Below, one piece after another: positions 1 to 52,803 of a stretch of DNA of 52,803 bases. A model generated the notes under the pieces. The model did no database searches. It saw only the letters and a program-made list of their open reading frames with translations, and was not told where the DNA came from. A program made the translations under genes and the position numbers. The stretch's first letter is position 1. The number at the start of each line of letters is the position of its first letter. The stretch is from Myxococcaceae bacterium (GTDB lineage: Bacteria > Myxococcota > Myxococcia > Myxococcales > Myxococcaceae), in contig JAFGNZ010000335.1 in the NCBI GenBank assembly GCA_016926755.1, positions 1 to 52,803 of the forward strand, written 5' to 3'.

Positions 1-2
1 GC

Positions 3-220
3 CATGTTCAGGCCACCTTGGAGCGCGCGTGCTCGGTGGGCCAGTGCCTGGCCATTCACGACACGACCGAGTTCGTGTTTGCCGGAAGCGACGAGCAACC
101 TCTATTGGATGCTGCGGTAATCGAACCCGCGCCGGGCGGTGCGAAACCCCTACTGGTTGGCGCCCGCTCGGTCCCGACGATGAACTGCTCCGCACGCTCC
201 TGCCCGACGCGGAAGCCTGA
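3..220 (+). pseudogene. Transposase remnant, truncated by the window edge
   Basis: The reading frame from base 3 begins with residues resembling the core of IS4-type transposases, in particular the stretch IHDTTEFVF, where the aspartate is a candidate DDE-site residue of such enzymes. After about 30 codons the similarity stops and the frame runs into low-quality sequence; a second frame carries on to a TGA at 218-220. No terminal inverted repeat or target duplication is visible on the right side. I infer a decayed fragment of an insertion sequence whose 5' part lies outside the window. It could be a chance resemblance, because the recognisable part is short. Confidence 0.4.
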
Positions 221-237
221 CTGGAGAGCGTCAAAGG

Positions 238-256
238 CCTCCGAGCGCTACGGAGG
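238..256 (-). terminator. Hairpin at the end of the sigma/caspase operon
   Basis: CCTCCG and CGGAGG form a perfect six-base stem around a seven-base loop. The loop contains the TAG stop codon of the lipoprotein gene. On the minus strand the stem is followed by CCTTTG, a short T-containing tract. It probably ends the four-gene transcript. Confidence 0.5.
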
Positions 257-1183
257 TGGGGGCCCCGAGACGCAGAAAGGCCGCATCGAAGTCTCGTTGA
301 GCGTCACATGGACCTCAGCGCTCGGAAAGCATGCCGCGAGCCCCGCGTCGCACTGGTAGGGGTAGCCGCGCGTGCAGTCGGACTGGGATGCGCAGCCCTG
401 GATCCAGTAGTCCCGCGCTGGCCCTTCGCTGACGAGCACCGACCCGCGCTGGCGGCAACCGTTGGGAGGCGGCTCGGGGATGGCGCACAGCCGATGTGGC
501 AGAGGAATGATGAGCGCGCCGAGGCATACGCCGCCGTGGCAATCGTCATCCACGTCGCAAGGAGCGCCGAGCGGTACACCGCAGTCGCCGTCTGCCACCG
601 GCACAGGCTCCGGCTCGGGACCAGCATTGGGGCAGCGGAGCGGGAGCATGAAGGTGTGCCAGCCAGCCGGGAGCGATCTGCCCGTCGGGGAGTCTCCAGC
701 GGCGAGCGCCTGCGGCGCGTAGAGCACTCCAAAGCCCTGAGAAGCGCCGAGAATCAGCTCGGAGGGATCGAGCCGCCCGTTGCCATTCGTGTCGAGGTAG
801 GCCACCACGCGGCCGAGGGCGTAGCGCGCACCCGACGGCGTCGTGTAGAGGTGCTGGGGGCCCGGCTCGTCGAACAGGTTCATGACATACGGCTGCGCGA
901 CCTGAGCCGCACTCGCTGTCCCCAGTTGCTCGACAAGCTCGTCGTAGTTGCGGGCCAAGGGCCCCTGGGGGCTCCAGAACATCGCCGTCATGACCAGGGA
1001 CTCGGGGTCCAAAGGTGCGTCGGGGTTCCCGCCGACGACGCCCTGCAGCGTGAACCGGGGCGCGCCGGAGTAAGCGGAGTCGACGAGTGTGTCTCCGCAG
1101 GCGAGTGCACCCAGCGCGAGGCAGACTGGCACGAAAAGGCGACCGCCCCCCACCGCGCCCGAGACTCCATTCACTGGCGCCAT
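248..1183 (-). CDS. Cys-rich lipoprotein with EF-hand-like loop, caspase operon
   Basis: A predicted 311-residue envelope lipoprotein of unknown function, last gene of the sigma-factor operon. The N-terminus has a hydrophobic signal segment ending at Cys29 (ALAC), a slightly non-canonical lipobox. Residues 131-142 (DTNGNGRLDPSE) match the calcium-coordinating pattern of an EF-hand loop. The C-terminal third is rich in cysteines in short C-x-C-like spacings, suggesting disulfides outside the cytoplasm. The start at 1183 is chosen because GGGAGGG lies just upstream and the signal peptide begins there; the frame stays open further upstream but reads as nonsense. It overlaps the end of the caspase gene by 13 bases, so co-translation is likely. 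I do not recognise a named family; a calcium-binding partner or substrate of the caspase is inference. Confidence 0.75.
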   Translation of the reverse strand: MAPVNGVSGAVGGGRLFVPVCLALGALACGDTLVDSAYSGAPRFTLQGVVGGNPDAPLDPESLVMTAMFWSPQGPLARNYDELVEQLGTASAAQVAQPYVMNLFDEPGPQHLYTTPSGARYALGRVVAYLDTNGNGRLDPSELILGASQGFGVLYAPQALAAGDSPTGRSLPAGWHTFMLPLRCPNAGPEPEPVPVADGDCGVPLGAPCDVDDDCHGGVCLGALIIPLPHRLCAIPEPPPNGCRQRGSVLVSEGPARDYWIQGCASQSDCTRGYPYQCDAGLAACFPSAEVHVTLNETSMRPFCVSGPPPP

Positions 1184-2754
1184 ACGAGCCCTCCCGCAGC
1201 CCACCAGGTGAGCGGCGTCGCGATCTCTGTGCCGACCTCCGCCCCCCTTTCGATGACAGCGCGCTTGAAGATCCCCGCCACCGGCCCGCCCTCGAGGCGG
1301 AGGGCGAAGCCCGCGCCGAGGTGCCGCTCCACCGCGAGCAAGCCGCCGAAGCCCGCCCCCCAGGCCGAGCGGTCCGTGACGAGCCGCTGCGTGTCGAAGC
1401 GCTGATGGTGGCCAACGCCCTCCGCGTACAGGCCGAAGGCGAAGCTCAGGTGCGGCAGATCGACGAAACGTTGGAGCGCGAACCCAAGGCCCAGCTCGGA
1501 GTTGCGGCGCGGGAGCAGCCCATCCGCGCTGGTCGCGCCGGCGGTCATGCCGCGCAGGCGCAGGCTGAACGAGCCCCACTCGAAGTCCATGCCCCAGCCG
1601 AGCAGCAGCTGTGGCTGCGCACCCTGGCCCTGAAGCATCGGCCCGCGCCCGGCCGCGAGCAGCGTGAAGCTATGCGCGTGCTCCGCGGGTCCGCCACGCC
1701 GCCGCACGAGCCGGTCGTAGCGCACGGTCTGAAAGGGGAGCGTCGAGAGATCGGCGACGGAGCCAGCGGCGACATGGACCTGATACTCGCGAAACTCGGA
1801 GGGGCTGCGCTGCTGGACGAAGTAGTCCCCGGCACGGAGTGCAAGCTCGCGCCGGGTGCCCTGCGGCGACACCTCGGCGATGACAGCGCCCCCCTCTCGC
1901 TCGGCCATGATGAGGTAGAGCGCGGGCTCGGCAAGCCTGAGCTGTCCCGTGCTGCCCCGCACGTCCGCGGGCACCGAGAGCACGAGCTCTCCGCGTCCCT
2001 TCAGGTCCCACGAATAGGTCGGGTGCTGCAGCGCCACCGTCTGCCCGCTCGAGCGCAGCGTCTGCGAGTAGGAGTAGCTGTACGCCTCGCCGAGGGTGAC
2101 TCTGCCGTCGTCGTCTCTGTCGGCCGCGCCTCGCAGCGCATTGACGAGGTGGTGGGTAAAGAACGAACTCTTCAGCCGATCCGACTCCTGGCTCGACTCT
2201 CCGGCAGAGCTCGAAGTGACAATCGCGAGCCCCTGGGTGGCGATGCTGTCCTGCAGGTCGATGCGGAAGCTCTCCGCGGCACGCACACCCTTGACCCGCG
2301 TGACGGAGCCGGAGCGGCAGGCATCGATGATGAGGACGCGGATGCCCGCGGCGGAGCCTTCGACGAGCGCTTTGAGCTCGTCGAGCGGCAGCTCGGTGCC
2401 TCCGAGGTGGAGCGCGCTCGCGTCAGCATGGCCTGAGTAGAAGACGATGAGCGCCGTGTGCTTGCCCTCGCCGACGCGGGAACGGATCTCCGCGTTCACG
2501 TCCTGCAAGGCCCGGCGCACGCTGGCCGCATCCTCGCCCAGCAGGAGCATCGTGCGGCGCGGCGAGACGTGCCCGTGCTCGCGCAGGGCGTCGGCGATCG
2601 CCCGGGCGTCCTGCTCGGCGTAGAGCAGGCCCACCTCACTCTGGACTCCCACGTTGTGGCCGATAGCGACCACCCAAGTCTCGTCCGGCAGCGCGCGCGC
2701 CGTGAGCGGCAGGACGAGGGCGACCCCCAGGGCGATGGCAAGCGAGGCTCTCAT
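1171..2754 (-). CDS. Secreted caspase-like protease with C-terminal barrel-like domain
   Basis: A 527-residue peptidase C14 (caspase/metacaspase-like) protein. Residues 1-22 form a signal peptide. The caspase fold spans about 25-235: the catalytic histidine is H109 in YSGHA and the catalytic cysteine is C146 in IDACRSG, both present, so the enzyme is probably active. Residues 212-223 (DRDDDGRVTLGE) form an EF-hand-type loop, often seen in bacterial caspase proteins. The last 200 residues have alternating short amphipathic strands ending in an aromatic/Arg-rich segment, like an outer-membrane beta-barrel. It overlaps the anti-sigma gene by four bases (ATGA) and the lipoprotein gene by 13. Substrates are unknown. 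Export of a caspase and its control by an ECF sigma factor point to an envelope or developmental proteolytic switch; that is inference. Confidence 0.88.
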   Translation of the reverse strand: MRASLAIALGVALVLPLTARALPDETWVVAIGHNVGVQSEVGLLYAEQDARAIADALREHGHVSPRRTMLLLGEDAASVRRALQDVNAEIRSRVGEGKHTALIVFYSGHADASALHLGGTELPLDELKALVEGSAAGIRVLIIDACRSGSVTRVKGVRAAESFRIDLQDSIATQGLAIVTSSSAGESSQESDRLKSSFFTHHLVNALRGAADRDDDGRVTLGEAYSYSYSQTLRSSGQTVALQHPTYSWDLKGRGELVLSVPADVRGSTGQLRLAEPALYLIMAEREGGAVIAEVSPQGTRRELALRAGDYFVQQRSPSEFREYQVHVAAGSVADLSTLPFQTVRYDRLVRRRGGPAEHAHSFTLLAAGRGPMLQGQGAQPQLLLGWGMDFEWGSFSLRLRGMTAGATSADGLLPRRNSELGLGFALQRFVDLPHLSFAFGLYAEGVGHHQRFDTQRLVTDRSAWGAGFGGLLAVERHLGAGFALRLEGGPVAGIFKRAVIERGAEVGTEIATPLTWWAAGGLVWRQ

Positions 2755-3521
2755 CTCGCCTTGTCCAGGACGAACGGGGTCATCGCGCAGCTCTTCGGAC
2801 AGCGCGGCTTACCGCTGGTGTCGAGGGTGCAGGCAGGTGTGCCTACCGTGCTCGGGCAGTGGACGAGGTAGAGCGTCTCTCGGCCCGGCTGATCGTCCAG
2901 CGCCACGGCGCCCGGGAGCTCGATACCGGTACCTGCCGCGAAGCGGGTCTGCACGCCGGGCTCGAGAGGCCACGCGGTGTAGAGCGCCCCACCCGCCTCG
3001 ATCCCGAGCACCGAGACGTGGCCCTCTCCCGGGAGATCCACGCTGAACCGGAGGCGATCACCGGGCGCGAAGCGGTCGCCGCTCAGGGCCTCCTCGGCGT
3101 GGTCCCCGGCGAGACGGAAGACGTGGAGCGCGAGCCCGCCCTTCATCCGCGTGTCCACCTCGATCTGCTCGCCGCCGGTGACGATGACGACGGCCACCGC
3201 CGCGGCGGCGGCCAGCGCGACGGGGGTGAGGAGGCCTCGTCCCCACGCGCGGATCCGATCGAAGAGCGACGTGCGCGCACGCGAGTCGACGCCCGCGCGG
3301 ATGCGCGCAAGCATCGCCCGCGGGTCGATCCCGTCGATGGCGCTGAATCCGGCTTCGCGCTCAGCCATGCGGGCGGTGCACGTCTCGCACCCCGCGATGT
3401 GCTGCCGCGCCTCACCTGCCTCGGACTCGGCAACCTCGCCCGCGTGGAGCCGATCGAGCATCCAGTCCGACGGACACTCCGGGCGGCTGTGTCGGAGGCT
3501 GCTGAAGTCGGGAACCGTCAT
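2751..3521 (-). CDS. Membrane anti-sigma factor, zinc-finger N-terminus, DUF4384-like C-terminus
   Basis: A 256-residue single-pass membrane protein. The N-terminal cytoplasmic part carries the ZAS anti-sigma motif H41-x3-C45-x2-C48, which in this family binds zinc and holds the partner ECF sigma factor. One transmembrane helix lies at about 95-117 (Leu/Val/Ala-rich). The remaining 140 residues would be periplasmic and resemble DUF4384, a beta-rich domain often attached to kinases and caspase-like proteins (LRFSVDLPGEGHVSVLG). The start overlaps the sigma gene stop by four bases and the end overlaps the caspase gene by four bases, so the three are one operon. Release of the sigma factor probably follows sensing or proteolysis of the periplasmic domain; whether the caspase itself does this is untested. 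Confidence 0.88.
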   Translation of the reverse strand: MTVPDFSSLRHSRPECPSDWMLDRLHAGEVAESEAGEARQHIAGCETCTARMAEREAGFSAIDGIDPRAMLARIRAGVDSRARTSLFDRIRAWGRGLLTPVALAAAAAVAVVIVTGGEQIEVDTRMKGGLALHVFRLAGDHAEEALSGDRFAPGDRLRFSVDLPGEGHVSVLGIEAGGALYTAWPLEPGVQTRFAAGTGIELPGAVALDDQPGRETLYLVHCPSTVGTPACTLDTSGKPRCPKSCAMTPFVLDKAR

Positions 3522-4117
3522 GACTGCCCCCCACCGGAGAAGCCCGAGGCCTTGCGGGCCGGCGACGCCTCGGCCGCAGCCACGGCTTCGGCGCTCTGCT
3601 CACTGGCCCACTTCTGAAACCGCTCGATCAGGTTGCCCACTGTCCGCTTCGAGACGCCAAGCACCTCGGCCGCCTCCTGGTGCGACATGCCATCGAGGAA
3701 CACGTAGATCGCCGCCTGAGCCTGTTGCTCATCGGCGCCCGCGAGCAGCTTGCGCAGCAGCACGAGGTCGTCGGAGTGAGGGGTGCCGGCTTCGGAGTCG
3801 CCCGCCATCGGCGCGACGTGCGCCTCGTAGAGCTCGGTCCGGCGGGACCGATCCCGGATGAGGTTCAGGCAGTAGTTCGTGGTGACCTGGTAGAGCCAGG
3901 TCGTGAGCTGGCTGCGCTGCTGGAAGCCGCGGATGCTGCTCAGCACGCGGATGAAGATCTCCTGGGTCGCCTCTTCGGCGTCGGCTGGGTTGCCCAGCAG
4001 GTGCAGCGCGCGTCGGTATACTCGCGGGCCGTGCTGCTGAAAGAGCGAGGAGATCTGCTGCGAGTCGGCACGGCTCACACGGGCGCCCGGAGTGTGGGAA
4101 AATCCGGCACCTAGCAT
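3518..4117 (-). CDS. ECF-family RNA polymerase sigma factor
   Basis: Sigma-70 family factor of the extracytoplasmic function type. Region 2 runs from [16 protein letters not shown] through [19 protein letters not shown], with the typical [13 protein letters not shown] -10 recognition helix; region 4 is the helix-turn-helix [23 protein letters not shown]. There is no region 3, as in all ECF factors. The start is uncertain. In-frame ATGs lie at 4246, 4219, 4135 and 4117; I chose 4117 because it leaves about 17 residues before region 2, the usual ECF length, though no start has a strong ribosome-binding site. It overlaps the anti-sigma gene by four bases. It is probably autoregulatory, acting on the divergent promoter region 4247-4420. 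Confidence 0.85.
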
Positions 4118-4357
4118 AAGGGAGGCGGCACCCATCACCAAGGGCCTGGGCCACGTGCCAGCGGACAGGCGGGCGGGGCATGCGGCGCCTCGGCTCGCTT
4201 CGCCCGCTCCCAACGACATGGGCTTGCTCTCATTCCATGGATCCATGACGACTCACGCACCCTGCGGGAGGACGCCTCTTCAGACCCGCGAGGGGAAAAT
4301 CCGGGCAACGGGCCTTTTACGAATCGCGAGCCACGCCGCCAGGCAACGCCCCCTCCC

Positions 4358-4372
4358 AAGGCTGGCAGCCTT
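4358..4372. promoter_or_regulatory. Perfect palindrome in the sigma/MCP divergent promoter region
   Basis: AAGGCTGGCAGCCTT is a perfect 7+1+7 palindrome in the region between the ECF sigma gene and the chemotaxis receptor gene, about 48 bases before the receptor start. Its place and symmetry suit a dimeric repressor or activator site; a small hairpin is the alternative. Confidence 0.4.
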
Positions 4373-4420
4373 CAGGTCCCCTGCTTTCACGCCGCCTCCG
4401 CCGCTGATACTGGGAGACCC

Positions 4421-6010
4421 ATGAAGAGCCTGAGCATTGGCAGCAGGTTGATCCTGTCGTTCGCCGTCCTCATCGCGCTGCTCGTCGGCGTGGGCTGGCT
4501 GAGCCTGAGCCGGATGGCCGCCCTCCACGAGTCGCTCGAAGAGGTGGCGAGCAAGCGCTGGATCCAGGTGCGCCTCGCCCAGGAGGCCATGCGCCTGGCG
4601 GAGGAGAACAGCCGGATCACCCTGGAGCTGTTCCTCGTCACGGATCGCGCGGAGATCGGCCGGCTCCTCGCCGCGCAAGATGAGAACCGGCGCACCATCT
4701 CCAGCCAGATGACCCAGCTCGAGGAGCGCCTCGAGCGGGCCCAGGGCAAGTCCCTCTTCGCCACCGTGAAGGCCCTGCGGATCCGCTACGTGGACAGCTT
4801 CATGAGGGCCCGCTCCTTGCTGCAAGAGGGGAAGCGAAGCGAGGCGATGGACCTGATGACCCAGGAGGTGATCCCCAACATCGAGAACCTCGAGCGCGCG
4901 TGGGCCGGGTTCGTCGACTACCAGGGCGAGCTGCTGAACGAGGGCGCCGTGCAGAGCCGGGTCACCTATCAGCGTGCTCGCGCGCTGGCGCTGATCCTGA
5001 TCGCCGCGGCGGTGGCGCTGGCGGCGCTGCTCGGCCTCACCGTCACTCGCAGCATCACCGTCCCCATCCGCCAGGTGGTGGCGCTGACGGCCCGCATCGC
5101 CCAGGGCGACCTTCTGCAGAAGATCGAGATCACCCGGCGCGACGAGACCGGCAAGCTCCAGGCGGCGGTGAAGGAGATGTCCGAGCGGCTGGCGGCGATC
5201 ATCGGCCAGGTGCGCGCCGGGGCCACGGCGCTGAACGCCGCGTCAGCGCAGGTCTCGTCCTCCGCCCAGCTCGTCGCCCAGGGCAGCAGCGAGCAGGCCG
5301 CCTCGGTGGAGGAGACCACCGCCAGCCTCCAGGAGATCTCTGCCTCCATCCGCCTGAACGCCGAGAACAGCCGCCGGACCGAGCAGCTGGCCCTCCAGGG
5401 CGCGCGGGACGCGGAGGAGAGCGGCACGGCGGTGCGCGAGACGGTGGCGGCGATGAGGGAGATCACGGAGAGGATCTCGATCATCGAGGAGATCGCCTAC
5501 CAGACCAACCTCCTCGCGCTGAACGCCGCGATCGAGGCGGCCCGAGCCAGCGAGCATGGCCGGGGCTTCGCGGTGGTGGCCACGGAGGTGCGCAAGCTCT
5601 CCGAGCGGAGCCAGCTTGCCGCCAGTGAGATCAGCGGGCTGGCGGGCTCGAGCGTCAGCGTGGCGGAGGATTCGGGCCAACGGCTCACCACGCTGCTCCC
5701 CTCGATCCGGGCCACGGCGGAGCGGGTCCAGGAGGTGGCCACGGCCTCCCAAGGGCAGTCGGCCCAGGTGGCGCAGATCGGCACGGCCATGGACCAACTG
5801 AACCTGGTCACCCAGCGCAACGCCTCGGCCGCCGAGGAGCTGGCGGCCACGGCCGAGGAGCTGGCCGCGCAAGCGGACTCGCTGCATCAGCTCATGTCCT
5901 ACTTCTCCGTGGAAGAGAGGGCCGAGCTCTCCCTCCCGAGCTCCCGGCCCCGGCTCGGGCCCCCGGGCTCCTCCCGGGAAGGGGGCGCGTCATCGGCTCG
6001 TCGCCCATGA
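4421..6010 (+). CDS. Methyl-accepting chemotaxis protein
   Basis: A 529-residue transmembrane chemoreceptor. TM1 is about residues 9-29, followed by a helical ligand-binding domain of the four-helix-bundle (4HB_MCP) type to about 187, TM2 at about 188-208, HAMP at about 209-262, and a long signalling coiled coil. The conserved hairpin tip that contacts CheA and CheW is intact ([20 protein letters not shown]). The tail is rich in Ser, Pro, Arg and Gly and has no NWETF-type CheR tether. GGGAGA lies six bases before the ATG. It is divergent from the sigma/caspase operon and convergent with a hybrid kinase. A CheR homologue is encoded 5.7 kb away, but no CheA, CheW or CheB is in the window, so its pathway partners are not established. 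The ligand is unknown. Confidence 0.92.
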
Positions 6011-6018
6011 GCGGCCGG

Positions 6019-6039
6019 GGAGGGCCTCATCCGCCCTCC
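6019..6039. terminator. Bidirectional hairpin between MCP and hybrid kinase
   Basis: GGAGGGC and GCCCTCC form a seven-base stem with a seven-base loop in the 16-base gap and the first codons of two convergent genes. The TGA stop of the minus-strand kinase (6027-6029) lies in the loop. There is no clear T tract, so termination efficiency is uncertain. Confidence 0.45.
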
Positions 6040-9000
6040 ACGGGAAGGAAGACCCGGAAGGCAGTGCCACGTCCCGGCTCGCTCTCGACGGTGATGCGCC
6101 CGCCCAGCCCCGTGATGATGCCGTGGCAGATGGACAGGCCCAGCCCCGTTCCTACTCCCGCGGGCTTGGTGGTGAAGAACGGATCGAACAGGCGGCTCAG
6201 GTTCTCGGGAGGGATGCCCGCCCCGGTGTCCTTCACCGTCACCACGGCCCACCCCGCGTCATCCCGCTGGGTGGTGAGACGGATCTCGTGGGCCTTCGCA
6301 TCCGTGCCTTCGGGGATGGCCTGCGCGGCGTTGACGATGAGGTTGAGGAACACCTGCCCGAGCCGCGTCTCGCTGGCGGTGACGGGAGGCAGCGGTCCGT
6401 ACTCTTTGACCAGGCGCGCGCGGTGACGGATCTCGCTGCGCGCCATGTTCGCGCAGAGATCCAACACCGCGTGCACATCCACAGGCCCGCGCCGCTCCTC
6501 GTCTCCGCGGGAGAATGTCTTGAGATCGCGCACGATCTCGCTGACCCGGCTGCCTCCCAGGAGCGTCTCCTGAAGCGCCTGCCGCACCTCCTGGCCCCGA
6601 GGCCCCGCCAGGCTCTCTCCCGCTTCCGCCAACGCGCGCAGCTCATCGTCGATGTAGCGCAGGTTGCTCGTCATGAAGGACAAGGGGTTGTTGATCTCGT
6701 GTGCCACGCTGGCGGCCAGCGTCCCCAGCGAGGCCATGCGATCCGCGGCGCGCAACCGCGCCTGCACGGACTTGCGCTCGGTGATGTCGCGCACGATGGA
6801 CACCTCCGCTGGCTGTCCGTCGAACCCCAGCGTGAACGACACCACCTCGCCCAGCACCTGCCGGCCCGTGCGGTGCAGCCAGCGGATCTCGGTGGCGCCG
6901 CCGCCCAGGGCCTCGGTGAGCGCGCTCTCCTCCCCGGGGAGGACGAGCTCCGCCATGCGGCGCCGCCGCAGCTCCTCGGCGCGCTCATACCCCAGCATCA
7001 CGACGCCCGCCGGGTTGATGAAGATCAGCGCTCCGTCCCGGTGGATGAGGATGGCATCCGGGCTGCGGTCGATGAGGGTCCGGAAGCGCTCCTCGTTCTC
7101 CGCGAGCTCCTGGTTGGCCGCGCGCAGGGCCGTCTCCGCCTGCTGCCGCTCCGCGTACAGCCGTGCATTCTCGATGGAGATGGCCGCCTGCGCGCCGATG
7201 TGGCCCAGCAGGGAGAGGTGCCCCTGGGAGAACGCCCGGGTCGTGAGGGAGTTCTCCAGGTACAGCACCCCGTAGAACTCCTCCTTGCGAAGCAGCGGCA
7301 GACAGAGAACGGAGCGGGCCCGGCCGCGCAGCAGCTCGCCCTCGCTCGTGAAGGCGTGCGGTTGGGCTGTGTCGTCGATGAGGACGGGCTCGCGGGTGCG
7401 CCGCACATAGCTCAGCAGCGTCCAGGGCAGCGCCTCCGGCCCTTCCGGGAGCCTGCCCCCCGTGGCGTCCGAGACGGTCACCAGCTCCAGCGTGTCCCCC
7501 TGCTTGAGCAGCAGCGCTCCCCGCTGAGCGCCCGCGCTCTGCAGCGCCACGCGCATGAGCGTGTCCACCAGCCGCTCCAGGACGATCTCGCTGGAGACGG
7601 CCCGCTGGGCCTTGACGAGGCTCAGCGCATCGAGCTGGGAGGAGCCCTGGCTCGTGGAGCTGTCTCCCCCCGCGCTGAGGAGCGCCACGGACGGCCACTG
7701 GGCCTCGAGCTGCCGCGCCTTGCCCTCGGCGCCCCACTGCCGGTACGCGTCCCAGGCCTCGTGAGCGTAGACGGCCGCGACCCGCCCCAGCCCCCGCTCC
7801 TTCGAGAAGCGGGCGGCCAGCTCCGCGGCCAGCGCCGCATTGGGGAGATGGCTGTGCTCGCGGGCCGACTGCACGGCCTCGTCGTAGGCCCGCAGCGCCT
7901 CCTCGGTCCTCCCCGTCAGCCGCGCCAGCTCGGCCGCCACCATCCTCTCCGCCGGGCGGAAGTTCTCCGGGCAGAGCCCTGCCCAGATGGTGAGCTGCTG
8001 GTGATGCCGCTGGATGATCTCCAGGAACTCTCGTTGCCGCGGCGGCGGCGCGCCCGGGAAGCATGCGGCGAGGATCAGCGCCCGGAACAGGAAGAACTCG
8101 AACCGGGCGATATAGCTGGACAGCGCCCCCACCACCTTCGCCGCGGCTTCGGAGGCCTGGAGCGCCTCCTCGTAGGCGCCCCCCATGAAGCGCGACTTCA
8201 TCTTGTTGAGGAAATAGAAGGCGGACAGGATCTTCAGGCCCCTGCTCTCCAACCGGGCCTCGAGCGCTGCCTCGTCGAAGCCGTCCCCGTCCAGGGAGTC
8301 CAACGACTCCGAGAGCCCTCGCAGCTGCTGCGCATAGCGCTGATAGAGGATGATGAAGAAGCCGATGTCCTCGTAGTTCGCCTTCCGCACGAACTCGAGA
8401 CGTGCCACCGACTCCTGATACAGCTCCCCCAGCTCGCGCCCCATGAGCAGCTGATCCATGACGATGTTGTCACAGCAGTAGCACATGATCCGGAAGTCGC
8501 CTCTGAGGAGCGCCTGACTGAAGGCCTCCTGAAAGAGCCCATGGGAGACGGAGAACGGCCGGACCCAGCGGCTGATGAGCGCCAGGACGAACAAGACGCC
8601 GCTGCGCTGGGCGGAGGAGCCAGGGCGCTCCACCAGGCGCTGCGCGAGCTGGCCAAACGCATGGCCCGCCTCATACTTCTCCTCCAGCGCGATACAGCCC
8701 ACGTAGCCGTACCAGACGTACCCATGCGCGGAGGCCTCCGTGGTGCCGTAGCGAAGGGAGAGGGCCACCATCCGGCAGATGTGGAAGGCCAGCAGCCCCC
8801 CGGACGAGTAGAGCGCGGGCACGGTCAGGTCCGCGAGGATGCCCATGGCCGCCCTCATCCGGGGATCCGTCATGGGCGGCAGCTCAATGAGGCTCTCGAT
8901 GGGGCGCGCTCCCAGCAGCGCCCACACCTCCGCGTTGGCGGCCGCAATCTCCTCCGAGGTAGGGCTGGGCGGCAGGGGCATGCCGAACTTCTCCAAGCAC

Positions 9001-11507
9001 TCGAGGAGGCAGTCCACCGCGAGCTGAACCTCACCAGCGGCCAGGTGGAGGGTGCTCTTGAGGCGGTACACCTCGGCCAGATCCTGGGGCGTGCGCGCCC
9101 GGGGCAGCAGCTCGTCCACTCCGCTGCGCGCCCCGGCGGTGTCTCCCCCCATCAGCTCGCAGCTCGCCTGATCCAGCCGCAGCTTGAACACGAGCGCGTA
9201 CTCCCCCTCCCACGGATCGCCGGGCAGCAGGGCCAAGGCGGCGGTAAAGAAGCCCACGGCCGAGCTGTAGGCCGCGGAGGCCTTGGCCCGCCAGCCCGCC
9301 TCGGCGTTCAGCCGCGCCAGGCGGTGGCGCTCCTCGCCGTCCGCGATCAACTCCACGCCGGCGTTGAGCTGGCCCACCACGTCGAAGAGCCGCTCGTGCA
9401 GCTCCTCCGGCGAGAGGCCCGCCAGCAGCAGGCGGCCGATCCGCAGGTGCGTGGCCTTGCGATCCCCCTCGGGAATGAGGGCATAGGCCGCCTGCTGGAT
9501 GCGGTCGTGCAGGAAGCGGTACTGGCCGGGGCTCATCCGCACCACCACCTCCTCGTGGAGGGCGGGCTCCAGCTCCTTCTCCACCTCGGGGGCCTCACGG
9601 CCGCGGAGCAGGGCCAGCGTCGGCACGGAGAACGCGTTGCCCAGGCATGCGGCCAGGCGCAGCACCTGCTGCGTGCTCTCTGGGAAGAGCCGCAGCCTGC
9701 CCGCCATGAAGTCCACCACGTTGTCCGAGTACCCCCGGGCCTTGGCCCCCGCCTCGTCCCACCTCCAGCCTCCCTCCGGAGCACGCGACAGCAACCCGTC
9801 CTGGTGCAACGTCTGCAGAAGCTGGAGCAGGAAGAAGGGATTGCCTCCCGTCTTCTCCTGCAGCACGCCGGACAGGGCCTGTACCACCTCGGGGCGCGTG
9901 CCCGGCAGGGCATCCGCCACCAGCTGCCGCGTCTGCGCCAGCCCCAGGGCGTTCAGGTGGAGGTCCCCCACCCGCGCCCCCGCCTTGCGCGCTTCGTCCA
10001 GCACCAGCCTGAGCGGGTGCGAAGGGTGCACCTCGTTGTCCCGGTAGGCGCCCACCCACAACAGCGGCAGCGTGTCCGCATGCGTGGTGAGGTACTTGAG
10101 GAGCTGGAGGCTGGCGAAGTCCGCCCACTGCAGATCATCCAGGAACAGCACCAGCGGGCGCCCGGGTGTGGCGAAGACGTTGAGGAAGCGCTGGAAGACG
10201 CGGTGGAAGCGGTTCCGCGACTCCTGAGGGGGCAGCTCTGGGACGGCCGGCTGCCTGCCCGTGATGCTCTCCAGCTGGGGGATCACATTCACCAGCACCT
10301 GCCCGTTGCCCTCGAAGGCCTCCAGCAGCCGCTGGCGCCAGGCTTCCACCGCCGCGTCGCTGCCGGCCAGCAGGTGTTGCACCAGGCCCTTGAAGGCCTG
10401 CGCCAGGGTGGCATAGGGCACATCGCGCTGGAACTGATCGAACTTGCCGCTGAGGAAGAAGCCATGCCGCAGCAGGACTGGCTGGTGCAGCTCGCGCACC
10501 ACCGATGACTTGCCAATGCCGGAGTAGCCGCGCACCAGCATCCACTCCGAGCGCCCCTCGCGCGCCACGCGCTCGAAGGCTCCCAGCAGGGCCTTCACCT
10601 CGCCCTCGCGGCCATACAGCCGTTGGGGGAGCTGGAAGCGGGCGGGGAAGTCCTGCGTGCCCAACGTGAAGCCCTCCCGCGCCCCCCGCTCGAGTCGCTC
10701 GCGGCAGCTCTCCAGATCGGCCTTGAGCCCCTCGGCGCTTTGGTAGCGCTCCTCGGGCACCTTGGCCATCAGCTTGAGCACCACCGCCGATAGCATGGGG
10801 GGAATGGAGGGCTGCCGCTCGTGCGGCGGGACGGGAGCCTGGGCCAGGTGCGCATGCAGCCACTCCAGCGCGTCCTTCCCCTGAAAGGGGAGGCTGCCCG
10901 TCAGCAGCTGATAGAAGGTGATCCCCAGCGAGTAGAAGTCCGTGCGGTAGTCCAGCGAGCGGTTCATCCGCCCCGACTGTTCCGGGGACCTGTAGGCCGG
11001 CGTGCCTTCCATGAGCTGCAGGGGCGCGGCCTGCACATGCTCCACCTGCTGCAGCGTGGCGATGCCGAAGTCTATGAGCCAGGGGGCTCCCGCGGGAGAG
11101 AGAAGGATGTTGGCGGGCTTGAGATCCTTGTGGGTGACGCCGCGCCGGTGCACCTCCGCGAGCGTGGCCGCCAGGGAGATGGCAAGGGCCAGGAAGCGCG
11201 CCGGCTCGAGCGGTGCCCCCGCCTGCTCCGAGAGCTCCCCTCCTCCAATGTCTTCCAGCACCAGCACGGGCCGATCCTGGTGCACCTCGAAGGCATGGGC
11301 CCTGATCACCCGAGGCGTGCCGTCCAGGCGCCGCAGCAGGCTGTACTCGTGCTCGAGCCTGGCGTGCTCGCGAGGCCCCGGGTGCTCGGAACGAGGCGTC
11401 TTGAGGACGACCGGCAACCGAGCTTCCACCTGGATGGCGCGGAAGAGGAGATGGGAGCCCCTCTCCTGCAGCGGGCTGAGGAGCGTGTAACCTGGAATCT
11501 CAATCAT
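6027..11507 (-). CDS. Ser/Thr kinase-AAA ATPase-GAF-PAS-histidine kinase fusion
   Basis: An 1826-residue cytoplasmic signalling protein. An N-terminal Hanks-type kinase carries HKDLKPAN (about 126-133) and DFG (about 146-148). An AAA_16/STAND-like ATPase follows, with Walker A GYSGIGKSS (about 327-335) and a Walker B-like LFLDDLQWAD (near 454-463), then a long helical repeat region, a GAF domain, a PAS domain, and a C-terminal histidine kinase with H1603 in VAHEINNPLSF and an HATPase domain (NLIVNAAQAI, DTGAGI, GTGLGLS). Such multi-output kinases are known from myxobacteria and cyanobacteria. The ATG at 11507 has GGGGGAAG five bases upstream; a GTG at 11522 is the alternative. No response regulator is adjacent. 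The CheR gene lies 208 bases upstream in the same direction. Confidence 0.9.
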   Translation of the reverse strand: MIEIPGYTLLSPLQERGSHLLFRAIQVEARLPVVLKTPRSEHPGPREHARLEHEYSLLRRLDGTPRVIRAHAFEVHQDRPVLVLEDIGGGELSEQAGAPLEPARFLALAISLAATLAEVHRRGVTHKDLKPANILLSPAGAPWLIDFGIATLQQVEHVQAAPLQLMEGTPAYRSPEQSGRMNRSLDYRTDFYSLGITFYQLLTGSLPFQGKDALEWLHAHLAQAPVPPHERQPSIPPMLSAVVLKLMAKVPEERYQSAEGLKADLESCRERLERGAREGFTLGTQDFPARFQLPQRLYGREGEVKALLGAFERVAREGRSEWMLVRGYSGIGKSSVVRELHQPVLLRHGFFLSGKFDQFQRDVPYATLAQAFKGLVQHLLAGSDAAVEAWRQRLLEAFEGNGQVLVNVIPQLESITGRQPAVPELPPQESRNRFHRVFQRFLNVFATPGRPLVLFLDDLQWADFASLQLLKYLTTHADTLPLLWVGAYRDNEVHPSHPLRLVLDEARKAGARVGDLHLNALGLAQTRQLVADALPGTRPEVVQALSGVLQEKTGGNPFFLLQLLQTLHQDGLLSRAPEGGWRWDEAGAKARGYSDNVVDFMAGRLRLFPESTQQVLRLAACLGNAFSVPTLALLRGREAPEVEKELEPALHEEVVVRMSPGQYRFLHDRIQQAAYALIPEGDRKATHLRIGRLLLAGLSPEELHERLFDVVGQLNAGVELIADGEERHRLARLNAEAGWRAKASAAYSSAVGFFTAALALLPGDPWEGEYALVFKLRLDQASCELMGGDTAGARSGVDELLPRARTPQDLAEVYRLKSTLHLAAGEVQLAVDCLLECLEKFGMPLPPSPTSEEIAAANAEVWALLGARPIESLIELPPMTDPRMRAAMGILADLTVPALYSSGGLLAFHICRMVALSLRYGTTEASAHGYVWYGYVGCIALEEKYEAGHAFGQLAQRLVERPGSSAQRSGVLFVLALISRWVRPFSVSHGLFQEAFSQALLRGDFRIMCYCCDNIVMDQLLMGRELGELYQESVARLEFVRKANYEDIGFFIILYQRYAQQLRGLSESLDSLDGDGFDEAALEARLESRGLKILSAFYFLNKMKSRFMGGAYEEALQASEAAAKVVGALSSYIARFEFFLFRALILAACFPGAPPPRQREFLEIIQRHHQQLTIWAGLCPENFRPAERMVAAELARLTGRTEEALRAYDEAVQSAREHSHLPNAALAAELAARFSKERGLGRVAAVYAHEAWDAYRQWGAEGKARQLEAQWPSVALLSAGGDSSTSQGSSQLDALSLVKAQRAVSSEIVLERLVDTLMRVALQSAGAQRGALLLKQGDTLELVTVSDATGGRLPEGPEALPWTLLSYVRRTREPVLIDDTAQPHAFTSEGELLRGRARSVLCLPLLRKEEFYGVLYLENSLTTRAFSQGHLSLLGHIGAQAAISIENARLYAERQQAETALRAANQELAENEERFRTLIDRSPDAILIHRDGALIFINPAGVVMLGYERAEELRRRRMAELVLPGEESALTEALGGGATEIRWLHRTGRQVLGEVVSFTLGFDGQPAEVSIVRDITERKSVQARLRAADRMASLGTLAASVAHEINNPLSFMTSNLRYIDDELRALAEAGESLAGPRGQEVRQALQETLLGGSRVSEIVRDLKTFSRGDEERRGPVDVHAVLDLCANMARSEIRHRARLVKEYGPLPPVTASETRLGQVFLNLIVNAAQAIPEGTDAKAHEIRLTTQRDDAGWAVVTVKDTGAGIPPENLSRLFDPFFTTKPAGVGTGLGLSICHGIITGLGGRITVESEPGRGTAFRVFLPVEGG

Positions 11508-11715
11508 CCACTTCCCCCACACGGCCCCCGCGCATTATCGCCGTGCGTCGACCTCCGGAGAATGGCTCCAGCCAGAATTCCCAAGAGCGCCGCGAAGGCG
11601 GATCAGGAAGAGGAACAGCCGGGGAAGGAAAGCCTCTTCCGAGCCGGGGTCGCATGGAGGTGGAGGTGGGGAAGCGGCCGAGCAGGCAGCGCCCCTATCG
11701 GTCTCACGCCAGCTC

Positions 11716-12534
11716 TCATCGCTTGCGGAAGATGGGCAGCGGCCCGGCGGCGCGCTCCAGGGGGATGGCGCTCTCGGGCAGGGACTCGTGGGCGCCGATG
11801 ACCAGCAGGCCGCCAGGGACGAGCCGCTCCACGAGCCGCGCGAGCACCTCCCGCTGCAGCGGCGGGGCGAAGTACGTGAAGGCCACGTTGCGGCAGAGCA
11901 CGACGTGGAACGGGCCCGCTGGCATCTCCGCGCGCAGATCCTCGCAGCGAAAGGTGAGGCCCTCACGGAGCTCGGGCGCGAGGCACTGCTCTCCTTCCCC
12001 CGTGCGGGTGAAGGCTCGCGCGGCCCACTCGGGTGGGAGCTCGCGCAAGGTGCCGGGCGGGTAGCAGCCCCGGCGGGCCCGCGTGAGCAGGTCGTCGTCC
12101 GCCTCCGTGGCGATCAGCTCCAGGCGAACCTCGGGAAAGTCCGGCGAGAGCCCGAGCCGGAAGAGGATGGCCACGGTGTAGGGCTCCTCTCCCGAAGCGC
12201 ACCCCGCGCTCCAGACGCGGAGCACGGCCTCGCCCCGGGCGCGCGCCTCGCGCAGCAGCGAGGGCAGCAGCTCCTGGCGCAGCGCATCAAACACCCGGTG
12301 ATCGCGGTAGAAGCGGGAGATGGTGACGCGGCAGAGCGCGTCGAGCACCGCCCACTCGGAAGGCTCCGCCTCCAGGCGCGCGCGGTAGGCAGCGCCCCCC
12401 TCCAGGCCCAGCGCCTTCACGCGGCGGCCGATGCGCTTGCACACCTGCCCGCGCACCCGCCGGAAGCCCTCCCAGCGCAGGCGCAGCCGAGGCGCTGCCC
12501 ACTGCAACAGCTCCACACACTCGCGATCCGTCAT
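11716..12534 (-). CDS. cheR: CheR-type protein-glutamate methyltransferase
   Basis: A 272-residue CheR homologue, which methylates glutamates of chemoreceptors using S-adenosylmethionine. The N-terminal all-alpha domain (about 1-75) precedes the methyltransferase fold: motif I is VWSAGCASGEEPYTV, the conserved TRFFRD-like segment is ISRFYRDHRVFD, and the later motif is LCRNVAFTYF, where most CheR proteins have LCRNVLIYF. The start at 12534 gives the normal length (MTDRECVELLQ); the frame stays open to 12624 but adds Pro/Arg-rich sequence. It sits 43 bases after the VioB-like gene and before the giant kinase, so it may be transcribed with either. Its receptor could be the nearby MCP, but that receptor lacks a C-terminal tether. 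Confidence 0.87.
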   Translation of the reverse strand: MTDRECVELLQWAAPRLRLRWEGFRRVRGQVCKRIGRRVKALGLEGGAAYRARLEAEPSEWAVLDALCRVTISRFYRDHRVFDALRQELLPSLLREARARGEAVLRVWSAGCASGEEPYTVAILFRLGLSPDFPEVRLELIATEADDDLLTRARRGCYPPGTLRELPPEWAARAFTRTGEGEQCLAPELREGLTFRCEDLRAEMPAGPFHVVLCRNVAFTYFAPPLQREVLARLVERLVPGGLLVIGAHESLPESAIPLERAAGPLPIFRKR

Positions 12535-12577
12535 GGCCTGCGCCCCGGGTTCACGCCTTGAGGCCGGGAGTCGCGCG

Positions 12578-15274
12578 TCAGTCGGGGAAGGGCAGCTGGA
12601 ACGAAGGGCCCGCGGTCGAGCCATCCGGCAACCCGGACGGCGTCTGCATCAGCTCCTGCGCCGCCAAGTCCAGCGAGTACATCACCCCAATGGCCTGATT
12701 GATGGCCTCCGGCTCTCCATTGAAGGTGCGGTGCAGCGCGTTGAGCAGCGTCTGGTACGTCCGGGCGAACTGCTCGGCCAGGAGCCGCGCCCTCGACCCG
12801 GCCGGCAGCAGGGCGATGTTGGGATCATCCATCATCGGCCATACGCCGCTCTCATCGAACGGGATCTTCTCTCCCTGGTAGGCGAAGCCCGCGTGCGTCT
12901 TGACGATGCGCCGGCCCTCGACGATCTCCGCGAACTTGAAGTAGTGCGCCAGCTCGTGCTGGCCGTCGACAGGCACCTGCGCGGAGGTGCCCTCCCCCTG
13001 GCGCTTGATCTCCGAGATGGCCCGCTGCGCGTCCGCGAGGCTCCGGATGACATACAGCCTCCCTCTGCTGCCGAACCACTTCTCGCTCAGCTGCCGCTCC
13101 TCGTGGCCGAAGCAGATCTTCCCCTCGGCGCTTAGCCGCTCCAGGGCCCGGGTGATCTCGTCGTAGAACCAGCCGATGGTGAAGGCGTGCACCTGGGTCG
13201 GATCCCTCGGGTCCACGTGCCCCCTGACCGGCTCCTCGGTCTTCTCGGGCTCCTCGATGGAGAGGAACACGTCGCGGATCTGCGCGATGGAGCACTTGCG
13301 CAGCCGGACCGTCAGGTTGGCGCGCAGGCCTCCCGGCAGCGGCCCCGGGTAGTTGGGCACGAAGCCGGGGTGGCCAATGCGCGGACTGCCCCCCAGGGAC
13401 ACCAGCAGATTGGAGACCAGCGCCATGTGGAGCATCTCTTCGGTCACGATGCTCCGCAGCCTCGAGGCCACCTCCTGGTTCGTCCCCGGCTTGAGGCTGT
13501 AGAGCGCGCACAGGTACGCCGGGATCGTCGCGTGCTCCAGCTCGATGGCCTGCTGCAGCGCCATGTGCAGATCCGGGACGGAGTCGAGCGACATGTAGCG
13601 CGGCTCCGCCAGCCACTTCAGCAGCAGGGTCCGCTTGTTGGCGGACAGGTCGCGCGTCACCGGCATGTAGTTGGGATCGGTGACGGGCGTGCTGAACACG
13701 TTCTGGAGCAGCCGTCGCCGCGAGAGCACGCTGGCGAAGTCCGCCAGGTCCACGATGGGCTTCATCACCGGATAGAGATCGGCGTACTGCTGGAAGATGG
13801 GGCGCACGTCCCGCATCCAGTCTGGCTTGTCGGGGACTTTGTACCCGGACCAGACCAGCAGGTTGAGGATGTCGCTGGGGTTCTGGACGCTCCCCCACGG
13901 CGGCGGTGTGCTCCCCAGCCCATAGGTGATGCCGTACACCTGGCCGTCGATGTATTGGCGCGGCCGCCCGGGATCGCCTGCCTTCAGCGTGAGCACGGCG
14001 GTCCCATCCCCCCCCGTGACGAGCGCGCTGGGAGAGAGCTGCAGCACCTGCGTGGGCTCGCCTACGTCCTCGGGGCCCGGGATCGGCCCCTGGACCGTCT
14101 GGGACACCATGGCGCTCGCGTCGAAGTTCACGCTGAGCTGCTGACCGGAGAGCGGCGCGCCGTACTGGAAGGCGTAGAGCGTCGTGGTGGCCGAGTCGCC
14201 CGGGTTGAGCCGGAAGACGTATTCATCGGCGCGCACCCACTGGGGGAGCTCGGAGAGCAGGGGCGCCTGGTAGGGCAGCTGGGTGGACTGGACGATCCCC
14301 AGCGGCATGCTCGCGGCCTGCTTGACCTGGTCAGGGCTCAGCGGCAGAGACACGACGCCGGCCGTCTTCTCGTACCAGCCCGGCTCCTGGTAGGGGATCT
14401 CCCCCAGGAGCACGGGCTTCTCGGGGGCGGGTGGCAGGAGCGCCGCGTACAGCGGCCCCTGGTTGACGAGCGGCCCGCCCACGGACTGCGTGGGCAGGCT
14501 GTTGCCGAGATCCAGCGCGAGCACGTTGCCCTGGAGCTGGGCATAGGCGGTGTTGACGGTCTGCGCTGCTGGCGCGAGGCGCCGCCCGGCCACGAACCGC
14601 TTCGGCTCGCCCGGCACGTAGAGGCCGATGGAGCCCACCACGCGGCCGAACGTGAACGTCGGCGACGAGGCGTCATCATCGAAGCCATCCACGTTGAACT
14701 TGATGCTCAGCGCCCCCTTGAAGGAACCCTGGGCCAGCAGCTCCTTCAGGGAGGGCGACTTCTCCACGCCAGCCCACTGCACCCCCTCCAGCACCGACTG
14801 GTAGAACGCCCCGAAGAAGGAGTCCGGCTGGCCCTGGGGGTAGCGCGTCCAGATGTCGGCGAAGGGCGAGACGAGGAAGTCTCCGCCCAACCCGAAGCCC
14901 TTGAGCACCGAGCCGATCACCACCCGGAAGCCCCAGATCTCCGAGACCATCTGCTGCTCCGAGTCGAGATCGACCAGCTTGCCCTCGACACGGGCCTCGG
15001 CGCCGTTGACGGACTGCCCGACCAGGGGGTCCACGTTCGGGTCATCGCACGACGTCCCGTTGCCGTAGAGCACCCGGGTCACCTTGCAGTCCTGGAAGCG
15101 CCAGGCGCCCGTGCCTCGCGGGTTCCACCAGCCGTTGCTCGCGCCAGCGCCGGGCAGCTGGTAGTTCGAGCGGAACTTCGCGGCGTTGAAGTGCTCCGGG
15201 TCGTTGTTGACGGTGGATGGATCCGCCTGGAATTTCCCGGCGAAGATCAAACGTGGAATGCCCAGGTAGCTCAT
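12578..15274 (-). CDS. VioB/RebD-like ferritin-fold protein
   Basis: An 898-residue protein with the layout of iminophenyl-pyruvate/indolepyruvate dimer synthases such as VioB and RebD. The N-terminus (MSYLGIPRLIFAGKF) resembles the VioB start, followed by a large beta-rich half. The C-terminal half is a ferritin-like domain (PF12902 type) with E580 in ELEHATIPAYL, an E613-x2-H616 pair in TEEMLHM, and a later HELAHYFKFAEI. VioB and RebD join two oxidised tryptophan-derived imines in bisindole synthesis; here VioA, VioC, VioD, VioE and a tryptophan halogenase are absent, so the substrate is unknown. GAGGAGGGGGG precedes the ATG at 15274. The gene reads toward cheR 43 bases downstream. A tryptophan or other amino-acid dimerising role is inference. 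Confidence 0.8.
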   Translation of the reverse strand: MSYLGIPRLIFAGKFQADPSTVNNDPEHFNAAKFRSNYQLPGAGASNGWWNPRGTGAWRFQDCKVTRVLYGNGTSCDDPNVDPLVGQSVNGAEARVEGKLVDLDSEQQMVSEIWGFRVVIGSVLKGFGLGGDFLVSPFADIWTRYPQGQPDSFFGAFYQSVLEGVQWAGVEKSPSLKELLAQGSFKGALSIKFNVDGFDDDASSPTFTFGRVVGSIGLYVPGEPKRFVAGRRLAPAAQTVNTAYAQLQGNVLALDLGNSLPTQSVGGPLVNQGPLYAALLPPAPEKPVLLGEIPYQEPGWYEKTAGVVSLPLSPDQVKQAASMPLGIVQSTQLPYQAPLLSELPQWVRADEYVFRLNPGDSATTTLYAFQYGAPLSGQQLSVNFDASAMVSQTVQGPIPGPEDVGEPTQVLQLSPSALVTGGDGTAVLTLKAGDPGRPRQYIDGQVYGITYGLGSTPPPWGSVQNPSDILNLLVWSGYKVPDKPDWMRDVRPIFQQYADLYPVMKPIVDLADFASVLSRRRLLQNVFSTPVTDPNYMPVTRDLSANKRTLLLKWLAEPRYMSLDSVPDLHMALQQAIELEHATIPAYLCALYSLKPGTNQEVASRLRSIVTEEMLHMALVSNLLVSLGGSPRIGHPGFVPNYPGPLPGGLRANLTVRLRKCSIAQIRDVFLSIEEPEKTEEPVRGHVDPRDPTQVHAFTIGWFYDEITRALERLSAEGKICFGHEERQLSEKWFGSRGRLYVIRSLADAQRAISEIKRQGEGTSAQVPVDGQHELAHYFKFAEIVEGRRIVKTHAGFAYQGEKIPFDESGVWPMMDDPNIALLPAGSRARLLAEQFARTYQTLLNALHRTFNGEPEAINQAIGVMYSLDLAAQELMQTPSGLPDGSTAGPSFQLPFPD

Positions 15275-15450
15275 GGCCCCCCTCCTCATCCACTCGAGCG
15301 TGTGGTGGATGGAGGCACTATAGGGCCTGGCGGTCCACCGAGAGGCCAGGTTTCTGGAAATAGGAGCTCCCCCCGGCCTAGAGTCCCGGCTCGTGAGCTG
15401 TCCGTGGGTGTACCCAGGCACCCACTCCACTGCCGAAAAGGGAGTGCCCC
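15275..15450. promoter_or_regulatory. Divergent promoter region, VioB-like and barrel genes
   Basis: This 176-base gap separates two divergent genes. A TATAG element at 15319-15323 reads as part of a -10 hexamer on either strand, but I see no convincing -35 partner for either direction. Confidence 0.25.
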
Positions 15451-16041
15451 ATGTCGATGGATCCCCTCTTCTCCCGGCTCATGGCGACCTGCGCGCTGCT
15501 CTGGGGCGGGCTCGTCTGGGCGAACGAGCCCGTCGACACGGTCGAGGCGGCGCATGAGGCTGCTCCGCGCAACTATGGGAACTTGCGGATCGGCGGCTCC
15601 TTGTCCAGCCGTCACCCGACGATCTGCCTGGAGCTGGCCCCCCTCGACAGGCTCAGCGTGGAGGGCTGCGGCACGGGCTCGGGGTTCCTCCACCATGATC
15701 CGGAGCCAGAGATCGCCCACTTCCGCGCCAACGTGAAGCTCACGGACTGGAAGGTGGGGCGCCTGTGGCTCCAGCCGCGCCTGAGCGCCGGCTTCGCCGA
15801 GCTGCAGATCGGCGAGGATGGCAGTGGCTTCGACTTCACCGGCACAGGCGCCACGGGCGTCGAGACGGCGGGCCCGGAGATGGGCGCCTCGCTCCGCGCG
15901 CTGATGCCCGTGGCCTCCGGGGTGGAGCTGGTGGGAGAGCTGGGAGTGGGGGCGGCCTGGTTCCCGAATGCGCCCCAGCTGGTCCAGCCTCAGTCTTCCT
16001 GGCAGCCGAGCGCGAGCCTCACGCTCGGCGTTGGCTTCTGA
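15451..16041 (+). CDS. Small outer-membrane beta-barrel protein
   Basis: A 196-residue exported protein. Residues 1-25 form a signal peptide ending near VWANEP. The mature part alternates short amphipathic strands (RLWLQPRLSAGFAEL, VELVGELGVGAAWF) and ends with ASLTLGVGF, a C-terminal Phe typical of BAM-assembled outer-membrane barrels. With about eight predicted strands it resembles small OmpW/OmpA-barrel-like proteins, but I cannot name a family. Its start at 15451 follows a GGGAG-containing leader (aaaagggagtgcccc). It is 26 bases before the GAF-domain gene, and the two may share a transcript. Confidence 0.7.
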   Translation: MSMDPLFSRLMATCALLWGGLVWANEPVDTVEAAHEAAPRNYGNLRIGGSLSSRHPTICLELAPLDRLSVEGCGTGSGFLHHDPEPEIAHFRANVKLTDWKVGRLWLQPRLSAGFAELQIGEDGSGFDFTGTGATGVETAGPEMGASLRALMPVASGVELVGELGVGAAWFPNAPQLVQPQSSWQPSASLTLGVGF

Positions 16042-16067
16042 GCCCCTTACCGCGAAAGGCCCAGGTG

Positions 16068-16493
16068 ATGGACGTGGAGAACCCGGCGCTACAGAAGTGG
16101 CTGGAGGCCTTCGCCGCCGAGCATGGCGCGATGGCCGGGACCGTGCATCTCCAGCGCGGGGAAGATCTGGAGCTGGCGGCGGCCCTCAACATCCCTCCCC
16201 CGGTCGTCGCGGCGGTGCGGCATGTGCCGCGGGGCAAGGGCATGGCGGGCCTCGCCCAGGTGCGCAAGGAGCCTGTGCAGACCTGCAACCTGCAGACGGA
16301 CGACACCGGCCGCATCAAGCCAGGGGCCAAGGCCGTGGATGCGCGCGCCGCGGTGGCCCTGCCCGTGCTCGACCAGGCCGGGCAGGTGCGAGCCGTGGTG
16401 GGCATCGCCTTCATGGAGGAGGGGGAGCTGCCGCCCGAGCGAGAGCGGGCGCTGATGGCCGCGGCGGCGAGGCTGCCGCTCGGGGAGCCTTGA
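16068..16493 (+). CDS. Single GAF-domain protein
   Basis: A 141-residue soluble protein made of little more than one GAF domain, with the typical core (VRHVPRGKGMAGLAQVRKEPVQ, DARAAVALPVLDQAGQVRAVVGIAF). GAF domains bind small ligands such as cyclic nucleotides or sense redox state; no effector domain is attached. A single cysteine is present (QTCNLQ), so a two-cysteine fRMsr-type methionine sulfoxide reductase active site is not evident. The ATG at 16068 is preceded by GAAAGG; GTG at 16065 is an alternative. It lies between the barrel gene and the DedA-like gene, ten bases before the latter, suggesting a short operon. Confidence 0.72.
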   Translation: MDVENPALQKWLEAFAAEHGAMAGTVHLQRGEDLELAAALNIPPPVVAAVRHVPRGKGMAGLAQVRKEPVQTCNLQTDDTGRIKPGAKAVDARAAVALPVLDQAGQVRAVVGIAFMEEGELPPERERALMAAAARLPLGEP

Positions 16494-16502
16494 GCGGTCA
16501 CC

Positions 16503-17108
16503 ATGGCTCCCCAGGAAACCGAGGGCCGTGCGCCGGTGAGCGCCGGATATGGGATGGTGGGTTGTGCGGGGTTCTGCGGCCTGCTGCTGGCCGCCATCCT
16601 GGGCCCCTTCTTCCTCTTCGGTGCGAGGCTCGAGGCCACGGCCAGCGCGTTCCTGGCCGCGCGCCCTCCGGACTGGCAGGTGGCAGTCCTCATCAGCGGA
16701 CTGCTCGCGGGGGACATCGTGCTGCCGGTGCCCTCCAGCCTCGTGAGCACAGCCGGGGGCGGGGTGCTGGGCTTCTGGCTCGGAGCAGCGGCCTCCTGGG
16801 TCGGGATGATGGTGAGCTGCTACGTGGGCTATGAGCTTGGCGTCAGGGCTGGAGAGCCCGCCCTGGTGCGGATGGCCGGCGAGGCGCAGCGGGCCCGCGT
16901 GGCGCGGATGGCCCAGCGTCACGGCCACTGGTTCCTGCTCATCTTCAGGGCGGTCCCGGTGCTGGCGGAGATCTCCATCGTCTTCGCGGGCGTCAGCCGC
17001 ATGCCCCGGCGCGGGTTCCTTCTGGTGTGCGCGCTCGCCAACCTGGGCATCTCCGTGATCTACGCGGCGCTGGGGGCCGGCGCCGCGGCCGCGCTCCTCT
17101 CCTCGTAG
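16503..17108 (+). CDS. DedA/VTT-family membrane protein
   Basis: A 201-residue integral membrane protein with about five hydrophobic segments and the VTT (SNARE-associated/DedA) signature: LLAGDIVLPVPSSLVSTAGGGVLG in the first half and RHGHWFLLIFRAVPVLAEISIVFAGVSRM in the second, which contains the conserved R-x-x-P turn. DedA proteins are scramblase- or transporter-like proteins that keep membrane potential and move undecaprenyl phosphate or phospholipids. It follows the GAF gene by nine bases and converges with the R3H ATPase gene. A palindrome CTCCCGGGAG at 17125-17134 fills the convergent gap and may act in termination. Confidence 0.8.
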   Translation: MAPQETEGRAPVSAGYGMVGCAGFCGLLLAAILGPFFLFGARLEATASAFLAARPPDWQVAVLISGLLAGDIVLPVPSSLVSTAGGGVLGFWLGAAASWVGMMVSCYVGYELGVRAGEPALVRMAGEAQRARVARMAQRHGHWFLLIFRAVPVLAEISIVFAGVSRMPRRGFLLVCALANLGISVIYAALGAGAAAALLSS

Positions 17109-17134
17109 AAGCAGCGGGAAGGCGCTCCCGGGAG

Positions 17135-18715
17135 TCAGGCGTTCGCCTCGGCCTCGCTCTCTTGGAGCGCGGCCTCCACCTCCGCGCCCAGCGGGTAGAT
17201 GATGAGGTGGCGCACCGGCTCGCTGCCCTGGCTCACCGTCTCCAGGTGGTAGCGGGTGACCAGCCGGTGCTGCAGCTTGCGCAGGCGCGGCGGGCGAGGC
17301 GCCAGCGGCACGGACACGCCCTCGCTCAGCACCCGCTGGATGGCGTGCTCCGCCTCCGCCACCGCCTCGCGCACCAGGTCCTCGTCCACGCCCTCCATCA
17401 ACAGGAAGGCCCCGCGCAGCACCCGCCGCAGCTCCGCCGAGCTGTTGCGCTTCACCACCTCCACCCGCGCGCCCGTCCGCTCCACGGCGCGCCGCATCTT
17501 CGGATCGTTCGCCCGCGAGCGCAGCGTGAGGATGAGGTCCGCGGACTCCAGCCGCCCCACCACCCGCGCGTCCACCTTCAGCTCGCGCAGCACGCGCTCC
17601 AGCAACTCTCTGCTCACCGCGTGCGCGTAGAGGCGCGTGGGCCCCTGGGGCTGCGCGGGCGCCGCCGGCCCCGCCTTGCTCCTGGGCGCGGGCAGCGGAG
17701 CCGTGGACTGGGGCACCGCCTCCACCCTCACCTCTCCCCCATCCAGCCGCCGCCGCTCGCCGCCCACCTCGCGCCCCGCCAGCAGGCGATCCACCGCCTC
17801 CGCCGTGTCCAGGTGCACCAGCACCTCGTCCCGGCCCACCATCTCCACCACCATGTCGAAGGTGGGCGGCGCCTTGCGCTCGCTGACCGTCTTCTGCGTG
17901 TTGCGCCGGCGCGCCTCCTCGTCGCTCAGCGTCACCGTGTGCACCCCGCCCACGAGGTCCGACAGCGTGGGGTTGAGCACCAGGTTCTCCAGCGTGTTGC
18001 CGTGCGCCGTGGCCACCAGCTGCACGCCGCGCTCGGCGATCGTCCGCGCCGCCGCCGCCTCGGCCGAGGTGCCGATCTCGTCGACGATGATGGCCTCGGG
18101 CATGTGGTTCTCCACCGCCTCGATCATCACGTCATGCTGGCGATCCGGCCGGGACACCTGCATCCGGCGCGCGCCGCCGATGCCCGGGTGGGGGATGTCC
18201 CCGTCGCCGCCGATCTCGTTGGAGGTGTCCACCACCATCACGCGCTTGCGCAGGTCATCCGAGAGCACGCGCGCCACCTCGCGCAGCTTCGTCGTCTTGC
18301 CCACGCCCGGCCGCCCCAGCAACAACAGGTTGCGCCCGGTGCCGATGAGATCCTTCAGCATGTCGATGGTGCCGAAGATCGCCCTGCCCACGCGCAGCGT
18401 GAGCCCCACCACGCGCCCCTTCCGGTTGCGGATGGCGGAGACACGGTGGAGCGTGCGCTCGATGCCCGCGCGGTTGTCCTCGCCCGGCGGCCCCACCTGG
18501 GCCAGCACGTGCTCCAGGTCACCCTGGGCCACGGGCTCCTCGCGCAGCCGCACGGAGCCACTGACGAGCCGCGCCTCGGGCGGCCGCCCCAGATCCATCA
18601 CCACCTCGAGCACCTCGGCGGGCGGCAGCGCCCGCACCGCGAGCTGCAGCGGCGCGGGCAGCACGCTCACCAGGAGCTGGAAGTCGTCATCGGGCTCGGG
18701 GCGCGTCTGTTCCAT
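17135..18715 (-). CDS. R3H-domain AAA ATPase, SpoIIIAA/Ycf45-like
   Basis: A 526-residue protein with a P-loop ATPase related to the SpoIIIAA and plastid Ycf45 groups. Walker A is LLGRPGVGKTTK, Walker B is AIIVDEIG, and the sensor segment is QLVATAHGNTLENLV. A spacer with Pro/Ala-rich sequence follows, then a domain with the R3H nucleic-acid-binding signature near the C-terminus (RKLQHRLVTRYHLE, GSEPVRHLIIYP). Proteins of this family are widespread in cyanobacteria and Firmicutes, and their exact cellular role is poorly defined; single-stranded nucleic-acid binding is expected. GGGAGGT precedes the ATG at 18715; the frame remains open upstream. It is convergent with the DedA-like gene. Its target is unknown. 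Confidence 0.85.
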   Translation of the reverse strand: MEQTRPEPDDDFQLLVSVLPAPLQLAVRALPPAEVLEVVMDLGRPPEARLVSGSVRLREEPVAQGDLEHVLAQVGPPGEDNRAGIERTLHRVSAIRNRKGRVVGLTLRVGRAIFGTIDMLKDLIGTGRNLLLLGRPGVGKTTKLREVARVLSDDLRKRVMVVDTSNEIGGDGDIPHPGIGGARRMQVSRPDRQHDVMIEAVENHMPEAIIVDEIGTSAEAAAARTIAERGVQLVATAHGNTLENLVLNPTLSDLVGGVHTVTLSDEEARRRNTQKTVSERKAPPTFDMVVEMVGRDEVLVHLDTAEAVDRLLAGREVGGERRRLDGGEVRVEAVPQSTAPLPAPRSKAGPAAPAQPQGPTRLYAHAVSRELLERVLRELKVDARVVGRLESADLILTLRSRANDPKMRRAVERTGARVEVVKRNSSAELRRVLRGAFLLMEGVDEDLVREAVAEAEHAIQRVLSEGVSVPLAPRPPRLRKLQHRLVTRYHLETVSQGSEPVRHLIIYPLGAEVEAALQESEAEANA

Positions 18716-18761
18716 AGGGTGACCTCCCGGAAGATGTGGCCGAGGTGACGGTGCTGCACAG

Positions 18762-18781
18762 GGCTGCCCTCCCTGGCAGCC
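18762..18781. terminator. Hairpin upstream of the R3H gene and CAP remnant
   Basis: GGCTGCC and GGCAGCC form a perfect seven-base stem with a six-base loop, in the gap between the R3H gene start and the CAP-domain remnant. It has no T tract. It may be a leftover terminator or an element in the R3H leader. Confidence 0.3.
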
Positions 18782-18835
18782 GGGCGAGCGCTCCCTCCAC
18801 CTGGCAGGCTGTGACTTCGTCGACGACGACACCAC

Positions 18836-19033
18836 ATGACGACGGCGGGGGTGGTGCAGAGCTGGGCCTCCGAGGCGGCGTCGTACGACTACGGCACGAA
18901 CGCCTGCGCCCCAGGAAAGCAGTGCGGCCACTACACGCAGATCGTCTGGAGGAGCACCACCCAGGTGGGCTGCGCGACGAAGCTGTGCAACTCCTCGCCT
19001 CCGGGCAACTACGTCGGCCAGCGGCCCTCCTGA
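18836..19033 (+). pseudogene. C-terminal remnant of a CAP/SCP-domain protein
   Basis: The 65-residue frame matches only the second half of the CAP (cysteine-rich secretory/antigen 5/PR-1) domain: [17 protein letters not shown], the signature CGHYTQIVW and the closing [10 protein letters not shown]. Whole CAP domains are about 140 residues and begin with an HN-x3-H region that is missing here. The 100 bases upstream contain stops in this frame and no CAP-like residues, and no signal peptide is present. I interpret it as a 5'-deleted gene for a secreted CAP protein. The two cysteines that pair in the domain ([10 protein letters not shown]) are kept, so loss seems recent. Confidence 0.65.
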
Positions 19034-19064
19034 GCGGGCCGCATCGCCGAGCGCTCCCGAGGAC

Positions 19065-19421
19065 TCACTTCGGGAGCTTGCCCTGCTCCTTCAGCGCGCG
19101 CAGCTCCGTGAAGCCTCCGATCAGCGTCCCGTCGATGAAGACCATCGGGAACGTGGGGAAGCCCGCCCACAGCTTGATGGCCAGGCGCTGCTTCCACCCC
19201 GCGAAGTAGCTCCCGTACTCGAGGTACGTGAACTTGATCCCCTCGGCCTCCAGCAGCTTGCGCGCCCGCTTCACGAACGGGTTCTGCGCCATCCCCACCA
19301 CCACGAGCTTCTCGCGCGAGACGGTGGAGGCCACCGCCTCGACGATGTCGGGGTGGAACCGGGAGATGATGTCGTGGACGACGGGAGAGACCTTGTCCTG
19401 CGAGAGCGTCGGACGTGCCAT
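19065..19421 (-). CDS. Glutaredoxin-fold protein without catalytic cysteines
   Basis: A 118-residue protein. About 40 N-terminal residues form helices, then a glutaredoxin fold follows. The active-site CPYC of glutaredoxins is replaced by N47-P-F-V50 (AQNPFVKRARKLL), so neither redox cysteine exists; the whole protein has no cysteine. The cis-proline/glutathione-contact region is kept (TFPMVFIDG) and so is the GG motif (IGGFTEL). It therefore cannot do dithiol or monothiol reduction, but could bind glutathione or act as a scaffold or sensor. AAGGAG precedes the ATG. It is divergent from the WD40 kinase gene, 161 bases away. The function is unknown; a pseudo-enzyme role is inference. Confidence 0.82.
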   Translation of the reverse strand: MARPTLSQDKVSPVVHDIISRFHPDIVEAVASTVSREKLVVVGMAQNPFVKRARKLLEAEGIKFTYLEYGSYFAGWKQRLAIKLWAGFPTFPMVFIDGTLIGGFTELRALKEQGKLPK

Positions 19422-19582
19422 GGAACTCCAACTCCTTCCTTAATGAGCGGACCCTGGCGGATCCACGAATTCGACAGGGCCTTTACCACTCCTCAAGAGC
19501 CGGGTGGGTACGGACCCGGAGCACGCCTTCTCCCCTTCGATTGGGAGCCGGCGGGGCCTCCAGTCTAGACTTGGGGTCAAGC

Positions 19583-22500
19583 ATGAAAGAGTCCGCCCAG
19601 TCAGCTCCACACTCCAAGGATGCGGAGGACTCCACCCTCCAGCGCCCCGCGAACGTGGCGCTCACCCCCGCCTCCGACGAGTTCGCCACCACCCTGCACC
19701 CCAGCAGCCGAACTCCCTCGCATGGGGGCGTCGCTCGCGGGGCGCCAGCCTGGAACCTGCCCCAGGCGGACCGTGAGCGCTACCTGCTCCATGGCGTCGT
19801 CGCCGAGGGCGGCCACGGCCGCATCCTCCGGGCGCAGGATCTCCACCTCGAGCGCATGGTGGCCCTCAAGGAGCCCATCTCCCCGGGCACCTCCACCGAG
19901 GACCGCTTCCTGCGGGAGGCGCGCATCACCGCGCGCCTGCAGCACCCGTCCATCGTCCCCGTATACGAGGCCGGACGCTGGCCGGGCGGCGAGCCCTTCT
20001 ACGCGATGAAGCTCGTGTCGGGCCGCTCCCTGGCGTACCTCATCGAGTCCATGCGCACCCTGAGCGAGCGCCTGGCCGCGCTGCCCCACGTGCTGGCGGT
20101 GACCGAGGCCATGGCGTACGCGCACAGCCAGCACGTCGTCCACCGCGACCTCAAGCCCTCCAACATCCTTGTCGGCGAGTTCGGAGAGACTGTCGTCATC
20201 GACTGGGGGCTGGCCAAGGAGCTGGACCGACTGGAGGAGCCCTCCGCGGAGCACGGCGCCACGCCGCCCGGCTCGCCGGAGCCGGAGCACACCCAGCTGG
20301 GCACGGTGATGGGCACGCCGGCCTACATGCCGCCGGAGCAGGCCGCGGGCCAGCCCGTGGACGAGCGCGCCGACGTCTACGCGCTGGGCGCCATCCTCTA
20401 CCACCTGCTGTCGGGCAAGGCCCCCTACACCGGCGCCTCCTCGCAGGAGGTGCTCCAGCGCGTGCTCAACGAGGAGCCCACGCCGCTGGCCCGCCTCCAG
20501 CCCCGGCTGACGGAGGAGCTGCTGGACATCGTCTCCCGGGCCATGGCGAGAGCTCCGGAGCGGCGCTACGCCTCCGCCCGCGAGCTGGCCGAGGATCTCC
20601 GCCGCTTCCAGACCGGGCAGCTCGTGGGCGCCCACCGGTACACGCGCTGGGAGCGCATGAAGCGCTTCGCGCGCCGGAACCGGACGGCGCTCATCGTCGG
20701 CGCGGTGGCGGTGGTGGCGCTGCTGGTGGGCGAAGCGTTCGATCACCAGCACATCCGCGCGGAGAGGGATCGCGCCGAGCAGAAGCAGGCCGCGGCGGAG
20801 CGGGCCGAGCGCGAGGCCCTCCAGCGCGCCGACGAGCTCTCCCTGATGGATGCGCGCAACGCGGTGGCGCAGTCTCCCACCCGCGTCCTGAGCCGGCTGG
20901 CCTCGCTGTCGCCCACCTTCGCCGAGTGGGGGAGGGCTCGCACGCTCATGGCGGACGCGCTGGCCCAGGGCGTCCCCACCACCCTGAGAGATCACACCAA
21001 CTCTCTCAACGGTATCGACCTCTCGCCGGATGAACGCTGGCTGGTGAGCTCCAGCGATGACCGCACCGTCCGCCTGTGGGAGCTGGGGACCGGCAAGAGC
21101 CGCGTCCTGGAGACCTATGATGACGAGGCGTGGAAGGGCCGCTTCTCGCCGGATGGGCGGTACGTGGCCTCCGCCAGCAAGAACGGGCAGGTCCGGCTGC
21201 AGGAGCTGGCCACGGGGCACTCCCGTCTGATGAAGGGCCATCTCCACTCCGTCGTCTCCCTGGAGTTCGCGCGGGACGGGCGCACCCTCATCAGCGCGGG
21301 CCGTGATGGCCAGCTCTGGCAGTGGGACGTGGCCGCGGGCACCGGCCGCCAGCTGGGCACCCCCGAGGATCTGGTGGTCAGCGTCGGCCTCATGCCCGAC
21401 GGGCGGCACCTGCTGTCTTCGGAGAGCCGCGAGCCGGCCCTGCGGCTGTGGAACCTGGAGGACGGCTCGAGCCGGCTCCTCCTCCGCCCGCCCCGCGCCC
21501 TCACCCTCGTGTCCGTCGCGCCTCGCGCCGGCGCCTTCGCCGCGGGCAACGCCCAGGGGCAGCTCTTCGTGTGGACGTCTCCGGACAAGCCCTACCGCAC
21601 CCTGGAATCGGAGAAGTCGCCCCTTCGCGCCCTCGCGCTCTCGCCGGACGGGCGCTACCTGGCTGCTCAACACTCCGCCGGAACCGTCTACCTGTGGGAT
21701 CTGGTGAAAGGCACCCAGCAGAGCCTCGCGGGCTCTCCGGGCTGGTGGGGCACGCTCGCCTTCTCCGCGGATGGCCGGTGGCTGGCGGCGGGGAGCCGCG
21801 AGGGCAAGGTGCGAGTCTGGGAGGTGGCCAGCGCTCACCTCCGCGTGCTGCATGGAGCCCTGGGCGCCATCAGCTCGCTGACCTTCAACCGGGACGGGAA
21901 GTGGCTGATCGCCGGCAGCCATGACGGCAAGCTCCGCCTCCACGAGCTGGAGGATCGCTCCACCCGCATCCTGTCCAGGCACGTCGGGCCGGCCCTGACT
22001 TCGCATGAGGCGCTGGATTCGCCCCTCATGCCAGCGCCGAAGGCCCTGACGCTGTTGGGGAACAGGGTGGCTGCCCTGCTCCCTACGTCGGACGGGCGCG
22101 ATGTGCTGTCGGTCGGCGGACGGGACGGCCTGGTGCGCCGGTCCTCCCTGGAGGGCAGCTCCGTCAGGGAAACCCTCGCCCACGCGGACGGGCTGACGGC
22201 GGCCGTCGCGCTGCCGGATGGTACCCGGCTGGTCACCGCGGCGCCGGACGGCACGGTGGAGCTGTGGGACGGCCAGGGGCAGCGGCTCCAGCGGCTCGTG
22301 GGGCCCGCCCAGCGCATCCGGGCCCTCGCCCTCTCGGGGAACGGAGCCCGGGTGGCGGCGGGGGACAGCTCGGGCGAGCTCTGGCTGTGGGAGACCGCCT
22401 CGGGCCAAGGGCGCGTCCTGAGCAAGGATGACGGCTCGCTGAGCGCGCTGGCCTTCTCACCGGATGGGCGGCTGCTGGCCTCGGGTGGAAGCCAGGGGGC

Positions 22501-23077
22501 GCTGCGCCTGTGGGACCTGACGAGCGGCACGAGCCGCGAAGTGCACCGCCACCAGCTGGAGGTCTCCGCCGTGGCCTTCTCGCCCGAGGGCCGCATCCTG
22601 GCCTCCGGGAGCATTGATCACACGGCCTGGCTGCAGCCGCTGGAGGCGGGGGCCGGCAAGCTGCTGGAGCTGGGGGCCTCGGGCGTCAAGGAGCTCCGCT
22701 TCTCCCCGGACGGGCAGGAGCTGTTCACCGCGAGCATGGGAGATCCGACCGTGCGCCGCTGGGATGCCAGGACGGGCCACTTCCTCTCGTACCTCGAAGG
22801 CCATCAGGACTCCGTGCTCCAGGTGGCCTTCTCGCCCGAGGGCCAGCGCATGGCGACCGCCAGCATGGACGGGACGATCCGCGTGTGGGATCTGAAGAGC
22901 GGCGAGGGACGGACCCTGCGCGGCCACGAGGACGCGGTCCTCCGGGTGGCCTTCACGCGCGATGGGCGCCACGTGCTGTCGGCCGGGTATGACGGCACCG
23001 TGCGGCTGTGGCGGGATGATCTCCCCCTGGAGCCCGAGGCGCTGCGCGCGTGGCTGCGCCAGCAGGCCGCCGAGTAG
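19583..23077 (+). CDS. Ser/Thr protein kinase with WD40 propeller repeats
   Basis: An 1164-residue membrane-linked kinase. A disordered N-terminus of about 65 residues precedes a Hanks-type kinase (about 67-345) with the ATP-anchoring K96, catalytic HRDLKPSN (187-194) and DWG at 207-209 in place of the common DFG, a variant seen in some bacterial kinases. One transmembrane helix is at about 368-385 (IVGAVAVVALLVG), followed by a short coiled segment. From about residue 455 to the end I count roughly 16 WD40-like repeats (SPDGRxLAS, xVRLWDL), enough for two seven-bladed propellers. If the kinase is cytoplasmic, the propellers are periplasmic and may sense a ligand. The start ATG has no strong Shine-Dalgarno; upstream in-frame sequence is not protein-like. 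Confidence 0.9.
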   Translation: MKESAQSAPHSKDAEDSTLQRPANVALTPASDEFATTLHPSSRTPSHGGVARGAPAWNLPQADRERYLLHGVVAEGGHGRILRAQDLHLERMVALKEPISPGTSTEDRFLREARITARLQHPSIVPVYEAGRWPGGEPFYAMKLVSGRSLAYLIESMRTLSERLAALPHVLAVTEAMAYAHSQHVVHRDLKPSNILVGEFGETVVIDWGLAKELDRLEEPSAEHGATPPGSPEPEHTQLGTVMGTPAYMPPEQAAGQPVDERADVYALGAILYHLLSGKAPYTGASSQEVLQRVLNEEPTPLARLQPRLTEELLDIVSRAMARAPERRYASARELAEDLRRFQTGQLVGAHRYTRWERMKRFARRNRTALIVGAVAVVALLVGEAFDHQHIRAERDRAEQKQAAAERAEREALQRADELSLMDARNAVAQSPTRVLSRLASLSPTFAEWGRARTLMADALAQGVPTTLRDHTNSLNGIDLSPDERWLVSSSDDRTVRLWELGTGKSRVLETYDDEAWKGRFSPDGRYVASASKNGQVRLQELATGHSRLMKGHLHSVVSLEFARDGRTLISAGRDGQLWQWDVAAGTGRQLGTPEDLVVSVGLMPDGRHLLSSESREPALRLWNLEDGSSRLLLRPPRALTLVSVAPRAGAFAAGNAQGQLFVWTSPDKPYRTLESEKSPLRALALSPDGRYLAAQHSAGTVYLWDLVKGTQQSLAGSPGWWGTLAFSADGRWLAAGSREGKVRVWEVASAHLRVLHGALGAISSLTFNRDGKWLIAGSHDGKLRLHELEDRSTRILSRHVGPALTSHEALDSPLMPAPKALTLLGNRVAALLPTSDGRDVLSVGGRDGLVRRSSLEGSSVRETLAHADGLTAAVALPDGTRLVTAAPDGTVELWDGQGQRLQRLVGPAQRIRALALSGNGARVAAGDSSGELWLWETASGQGRVLSKDDGSLSALAFSPDGRLLASGGSQGALRLWDLTSGTSREVHRHQLEVSAVAFSPEGRILASGSIDHTAWLQPLEAGAGKLLELGASGVKELRFSPDGQELFTASMGDPTVRRWDARTGHFLSYLEGHQDSVLQVAFSPEGQRMATASMDGTIRVWDLKSGEGRTLRGHEDAVLRVAFTRDGRHVLSAGYDGTVRLWRDDLPLEPEALRAWLRQQAAE

Positions 23078-23085
23078 CCCGCCGC

Positions 23086-23544
23086 TCAGGCCAGCGCCCG
23101 CGGCTCCTGCTCCTCCAGGTGCTGGGGCTCACCGCCGGCGCCCTCCCCGCGCGTCCGGCGGATGCGGGAGACGATCTGGAGCGCCTCCTGCTCCGTCTCG
23201 GCGAACTCGATGTCCACCCTCCACTTCCCGGTGAAGTAGAGGGCGATCATGATCGCCTTGGTGATGGCTCGCTGGAGCGCATCCGCGCCCACGTAGACCA
23301 GGCCGTGGAACCACTCCGGGTGGAGGTTCTGGGAGAAGTACTCCCGGGCGGCCTTGTCGATCGTGGACTCGGAGACATCCGAGATGACGAAGATGGGCTG
23401 CTCGGAGGCCACCTCCCGGCAGATCTCGATGATGCGCTGCACGTCCTCGACGCGGGTCGGCCCTCGATAGGTGAAGCGCAGCAGATCGGGAGCCGCCCAG
23501 CGGGCACTGTGGGTCCCGAACGTCCACTCCTTGATCTGGCTCAT
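23086..23544 (-). CDS. STAS/SpoIIAA-like domain protein
   Basis: A 152-residue soluble protein. The fold pattern and length match single-domain SpoIIAA/STAS-like proteins found in myxobacteria: beta strand (DLLRFTYRGPT), helix (VEDVQRIIEICREVA), strand (PIFVISDVSEST), helix (DKAAREYFSQNL), strand (HGLVYVGADAL). The region where SpoIIAA carries its phosphorylatable serine reads DVSESTID, so a Ser or Thr is present. No anti-sigma or kinase partner is next to it. The start at 23544 has AGGGGG upstream and gives the shortest sensible N-terminus; longer versions add low-complexity sequence. It is convergent with the WD40 kinase gene, eight bases apart. A second protein of the same kind lies at 44736-45131. 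Confidence 0.62.
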   Translation of the reverse strand: MSQIKEWTFGTHSARWAAPDLLRFTYRGPTRVEDVQRIIEICREVASEQPIFVISDVSESTIDKAAREYFSQNLHPEWFHGLVYVGADALQRAITKAIMIALYFTGKWRVDIEFAETEQEALQIVSRIRRTRGEGAGGEPQHLEEQEPRALA

Positions 23545-23573
23545 GGCACCCCCTGTGAGTGCCAGGAATCTAG

Positions 23574-23592
23574 GGAGGCCGCCCGAGCCTCC
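23574..23592. terminator. Short hairpin between DLH gene and STAS-like gene
   Basis: GGAGGC and GCCTCC pair across a seven-base loop. On the minus strand it precedes a short CTAGATTCC stretch. It is 98 bases after the dienelactone hydrolase stop and 30 before the STAS-like start, so it may end the first transcript or lie in the leader of the second. Confidence 0.25.
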
Positions 23593-23684
23593 AAGGGGGC
23601 CCGGGCCAGAAAGGCCAGGGCCCGCGCGCACGTGTGGAGTGGTGGAGGCTCGGTGTGCTCATCCGCGGACAGATGGAGCGCCGT

Positions 23685-23703
23685 CCCTCTCAGCGCTGGA
23701 GGG
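23685..23703 (-). terminator. Stop-codon hairpin of the dienelactone hydrolase gene
   Basis: CCCTC and GAGGG pair around a nine-base loop that includes the TGA stop of the dienelactone hydrolase gene. The stem is only five bases long and has no T tract, so it is a weak candidate. Confidence 0.25.
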
Positions 23704-24520
23704 TCTTCTCGAGGAAGGCGTCCACTTCCTGCCACGCGGCGGCGGCGGCCCGCGCGTCATAGCGGGCTCCGGAGGGGTTGGCGAAGGCGTGCTCCGCGTC
23801 GTACCGCAGGATGCGGTGGGTGACGTTCGCGTCGTCCAGGGCCCGCTCGAAGGCATCCACCACGTCGCCGGGGATGGAGGCGTCCCGGGTGCCGAAGATG
23901 GCCAGCAGCGGCGCTCGGATGCTCGACAGCTCCGCGACGTCCGTCACGGGGTGGCCGTAGTACATCACCGCCGCGTCCAGCTCCGGCTCCATCATGGCGG
24001 TCCGCAGCGCCCACGAGCCTCCGAAGCACCAGCCGATGACACCGGTGCGCGGCGCCTGGACCCGCGCATCCGAGCCCAGGAACGCGTGCGCCGCCTTGAG
24101 CACCTGCGCCGCGCGCGCCACGTCCACCGCCTTCATCGTGGCCATCGCCTCCTCGGGCGTGGTGGCCACCTTGCCCCCGTAGAGGTCCACCGCGAGCGCG
24201 GCGTAGCCCTCCGCGGCCAGCCGATCCGCCCAGTGCATGATGTGCTCGTTGAGCCCCCACCACTCGTGGATGATGAGCACCCCGGGCAGCGGCCCCTGAG
24301 CGCCCGGGGGCAGGCTCAGGTACGCCCGCGCTCCGGCCACCTCGAGCTCCTGGCCCTTGCGGGGCGGGGCCGCCTCCGCCTTCAGCGTGTGCAGCGCCAT
24401 GAACTCCTTCTCGGAGATGGCGCCCGTGTTCGCCGGCTCCCGCGCCACCTCGGCCGACCGCCCCGCCGTGCAGGCGCACAGCACCAGCCCGGCCACTCCC
24501 AGCAGCGTGTGTCCTCTCAT
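23690..24520 (-). CDS. Dienelactone hydrolase-family lipoprotein
   Basis: A 276-residue alpha/beta hydrolase of the dienelactone hydrolase family with an N-terminal export signal (MRGHTLLGVAGLVLCACTAG, likely lipidated at Cys17). The family catalytic triad is visible as C165 in IGWCFGG, D213 in FGTRDASI and H244 in DAEHAF; E86 in IHEWWGL is the conserved glutamate that gates the cysteine. Family members hydrolyse small lactones or esters; the substrate here is unknown. The start follows the aldo/keto reductase stop by 14 bases and its Shine-Dalgarno (GGAGAGGAG) overlaps that region, so the two genes are one operon. A lipoprotein form would act in the periplasm. Confidence 0.88.
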   Translation of the reverse strand: MRGHTLLGVAGLVLCACTAGRSAEVAREPANTGAISEKEFMALHTLKAEAAPPRKGQELEVAGARAYLSLPPGAQGPLPGVLIIHEWWGLNEHIMHWADRLAAEGYAALAVDLYGGKVATTPEEAMATMKAVDVARAAQVLKAAHAFLGSDARVQAPRTGVIGWCFGGSWALRTAMMEPELDAAVMYYGHPVTDVAELSSIRAPLLAIFGTRDASIPGDVVDAFERALDDANVTHRILRYDAEHAFANPSGARYDARAAAAAWQEVDAFLEKTLQR

Positions 24521-24534
24521 CGCCCGCTCCTCTC

Positions 24535-25560
<1,026 letters not shown>

Positions 25561-25591
25561 GGTTCCCCTCCGTGTGGCGGCATGCGCCGCG

Positions 25592-25604
25592 AGGCCCTGG
25601 GCCT
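25592..25604. promoter_or_regulatory. Palindrome upstream of the reductase/hydrolase operon
   Basis: AGGCCCTGGGCCT is a perfect 6+1+6 palindrome 32 bases before the aldo/keto reductase start, downstream of the FKBP terminator. Its position suits an operator for a dimeric regulator; chance is possible in GC-rich sequence. Confidence 0.3.
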
Positions 25605-25635
25605 AACGTGAGCGCGCGCCGAGCGCCACAAGGAA

Positions 25636-25680
25636 AGGCCCCCGCGCCGGAACCCGACACGCGGGTCCGACCGGGGGCCT
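25636..25680 (-). terminator. Strong nested hairpin terminator after the FKBP gene
   Basis: AGGCCCCCG and CGGGGGCCT form a nine-base stem, with a second stem ACCCG/CGGGT nested inside. On the minus strand the hairpin is followed by TTTCCTT, giving the best rho-independent terminator in the window. It ends transcription of the FKBP gene and insulates the reductase operon. Confidence 0.7.
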
Positions 25681-25732
25681 CGAGGGGCTCGGCGCCCTCA
25701 CCGTCCGGAGACGAGGAGGGCGCCTGGGAGCG

Positions 25733-26530
25733 CTACTTCTTCGGAGCCGGCGGGGGGGGCTTCTGCGCCCCGGGCTGCGCGCCCATGGCCGGCGCCGCCG
25801 GGGGCTGGACGATCTCGATCAGCTCCACCTCGAAGACGAGCGTGGCGCCGCCCGGGATGTCCGGCGGGGCGCCGCGCTCGCCGTAGGCGAGCTCGGCCGG
25901 GCACACCAGCCGGGCCTTGCCGCCCACCTTCATCTTCTGCACGCCCTCCGTCCAGCAGCGGATGACGCCGTTGAGCGGGAACTGGGCGGGCTCGCCGCGC
26001 TTGAAGGAGCTGTCGAACTCCTTGCCGTCGATGAGGGTGCCCCGGTAGTGCACCTTCACCAGATCCGTGGCCTTGGGGGACTCGCCGGTGCCGGGCTGCG
26101 TCTCCTTGTAGACCATGCCGGACTCGGTCTTCACCGCGCCCTGCTCCTTGGCCGCGTTCTCCAGGAAGGCCTTGCCCTTCTCCTTCTCGCCGGCGGACTT
26201 GGCCGCCTGGCGGCTCATGGCGAGCGCCTGGATCTTCGGCCCGTACTGCTCGATCTCCACCGCGGGCTTCTCGCCCTTCACCTGGGCGGTGAGGCCCGCC
26301 TTCACGAACTCGAGCTCCTCGGGGGTGAGCCCGAAGACGGAGATGCTGCGGCCCATGGAGAGGCCCAGCGCGTACAGCGTCTTCTGATCCTCGGTCTGCG
26401 GGTTGGTGGCCGATCCAGCACCCGCGCCTGCTCCCGAAGTCGTCGCGCCACCCTCGGCGCCCTTGTTGTCCGCCGGCTTCTGGCAACCGGCCAGCGCCAG
26501 CGCCACAGCCAATACCCAGATCTTCCGCAT
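25733..26530 (-). CDS. Mip-like FKBP peptidyl-prolyl isomerase lipoprotein
   Basis: A 265-residue periplasmic or surface peptidyl-prolyl cis-trans isomerase. The lipobox is LALAGC with Cys16. A Gly/Ala/Thr-rich linker is followed by the helical FKBP_N dimerisation domain (about 45-145, DQKTLYALGLSMGRSI) and the FKBP_C catalytic domain (about 155-245), with conserved VHYRGTLIDGKEFDSS, GVIRCWTEGVQKMKVGGKARL and YGERGAPPDIPGGATLVFEVELI. The tail is Pro/Lys-rich. Such proteins fold exported proteins and in pathogens act as Mip. AAGGAGAG precedes the ATG. A perfect hairpin sits in its leader. It is downstream of the GlsB-like gene, 155 bases apart. Confidence 0.92.
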   Translation of the reverse strand: MRKIWVLAVALALAGCQKPADNKGAEGGATTSGAGAGAGSATNPQTEDQKTLYALGLSMGRSISVFGLTPEELEFVKAGLTAQVKGEKPAVEIEQYGPKIQALAMSRQAAKSAGEKEKGKAFLENAAKEQGAVKTESGMVYKETQPGTGESPKATDLVKVHYRGTLIDGKEFDSSFKRGEPAQFPLNGVIRCWTEGVQKMKVGGKARLVCPAELAYGERGAPPDIPGGATLVFEVELIEIVQPPAAPAMGAQPGAQKPPPPAPKK

Positions 26531-26555
26531 GTCTTCGCCTCTCCTTGCAGCTAGG

Positions 26556-26573
26556 GGCAGCGTCACCGCTGCC
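26556..26573 (-). promoter_or_regulatory. Leader hairpin of the FKBP lipoprotein gene
   Basis: GGCAGCG-TCAC-CGCTGCC is a perfect seven-base stem with a four-base loop, 25 bases before the FKBP start codon. It lies between the GlsB-like gene and the FKBP gene and could act as a weak terminator of the first or a leader structure of the second. Confidence 0.35.
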
Positions 26574-26685
26574 AGCAAGGGGCCACTTACTACAGAAAGC
26601 AGCCTGACTCGCGCTTTCCGTCCAACTTCCTGTCCACCCCCATACCCCCATACCTTGGGGAGCGGCCCCTCGCTGGACCGGCGTC

Positions 26686-26943
26686 CTAGCGGCGTTTGGA
26701 GAAGAGCGTCTCGGCGATCGCCAGGAGCACCACGGCCCCGAGGATGGCGCCGAGGAAGCCCGCGGGCGAAGGGGTGCGCCAGTTGCCGCCGCGGATGAGC
26801 GCCGCGAGGAAGCCCCCCACGAAGGAGCCGCCGACCCCCAGCAGGGTGGTGCGGATGAGCCCCATGTTCTGCTGGCCGGGCATGATGAAGCGAGCGATCA
26901 CTCCCACGACCAGGCCGAAGACAATCCAGCTGCACAGCCCCAT
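26686..26943 (-). CDS. GlsB/YeaQ/YmgE-family stress-response membrane protein
   Basis: An 85-residue very hydrophobic protein, the typical length for the family formerly called transglycosylase-associated. It has three membrane segments: SWIVFGLVVGVIARFIMPG, TTLLGVGGSFVGGFLAAL and GFLGAILGAVVLLAIAETLF, and the family pattern G-x-I-A-x-x-x-x-P followed by the glycine zipper GVGGSFVGG. Members are induced by stress and tend to lie near other envelope-stress genes; their molecular role is unclear. GAGGAGG precedes the ATG. An inverted repeat lies upstream at 27010-27028. Confidence 0.88.
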   Translation of the reverse strand: MGLCSWIVFGLVVGVIARFIMPGQQNMGLIRTTLLGVGGSFVGGFLAALIRGGNWRTPSPAGFLGAILGAVVLLAIAETLFSKRR

Positions 26944-27009
26944 GGCGCCTCCTCGTCAGCGCGGGGTGGCCCGCGCGGATGCTGCACTCCACCGCTCGCG
27001 AGTCTGCAC

Positions 27010-27028
27010 TGACACGGTGTGAGTGTCA
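27010..27028. promoter_or_regulatory. Inverted repeat upstream of the GlsB-like gene
   Basis: TGACAC and GTGTCA are perfect inverted arms separated by seven bases, about 67 bases before the GlsB-like start. The 19-base spacing resembles sites for dimeric helix-turn-helix regulators. There is no matched promoter element I can identify with confidence. Confidence 0.35.
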
Positions 27029-27056
27029 CCGGATCTCAATAACGGCGCGGGGACGC

Positions 27057-27071
27057 GGTGATTGCATCACC
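27057..27071 (-). terminator. Short perfect hairpin after the CARDB gene
   Basis: GGTGAT-TGC-ATCACC is a perfect six-base stem 29 bases after the CARDB lipoprotein stop. It lacks a T tract. It may end that transcript. Confidence 0.3.
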
Positions 27072-27099
27072 CTTCGAATCGGCCGCTGGAGCCGTGGCC

Positions 27100-29049
27100 T
27101 CAGTTGTGCGCGGTGCGCGAGGCCGCCGGCGCGTGGAAGGCGGCGAGGGTGGAGCCCACGGCGAGGGTGCTGCCCACCTGGATGTTGTTGTCCTTGATGA
27201 GCTCGGCCTCGTCGCCATACAGGTCCGCGATGGCGCCCAGGTGCCAGGTGCCCTCGGGGAGCCGCGCGTTCCCCGGCACGGAGACGGTGGTGCACTGGCC
27301 CGCCGCGAGCGCGGGCAGGCGCACGTCCCCGATGAGGGTGTCCGCGGCCGTGATGGCCGCGTCCGTGGACAGGAAGAGGCCGACGCGGGCGCTCTCGGTG
27401 GTGCCGCGAGTGCCCTGGTTGCACACGGTGATGTTGCCCGTGAACGACTGCGGCTCCTGCAGCCAGGCGGGCCCGGTGACGCTGGAGACGTAGAGGTCCG
27501 CGCCATCACCGACGCCGAGGAGGTTGCCGGCCCGCGTGTTGTTGTGCTCCGACAGCTCCGCCACGCGGCGCTCGCTGTCGACGTAGGCCCCCACGTACCA
27601 GGTGCCCTCCCGCACGTTGGCCACGGCGGACAGCTCCACCGGCGCACACTCACCCGCCCGCAGCTCGGGCACCGCCGCATGGCCCAGCAACGCATCGGCG
27701 GTGGTGATGGACGCATCCAGCGACAGGGAGAAGGACACCGTGGTGGTGGGGCTCCGGGAGGTGCCCTGGTTGCACACCGTGGCGGCGGCTCGGAGCGGCC
27801 GCGTGGCGGCCACGCTGCTGGGGGCACTCACCCAAGAGACCGCCAGATCCGGCGCGCTGCCCGCGGGCAACCGGTTGCCGACGCGGATGTTATTGCCCTC
27901 CGCCAGCTCGCCCACCGCGTTGGTGCGGTCCACCCAGGCCGCCACGTGCCACAGGCCGCTGCTCACGCTCGCGGAGCCGGGGATGCTGACGGGCGCGCAC
28001 TGGCCGGGCTCCAGGTGCTCGACGGGAGCGCTGCCCACGAGGAGATCCGTAGGCGCCAGGACGGAGTCCACCGAGAGGTACGCCTCCACCTGGGTGGACG
28101 CTCCCACGTTGCCCTCGTTGCACACGGTGGCAGTGAGGACGATGGGCTCGGAGGAGCTGCTCGGGAGGCTGTCGGGCCCCACCACCGAGGCAATGGTGAA
28201 GTCCGGCCCGTTGTCCACGACGACGCGGGTGCCGCTCCGGGTGTTGTTGCTCTCGACCAGCTCCTCCACCGTGTTGGCGCGGTCCACCCACGCCGCCACA
28301 TGCCACGAGCCCGTCGGCACCTGCGCCGTGGCGGGGATCGCCAGCGTGGTGCACTGGCCCTCGCGCAGCGGGCCCGTCGAGCCACCGCCCACCCACGTGT
28401 CCGCGGTGGTGACGGCCGTGTCCGCCGAGAGATAGACGTCGACCTCGCCCGAGCCGCTGGCGGTGCCCATGTTGCACACCTCCACGCTCGCCTCGAAGCG
28501 GCCAGCCGGGGAGAGGTGGGCGGGCGCGCTCACCCGCGCGAGCTGGAGATCCGCGCCGGAGCCGATCGCCATGCGCACCCCCGCGCGGGTGTTGTTCGTC
28601 TCGGACACCTCTTCCACGGTATCACCGGGATCAATGACGGCGCCCAGGTGCCACGGGCCGCTGGGAACGCTGTCCGGGCCGCTCGTCCGCACATGCAGCG
28701 TGGTGCACTGCTTCGGGTGCAGGCTCCCCGTGGACGCGCTGCCCACCAGGGTGTCCGCGGAGGTGATGCTCGTGTCCTTCGACAGGTAGAGCTTCACGAG
28801 CGAGTCGGCGCTGCCTTCACCCTGGTTGCACGCCGTCACCGTGACGAAGTAGCCGCTGGCCGAAGTGGCGCTGGGAGGCCCGACCACCGAGGACACCCAC
28901 AGGTCCGGCTCACCGGCCGTGGCGATCGCCCCCACCACCGAGTCCACGAAGAGCTCCGCCGGACCCGAGCGCCCCCGCGAGCACCCCACGAGCACTCCGC
29001 TCGCCATGAGCAGGGACACCAGCCAACCCTGTCGACGTGCGGCCCTCAT
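27100..29049 (-). CDS. Lipoprotein with five CARDB repeats
   Basis: A 649-residue predicted surface or periplasmic lipoprotein. The signal peptide ends in VLVGC (Cys23). Five tandem repeats of about 120 residues follow, each a CARDB-type Ig-like domain starting with a DL-x-V-x-x-V segment (PDLWVSSVVGP, ADLQLARVSAP, PDFTIASVVGP, PDLAVSWVSAP, ADLYVSSVTGP). Each has a conserved A-x-V-C-N-x-G strand, a C-x-x-(V/L) cysteine after it, and ends in an E-x-N-N motif (SETNNTRAG), so each domain likely holds one disulfide. CARDB domains serve in adhesion and extracellular binding. GGGAGG precedes the ATG at 29049. An imperfect extra repeat start (ELFVDSVVG) precedes repeat one. No partner gene is evident. 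Confidence 0.85.
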   Translation of the reverse strand: MRAARRQGWLVSLLMASGVLVGCSRGRSGPAELFVDSVVGAIATAGEPDLWVSSVVGPPSATSASGYFVTVTACNQGEGSADSLVKLYLSKDTSITSADTLVGSASTGSLHPKQCTTLHVRTSGPDSVPSGPWHLGAVIDPGDTVEEVSETNNTRAGVRMAIGSGADLQLARVSAPAHLSPAGRFEASVEVCNMGTASGSGEVDVYLSADTAVTTADTWVGGGSTGPLREGQCTTLAIPATAQVPTGSWHVAAWVDRANTVEELVESNNTRSGTRVVVDNGPDFTIASVVGPDSLPSSSSEPIVLTATVCNEGNVGASTQVEAYLSVDSVLAPTDLLVGSAPVEHLEPGQCAPVSIPGSASVSSGLWHVAAWVDRTNAVGELAEGNNIRVGNRLPAGSAPDLAVSWVSAPSSVAATRPLRAAATVCNQGTSRSPTTTVSFSLSLDASITTADALLGHAAVPELRAGECAPVELSAVANVREGTWYVGAYVDSERRVAELSEHNNTRAGNLLGVGDGADLYVSSVTGPAWLQEPQSFTGNITVCNQGTRGTTESARVGLFLSTDAAITAADTLIGDVRLPALAAGQCTTVSVPGNARLPEGTWHLGAIADLYGDEAELIKDNNIQVGSTLAVGSTLAAFHAPAASRTAHN

Positions 29050-29200
29050 GGGCTTCCTCCCAGCGTGAGGCTCCCGGTGCGGCTTCGGACAGGGAGGCTT
29101 CACTAATCCACTGGGGTGAAATTCTGGACGACCCTTCCCAGGAAATCCAGCACAACTGGCTTTTTATGCTGAAAAGGCGAACCCCATGATTCGTGCGCCA

Positions 29201-29214
29201 TTCAATCCATTGAA
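29201..29214. promoter_or_regulatory. AT-rich palindrome upstream of the CARDB gene
   Basis: TTCAAT-CC-ATTGAA is a perfect inverted repeat in an unusually AT-rich patch (about 29105-29230), about 150 bases before the CARDB start and 33 bases after the EF-hand gene. It could be an operator or lie in the promoter of the CARDB gene. Confidence 0.3.
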
Positions 29215-29246
29215 ATTGCTTGGAAATTCCTGGCGGAGGAGGCTCT

Positions 29247-31532
29247 TCAGGGCGAGGCGGGCGCGCCCGTGGCGGGAGCGGGAGCCTCCGCGGGGGAGGC
29301 TTGGGCGGGCAGCAACGCGGCGCACGTCTCGGCGGACAGCCACTCGCGGCCGCAGGCGAAGAGCACGAGTGGGATGCGGACCTGCCAGAGCAGGGCGAAG
29401 AGGATGACCAGCGTCACCAGGAGCTTCGCGCGCCCTGACAGCCCCCCCCGCTCCGCCTCGTCCTCGCCCCGGGTGGCAGCGAGGAGCGCGCGCATCACGT
29501 CGGTGCGATCAATGGTGGCGCCCTTGGGCAGCCGCGGCTTCCGGGTGACGAGCGCGGCCAGCTCGCGCGTGAGCATCAGCCGATCATTGAGCGCCCAGCC
29601 AGAGCCCTCCAGCAGCAGCGCCAGGTTGCGCCGCCGCAGCTTCAGCCAGCCGAGCAGCCCCGCCGGCAACATGACGATGGCGGCGATGATGATGGCGGCC
29701 GAGACGACATCCACCAGGGTGAGCGACTTCGCCTGCGACATGATGAAGGCCAGCGACGAGCCGACCGCGGCGAACGCGATGCCCCCCGCCGCGACGAGGC
29801 CCGCGGCCCCTGCTCCTGGCGCCGCGGCCTCGGGCGCGGCTGGAGCCGGCGTGGGCGCGGCGACGGAGGTGCTCACCACCCTGGTGCTGCCCGCATAGCC
29901 CTGCTCCAGCTTCTCCGCGAAGGCCTTGTCCCCGGAGCTGGCCAGCGCCTCCACCTTCGAGGAGATGAAGCTGCCGATGCGCTGGAACGGCATCATCATC
30001 GCCTCCCAGAGCGAGACGGGGTGGCGGACGACATGGGTGACGATGGCGTCGTGCTCCTTGCCGTCCACGTCATGGAAGATGCCGCGCTTGCCCACCTCGA
30101 GGTTGGAGCTGCGACCGCGCGTGACGGGGACCGCCACCTCGTAGCCCTCTTCCGTGTCCCTGGGCGTCACCTTGACGTAGAGGATGCAGGTGGTGCCCTG
30201 GCTCGTCAGGGCGATATGGGCCTCACGCGGCCGGGCCAGCACCGAGAGCATGTACTTCCGGCCTCCGAGGATGAGCGTCCCCTTCTCGAAGAGGGCGCGC
30301 TTCGGGGCGACGTAGAGGTCCGGCATGCTGATGAAGTTGTTGGCGAACGTGAGCAGCCAGCGCTGATAGAGGATGAGCCGCTCCAGCTCCGTGATGGCGT
30401 CCAGCTCCTCCTTGAGCGCCAGGTCCGCCTTGCACGCGGCCTCGATCACCTCCAGCTCCGCGTCCGTGCTGGAGGACAGCTCGGCCTGCATGCCGCGCAC
30501 GGGGCTGGCCTCGAACCCGGCCTGCCAGGTCAGCACGGCGTCGGCCTGGGCGGACAGCTCCCTCCAGGCCGCCTCGCTCAGCCGCTCCGCGTCACCGGTG
30601 CCGGGGGCAGCCACCTCCTCGCGAAACGCCTCCAGCGCCTCGAAGGAGGGCCCGCGGTACAGCCGGGCCCAGACCAGCACGCCCGAGGGCTCCGGCGGGG
30701 CGATGGGGAGCTCGGCCGCTGCCCTCTCGAGTGCGGCGGTGTCTCCCAGCGCTCCCTCGACGCGGAGGGCAGGCAGCTTGAGGCTCTCGGCGGCCTCGGG
30801 CTGCGCGGCCACCAGCCGGCACTGGAGGAAGTAGGCGTCCAGCAGCGGCTTCACCTCGCGGGTGCGCTGAGCCCGCGCCAGGCTCGGCTCGCCCCAGACG
30901 AAGACGGCCTCCTTCTGGGCCAGGTGCTCCAGGAGCGCGGCGCGCGCCTCGCGGAAGCGCTGGAGCGTGGGCGGATCGATGCCGGCCTGTCCCGCGCGGT
31001 TCTTCACCTCGGGGAACGCGGCCATGATGCGCGAGGCCAGCGCGCGCACCGGCTCCGGGAGGAACGCCGGCGCGACGACCTCCTCCCCGTTGATGCCCGC
31101 CTCGCGCAGCACCTGCTCGCTGGCGCGCACCTGCTCCAGCGAGACGCGCGAGGTGTCCGTGGCCTTCAGCGCCTCGAGGATGCGCCGCGCGGCGGCTCGG
31201 ATCTTCGCCCCCTCGGGCGAGAGCGCGTCCAGCTCGAGCACATCGCTCCCGGCGTCCGCGCCCTTGCGGGACTGGAGGAGCTTCGCCGTGTGTTTCACAG
31301 CCTCCCGGAGCTCAGCGACGCGGATGCGGCCGTTGCCATCCGCATCCATGAACGACAGGAAGCGCGGATCGCACTGGAGCCCTTCCACCGGACATGCGGT
31401 GGCCACCCACTGCGTCTCGGGGATGCTGATGGCCTCGACGAGCGCGTCGAAGTGGGGGATGTCGACCTGAAGGGAGCCGCCGTAGCGGCGATAGACGAGG
31501 CGGGTGGGCATGGGCACCGCGCAAGCAAGCAC
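29247..31532 (-). CDS. Large EF-hand protein with C-terminal membrane segments
   Basis: A 761-residue protein I do not recognise beyond one domain. Near the N-terminus, DADGNGRIRVAE (63-74) is a canonical EF-hand calcium loop. The middle is helical and acidic/basic with no motif I can name, followed by a segment with short beta strands (KALFEKGTLILGG-like RALFEKGTLILGG, TTCILYVKVTPRD). After an Ala/Pro-rich linker there are three hydrophobic segments (AAGLVAAGGIAFAAVG, VSAAIIIAAIVMLPAGLL, LLVTLVILFALLWQV), so the C-terminus is membrane-embedded. The start is uncertain: GTG at 31532 has GGGAG very close upstream, while ATG at 31511 begins MPTRLVYRRYGG. It is divergent from the HelD-like helicase gene. 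Calcium-regulated membrane function is inference. Confidence 0.72.
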   Translation of the reverse strand: MLACAVPMPTRLVYRRYGGSLQVDIPHFDALVEAISIPETQWVATACPVEGLQCDPRFLSFMDADGNGRIRVAELREAVKHTAKLLQSRKGADAGSDVLELDALSPEGAKIRAAARRILEALKATDTSRVSLEQVRASEQVLREAGINGEEVVAPAFLPEPVRALASRIMAAFPEVKNRAGQAGIDPPTLQRFREARAALLEHLAQKEAVFVWGEPSLARAQRTREVKPLLDAYFLQCRLVAAQPEAAESLKLPALRVEGALGDTAALERAAAELPIAPPEPSGVLVWARLYRGPSFEALEAFREEVAAPGTGDAERLSEAAWRELSAQADAVLTWQAGFEASPVRGMQAELSSSTDAELEVIEAACKADLALKEELDAITELERLILYQRWLLTFANNFISMPDLYVAPKRALFEKGTLILGGRKYMLSVLARPREAHIALTSQGTTCILYVKVTPRDTEEGYEVAVPVTRGRSSNLEVGKRGIFHDVDGKEHDAIVTHVVRHPVSLWEAMMMPFQRIGSFISSKVEALASSGDKAFAEKLEQGYAGSTRVVSTSVAAPTPAPAAPEAAAPGAGAAGLVAAGGIAFAAVGSSLAFIMSQAKSLTLVDVVSAAIIIAAIVMLPAGLLGWLKLRRRNLALLLEGSGWALNDRLMLTRELAALVTRKPRLPKGATIDRTDVMRALLAATRGEDEAERGGLSGRAKLLVTLVILFALLWQVRIPLVLFACGREWLSAETCAALLPAQASPAEAPAPATGAPASP

Positions 31533-31680
31533 AACTCCCGCGGGGATTCACGCCACCTGGGAGCGCACTGACAAACTAGCAAATCCCCCAGGAAATCCAA
31601 GGGGTTGACCAATTCCTCGCCAGAGTTCACCTTGCGCCCCGGAGCGAGGTGGAAGTGGCCGGCTGGATCGCGAGGATTTC

Positions 31681-33786
31681 ATGAACGAGCCGAAGCAAGC
31701 CCTCACCGAGCAGGCGCGGGCCATCATCGCGGAGGAGGAGGCGCTGCTCGGGCGCGTGCTCTCCGCGCTCCAGGCGGCGCGCCAACAGGCGAGCAAGGGG
31801 CAGAGCCGCGGCACGCTGCTGGAGCGGCTCACGGGGCTGCGTGACGAGGCGAGCACCGCCGTCGAGAGCGATCTGCCGTCCCTGTTCCAGCAGCTGGACA
31901 CCACGCGCGCGCTCTTCGAGCGCCAGGAGTCCGCCCAGCTGCCCGAGCCCCACACGCCCTACTTCGCGCACCTGCGCTTGAAGCGGCACGAGGGCGCCTC
32001 CCAGGAGTACCTCCTGGGGCGCACCACCTTCGCGGACACGGCGGCGGGCATCCGCATCATCGACTGGCGCTTCGCCCCCGTCGCCCGCGTCTTCTACGGC
32101 TACGAGGAGGGCGACGACTACGAGGAGTGGTTCGGCGAGCGGCTGTCCGAGGGCGTCGTCGAGGCCCGGCGGCTGGTGGTCATCGAGCGTGGGGTGCTGA
32201 CCCGCATCCGCGCCGGGGCGCTGCACCTGGAGCGCACCGCCGAGGGAGCGTGGCACGAGGTGGGCGGCGCGGCGGCCATGCTCTCCGGCGGCGCGGGGAC
32301 GGCCGTGCGAGCGGGCAGCCTCGGCGTGGGCACCGGCGAGGCCGGGCGGGCGAGCAGGTTCGACGTCACCGCGCAGCTCGACAGCGAGCAGTTCGAGGCC
32401 CTCCAGGTCGGCGCGGACCAACCGCTGCTCGTGCTGGGGAGCGCGGGCAGCGGGAAGACGACCGTGGCCCTGCACCGGCTGGCGAAGATCACCTTCGATC
32501 TGCGCGCCGCCTCGGCCCCGTCGAAGATGAAGGTGGTCGTCCCCGAGGAGGGCCTGGCGCGGCTGTCCCGGCGCCTGCTCGCGCCGCTGGAGCTGCGCAA
32601 CGTGTCCGTGGAGACGCTCGACGCGTGGGCCTACGCCACGGCCTGCGCGGTGTTCGGCATGAAGTCCATCCCCCTGTCCTCGGACAAGCCCGCGCTGGCC
32701 TCGCGGCTCAAGCGCCACCCGGCGCTGCGGCCCGTGCTGGAGCGCCAGCTCGGGAAGCGGAGGGTGTCGGATCCATCCTTCAAGCGCCTGCGCAAGCGGC
32801 TCGCCGAGGTGCTCACCGATCGGACGCTGCTGGCCGAGGTGGTGGGCGCCTCGGGTGGCGATCTCCCCTCCACCGCCATCGACGACACGGTGAAGCACAC
32901 GATGCTCCAGCTCGCCACGCCGCTGGCCAAGGAGCTGGAGGGCTACCACCCGGAGGCCCTGGCGACCATCGACGGGCTCTCCGTGGAGGCCTCCACGCCG
33001 GACGAGCTGGCGGGCACCGTGGACGTGGAGGATCTGCCGCTGCTGCTCTTCCTCAAGCTCCAGCACGGGCACCTGGGGCTGGAGCCGCTGGCGCACGTCA
33101 TGCTCGACGAGGCGGAGGACTTCTCGCTCTTCGAGCTGGCGGTGGTGGGCCGGCAGCTCGGCAAGACGCGCAGCTGCACGCTCGCGGGGGACGAGATGCA
33201 GCAGACCACCTCGAGCTTCGCCGGCTGGTCCGCGGCCATGGGGGAGCTGGGCGTCAAGGACGCGGCGACAGTGCGGCTCTCGGTGTCCTACCGCTGCCCG
33301 CGGCCCGTCATCGAGCTGGCGCGGCAGGTGCTGGGGCCGCTCGCCCCCGAGTCCCCGCCGAAGAACGCCCGAGCGGGCGTGCCGGTGGGCTTCCATCACT
33401 TCCCGGAGGAGGCGCAGGCCTGGCTCTTCGTCCGGGACGCGCTGAAGGATCTGCTCGACCGGGAGCCCCGCGCCTCGGTGGCCGTCATCGCCAGCAGCCC
33501 CGAGGCGGCGCGCGCCTTCTACAAGGTGGTGGACGACATGTCCGCCACGCGCCTGGTGCTGGAGGGGGACTTCTCATTCGAGCCGGGCGTGGACGTCACG
33601 GACGTGGAGAGCATCAAGGGCCTCGAGTTCGACTACGTCATCCTCCCGGATGCCACGGCGCGGGCCTGGCCGCAGACGGACGAGTCTCGCCGCAAGCTGC
33701 ACGTGGCCATCACGCGCGCCTCGCACCAGCTCTGGGTCATCTCCTCGGGCGTCCGCTCGCGCCTGCTGCCTGCGCCCTCCGCCTGA
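31681..33786 (+). CDS. HelD-like UvrD/Rep superfamily 1 helicase
   Basis: A 701-residue superfamily 1 ATPase of the HelD type, which in Gram-positive bacteria recycles stalled RNA polymerase. Residues 1-85 form a long coiled coil that in HelD enters the polymerase secondary channel. The segment YFAHLRL, YLLGRTTF and RIIDWRFAPVARVFYG matches the HelD N-terminal insert. Motif I is GSAGSGKTT (253-261), motif II is HVMLDEAED, with E where most have Q, and later motifs are VSYRCPRP, SIKGLEFDYVIL and LHVAITRA. The 1A domain after Walker A looks shorter than in typical HelD. The ATG follows ggatttc with no strong ribosome-binding site. Divergent from the EF-hand gene; a hairpin encloses its stop codon. 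Confidence 0.85.
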   Translation: MNEPKQALTEQARAIIAEEEALLGRVLSALQAARQQASKGQSRGTLLERLTGLRDEASTAVESDLPSLFQQLDTTRALFERQESAQLPEPHTPYFAHLRLKRHEGASQEYLLGRTTFADTAAGIRIIDWRFAPVARVFYGYEEGDDYEEWFGERLSEGVVEARRLVVIERGVLTRIRAGALHLERTAEGAWHEVGGAAAMLSGGAGTAVRAGSLGVGTGEAGRASRFDVTAQLDSEQFEALQVGADQPLLVLGSAGSGKTTVALHRLAKITFDLRAASAPSKMKVVVPEEGLARLSRRLLAPLELRNVSVETLDAWAYATACAVFGMKSIPLSSDKPALASRLKRHPALRPVLERQLGKRRVSDPSFKRLRKRLAEVLTDRTLLAEVVGASGGDLPSTAIDDTVKHTMLQLATPLAKELEGYHPEALATIDGLSVEASTPDELAGTVDVEDLPLLLFLKLQHGHLGLEPLAHVMLDEAEDFSLFELAVVGRQLGKTRSCTLAGDEMQQTTSSFAGWSAAMGELGVKDAATVRLSVSYRCPRPVIELARQVLGPLAPESPPKNARAGVPVGFHHFPEEAQAWLFVRDALKDLLDREPRASVAVIASSPEAARAFYKVVDDMSATRLVLEGDFSFEPGVDVTDVESIKGLEFDYVILPDATARAWPQTDESRRKLHVAITRASHQLWVISSGVRSRLLPAPSA

Positions 33787-33804
33787 GCCCCACGGAGGCG
33801 GAGG
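33776..33804 (+). terminator. Stop-codon hairpin of the HelD-like gene
   Basis: CCTCCGCC and GGCGGAGG form a perfect eight-base stem. The 13-base loop begins with the TGA stop codon of the HelD-like gene. There is no following T tract. It is one of several hairpins in this window that enclose the stop codon. Confidence 0.45.
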
Positions 33805-34089
33805 AACCGCCCAGGTGAGACACCGTGCCCGGGTGAGGCCTCTGTCCGCGGAGGTACTCCTCAGGGAGAGAGGTGCGGCAGATCCTGGCGCTGCGTGGAA
33901 TTTTTCCGCTGCGGATCCTCGAACAGTGCGGCGCGCGGCTACCTCCGCGCAGGGACTCTCCGTTGACGATCGAGGGCAGAGAGCGCTCCATTAGCAAGGG
34001 TCAGATGGTGTGAAGGCGGGTCGTCACTGGCTTTCTCTCTCTGGCTCTCGAGAGTTGCCGGGAGCGCGCCCGACGAAAGGGGTTGACCC
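33787..34089. other. Intergenic region before the GltJ-like gene
   Basis: About 300 bases with no protein-like reading frame. Apart from the stop hairpin at its left edge it holds a small hairpin-like GTGGAA-TTT-TTCCGC at about 33896-33911 and a TTGACG at 33962 with no matching -10. It presumably carries the promoter of the GltJ-like gene, which I cannot place. Confidence 0.4.
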
Positions 34090-35868
34090 ATGAGCGGCAC
34101 GCAGGAGGACAGCAGTAGAAGCCTCACGAGCTTGCGAAGCGATGTCTCAGGTGAACCAGACGCAGCGCGCCCACCCGTGCTGGGCGGCATGTCGGAAGCT
34201 GAGCTCGACGCAGTCATCAGTCAGCTGCGCACGGACAAGAACCTCATCATCCCGGCGGCGCCGGCCCAGCGCGAGCGCTGGGGCTCCCTGACGGAGCGGC
34301 TGCTGCTGGGGACCGCGAGCGCCCTGAGCCCGCTCGAGCTCGCCGCCGCTCGCGAGGAGGCCGCGCTCCAGGCCTGGCACATCGCGCTGGGAGACAAGGC
34401 GGCGGGGCCCGTCGACATCGCGGCGCTGCGCGCCCACTGGGAGCACGGTGAGCTGGGCCCTGACTCGCTCTGCTGGCGCAAGGGCTTCGAGGGCTGGCAG
34501 CCGATCTGCCGGGTGCGGGGGCTGGTCGAGCTGCTCGCCCCGCGCCCCGACACCACGCCCGCGAAGCCCGAGGACCTGGTGCCGAACAGCGGCACCCATG
34601 CGCTGGACTTCCCGTTGAAGGGCGCGGAGGCCCTGCGCGTCCTCTCGGATGATCTGCCGCCGCCGCTGCCCAGGCCGGCGACGCTCGCGCCTTTCTTCCT
34701 GGAGCCCGCGCTGGCCACGGCGCCCGAGCTCTCGGGCGAGCCCGAGACCCAGCCAGAGGCTCCTCAGGCGCTGAGCGCCGCCGGCGTGCACCCGGTGCTC
34801 TCCACGGGCCAGCCTGCCCAGGTGGAGGTGCGCGTGCGCGGCGGCGCGTGGCTCGCGCTCGGCGGAGGGGTGGCGGGCGGCCTGCTGGTGGCCTGCGTCA
34901 TGTGGCTGCTGGGGCTGTCGGGGGCGGTGGGGGTCTTCCCTCGCGGCGCCTCGCCCGAAGCCGCGACGCACGCTGGCACCACCCAGGCGGCGTCCCCAGG
35001 CGCCTTGCCCGGGGCCACGACGCGCGCTGGTACCACCGCCGGAGCGGTGTTCTCGGCCTCTGCTGCTTCGGCCCCGGCCAGCACCTCCACGCTCCCTGCG
35101 CCCGTGGCTCCCCTGCCCTTCGTGACGGCTCCCGCCGCCGCGAGCGTGGGGGCACTCCCGCCTCCTGGAGGCTCCCCGCTCATCGCCACGGTGCCCTCGT
35201 CGGACTTCGGCTGGGGCCCGGCCCTCGGCAACGTCTCTGCCCCCATGGGGACGGCCTCGATGCCGCTGGCACCCCGCGCCGGCCCGACGCCCACGGGGAC
35301 CCAGACGGTGGAGCTCTCGAAGCGTGTCGCCGCGCCGGTGCGGCCGAGCCCGCGGGACCCGCCTCTGCTGCAGCCGGCGAAGGCGGAGGTGCTGCCGCAG
35401 CCGACGCCCGCGGCCGAGGAGCGCGTGGCCGCGCGAGTGGTCGAGGAGGAAACGGAGGAGGAGGAGGACGAGCTCGGCCTGGACGAGGACTTCGAGCGCG
35501 AGCTCGAGGGCGCGGGCAAGCAGGCCACCGCGCCCAGGCCGCGCACGGCGTGGATCCCTCCGGCACCCGCGATCGAGGAGACGCCCGCCTCGCTGGCCCA
35601 GTCCGACATCTTCTCTGGCGTGGTCGCCAACAAGGGTGACGTCGCCGCGTGCGTCGCCGCCCAGAAGCTCCAGTCGGAGGAGGGAAACCGGCGCGTGGTG
35701 ATGCGCTGGACCATCCTACCGAGCGGCAAGGTGACGGAGGTCGTCACCGAGACCGCCGAGCTCCGGGGCACGCCGCTGGCCCTCTGCCTGGAGGGGAAGA
35801 TCCGCTCGTGGACGTTCCCCAAGCACCGCGAGCAGGGCGGCCCGGTCCGCTTCCCCTTCGTGTTCTGA
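34090..35868 (+). CDS. GYF-TM-TonB-like protein with AgmX/PglI C-terminus (GltJ-like)
   Basis: A 592-residue protein with the layout of gliding-motility protein GltJ (AgmX) but without its N-terminal zinc ribbon. A GYF_2 domain lies at about 95-148 (AWHIALGDKAAGPVDI, LCWRKGFEGWQPICRVRGL). One transmembrane helix is at about 255-280. A long periplasmic Ala/Pro/Ser-rich spacer and an acidic stretch (EEETEEEEDELGLDEDFE) follow, ending in a TonB-like AgmX/PglI C-terminal domain (about 510-592: VVMRWTILPSGKVTEVV, CLEGKIRSWTFPKH, PVRFPFVF). In GltJ the cytoplasmic GYF domain recruits partners and the periplasmic arm transduces force. No Glt/Agl genes are nearby, so this is an orphan homologue. AAGGGG precedes the ATG. 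Confidence 0.87.
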   Translation: MSGTQEDSSRSLTSLRSDVSGEPDAARPPVLGGMSEAELDAVISQLRTDKNLIIPAAPAQRERWGSLTERLLLGTASALSPLELAAAREEAALQAWHIALGDKAAGPVDIAALRAHWEHGELGPDSLCWRKGFEGWQPICRVRGLVELLAPRPDTTPAKPEDLVPNSGTHALDFPLKGAEALRVLSDDLPPPLPRPATLAPFFLEPALATAPELSGEPETQPEAPQALSAAGVHPVLSTGQPAQVEVRVRGGAWLALGGGVAGGLLVACVMWLLGLSGAVGVFPRGASPEAATHAGTTQAASPGALPGATTRAGTTAGAVFSASAASAPASTSTLPAPVAPLPFVTAPAAASVGALPPPGGSPLIATVPSSDFGWGPALGNVSAPMGTASMPLAPRAGPTPTGTQTVELSKRVAAPVRPSPRDPPLLQPAKAEVLPQPTPAAEERVAARVVEEETEEEEDELGLDEDFERELEGAGKQATAPRPRTAWIPPAPAIEETPASLAQSDIFSGVVANKGDVAACVAAQKLQSEEGNRRVVMRWTILPSGKVTEVVTETAELRGTPLALCLEGKIRSWTFPKHREQGGPVRFPFVF

Positions 35869-35876
35869 AAAGAAGA

Positions 35877-35904
35877 AGGGCCCCCAGCTCGCCCCGGGAG
35901 CCCT
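35877..35904 (+). terminator. Hairpin after the GltJ-like gene
   Basis: AGGGCCCC and GGGAGCCCT pair with one bulged A around a short loop, eight bases after the stop codon, followed by CCTTGA. It is a fair terminator candidate for the GltJ-like gene. Confidence 0.4.
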
Positions 35905-35926
35905 CCTTGAGGACCGCATCAGCTCG

Positions 35927-35959
35927 CCTCCTCCCGGATCAGCAGGAGCCGGGAGGAGG
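35927..35959. terminator. Long perfect hairpin between convergent genes
   Basis: CCTCCTCCCGG and CCGGGAGGAGG form a perfect eleven-base stem with an eleven-base loop, in the 99-base gap between the GltJ-like gene and the metallopeptidase gene, which end facing each other. It is likely a bidirectional terminator, though without a T tract. Confidence 0.6.
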
Positions 35960-35967
35960 CATGACGA

Positions 35968-39528
<3,561 letters not shown>

Positions 39529-39559
39529 TACAGCTCTCCTGGTGGGGGACTACAGGACA

Positions 39560-39579
39560 TGGGATCAGAAGCGATCCCA
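39560..39579 (-). promoter_or_regulatory. Leader hairpin/operator of the metallopeptidase gene
   Basis: TGGGATC and GATCCCA form a perfect seven-base stem with a six-base loop, 31 bases upstream of the metallopeptidase start. On the minus strand TTGACC occurs about ten bases before it. It is either an operator overlapping the promoter or a 5' leader structure. Confidence 0.4.
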
Positions 39580-39820
39580 AGTGGGTCAAGCGCTGGATGG
39601 AGGGGAAAGAAAGCCGCCAGCAAGCGTGAGACTGAGTAAGACCTCTAAACCAGACTCCTATTAGATACAAGAACGGGGGGCATGAGCCATAGGGCCCTGC
39701 CTCCAGAGGGGTTCCCCGGAGAGCATCCATCCGCGTTCTTGCCTTCTGAGAGGATGCGACTGGCTTCCCGATGCAACCGGGTTTCAGCTCGCAAGCTTGC
39801 TGAAGGACTGCGCTTTGGAG

Positions 39821-39851
39821 GCGCCAGCGGGTGGCCGGTCCGCGCTGGCGC
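39821..39851 (-). terminator. Hairpin after the cytochrome P450 gene
   Basis: GCGCCAGCG and CGCTGGCGC form a perfect nine-base stem with a 13-base loop, 36 bases after the P450 stop. There is no T tract. It probably ends the P450 transcript. Confidence 0.45.
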
Positions 39852-39887
39852 TCGGGGCGCCGTGTACTCCAGTGTAGAGGAGATCGC

Positions 39888-41078
39888 TCAGCGGGAGAAC
39901 AGCTCCACTGGAAGCACCCTCGGCCCGCGCACGGACAGGGAGTGGTTCCACGTCACCGGCCCGCGCGGGGCGATGCGGCCGAAGCGCGCCAGGAGCACCT
40001 CCAGGCCCAGGCGGGCCTCCAGCCGGGCCACGGGCGCTCCCAGGCAGAAGTGGACGCCATGCCCGAAGGGCAGGTTGTGGGTGCCCTGGCGGTCGATGTC
40101 GAACCGGTCCGCCTCCGGGAAGCGCCCCTCATCCCGGTTGGCCGAGCCCAGCAGCACCAGCACCCAGGCGCCCGCGGGCAGCCGCACCCCGCTCAGCTCC
40201 GTCTCCTGCGTGCTCACGCGCATGATGCCGTGGACGGGCGGCTCGTAGCGCAGCACCTCCTCCACCAGCCTGGGCATGAGCGAGGGCTCCGCGCGCACGC
40301 GGGTGAGCACCTCCGGGTGCTCCATCAGCAGCCGCGCGGCGTGGTTGAGCAGGTGGATGGTCGTCTCCATCCCGGCGATGAGCAGCATCAGCAGGAAGCT
40401 CACCAGCTCCGCGTCCGTCAGCGCCTCGCCGTCCACGCGGGCCGCGAGCAGCTCGCTCACCATGTCGTCACCGGGCGCGCGGCGGCGGTGCGCGAGCACC
40501 TCGGAGACGTAGCCCCGCGCCTCCCGCACTGTAGCGCGGATCTCGTCCATGCGCTGGGTGTCCCCCGGCCCGACGGAGGAGGTGCTCGTCAGATCATCGG
40601 CCCAGCGCGGCAGGCGCGGCAGCAGCGAGGTGTCCAGCCCCAGCAGCTCGCTGATGACGCTGGCGGCCAGCGGCCGGGAGAAGGACTCGATGAAGTCCAC
40701 CGTCTGTCCGGTGGGCAGGCGAGCGACCAGCGTCTCCGCGCGCCGCCGCACCCAGGGCTCCAGGCGGTTGAGCACGGGGGCGCTGAACGCGCGGTTGACG
40801 AGCGCCCGCAGCCGCCCGTGGGAGGGCGGATCCTGGACGATCATCGCGTACGCGAACGGGGCATCCTCCAGCCACGGCGGGCAGGTGGCCCTGCGCATGC
40901 CCTCGGAGGAGAAGAGCTGGGGGTTCTTGAGGACGGTGGTGACGTCGTCGTAGCGCGTGACGGCCCAGAAGCCACCGGGATCCACCTGGCAGACGGGCGT
41001 CGTGCGCCGAAGCTCCGCGTAGTGAGGGTACGGGTTGCCCCGCACCTCGGGAGCCAACAGGTTCAGCCGTGGGCTCAT
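39888..41078 (-). CDS. Cytochrome P450
   Basis: A 396-residue soluble bacterial P450 monooxygenase. The heme-binding signature is FGHGVHFCLGAPVAR with the thiolate ligand C345. The I-helix oxygen-activation motif is IAGMETT, where most P450s have A-G-x-D/E-T-T, so the acid-threonine pair is present. The ExxR of the K-helix is EEVLR. Length and sequence resemble CYP107- and CYP109-like enzymes that act on secondary metabolites or fatty acids. The start at 41078 is MSPRLNLLAPEV, which fits the family. No ferredoxin or reductase gene is adjacent. The gene is divergent from the DNA methyltransferase gene, 146 bases away. Confidence 0.93.
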   Translation of the reverse strand: MSPRLNLLAPEVRGNPYPHYAELRRTTPVCQVDPGGFWAVTRYDDVTTVLKNPQLFSSEGMRRATCPPWLEDAPFAYAMIVQDPPSHGRLRALVNRAFSAPVLNRLEPWVRRRAETLVARLPTGQTVDFIESFSRPLAASVISELLGLDTSLLPRLPRWADDLTSTSSVGPGDTQRMDEIRATVREARGYVSEVLAHRRRAPGDDMVSELLAARVDGEALTDAELVSFLLMLLIAGMETTIHLLNHAARLLMEHPEVLTRVRAEPSLMPRLVEEVLRYEPPVHGIMRVSTQETELSGVRLPAGAWVLVLLGSANRDEGRFPEADRFDIDRQGTHNLPFGHGVHFCLGAPVARLEARLGLEVLLARFGRIAPRGPVTWNHSLSVRGPRVLPVELFSR

Positions 41079-41224
41079 GGCGTCCTTGTTCTTTCGAGAG
41101 GGAGTCGGCAGGCTAACGCACCCCGAGTGTACCTCGGCAAGCCTCCTGTGCCTGTTGAGCTGCCGCGCGCCCGAGGGGAGCGGTACAGTCGCGCCTCCTC
41201 TCCTCGGGAGGGCGTACCGTCCGG

Positions 41225-43243
41225 ATGGCGATCCCCGCCCACATCTTCCAGGCCGTCCGAGGTGAGCTCTTCAAGGCGCTGACGGAGACAGCCACCGCGG
41301 CCTCCCCTGGCCCGGCCACCCAGCGGCTGCTGGACCGACTGCGCCAGGGAGAGATCAACGAGCACCTGCTCGGGCACATCTTCGAGGAGTCCCTCTCCCA
41401 CGAGGGCTCTCGGCTGACCGCGCGACGGCGGCACGGCGTCTACTACACGTCGCGGCTCCTCGCGGACTCCCTCGCCAGCAGCGCCTTGCGGGCTTGTCTG
41501 GACGAGGCGGGAGGCTCCTCGAAGGAGGAGCGGCGTGCACACCTCGCGCGGCTCAGGGTCGTGGATCTCTCCTGTGGCGCTGGGGCCTTCCTCGCGTCTG
41601 CGTACCACGTGCTGCTCCAGGAGTACCGCGGCGCTCAGGACACTCGCGCCGAGCCGCCCCGGCACGAAGCGCGCGGCAGCGACGCCACCCTGCTGCGCTC
41701 CTGCCTGTATGGCTGCGATCTGCTCCCGCGAGCGCTCGAGATCGCGGGGCTCGCGCTCTGGCTGCGCGCGGCGCGCGAGGGCGGGAGCGTGGCGGCCCCG
41801 GGGCAGAACCTCGTCCGGGCCAACAGCCTGGAAGTCCCCGCGCTCTTCGAGCGGATGCGCGTGGCCCCCGGCTCGTTCGATCTCGTGCTTGGGAATCCCC
41901 CCTGGGGCTCCGCGCTGAAGGAGAAGCGCCGACGCGACACCGCGCGCGCCCTGGGGCTCGATGCATCCCATCCCTGGGATAGCTGGGAGCTGTTCGTCGC
42001 GCTGGGCCTGTACGCACTCAGGCCAGGAGGGCGGCTCGCGCTCGTGCTGCCGGATACCTTCTTCTCTCCCGAAAAGGCGAAGCTCCGCGAGCTGCTGCTG
42101 CGAGAGACGACGCTGGAGAAGCTGCACAACCTGGGCCCGGACTGGTTCGGAACCCGGGTGCGCATGGGCACCCTCGTGGTGCAGGCGCGCAAGGCCCCCC
42201 CCGCGAGGCCCCATGACTTCGCCGCGCTCCTGCTGCACGGAGCCATGAGGCGCGCGGTCCTGCGAGGCGAGGTGCCACTGCCTCAGGCGGAGGCGCGCTT
42301 CACGAGGCGAGTGCCTCAAGAGCGCTCGCTCGACTCACCCCGCTACGACATCGAGCTGTTCCGCGGTCGTGAGGACGACAGGGTGATGGCCACCATGGCC
42401 AGCAACAGCGAGCACCTGGAAACGGTGTGCGAGCGCGGGCGCGGGGAGGAGATGTCCAAGTCCGGCCTGCTGTGGCGCTGTCCAGGCTGTCGGGCCGTGA
42501 CGCCACCGGGCGAGAAGCGCAAGGGAGGTGGCTATCGCGCCAAGCCGTGTCCTCGGTGCGGACGAAGCCTGGCCGAGTCCACCGCCCATCCCTTCTACCT
42601 CGTGGAGGAGGGAGCGCCGCGCGCACGCGAGGAGCTCCCCTTCGTGGACGGCGATGACCTCGTCGGGCGCTACACGCGGCTGCGGCCGACCCGGCGCTTC
42701 AAGCTCGGAGTCCCCGGCTGGAACTATAAGGAGGAGCGCCTCTACCAGGGCCCCAAGCTGCTGCTGCGACAAGCGGGTGTCGGCGTGGCGGCGACGTGTG
42801 ACTTCACGGACGCGCGCTTTCCTCAGTCGGTGTACTTCTATCGCGTGAAGCCAGGGCGCGCCGAGGCCGGCCTCGCCCATGAGTTCGTGCTCGCGGCGCT
42901 GCTCTCACGCGCCATGGCCTTCTACGTGTTCAAGCGCTTCGGCGAAGTGGATCCGGCGAGGGCGATGGCCAAGCTGACGCATGAGCGGCTGGCGACGTTG
43001 CCCATCCCCAAGGTGGACCTCGAGAACGAGGAGGAGCGCGGAGCGCATGACGCCATCGTGGCGCACGTGCGCAGCCTGCTCTCCGGCGCGAGCCCCCTGG
43101 GAGGACCGGATGATCAGGCCATCGAGCTCCAGCTCCGAAGCCTCTGGCGGCTGTCCCCCGAGGACGGACGGCTCATCAACGAGGAGCTGCAGACCCTCCC
43201 CGAGGGCCAGATCCTCCAGCAGCTGTTCCCGAAAGCGGTGTAG
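41225..43243 (+). CDS. Orphan N6-adenine DNA methyltransferase with zinc ribbon
   Basis: A 672-residue class-I methyltransferase of the Eco57I/type IIG-like adenine group. The N-terminus has GVYYTSRLLADSL, motif I is VVDLSCGAGAF (112-122), and motif IV is NPPWGS (about 224-229), the catalytic N/D-P-P-Y/W of adenine-N6 enzymes. The region after motif VIII carries a zinc ribbon C419-x2-C422...C442-x2-C445 where the target recognition domain should be. No nuclease motif (PD-ExK) is visible in this protein, and no restriction enzyme is next to it. It may be a solitary regulatory methyltransferase or part of an anti-phage system whose other genes lie elsewhere. The start ATG has GGGAGGG twelve bases upstream, rather far. 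Confidence 0.82.
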   Translation: MAIPAHIFQAVRGELFKALTETATAASPGPATQRLLDRLRQGEINEHLLGHIFEESLSHEGSRLTARRRHGVYYTSRLLADSLASSALRACLDEAGGSSKEERRAHLARLRVVDLSCGAGAFLASAYHVLLQEYRGAQDTRAEPPRHEARGSDATLLRSCLYGCDLLPRALEIAGLALWLRAAREGGSVAAPGQNLVRANSLEVPALFERMRVAPGSFDLVLGNPPWGSALKEKRRRDTARALGLDASHPWDSWELFVALGLYALRPGGRLALVLPDTFFSPEKAKLRELLLRETTLEKLHNLGPDWFGTRVRMGTLVVQARKAPPARPHDFAALLLHGAMRRAVLRGEVPLPQAEARFTRRVPQERSLDSPRYDIELFRGREDDRVMATMASNSEHLETVCERGRGEEMSKSGLLWRCPGCRAVTPPGEKRKGGGYRAKPCPRCGRSLAESTAHPFYLVEEGAPRAREELPFVDGDDLVGRYTRLRPTRRFKLGVPGWNYKEERLYQGPKLLLRQAGVGVAATCDFTDARFPQSVYFYRVKPGRAEAGLAHEFVLAALLSRAMAFYVFKRFGEVDPARAMAKLTHERLATLPIPKVDLENEEERGAHDAIVAHVRSLLSGASPLGGPDDQAIELQLRSLWRLSPEDGRLINEELQTLPEGQILQQLFPKAV

Positions 43244-43259
43244 GGGCAGGGCACTACAC
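43238..43259. terminator. Hairpin joining two convergent stop codons
   Basis: GTGTAG and CTACAC pair across a ten-base loop. The two arms contain the stop codons of the methyltransferase gene (TAG) and the MATE gene (TAG on the minus strand). It can end both transcripts, but the stem is only six bases. Confidence 0.35.
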
Positions 43260-44687
43260 GGTGCGGAGCTTCCAGCGGCCCCGGCGGAAGAGCAGCAGGC
43301 TCACCACGGCGAGGAGGCAGTAGCTGACGGTGATGGAGAGGAACGCGCCCGTGGCGCCCAGCTCCAGCGGACTCGCCAGCACCCACGCCAGCGGCAGCTC
43401 CACCACCCAGAAGCAGCCGATGTTGACGAGCGTCGGCGTCGTCGTGTCCCCCGCGCCATTGAAGGACTGCTCCAGCACCATCCCGAAGGCATAGAAGAGG
43501 AAGCCGGCGCTGACGATGCGCAGGCACCTCACTCCGTGGGAGATCGACTCGGCGTCCTTCGTGAAGAGGCCGATGAGCGGCTCGGCCGCGAGGATGAAGA
43601 TCAGCCCCACGGTGCCCAGGAAGAACATGTTGTAGCGAGCCGCGGTCCACACCGCCTGCTCGCCCCGCTCGGGCTTCCTGGCTCCCAGGCTCTGGCCCAC
43701 CAGCGTCGCCGCCGCGTTGCCCAGCCCCCACGAGGGCAGCAGCGCGAACATGATGATGCGGATGGCGATGGTGTAGCCCGCGATGGCGGCGCTGCCGAAG
43801 GTGGAGACGATGCGCGCGAGCACCACCCAGCTCGAGGTGGACACGAAGACCTGGAACATGCCCAGGCCGGACAGCCTCAGCATGGTCAGCATCGTGCGCG
43901 GCTCCAGGCGCAGGTGCTCCAGCCGCACGCGCAAGTGGCCGTTGCCCCGCGCCAGCCGGTAGAGCTGGTACACCACCCCCATGGTGCGCCCGAACGCGGT
44001 GGCCACCCCCGCGCCCAGCACGCCCAGCTCCGGGAAGGGTCCCCACCCGAAGATGAGGAAGGGGGCGAGCGCGATGTTGATGAGGTTGGCCAGCCACAGC
44101 ACGCGCATGGCGATGGCGGCATCCCCCGCGCCCCGAAAGATGGCGTTGATGAGGAACAGGAGGATGACGCTGATCATGCTGGCCAGCATCACCTGGGTGT
44201 AGGGCACGCCGTGCTCCAGCACCCAGGCAGAGGCGCCCATGAGCTCCAGCAGCGGCCGTGAGTACCAGGCGCCCGCCAGGGCGAGGGGCACGCCCAGCAC
44301 GAGTCCGAGCCCGATGGCCTGGACGGCGGTGCGCGCGGCCTGCTCGGGATCCTTCTCGCCGGTGCGGCGCGCGACCATGGCGGCGGCGCCCATGCCCAGG
44401 CCCAGGGCCACCGCATAGAGGGAGGTGAGCAGGGCCTCGGTGAGGCCCACGGTGGCGATCGCGTCCGGCCCGAGCCGGCCGACGTAGAGCACGTCCACCA
44501 CCGCGAAGACGGACTCCAGCACCGTCTCCAGCACCATGGGGACGGAGAGCAGGAAGATGGCCTCGCCGAGGGGCCCCTCGGTGAAGTCCTGGTTCGAACC
44601 GTGGAGGGACTCCTTCAGCGCGGCCCAGCGGCGCTGGGGCTCACGCCGGGGGCGCGCCTCCTGCTCGGAGGGCGGCTCAGCCTGCAC
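43254..44687 (-). CDS. MATE-family efflux transporter
   Basis: A 477-residue integral membrane protein of the MATE (MatE) family, which exports drugs and other cations in exchange for Na+ or H+. About twelve hydrophobic segments are present, in two related halves, each starting with a long amphipathic lead (GEAIFLLSVPMVLETVLESVFAV and its second-half counterpart). The first 45 residues are hydrophilic and Arg/Glu-rich, longer than usual. The start is a GTG at 44687 with GGAGA eleven bases upstream. The STAS-like gene is 48 bases upstream in the same direction, so the two may form an operon under the promoter at 45170-45199. The substrate is unknown. Confidence 0.9.
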   Translation of the reverse strand: MQAEPPSEQEARPRREPQRRWAALKESLHGSNQDFTEGPLGEAIFLLSVPMVLETVLESVFAVVDVLYVGRLGPDAIATVGLTEALLTSLYAVALGLGMGAAAMVARRTGEKDPEQAARTAVQAIGLGLVLGVPLALAGAWYSRPLLELMGASAWVLEHGVPYTQVMLASMISVILLFLINAIFRGAGDAAIAMRVLWLANLINIALAPFLIFGWGPFPELGVLGAGVATAFGRTMGVVYQLYRLARGNGHLRVRLEHLRLEPRTMLTMLRLSGLGMFQVFVSTSSWVVLARIVSTFGSAAIAGYTIAIRIIMFALLPSWGLGNAAATLVGQSLGARKPERGEQAVWTAARYNMFFLGTVGLIFILAAEPLIGLFTKDAESISHGVRCLRIVSAGFLFYAFGMVLEQSFNGAGDTTTPTLVNIGCFWVVELPLAWVLASPLELGATGAFLSITVSYCLLAVVSLLLFRRGRWKLRTV

Positions 44688-44735
44688 AGGGGTGTCTCCG
44701 TGGTGAGCCTTCAGTCTCGGGTGCCCGCGAACGCG

Positions 44736-45131
44736 CTACTGGCTGCTGCTGGTCTCCTCCAAGTCACCGTGGATGAGCCAACGGCGCGCATCCGCCTCCT
44801 CCCAGAAGCGGCGGAGGATCTTCTCCATCCCGCTCTCGCGCGCCACGCGGTTCATCTGCAGGGCGACGATCTGGCTCTCCACCAGCTCAGCCACCCGCTT
44901 CATGCCGTTGCGGAGCCCGAACGCCTGGATCTCCCGGATGACCTCCGTCACCTCGGGTGAGGCCGGCTTATAGGTGCGCAGGTCGGCCTTCACCTTGAAC
45001 TCGCGGCCCATGAAGCTCAGCATCACCGCCCTGAGCTCCTTGACGAACCGCTGCATCTCCTCGACTCGGATGTAGCCGTCGATGACGAACTCGATGATGG
45101 CGTTCGCCTTGTCGGTCTGGATCTGGTACAC
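44736..45131 (-). CDS. STAS/SpoIIAA-like single-domain protein
   Basis: A 131-residue soluble protein with the same layout as the one at 23086-23544: strand AIIEFVIDGYI, helix RVEEMQRFVKEL, strand FKVKADLRTYK, helix SPEVTEVIREIQAFGL, strand RVAELVESQI. It fits SpoIIAA-like STAS proteins that bind partner kinases or membrane proteins. The segment before the second helix is DLRTYKPASPEV, so any phosphorylation site would be a Thr or Ser. A clear promoter with an operator-like palindrome lies directly upstream, and a MATE gene follows 48 bases after the stop. The start is GTG with GAGGGA upstream. No anti-sigma kinase gene is near. Confidence 0.65.
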   Translation of the reverse strand: MYQIQTDKANAIIEFVIDGYIRVEEMQRFVKELRAVMLSFMGREFKVKADLRTYKPASPEVTEVIREIQAFGLRNGMKRVAELVESQIVALQMNRVARESGMEKILRRFWEEADARRWLIHGDLEETSSSQ

Positions 45132-45152
45132 CGCAGTCCCTCGCAGCCTTCA

Positions 45153-45168
45153 ACCGCTTCGAAGCGGT
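45153..45168 (-). promoter_or_regulatory. Perfect 16-base palindrome at the STAS-like promoter
   Basis: ACCGCTTCGAAGCGGT is a perfect palindrome placed one base downstream of a -10-like element and 21 bases before the STAS-like start. A regulator bound there would block transcription initiation. As RNA it could also form a small hairpin with a UCGA loop. Confidence 0.55.
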
Positions 45169-45169
45169 G

Positions 45170-45199
45170 CTTATGGATCATGAGCGACACCTTTGTCAA
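45170..45199 (-). promoter_or_regulatory. Sigma-70-type promoter of the STAS-like gene
   Basis: On the minus strand TTGACA (an exact -35 consensus, plus-strand 45194-45199) is separated by 18 bases from CATAAG (four of six -10 positions match, plus-strand 45170-45175). Inverted CATGAGC/GCTCATG arms (45179-45185 and 45210-45216) flank the -35. It is the best promoter seen in the window. Confidence 0.6.
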
Positions 45200-45229
45200 A
45201 AGATAGGGTGCTCATGTAGGGGCGGCGGC

Positions 45230-45733
45230 TCAGGCCCCGTCAAGCTGTTCCAGGAGCAGCTCAAACCCTCGAAGACAGGCGCCTTGACGCACCGCCTCCC
45301 TGTCCCCGGGGAAGAGCTGGCGCTCGACCACCACCTGAGGGGCGCCCCTCCGGGCCACCGCGAGGAAGACGAGGCCCACGGGCTTCTGGGCGGTGCCTCC
45401 CCCCGGCCCGGCGATGCCCGTCTCGGCCAGCGCCAGCGCCACGGGGGCGCGGGCCAGCAGCCCCTCCGCCATGGCCCGCACCACCTCGGCGCTGACGGCG
45501 CCATGCGCCTGGAGCAGGGGCACGGGCACCCCCAGTAGCTCCACCTTCGCCTCGTTGGAGTAGGGCACCAGCCCCCGCTCCACGACGGCCGAGGAGCCCG
45601 GCACCCCCGTCAGGCTGGCGGTGATGAGCCCTCCGGTGCACGCCTCCGCCACGGCCACCCGCACGCCCGCGGCGCGGCAACGCTCCAGCACGGCCCGCGC
45701 CTTCTCCTCCAGCATCCGCGCGCCGCTCATCAT
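45230..45733 (-). CDS. CinA C-terminal-domain amidohydrolase (PncC-like)
   Basis: A 167-residue protein consisting only of the CinA C-terminal (nicotinamide mononucleotide deamidase) domain, as in PncC, which recycles NMN in the pyridine-nucleotide cycle. Motifs VAEACTGGLITASLTGVPGSS and TGIAGPGGGTAQKPVG match the family. The molybdopterin-binding-like N-terminal domain of full-length CinA is absent, as in many bacteria. The start at 45733 overlaps the stop codon of the upstream methyltransferase by four bases (ATGA), so co-translation is likely. The gene symbol is not assigned because competence or PncC roles cannot be told apart here. Confidence 0.9.
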   Translation of the reverse strand: MMSGARMLEEKARAVLERCRAAGVRVAVAEACTGGLITASLTGVPGSSAVVERGLVPYSNEAKVELLGVPVPLLQAHGAVSAEVVRAMAEGLLARAPVALALAETGIAGPGGGTAQKPVGLVFLAVARRGAPQVVVERQLFPGDREAVRQGACLRGFELLLEQLDGA

Positions 45734-46533
45734 ACGGCCGGGCGCCGCCCCCAGGTGGCCACCATCGCGGGACCGAAGAGCCAGCTGGAAGAGTCTCGCA
45801 TCAGCGTGATGGCCTCGGCCAGCTCGTGCCGGGTGAGCAGCCCGTGGGCCTCCATCTGCGGCAGGAGCGCCTCCGCCGTGAGCCGCCAGAACTCGGCCGC
45901 GGGCGAGCCGCCGTTGAAGAGGGGCATATCCACGTCGGTGCCCACCTGCTGCAGCCCGTGCTGCTGCATCAGCATGGGCACCTTGCGGGCCCACCCCGAG
46001 TCCATGCCCCGGCGGTGCCCCGTCTCTCTCATGGCCTTCCAGAAGCGGGGATAGATCGCAGGCACCCCATTCTCGATGAGCGTGGGGAAGAGCTCGTGCT
46101 CCTCCACCAGCAACCACCCGCCGGGCTTGAGCGAAGTCATCAGCCACTCCAGCACCTGCTCGCGCTGCGGCAGGTGCATCAGCACCAGCCGGGCGTGGAC
46201 GAGATCAAAGGCCTGCTCGGGAGGCCGCTCGCGGGTGATGTCCTGCTGGCGCACAGCCAGGTTCGGCTCGGCCTTGTCATCCAGGAAGCGAGGATCCAGG
46301 TCCACCGCCAGCACGCGCCCCTGGGGGCCCACCTGCTGGCTCAGCCAGAGGGCGATGGAGCCGCTGCCGAAGCCCACCTCGAAGCAGCTCCAGCCCTCGC
46401 GCAGGCCCAGCGCCTGAACGCGCCGATGGGTGGCTGGATCCGCATGGTCCGCCAGCCGATCCAGGCGCTGGCGCATGTCCTGCCTGGCAAAAAGGTAGGC
46501 GTCCGCAGTCTTCCGGGGTTCCTCGTGTGACAT
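45730..46533 (-). CDS. Class-I SAM-dependent methyltransferase
   Basis: A 267-residue soluble methyltransferase. Motif I is FEVGFGSGSIALWL, the acidic motif II is VLAVDLDPRFLD, and later motifs include DLVHARLVLMHLP and LLVEEHELFP, a typical Methyltransf_11/31-like fold. The substrate is not evident; Myxobacteria carry many such enzymes in secondary metabolism and small-molecule modification. The start at 46533 has GAGGAGG before it; longer frames extend upstream without sense. It overlaps the CinA gene by four bases, making a two-gene operon. A TTGACA-type promoter candidate lies about 170 bases upstream. Confidence 0.85.
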   Translation of the reverse strand: MSHEEPRKTADAYLFARQDMRQRLDRLADHADPATHRRVQALGLREGWSCFEVGFGSGSIALWLSQQVGPQGRVLAVDLDPRFLDDKAEPNLAVRQQDITRERPPEQAFDLVHARLVLMHLPQREQVLEWLMTSLKPGGWLLVEEHELFPTLIENGVPAIYPRFWKAMRETGHRRGMDSGWARKVPMLMQQHGLQQVGTDVDMPLFNGGSPAAEFWRLTAEALLPQMEAHGLLTRHELAEAITLMRDSSSWLFGPAMVATWGRRPAV

Positions 46534-46856
46534 GAGCCTCCTCGTCGAGATGAGAATGGGGTGCTGCCCGGTACGGCCCCCCTGCTCGCCATGGCTCGAA
46601 CGCACGCCCGCCATCAGCCACGGCTTGCTCCAAGCGCTCGAAGCAGTGTCGTCACCAGCAGTCCTCTGACGAGGCTTTGCTCACGTACCACTCCCGGCAG
46701 CTTAGGCCACCAACCGGCCGGGTTGTCAAAGCCACCGACCCCACGGTCCGCGGCGCTCAGCGCGGCAGTGGCATGACTTGCGCCAGGACTGCGAGACTCA
46801 CTCCCAGAACCCGCTCCGCGCCGCGCGCCGCACCGCTGGCGCTCACGAGGCCACAC
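46534..46856. other. Divergent intergenic region, methyltransferase and FKBP genes
   Basis: About 320 bases with no protein-like frame. It holds the promoter candidate at 46701-46729 for the minus strand. I find no convincing promoter for the FKBP gene on the plus strand; a TGGCATGACTTGC element near 46767 is too short for a sigma-54 promoter. Confidence 0.4.
46701..46729 (-). promoter_or_regulatory. Candidate promoter for the methyltransferase-CinA operon
   Basis: On the minus strand TTGACA (plus 46724-46729) is followed after 17 bases by CCTAAG (plus 46701-46706), which matches only three of six -10 positions. The exact -35 makes it plausible; the leader would be about 160 bases. Confidence 0.35.
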
Positions 46857-47309
46857 ATGCTCCGCTTCCTGACGCTCTCTTCACTCCTGTGGTTGCTCGG
46901 CTGTGGCGGAGAGAGCTCCTCGGGAGATCCGACGCAGGTCACCTATGCGCCAGCGCTCGGCGTGGACCTGGCCGCCATGGAGCGCCGCGAGAGCGGGCTC
47001 TACGTGGGGGACCTCCAGGTGGGCACTGGCGATCAGGCCACCCTGGGGCGACAGGTCACGGTGCACTACACGGGGTGGCTGCCGGACGGGACGCAGTTCG
47101 ACAGCAGCCGCGCTCGCGAGCCGTTCTCCTTCACCCCGGGCCAGCAGCGGGTCATCGACGGCTGGGAGGAGGGCATCGTCGGCATGAAGGTAGGGGGGCT
47201 GCGCAAGCTCGTCATCCCCTCCACGCTGGGCTACGGCGCGCAGGGCCGCGGCCAGATCCCTCCCAACTCGGTGCTCATCTTCGATGTGGAGCTGGTATCC
47301 ATCCCCTGA
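46857..47309 (+). CDS. Small FKBP-type peptidyl-prolyl isomerase lipoprotein
   Basis: A 150-residue exported FKBP. The signal peptide ends with LWLLGC, lipidated at Cys16. The mature protein is a single FKBP domain (about 48-150) without the helical dimerisation domain of Mip: VTVHYTGWLPDGTQFDSS, FTPGQQRVIDGWEEGIVGMKVGGLRKLVIP and YGAQGRGQIPPNSVLIFDVELVSI. It helps fold exported proteins. It is one of two FKBP lipoproteins in the window; the other is at 25733-26530. Its start has no strong ribosome-binding site. It lies divergent from the methyltransferase-CinA operon. Confidence 0.93.
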   Translation: MLRFLTLSSLLWLLGCGGESSSGDPTQVTYAPALGVDLAAMERRESGLYVGDLQVGTGDQATLGRQVTVHYTGWLPDGTQFDSSRAREPFSFTPGQQRVIDGWEEGIVGMKVGGLRKLVIPSTLGYGAQGRGQIPPNSVLIFDVELVSIP

Positions 47310-47622
47310 GTTCTCGCCTGAGCTTTCATTCGGCCCGCCTCCCGCACTGGCAGGCAATCTGCCCGTTCATCCCCTGGACAGGGGGCTTCCCGGCGGGGAT
47401 GGTTCCGCGCTCACCCGCCGTTCGGAAGCCAGCCGCATGTTGGTTGAAATGTGCGCCAGTTACAGGAATCCCCTCCAACTCCTGGAGGGTTGACCAGTAC
47501 GCTGTGGAGCTGTCGAGCCCCTGCCCTGAGGGCTGATAGCGATATGGTGCAGGGCGTCGCAGTCGGAAGGTCAGGTAGGCCGTTTGATTCGCCCTGAGTG
47601 CTTGTTCGAGTCCATGAGGTGG
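47310..47622. other. Intergenic region before the response-regulator kinase gene
   Basis: About 310 bases without a clear coding frame. It holds an inverted repeat CCCTCC/GGAGGG (47471-47489) immediately followed by TTGACC (47490-47495), a possible -35 without a good -10, and a GCCCT-G-AGGGC palindrome near 47522-47532. The leader ends in GAGGTGG before the ATG. Confidence 0.4.
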
Positions 47623-49956
47623 ATGTCCCGGCCCAGCGCACCCCGGCCCCGCCTTGCGGGGAGCTCCCAGCCTCCCCCTCCGTCGAGGCGTGAGAGCGAC
47701 GGCGAGCCTCAGCGACTCACCGTCGCCGGAGGAGCCACCGAGCCGAGCGTCCTGCTGGTGGACGACAACCCGGCCAACCTCATCGCCCTGGAGGCCATCC
47801 TCGTGCCGCTGCAGGTGCGGCTCATCAAGGCCTCCTCGGGCGAGCAGGCGCTCAGGCTCCTGCTCTCCGAGGAGTTCGCCGTCATCCTCCTGGATGTGCA
47901 GATGGTGGGCCTGGACGGCTATGAGACGGCCGCCCTCATCAAGCAGCGCGAGCGCACCCGCAACATCCCCATCATCTTCCTCACCGCCTATGGCAGCAAC
48001 GAGGCGGACGTGAAGGCGGGCTACGCGCACGGCGCGGTGGACTACCTGCAGAAGCCCTACTCGCCGGACGTGCTGCGCTCGAAGGTGGCCGTCTTCATCG
48101 AGCTCTTCCGCGCACAGCAGCAGGTGCGGCACCAGGCGGAGCTGCTGCGCCAGCAGGAGGCCGCCGCGCGCCAGGCCGCGCACCGGGCCGCCGCCTACAT
48201 CGCCCAGCTCCAGGAGCTCACCTCCCGGCTGGCGGAGGCCACCTCCGTGGAGCAGGTGATGCGCGCGCTCTTCGAGGAGGGGCTCGTCACGCTGGGGGCC
48301 CACGCGGGCTCGCTCTGTCTCCTGGACGCGACCGGACAGGTGCTCGAGGTAGTGCAGGCCGTGGGGTACCCGGAGGAGGTGCTGGCCCGCTGGCTGCGGA
48401 TGCCGCTCTCCAGCCCCGTGCCCCTGGCGGACGCAGTCCGTGAGGGGCGGCCCCAGTGGCTGTCCTCTCGCGCGGAATGGCTGGCCCGCTACCCCCATAT
48501 AACCCCCTCGAGCTCCAGCCGTGCCGCCGCCGCCCTGCCCCTGCTGGTCAAGGGGCGCGTGCTGGGCGCCATCGGGCTCTCCTTCCTGAACGAGCGCGGC
48601 TTCAGCGAGGACGACCGGACCTTCTTCACCGCGGTCGGCCATGCCTGCGCGCAGGCCATTGACCGCGCCCAGCTCTACGAAGAGGAGCGCCTGGCCAATG
48701 AGCGGGTGAGGACCGCCGCCGCGCGCCTCCAGGTGCTGGCCGAGGCCACCGACGCCTTCGGCGCGGCCAACCGCGATCTGCCCGCGCTGTTCGAGGCCAT
48801 CTCCGCCCAGGTGGTGCGGCACGTAGGAGACGCGAGCCTCCTCAGCCTGCTGTCCGCGGACGGCCACCAGCTGGAGCCGGCCTCCCTGCGCCACGTGGAC
48901 CCGACCCTCCAGGAGCACTCGCTCCGGCTGCTCGCCGCCGCCCCGGTGCGGCTCGGAGAGGGGCTCACGGGCAGGGTCGCGCAGACCGGCCAGGCGCTGT
49001 TCCTCCCGGTCATCTCCCGGGAGGAGCTCCACGCCGAGCTCAACCCCGAGTACCGCGCCGCGTTCGATGAGCACCCCATCCACTCCTGCATCGTCGTGCC
49101 GCTGCGGGCGCAAGGGCGCGTCATCGGCACGCTGATCACCGCGCGCTACTCCCCGGGCCGGCCCTTCACGCGGGAGGATCAGCGGCTGCTGGAGGAGCTG
49201 GCCAACAAGGCGGCGCTCTCCATCGAGAACGCCCGCTTCTTCCAGCAGCAGCAGCGCGATCAGGAGGAGCTGCGCCGCCGGACCGAGTTCGAGCAGCAGC
49301 TCATCGGCATCGTGTCCCATGATCTCCGCAACCCGCTGGGGGCCATCACCATGGCGGCGGGGCTGCTCCAGGCCAGCCCGGGGCTGAACGAGCGGCAGCT
49401 CAAGGCGGCCTCCCGCATCGCCTCGTCATGCGAGCGGGCCACGCGCCTGATCCGAGACTTCCTGGACTTCACCCAGGCGCGCCTGGGCAGCGGCCTCCCC
49501 CTGAAGCGGCGCCCCATGGATCTGCACGAGGTGACGCGCCACGTGGTGGACGAGGTGCTGCAGGCGCACCCGGACCGCCAGGTGCTGGTGGAGACGAGCG
49601 GAGACGGACAGGGCGAGTGGGATCCTGATCGCATCGCCCAGGTGCTCACCAACCTGGTGGGCAATGCGCTGGCCTACAGCCCGCAGGGCACCCGGGTGAG
49701 CGTGAAGACGCACAGCGAGCCGGGGAGCACGCTGCTGTCGGTCCACAACCACGGGACGCCCATCTCCCCCGAGCTGCTCCCCCGCCTCTTCGAGCCGCTC
49801 ACCCGCGGCGCGCCCACCAGCGGGCAGCACAGCCGCAGCATCGGCCTGGGCCTCTACATCGTCCGGGAGATCGTCCGAGGCCACGGCGGGGGCGTGGATG
49901 TGACTTCCAGCCAGGAGACAGGCACCACCTTCACCGTGCGGCTGCCTCGGATCTGA
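47623..49956 (+). CDS. Hybrid sensor: receiver-GAF-GAF-histidine kinase
   Basis: A 777-residue cytoplasmic two-component protein. A receiver domain comes first (about 42-165), with phosphoacceptor D91 in LLDVQM and K144 in LQKPYS. Two GAF domains follow (about 200-360 and 370-540), then HisKA with H566 in [15 protein letters not shown] and an HATPase domain with [10 protein letters not shown] and [12 protein letters not shown] receiver before the kinase lets an upstream kinase regulate it; such reversed hybrids are common in myxobacteria. No transmembrane segment is seen. GAGGTGG lies directly before the ATG at 47623, so I prefer it to the TTG at 47584. No separate response regulator is adjacent. 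Confidence 0.9.
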
Positions 49957-49994
49957 CCTGACGGCTTGGAGATCGCGGCCCGACCTGTCAGGTC
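49955..49994 (+). terminator. Long hairpin after the hybrid sensor gene
   Basis: GACCTGAC and GTCAGGTC form a perfect eight-base stem starting inside the TGA stop codon, with a 24-base loop. The right arm is part of a compact palindrome (49983-49993) that recurs at 50673-50683. It may be a terminator, an operator or both. Confidence 0.45.
49983..49993. repeat. ACCTG-N-CAGGT palindrome, copy 1
   Basis: ACCTGTCAGGT is a 5+1+5 palindrome about 150 bases before the small membrane-protein gene. An equivalent copy is upstream of the next gene. Two near-identical sites before two successive genes suggest a shared regulator. Confidence 0.45.
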
Positions 49995-50141
49995 TCCCCT
50001 ACATGCACGCCGCGCGCGGGCGCCACGCCTGGCGTCCTGGCGCAACCAGTTGTCGGCTGGACAGAAGCATGGCGTGGTCCGGTAACCTTTCAATCCGTCG
50101 GCAATTCGCCACCCCGAATCCGCCCACCTTGGAGGGGAAGG

Positions 50142-50678
50142 ATGAACAGGCTCACCCTGGTCACGGGACAGCAGGACAAGTCTTTCTTCACCTACGCCCG
50201 TGTGCTGGCGACGCAGATCCTCTACCTCACGCCCGTCTTCTGGCTGCTGGAGCTGACGCAGAACCAGCTCTTCCGCATCGTCCAGGGTGAGTGGGGGTGG
50301 ATCTACCCGTCCTCGCCGTATCAGTGGTTCTCGTTCGCCAGCCTGCTGGTGTGGGCGCTGGGCATCGGGGTGATGTGGACGCTGCACTACTACTGGTTCT
50401 ACCCGAGGCGGGTGGCGGTGTGGCGGCGCGTGGCCTACGGCACCATCGCCGCGTGGGGCATCGAGTGGGCGGGTGGCTTCGTGCACGACAAGCTGCTGGG
50501 CACCCCGCTGCAGGTGTGGCCGGGCTCGCCGCTGGTCTACGTGAGCTTCGGCGCCATCTTCTTCTGGATGAGCAACATCATCATCTACCACCTGCTCACC
50601 GTGAGCACGGTGGACCTGACGCCGGACTACGACGCGCCAGAGGATGCCCGAAACTTCCCGGCGTCCGCGGACACCTGA
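50142..50678 (+). CDS. Small multi-pass membrane protein of unknown function
   Basis: A 178-residue protein rich in Trp, Tyr and Phe. It has about four hydrophobic segments: YLTPVFWLLELTQNQLF, WFSFASLLVWALGIGVMWTL, YGTIAAWGIEWAGGFVHDK and LVYVSFGAIFFWMSNIII. The pattern and spacing resemble small membrane proteins with a carotenoid-cyclase-like or lipid-linked fold, but I do not recognise a family. GGAGGGGAAGG precedes the ATG, so translation is probably strong. The stop codon lies in a hairpin (50670-50686). A palindromic site precedes the gene, and a related one overlaps its end before the DUF2378 gene, suggesting joint control. Confidence 0.68.
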   Translation: MNRLTLVTGQQDKSFFTYARVLATQILYLTPVFWLLELTQNQLFRIVQGEWGWIYPSSPYQWFSFASLLVWALGIGVMWTLHYYWFYPRRVAVWRRVAYGTIAAWGIEWAGGFVHDKLLGTPLQVWPGSPLVYVSFGAIFFWMSNIIIYHLLTVSTVDLTPDYDAPEDARNFPASADT

Positions 50679-50686
50679 CAGGTGTC
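50670..50686 (+). terminator. Stop-codon hairpin with ACCTG-N-CAGGT core
   Basis: GACACCT and AGGTGTC form a perfect seven-base stem. The stop codon TGA (50676-50678) lies across its loop. The core ACCTGACAGGT (50673-50683) is the second copy of the palindrome found at 49983-49993. Confidence 0.45.
50673..50683. repeat. ACCTG-N-CAGGT palindrome, copy 2
   Basis: ACCTGACAGGT is the same 5+1+5 palindrome as at 49983-49993 except for the central base, in this case 74 bases before the DUF2378 gene. Confidence 0.45.
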
Positions 50687-50756
50687 ATGGGCTCTCCCCG
50701 CCGGCCGAGCCCTTCCTGAGGTCCCTCTCCTTCGACTCGCAGCCCAGGAGCAGCGC

Positions 50757-51416
50757 ATGATCGCCACGCCTCTCGAGCAGACTCGGCGCAAGGAGCCCGT
50801 GGCCTTCGACCAGCTGATGGAAGGCCTCCTGCTCCACGCCATGAAGGGGCGGCTCGACGAGGGGGCCCAGCGCCGGCTGCGCGGCCTGGGCGTGGACCTG
50901 GAGCGGCCCCTGCTCAGCGCCTACCCGCTGATGACACTGCTGGAGACGCTCCGGCTCTGCTCGGACGTGCTCCACCCGGAGCTGCCGCGCGAGGAGGCCC
51001 GGTACCGGCTGGGAGCCCGGACGCTCGAGGGCTTCGGCGCCACCGGCATGGGCAAGGCGCTGTTCGGGATGGCGCGCCTGTGGGGCTCCCGGCGGATGCT
51101 GAGCCACATGACGCGCGTCTTCCAGACGGGCGTCAACTACGCGCGGGCCCGCTCGCGAGAGCTGCCGGGCGGGGACGTGGAGGTGACGGTGGAGGTACTG
51201 CCGGAGTTCCGCGCCGCGATCAGCCCCCGGCCCGGGCTGGATCCCCACTTCGTGCGCGGCATCATCGCGCAGCTGATGGAGGTGTGCGGGGACTCCATCC
51301 CGGTCAGCCTCGTGCTCCCGGCGGATCCGACCGGGCTCAGCTTCACGTACCGCGTGCCGCTCTCCCAGGCGCAGGCCCGGCCAGCGGCGCCGGTGCCCCC
51401 AGCCCGCGCGCAGTGA
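50757..51416 (+). CDS. DUF2378 (TIGR02265) myxobacterial protein
   Basis: A 219-residue soluble protein of the DUF2378 family, a lineage-restricted, highly expanded family of Myxococcales whose function is unknown. Family features seen are the opening FDQLMEGLLLHAMKGRLDEGAQRRL, the DLERPLLSAYPLMTLLETLRL segment and the closing RPGLDPHFVRGIIAQLMEVCG, followed by an alpha/beta end. The tail is Ala/Pro-rich. AGGAGC lies eight bases before the ATG. It is 79 bases after the small membrane protein gene and 52 before the acyl-CoA ligase, all in the same direction. No catalytic residues can be named. Confidence 0.85.
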   Translation: MIATPLEQTRRKEPVAFDQLMEGLLLHAMKGRLDEGAQRRLRGLGVDLERPLLSAYPLMTLLETLRLCSDVLHPELPREEARYRLGARTLEGFGATGMGKALFGMARLWGSRRMLSHMTRVFQTGVNYARARSRELPGGDVEVTVEVLPEFRAAISPRPGLDPHFVRGIIAQLMEVCGDSIPVSLVLPADPTGLSFTYRVPLSQAQARPAAPVPPARAQ

Positions 51417-51468
51417 GCCGCGGCTCGGGAGCGCCACGGCGGGGTGGAGCGGGTAGGCTCACCGCCCC

Positions 51469-52803
51469 ATGACGACCTCCGACACGCCTCCGGCGCTCCC
51501 CGCGGGGTACGACGACGACGATTCCTTCGCAGGAGCTCCGTGCCTCCTCCAGGTGTTCCTGGAGCACGCCCGGAGCACGCCGGAGCGGCTCGCCCTGATC
51601 TGCGGTGAGGAGCGCTACACCTACGGCGAGCTCGCCCGCCGCGTCACCGCCTTCGCCCAGGCGCTCCTGCGCCGCCGCCTCCTGGACATGGGCGAGCGGG
51701 TCGCCCTCTTCCTGGAGAACAGCCCCGAGTTCGTCATCGCCTACCTTGGCGTGCAGTACGCCCACGGCGTCGTGGTGCTCGTCAACACGCAGTACCGGCA
51801 GACGGAGCTGGATCACCTCCTCACGGACTCCGGGGCCCGCGCCTGCGTCACCGGGGCCGCTGGCGCCGCGGAGCTGGCCCCGCTGCTGCCCGGGCTCCCC
51901 GCGCTGAAGTGGCTCATCCCCGTGGAGCCGCTGAGCACCCCGCTCCCGCCGTCCCTCACCCTGCTGCCCTTCGACCAGCTGCTCGCGGAGCCCATCGACG
52001 CGCAGCGCCCCATGTCGGTGCCCGGGCACATCAACCTCGCGGTGCTCGGCTACACCTCCGGCACCACCGGGCGCTCCAAGGGCGCCATGCTGCGGCAGAG
52101 CAACCTGCTCGCCAACATCCGCGCCGTCACCGAGGCCTGGCGGTGGACGGCCGAGGACCGGCTGCTGCTCGCCCTGCCCTTGTTCCACGCCCACGGGCTC
52201 ATGGTGGGTCTGCACGGCACGCTCTACACCGGCGCCAGCGTGGACCTGCGCCGCCGCTTCGTGGCCTCGGAGGTGCTGGAGGCCCTGCGCGCCGATCCGG
52301 CCATCACGATGTTCTTCGGCGTGCCCACCATGTACGGGCGCCTGCTGGAGGAGGCCCGGCGCACCGGCCTGCGGCCCCGTCCCCTGCGGCTGATGGTCTC
52401 CGGCTCCGCGCCGCTCAGCGCTCAGCTCTTCCACGAGATCGAAGCCGAGCTCGGCCAGCGCATCCTCGAGCGCTACGGGATGACCGAGACGATCATGAAC
52501 ACCACCAACCCCTACGACGGCGAGCGGCGCCCGGGCACCGTGGGCATGCCCTTCCCCGGCCAGGAGGCGCGCGTGGTGGACGTGCGCACGCGCAAGCCGG
52601 TGCCGGACGGGGAGACGGGCGAGCTCGAGGTCCGTGGCCCGCACGTCTTCGCCGGCTACTGGGGGCGGGAGGAGGCCACGCGGGAGTCGTTCGATCCGGA
52701 CGGGTGGTGGTTCCGCACGGGGGATCTGGGCCTCCGGGACTCGGACGGCTACTTCCACATCACCGGCCGCGCGCGCGAGCTCATCATCAGCGGCGGCTTC
52801 AAC
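51469..52803 (+). CDS. Malonyl-CoA synthetase-like (MatB-type) acyl-CoA ligase, partial
   Basis: The first 445 residues of an AMP-forming adenylating enzyme, cut off by the window end within the A8 region (GRARELIISGGFN), just before the catalytic lysine of the C-terminal domain. The P-loop-like A3 motif is GYTSGTTGRSKGAM, A5 is ERYGMTETIMNTTNPYDGER and A7 is GWWFRTGDLG. The sequence ERYGMTET-x-MNT-x-NPYDG and ALPLFHAHGLMV are strikingly like MatB, which makes malonyl-CoA or methylmalonyl-CoA for polyketide and fatty-acid synthesis. The start ATG at 51469 gives the usual N-terminus. Other short-chain acyl-CoA synthetases remain possible until the C-terminus is seen. Confidence 0.9.
   Translation, partial: MTTSDTPPALPAGYDDDDSFAGAPCLLQVFLEHARSTPERLALICGEERYTYGELARRVTAFAQALLRRRLLDMGERVALFLENSPEFVIAYLGVQYAHGVVVLVNTQYRQTELDHLLTDSGARACVTGAAGAAELAPLLPGLPALKWLIPVEPLSTPLPPSLTLLPFDQLLAEPIDAQRPMSVPGHINLAVLGYTSGTTGRSKGAMLRQSNLLANIRAVTEAWRWTAEDRLLLALPLFHAHGLMVGLHGTLYTGASVDLRRRFVASEVLEALRADPAITMFFGVPTMYGRLLEEARRTGLRPRPLRLMVSGSAPLSAQLFHEIEAELGQRILERYGMTETIMNTTNPYDGERRPGTVGMPFPGQEARVVDVRTRKPVPDGETGELEVRGPHVFAGYWGREEATRESFDPDGWWFRTGDLGLRDSDGYFHITGRARELIISGGFN

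Follow-up and report, generated by a model that had tools for sequence, protein, structure and literature searches.

A conserved myxobacterial gene unit of an ECF sigma factor, a membrane anti-sigma factor, a caspase homologue and a lipoprotein, with a candidate cleavage motif in two of its products

Background

What does a caspase homologue do when its gene lies in series with those of a sigma factor, a membrane anti-sigma factor and a lipoprotein? This question is raised by a locus of a Myxococcaceae bacterium, which we analysed within a window comprising the whole stretch of 52,803 nucleotides. The roles of bacterial caspase homologues are largely open, and thinking about them mostly follows the analogy with cell death. 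The original prediction for this locus could name no description of the gene combination, and proposed an envelope-located module for proteolytic signalling or cell death.

The core of the operon is already known, because operons of sigma-factor and metacaspase genes were reported from Myxococcus, Anaeromyxobacter, Haliangium and Sorangium in 2012 by Asplund-Samuelsson et al. (PMC3501461), and to this extent the claim of novelty falls. By gene content the window unit belongs to this operon type, which likewise combines a metacaspase or orthocaspase gene with a sigma gene in the same bacterial group. In the accessible part of that paper, autolysis was proposed for the Myxococcus metacaspases and a link to transcription was suggested, and no anti-sigma factor, lipoprotein, outer-membrane barrel, promoter or motif is named. 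Apparently new relative to the literature are a caspase predicted to end in a small outer-membrane-type beta-barrel, the lipoprotein as a conserved fourth member, a putative conserved TTGCC-N16-GGGTC promoter, and the presence of R-x-K-G, a candidate processing motif, in both a caspase loop and the anti-sigma linker. Among the matches listed from the open-access literature, none described a caspase that carries an outer-membrane barrel or cuts an anti-sigma factor.

Gene layout and conservation

Open reading frame analysis placed four minus-strand frames at the locus, overlapping in series with each adjacent pair sharing bases:

3518..4246, minus strand: ECF sigma factor (Pfam Sigma70_r2 8e-19, Sigma70_r4_2 1.5e-7)
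2751..3521, minus strand: membrane anti-sigma factor, with ZAS-like N-terminal helices and a DUF4384-like periplasmic beta-domain
1171..2754, minus strand: caspase homologue of family C14 (Pfam C14 9e-9; AF2 model; Foldseek and VIA matches)
248..1183, minus strand: lipoprotein with putative lipid-bearing Cys29 (matched by profile at 73 of the 80 loci)

The overlaps amount to 4 bases (sigma/anti-sigma), 4 bases (anti-sigma/caspase) and 13 bases (caspase/lipoprotein), as originally claimed. Conservation of synteny, on which the original prediction depended, also holds: all four genes were present in 65 of 80 related named loci, mostly from myxobacteria, and in 59 of the 80 they were ordered on a single strand, with the lipoprotein gene last in 25 and first in 34 of these ordered loci. 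The genome itself holds four further sigma/anti-sigma/caspase sets besides that of the window. Judged by gene content and order, the four-gene unit is genuine and widely conserved in myxobacteria. Six of the 80 loci (L075, L083, L092, L117, L124 and L139), being truncated or of odd length, are omitted from alignment A2. Gene junctions ending in TGA were discarded as evidence, as this rule is too easily satisfied by chance.

The hairpin claimed for the end of the unit was not recovered. A terminator scan of positions 1-4700 gave only two sites, both within the lipoprotein gene near 1138-1156 and none past it, and the 3' region (262-170, minus strand) folds like its shuffles (z -1.3; 21 of 200 shuffles equally good). 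Rfam and tRNA scans of the window gave 0 matches each.

The sigma and anti-sigma factors

The first gene product exceeds the Pfam cut-offs for both Sigma70_r2 and Sigma70_r4_2 and scores 78 bits against TIGR02937 (cut-off 42.9), which bears out its prediction as a sigma factor; having sigma2 and sigma4 regions only, it is by domain content an ECF sigma factor. Since the homology begins at about codon 57, near a GTG at 4078, this GTG may be an alternative start and 4246-4079 possibly a leader.

The anti-sigma factor carries the motif H41-x3-C45-x2-C48 and, with this HxxxCxxC pattern, a membrane helix and an adjoining sigma gene, it is classified as a ZAS protein. The AF2 model (mean pLDDT 87.0, pTM 0.56) places the helix at residues 86-114, followed by a linker of low confidence (115-130) and the DUF4384-like periplasmic beta-domain (131-254). 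The predicted ZAS identity and DUF4384-like domain are thus supported by the motif, the helix and the matches of relatives, whereas the window protein's own matches stay under the Pfam cut-offs (zf-HC2 E 0.044, DUF4384 E 0.009). At E 0.1, DUF4384 was matched in 41 and zf-HC2 in 39 of the 59 aligned anti-sigmas, window included (best 8e-10 and 2e-7, respectively), in an alignment (A5) that omits seven of 66 usable anti-sigmas and six unusable ones.

The caspase homologue and the lipoprotein

The third gene product shows an N-terminal signal-like segment, a caspase domain at about residues 25-250, a beta-sandwich at 258-345 and a C-terminal beta-barrel at 360-526 (AF2 mean pLDDT 86.9, pTM 0.80). 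Its Peptidase_C14 match is over the Pfam cut-off, a metacaspase-4 profile matches positions 30-112 at 2.5e-6, and in VIA the model aligns with metacaspase-4 6w8r over 209 residues (Z 20.6, rmsd 2.9); on these matches it carries a caspase p20 domain of family C14. Absence of the p10 domain separates orthocaspases from metacaspases; in VIA, model residues up to 264 align to caspase chains. The catalytic pair is intact, as had been claimed:

2428..2430, minus strand: codon of catalytic His109, which all 75 aligned rows share
2317..2319, minus strand: codon of catalytic Cys146, likewise shared by all 75 aligned rows

The dyad is also intact in 139/139 caspase/anti-sigma pairs, six of which are duplicates from one contig. 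In TbMC2, Asp95 and Asp211 are described as the acidic residues of the S1 pocket (PMC6426788, accessible part), and their counterparts by motif position are Asp49 (73 of 75 rows) and Asp144 (75 of 75). Together with the cleavage after basic residues and the autoprocessing reported for orthocaspases in the available portion of PMC5756287, these residues lead us to expect cleavage after Arg or Lys.

The C-terminal region points to the location of the protein:

1177..1677, minus strand: predicted outer-membrane beta-barrel, caspase residues 360-526, with matches to OmpA, OmpW, OmpX and NspA

Foldseek matched the barrel to OmpA (7.9e-6 and 1.8e-5), OmpW (8.4e-5) and OmpX (1.1e-4), outer-membrane proteins in whose fold about eight antiparallel strands close a barrel, and the region is present in 75/75 caspase rows, with F, L or W as the last residue in 66 of the 75 and Q in the window copy. 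The VIA rows mostly span caspase residues 13-262 and are therefore uninformative on the barrel. According to the model, this small beta-barrel would tether the caspase to the outer membrane, a prediction that strengthens the claim of an envelope location. Export is likewise a prediction, based on the N-terminal sequence, the predicted barrel and the lipobox of the fourth product.

In the lipoprotein, a conserved domain of about residues 22-210 is followed by a Cys-rich tail, and the column of the lipobox Cys29 reaches a conservation of 90% or more across 52 rows (alignment A3, omitting 19 of 71 usable lipoproteins), confirming the assignment of the fourth gene. No Pfam family exceeded its cut-off for this protein, NCBIfam gave no match and a PDB profile search gave 0 matches at E 0.1. 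At position +2, 26 of the 33 downstream copies have Gly and 21 of the 38 upstream copies have Asp; Lys occurs in neither set. In M. xanthus, Lys at this position distinguishes lipoproteins of the inner membrane (PMC3222651, accessible part), and because it is absent, the outer membrane is our default guess for the location.

Promoter and predicted targets

Upstream of the first gene of the cassette lies the pattern TTGCC-N16-GGGTC:

4283..4308, minus strand: predicted sigma-dependent promoter TTGCCCGGATTTTCCCCTCGCGGGTC, based on a dyad in cassette upstream regions

The dyad TGCC-N17-GGTC occurs in 17 of 70 cassette upstream regions against 0.86 expected, and exact copies of the 26-nt promoter were found on contig C242 of the same genome as well as in G013, another genome. 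The extended promoter was present in 6/9 genomes known to hold the window-type caspase and in 0/29 tested genomes without it. TTGCC-N16-18-GGGTC alone is rarer genome-wide than its reversed control (36 vs 65); only the extended form stands out over control. A scan for sigma-70-type promoters found 0. The other genes behind the promoter encode secreted hydrolases, lectins and lipoproteins; the predicted targets include a trypsin, an astacin and a muramidase, the last of which, in genome G071, has a peptidoglycan-binding domain. We infer that the cassette sigma factor pairs with this promoter.

A motif common to the caspase and the anti-sigma factor

The caspase and the anti-sigma factor share a short motif, in both cases within a segment that AF2 models as poorly ordered:

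2287..2301, minus strand: T152-R-V-K-G156, in the loop after Cys146 of the caspase, conserved and disordered, candidate autoprocessing site
3138..3149, minus strand: R125-M-K127-G128, in the periplasmic linker of the anti-sigma factor, conserved in the aligned rows, candidate cleavage site

In the caspase, K155 and G156 are found in 75/75 rows and R153 in 68/75, and residues 149-162 have pLDDT <50; in the linker, the 72 rows with letters have R in 67, K in 69 and G in 72. When pairs were recounted on 133 distinct sequences, R-x-K-G was present in the caspase loop of 105 and the linker of 98 of the 119 distinct K-type pairs, the linker motif being counted as presence inside a fixed window. Within the anti-sigma frames it occurs 99 times in the linker window vs 4 times elsewhere, and in the lipoproteins once in 52. 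All five sets of the own genome have the motif in both partners, and three other anti-sigmas of the same family in this genome lack it. In a second subfamily both partners are Arg-type, with [AGSD]RG in 11/11 caspase loops and [AS]R[GSK] in 10/11 linkers, vs 6/119 linkers of K-type pairs.

The caspase tree shows the switch from K to R as a single event, and for Arg in the second position of the motif no covariation remains after correction for relatedness (pairs: 1.0 same and 0.8 opposite, of 6). Raw Fisher values therefore overstate the covariation, and after this tree test the raw covariation statistics were discarded as evidence. There are also exceptions: L081, L125, L085 and L130 have a broken or altered linker motif beside K-type caspases, and L206 and L210 pair xKG linkers with caspases lacking KG. 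In anti-sigmas L215, L227, L229 and L241 xKG is retained, and no caspase turned up in the stretch examined; in L241 the neighbouring gene encodes the barrel alone.

Proposed mechanism and alternative explanations

The part of the original prediction that proposed a proteolytic signalling module is plausible on these sequence comparisons and now has a specific candidate cleavage motif. They suggest that the caspase may cut the anti-sigma factor and thereby turn the switch on. Our main reading, to which we give roughly four chances in ten, is an autoregulated ECF switch in which the envelope caspase acts as site-1 protease of the anti-sigma factor and which controls its own operon and a secreted-protein regulon. 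The ZAS protein, spanning the membrane once and carrying a DUF4384-like domain in the periplasm, would hold the sigma factor inactive, and the periplasmic orthocaspase would be anchored in the outer membrane by its small barrel, the fourth gene supplying the lipoprotein. Upon activation, or upon meeting the anti-sigma factor, the caspase would cut the juxtamembrane linker after the Lys of R-x-K-G, and by the same specificity it would process the R-x-K-G loop that follows its catalytic Cys. The sigma factor, freed by intramembrane proteolysis, would then use TTGCC-N16-GGGTC promoters to transcribe its own operon and a few genes for secreted hydrolases, lectins and lipoproteins. Of these elements, the conserved genes, the intact dyad, the common motif and the promoter with the identities of its targets come directly from sequence, and the barrel and the disorder of the two motif-bearing segments come from structural models; the specificity, the cleavage, the direction in which the signal runs, the pairing of sigma factor and promoter and the part played by the lipoprotein are our inferences.

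One problem for this model is distance: tethering at the outer membrane would place the caspase far from a linker that lies ~10-14 residues off the inner membrane. A doubtful though possible extension is that the caspase, as site-1 protease recognising in the anti-sigma factor the motif of its own activation loop, would allow the cassette to read delivery failure. The caspase and the lipoprotein use different routes to the outer membrane (barrel assembly and lipoprotein transport), so failure of delivery would be readable: a caspase not seated in the outer membrane would meet the anti-sigma factor at the inner membrane and cut it, and the freed sigma factor would restore supply, with hydrolases and surface lipoproteins being secreted. 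Such delivery sensing would also resolve the distance problem.

It is rather unlikely, yet worth weighing, that the caspase is output only and that the anti-sigma factor is cut or released by direct sensing or by some other protease, which would recognise the common R-x-K-G and use it for caspase maturation as well as for the anti-sigma cut. The four anti-sigmas with xKG and no caspase found nearby fit this explanation, as does a promoter that also drives trypsin, astacin and muramidase genes and may thus have the caspase as just one product among others; it requires, however, an unseen protease with a specificity already expected of orthocaspases, and linkage to the sigma/anti-sigma pair sets the caspase gene apart from the other targets, which are located elsewhere in the genome. 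We consider it improbable that the linker or periplasmic domain instead sits as a pseudosubstrate in the caspase active site, the pair controlling envelope protease activity. The resemblance of the linker motif to the caspase's own loop, and the fusion of DUF4384 to caspase in alphaproteobacterial orthocaspases (PMC6426788, accessible part), would agree with this, but the ECF/anti-sigma pair and autoregulatory promoter already make a complete transcription switch, and there is no sign of an inhibitor fold, the fold search with the periplasmic domain giving no PDB match at E 0.001.

A similarly small chance is left for coincidence, with linker charge serving folding or topology and the loop motif being structural in this caspase subfamily. 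The observation is post hoc, the K/R switch occurred once and the motif also exists without a nearby caspase; against this, three residues with identical spacing are near-invariant in two unrelated products of the same operon, each time in a segment of poor order, and same-family anti-sigmas manage without them. Cell death or autolysis, the other role originally proposed, is very improbable and was rejected. A caspase homologue and the G071 muramidase would suit it, but this single target in another genome is insufficient: the four conserved genes include no toxin, holin or death-domain partner, the remaining targets are secreted digestive or surface proteins, and PADLOC gave no match at E 0.001.

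Relation to known systems and significance

In regulated intramembrane proteolysis of ECF anti-sigma factors of the DegS-RseP/RseA type, the site-1 protease is a PDZ serine protease. The window unit resembles this type in that its membrane anti-sigma factor has a periplasmic domain and, just past the helix, a candidate site-1 cut, and differs in that the candidate protease is a C14 caspase of the same operon. With cell-surface signalling it shares the co-encoded outer-membrane barrel protein, inner-membrane anti-sigma factor and ECF sigma factor. The transducer of that system is a TonB-dependent receptor of 22 strands that carries a signalling domain, whereas the window has a small OmpA/OmpW/OmpX-like predicted barrel and a caspase domain.

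MaOC1 and other orthocaspases (PMC5756287, accessible part) have in common with the window caspase the C14 domain, the His-Cys dyad and the expected basic P1 and autoprocessing; the window caspase differs from them by its predicted export, its C-terminal sandwich and barrel and its dedicated ECF switch. For ECF54, which has subtilase and CHAT genes nearby, proteolytic ECF control was similarly proposed from gene context, with caspase-related CHAT domains; in the accessible part of that work ECF54 is described without an anti-sigma factor (PMC8999054), in contrast to the window with its ZAS protein.

Even without the cleavage step, the barrel caspase, the partner lipoprotein and the predicted regulon provide handles absent from the accessible part of the 2012 description. 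If the main reading is true, it names a cleavage site, a specificity and a set of target genes, each open to test, and a large, repeatedly duplicated caspase family would consist of signalling proteases that release a sigma factor. At E 1e-5, this family has 8 matches in the own genome and up to 12 in one relative.

Cassette structure and conservation

Four overlapping open reading frames (ORFs) occupy the minus strand of the window where the original prediction had placed them, behind a predicted promoter site.

4308-4283, minus: predicted promoter site, lying 62 nt upstream of the sigma ATG (4246)
4246-3518, minus: sigma gene (ORF)
3521-2751, minus: anti-sigma gene (ORF)
2754-1171, minus: caspase gene (ORF)
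1183-248, minus: lipoprotein gene (ORF)

The domain assignments first made for these genes hold, with the reservation that the zf-HC2 and DUF4384 scores of the window's anti-sigma fall below the Pfam cut-offs; among 59 aligned anti-sigma relatives, zf-HC2 was matched in 39 and DUF4384 in 41 (E 0.1). The hairpin proposed at the operon end found no support. The divergent neighbours of the cassette are a methyl-accepting chemotaxis protein (4421-6010) and an ORF of 1831 residues (6027-11522), whose start, judged by eye, resembles a Ser/Thr kinase and whose end a histidine kinase.

A single scan of genome contigs with a 13-row alignment gave at least 583 pattern matches in at least 323 relatives, and the best 80 were retained; among the matches listed, the closest named relatives, at 71% and 69% identity respectively, are Pyxidicoccus caerfyrddinensis and Archangium lansinium. 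ORF profile searches in these best 80 of at least 323 loci found the sigma factor in 71, the anti-sigma in 72 and the lipoprotein in 73, figures biased towards finding members because the profiles were iterated on the same 80 loci as were counted. Ordered by stop codons, 34 loci read lipoprotein-sigma-anti-sigma-caspase and 25 sigma-anti-sigma-caspase-lipoprotein, so that the lipoprotein gene lies either ahead of sigma or behind the caspase; six hold all four genes rearranged and 15 fewer than four, contig ends truncating some of the latter. At four loci with near relatives of the window caspase (L070, L071, L072 and L090) the lipoprotein is present, and the 5 kb preceding it (at L072, 3.6 kb) yielded neither sigma nor anti-sigma.

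Caspase matches (E 1e-5) occur in 50 of 59 relatives. The window's own genome holds four further sets, on contigs C331, C343, C301 and C220, each with an anti-sigma and a sigma match adjoining the caspase, the sigma match at C301 being a short fragment only. Across this whole genome the lipoprotein profile, checked for specificity, matched just three times below E 0.4, all at two of the five caspase sets (one at C42, two at C343), and no clear family lipoprotein was found at the remaining three. Another own contig, C200, encodes polysaccharide deacetylase, caspase and TPR domains in a single ORF (L050, 6807-3802, minus).

The AF2 model of the caspase (75 sequences; mean pLDDT 86.9, pTM 0.80) comprises, in order, a signal-like helix (2-14), the caspase domain, a beta-sandwich (258-345) and long antiparallel strands (360-526). 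Foldseek matched it to caspases, MALT1 and legumain, and also to the small outer-membrane barrels OmpA, OmpW, OmpX and NspA; in VIA, residues 24-264 matched metacaspase-4 with Z 20.6. Barrel columns are at least 80% filled in all 75 aligned rows, and the C-terminal residue is F, L or W in 66 of them (Q in the window protein). Small barrels of the OmpA type have both ends on the periplasmic side; on this model, the caspase domain would therefore share the periplasm with the anti-sigma domain.

Predicted promoter and targets

In an unsupervised word-pair count, TGCC-N17-GGTC occurred in 17 of 70 upstream regions, against 0.86 expected from the loci themselves; in 10 shuffles no word pair exceeded 12. 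With spacings of 16-18 the count is 20 of 70, and in these regions the pair stands ahead of whichever gene is first, lipoprotein or sigma. The plain pattern showed no genome-wide enrichment (36 matches vs 65 for the reversed control). An extended 31-nt pattern, allowing one mismatch, matched 13 times in six of 59 genomes; its control matched five times over all 59, once inside those six. All six carry the window-type caspase; the pattern had no match in three of the nine genomes known to hold it (G007, G009 and G033), in the 29 tested and without it, or in the 21 outside the caspase-type test.

The 13 sites lie 35-129 nt upstream of candidate ORF starts. Their candidate targets are the cassette itself (three times), a C-type lectin lipoprotein in the own genome, a trypsin-ricin-lectin lipoprotein, an astacin, a muramidase with a peptidoglycan-binding domain, a YHYH lipoprotein and an alpha/beta hydrolase, the remainder including proteins without a Pfam match.

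3039-2227, minus (L256, own contig C242): C-type lectin lipoprotein, preceded by a 26-nt sequence identical to the window promoter

A near relative of this lectin in another genome, G013 (53% identity, E 5e-70), has a similar site. Promoter distribution and target ORFs together support a cassette that is probably autoregulated, with a small secreted regulon, and we infer that the window sigma pairs with this promoter. The safest statement is that of an autoregulated ECF cassette whose fixed members are a predicted exported caspase homologue and a lipoprotein. Within the window, a second stretch (4090-4115, minus) has CCGGATTTTCCC in common with the promoter and lies directly ahead of an alternative GTG start at 4078; it may be a decayed or second promoter copy.

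Relation to known systems

According to PMC3501461, sigma-70 genes accompany four of five M. xanthus metacaspases, and the association recurs in Anaeromyxobacter, Haliangium, Sorangium, Ralstonia and Fibrobacter; the window cassette belongs with these. Barrel, lipoprotein, promoter and motif were found neither in that paper's section on these genes nor in the open-access literature searched, and would, on that literature, be new, so that the cassette varies on a known sigma-70/metacaspase type.

Possible cleavage of the anti-sigma

Cleavage of the anti-sigma by the caspase is, tentatively, the most economical single mechanism (probability roughly 0.4), because the two proteins have an R-x-K-G motif and, as predicted, a compartment in common and their genes are firmly linked. 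Caspase residues 149-162, directly after Cys146, have pLDDT below 50 (AF2); despite this, K155 and G156 do not vary in any of the 75 rows, and 68 rows have Arg at position 153. The anti-sigma carries R125-x-K127-G128 in the low-confidence linker (blocks 57 and 64) that joins its membrane helix to its beta-domain; of 72 rows, 67 have the Arg, 69 the Lys and all 72 the Gly. Over 133 distinct caspase/anti-sigma pairs, the linker window accounts for 99 occurrences of R-x-K-G and the rest of the same anti-sigma ORFs for four. Orthocaspases cleave after basic residues and process themselves (PMC5756287). Asp49 (73 of 75 rows) and Asp144 (75 of 75) are the counterparts, judged by motif position, of the acidic residues that PMC6426788 names in TbMC2. 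A second subfamily, reached via lower-scoring anti-sigmas from 12 relatives, differs at both places: its caspase loop reads [AGSD]RG (11/11) and its linker [AS]R[GSK] (10/11, vs 6/119 in pairs with Lys).

Several results go against this reading. When the loop is left out of the tree-building, the Lys/Arg difference maps to one change, and the tree test gave no independent covariation of Arg at the second motif position. Six anti-sigmas (L176, L211, L215, L227, L229 and L241) had no caspase found beside them in the fetched stretch, and four (L215, L227, L229 and L241) retain xKG in its normal position; at L206 and L210, linkers with xKG adjoin caspases without KG. Since these genomes hold several caspases, such anti-sigmas could be served in trans; the motif could also have another reader, and a third protease reading the same R-x-K-G is the main rival to cleavage by the caspase. 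An outer-membrane tether, distant from a linker on the inner-membrane side, poses a further problem for the caspase.

At L241 (genome G028, 3860-4465), the sigma/anti-sigma pair, its linker reading RIKG, is followed by a barrel-only protein without caspase domain, 46% identical over 151 residues (E 2e-42) to the barrel of the C301 paralogue. At L215 (genome G035, 4129-6661), the genes after the anti-sigma encode two proteins bearing HESGHxLGL, which we take to be a metalloprotease motif; these are a possible different protease partner.
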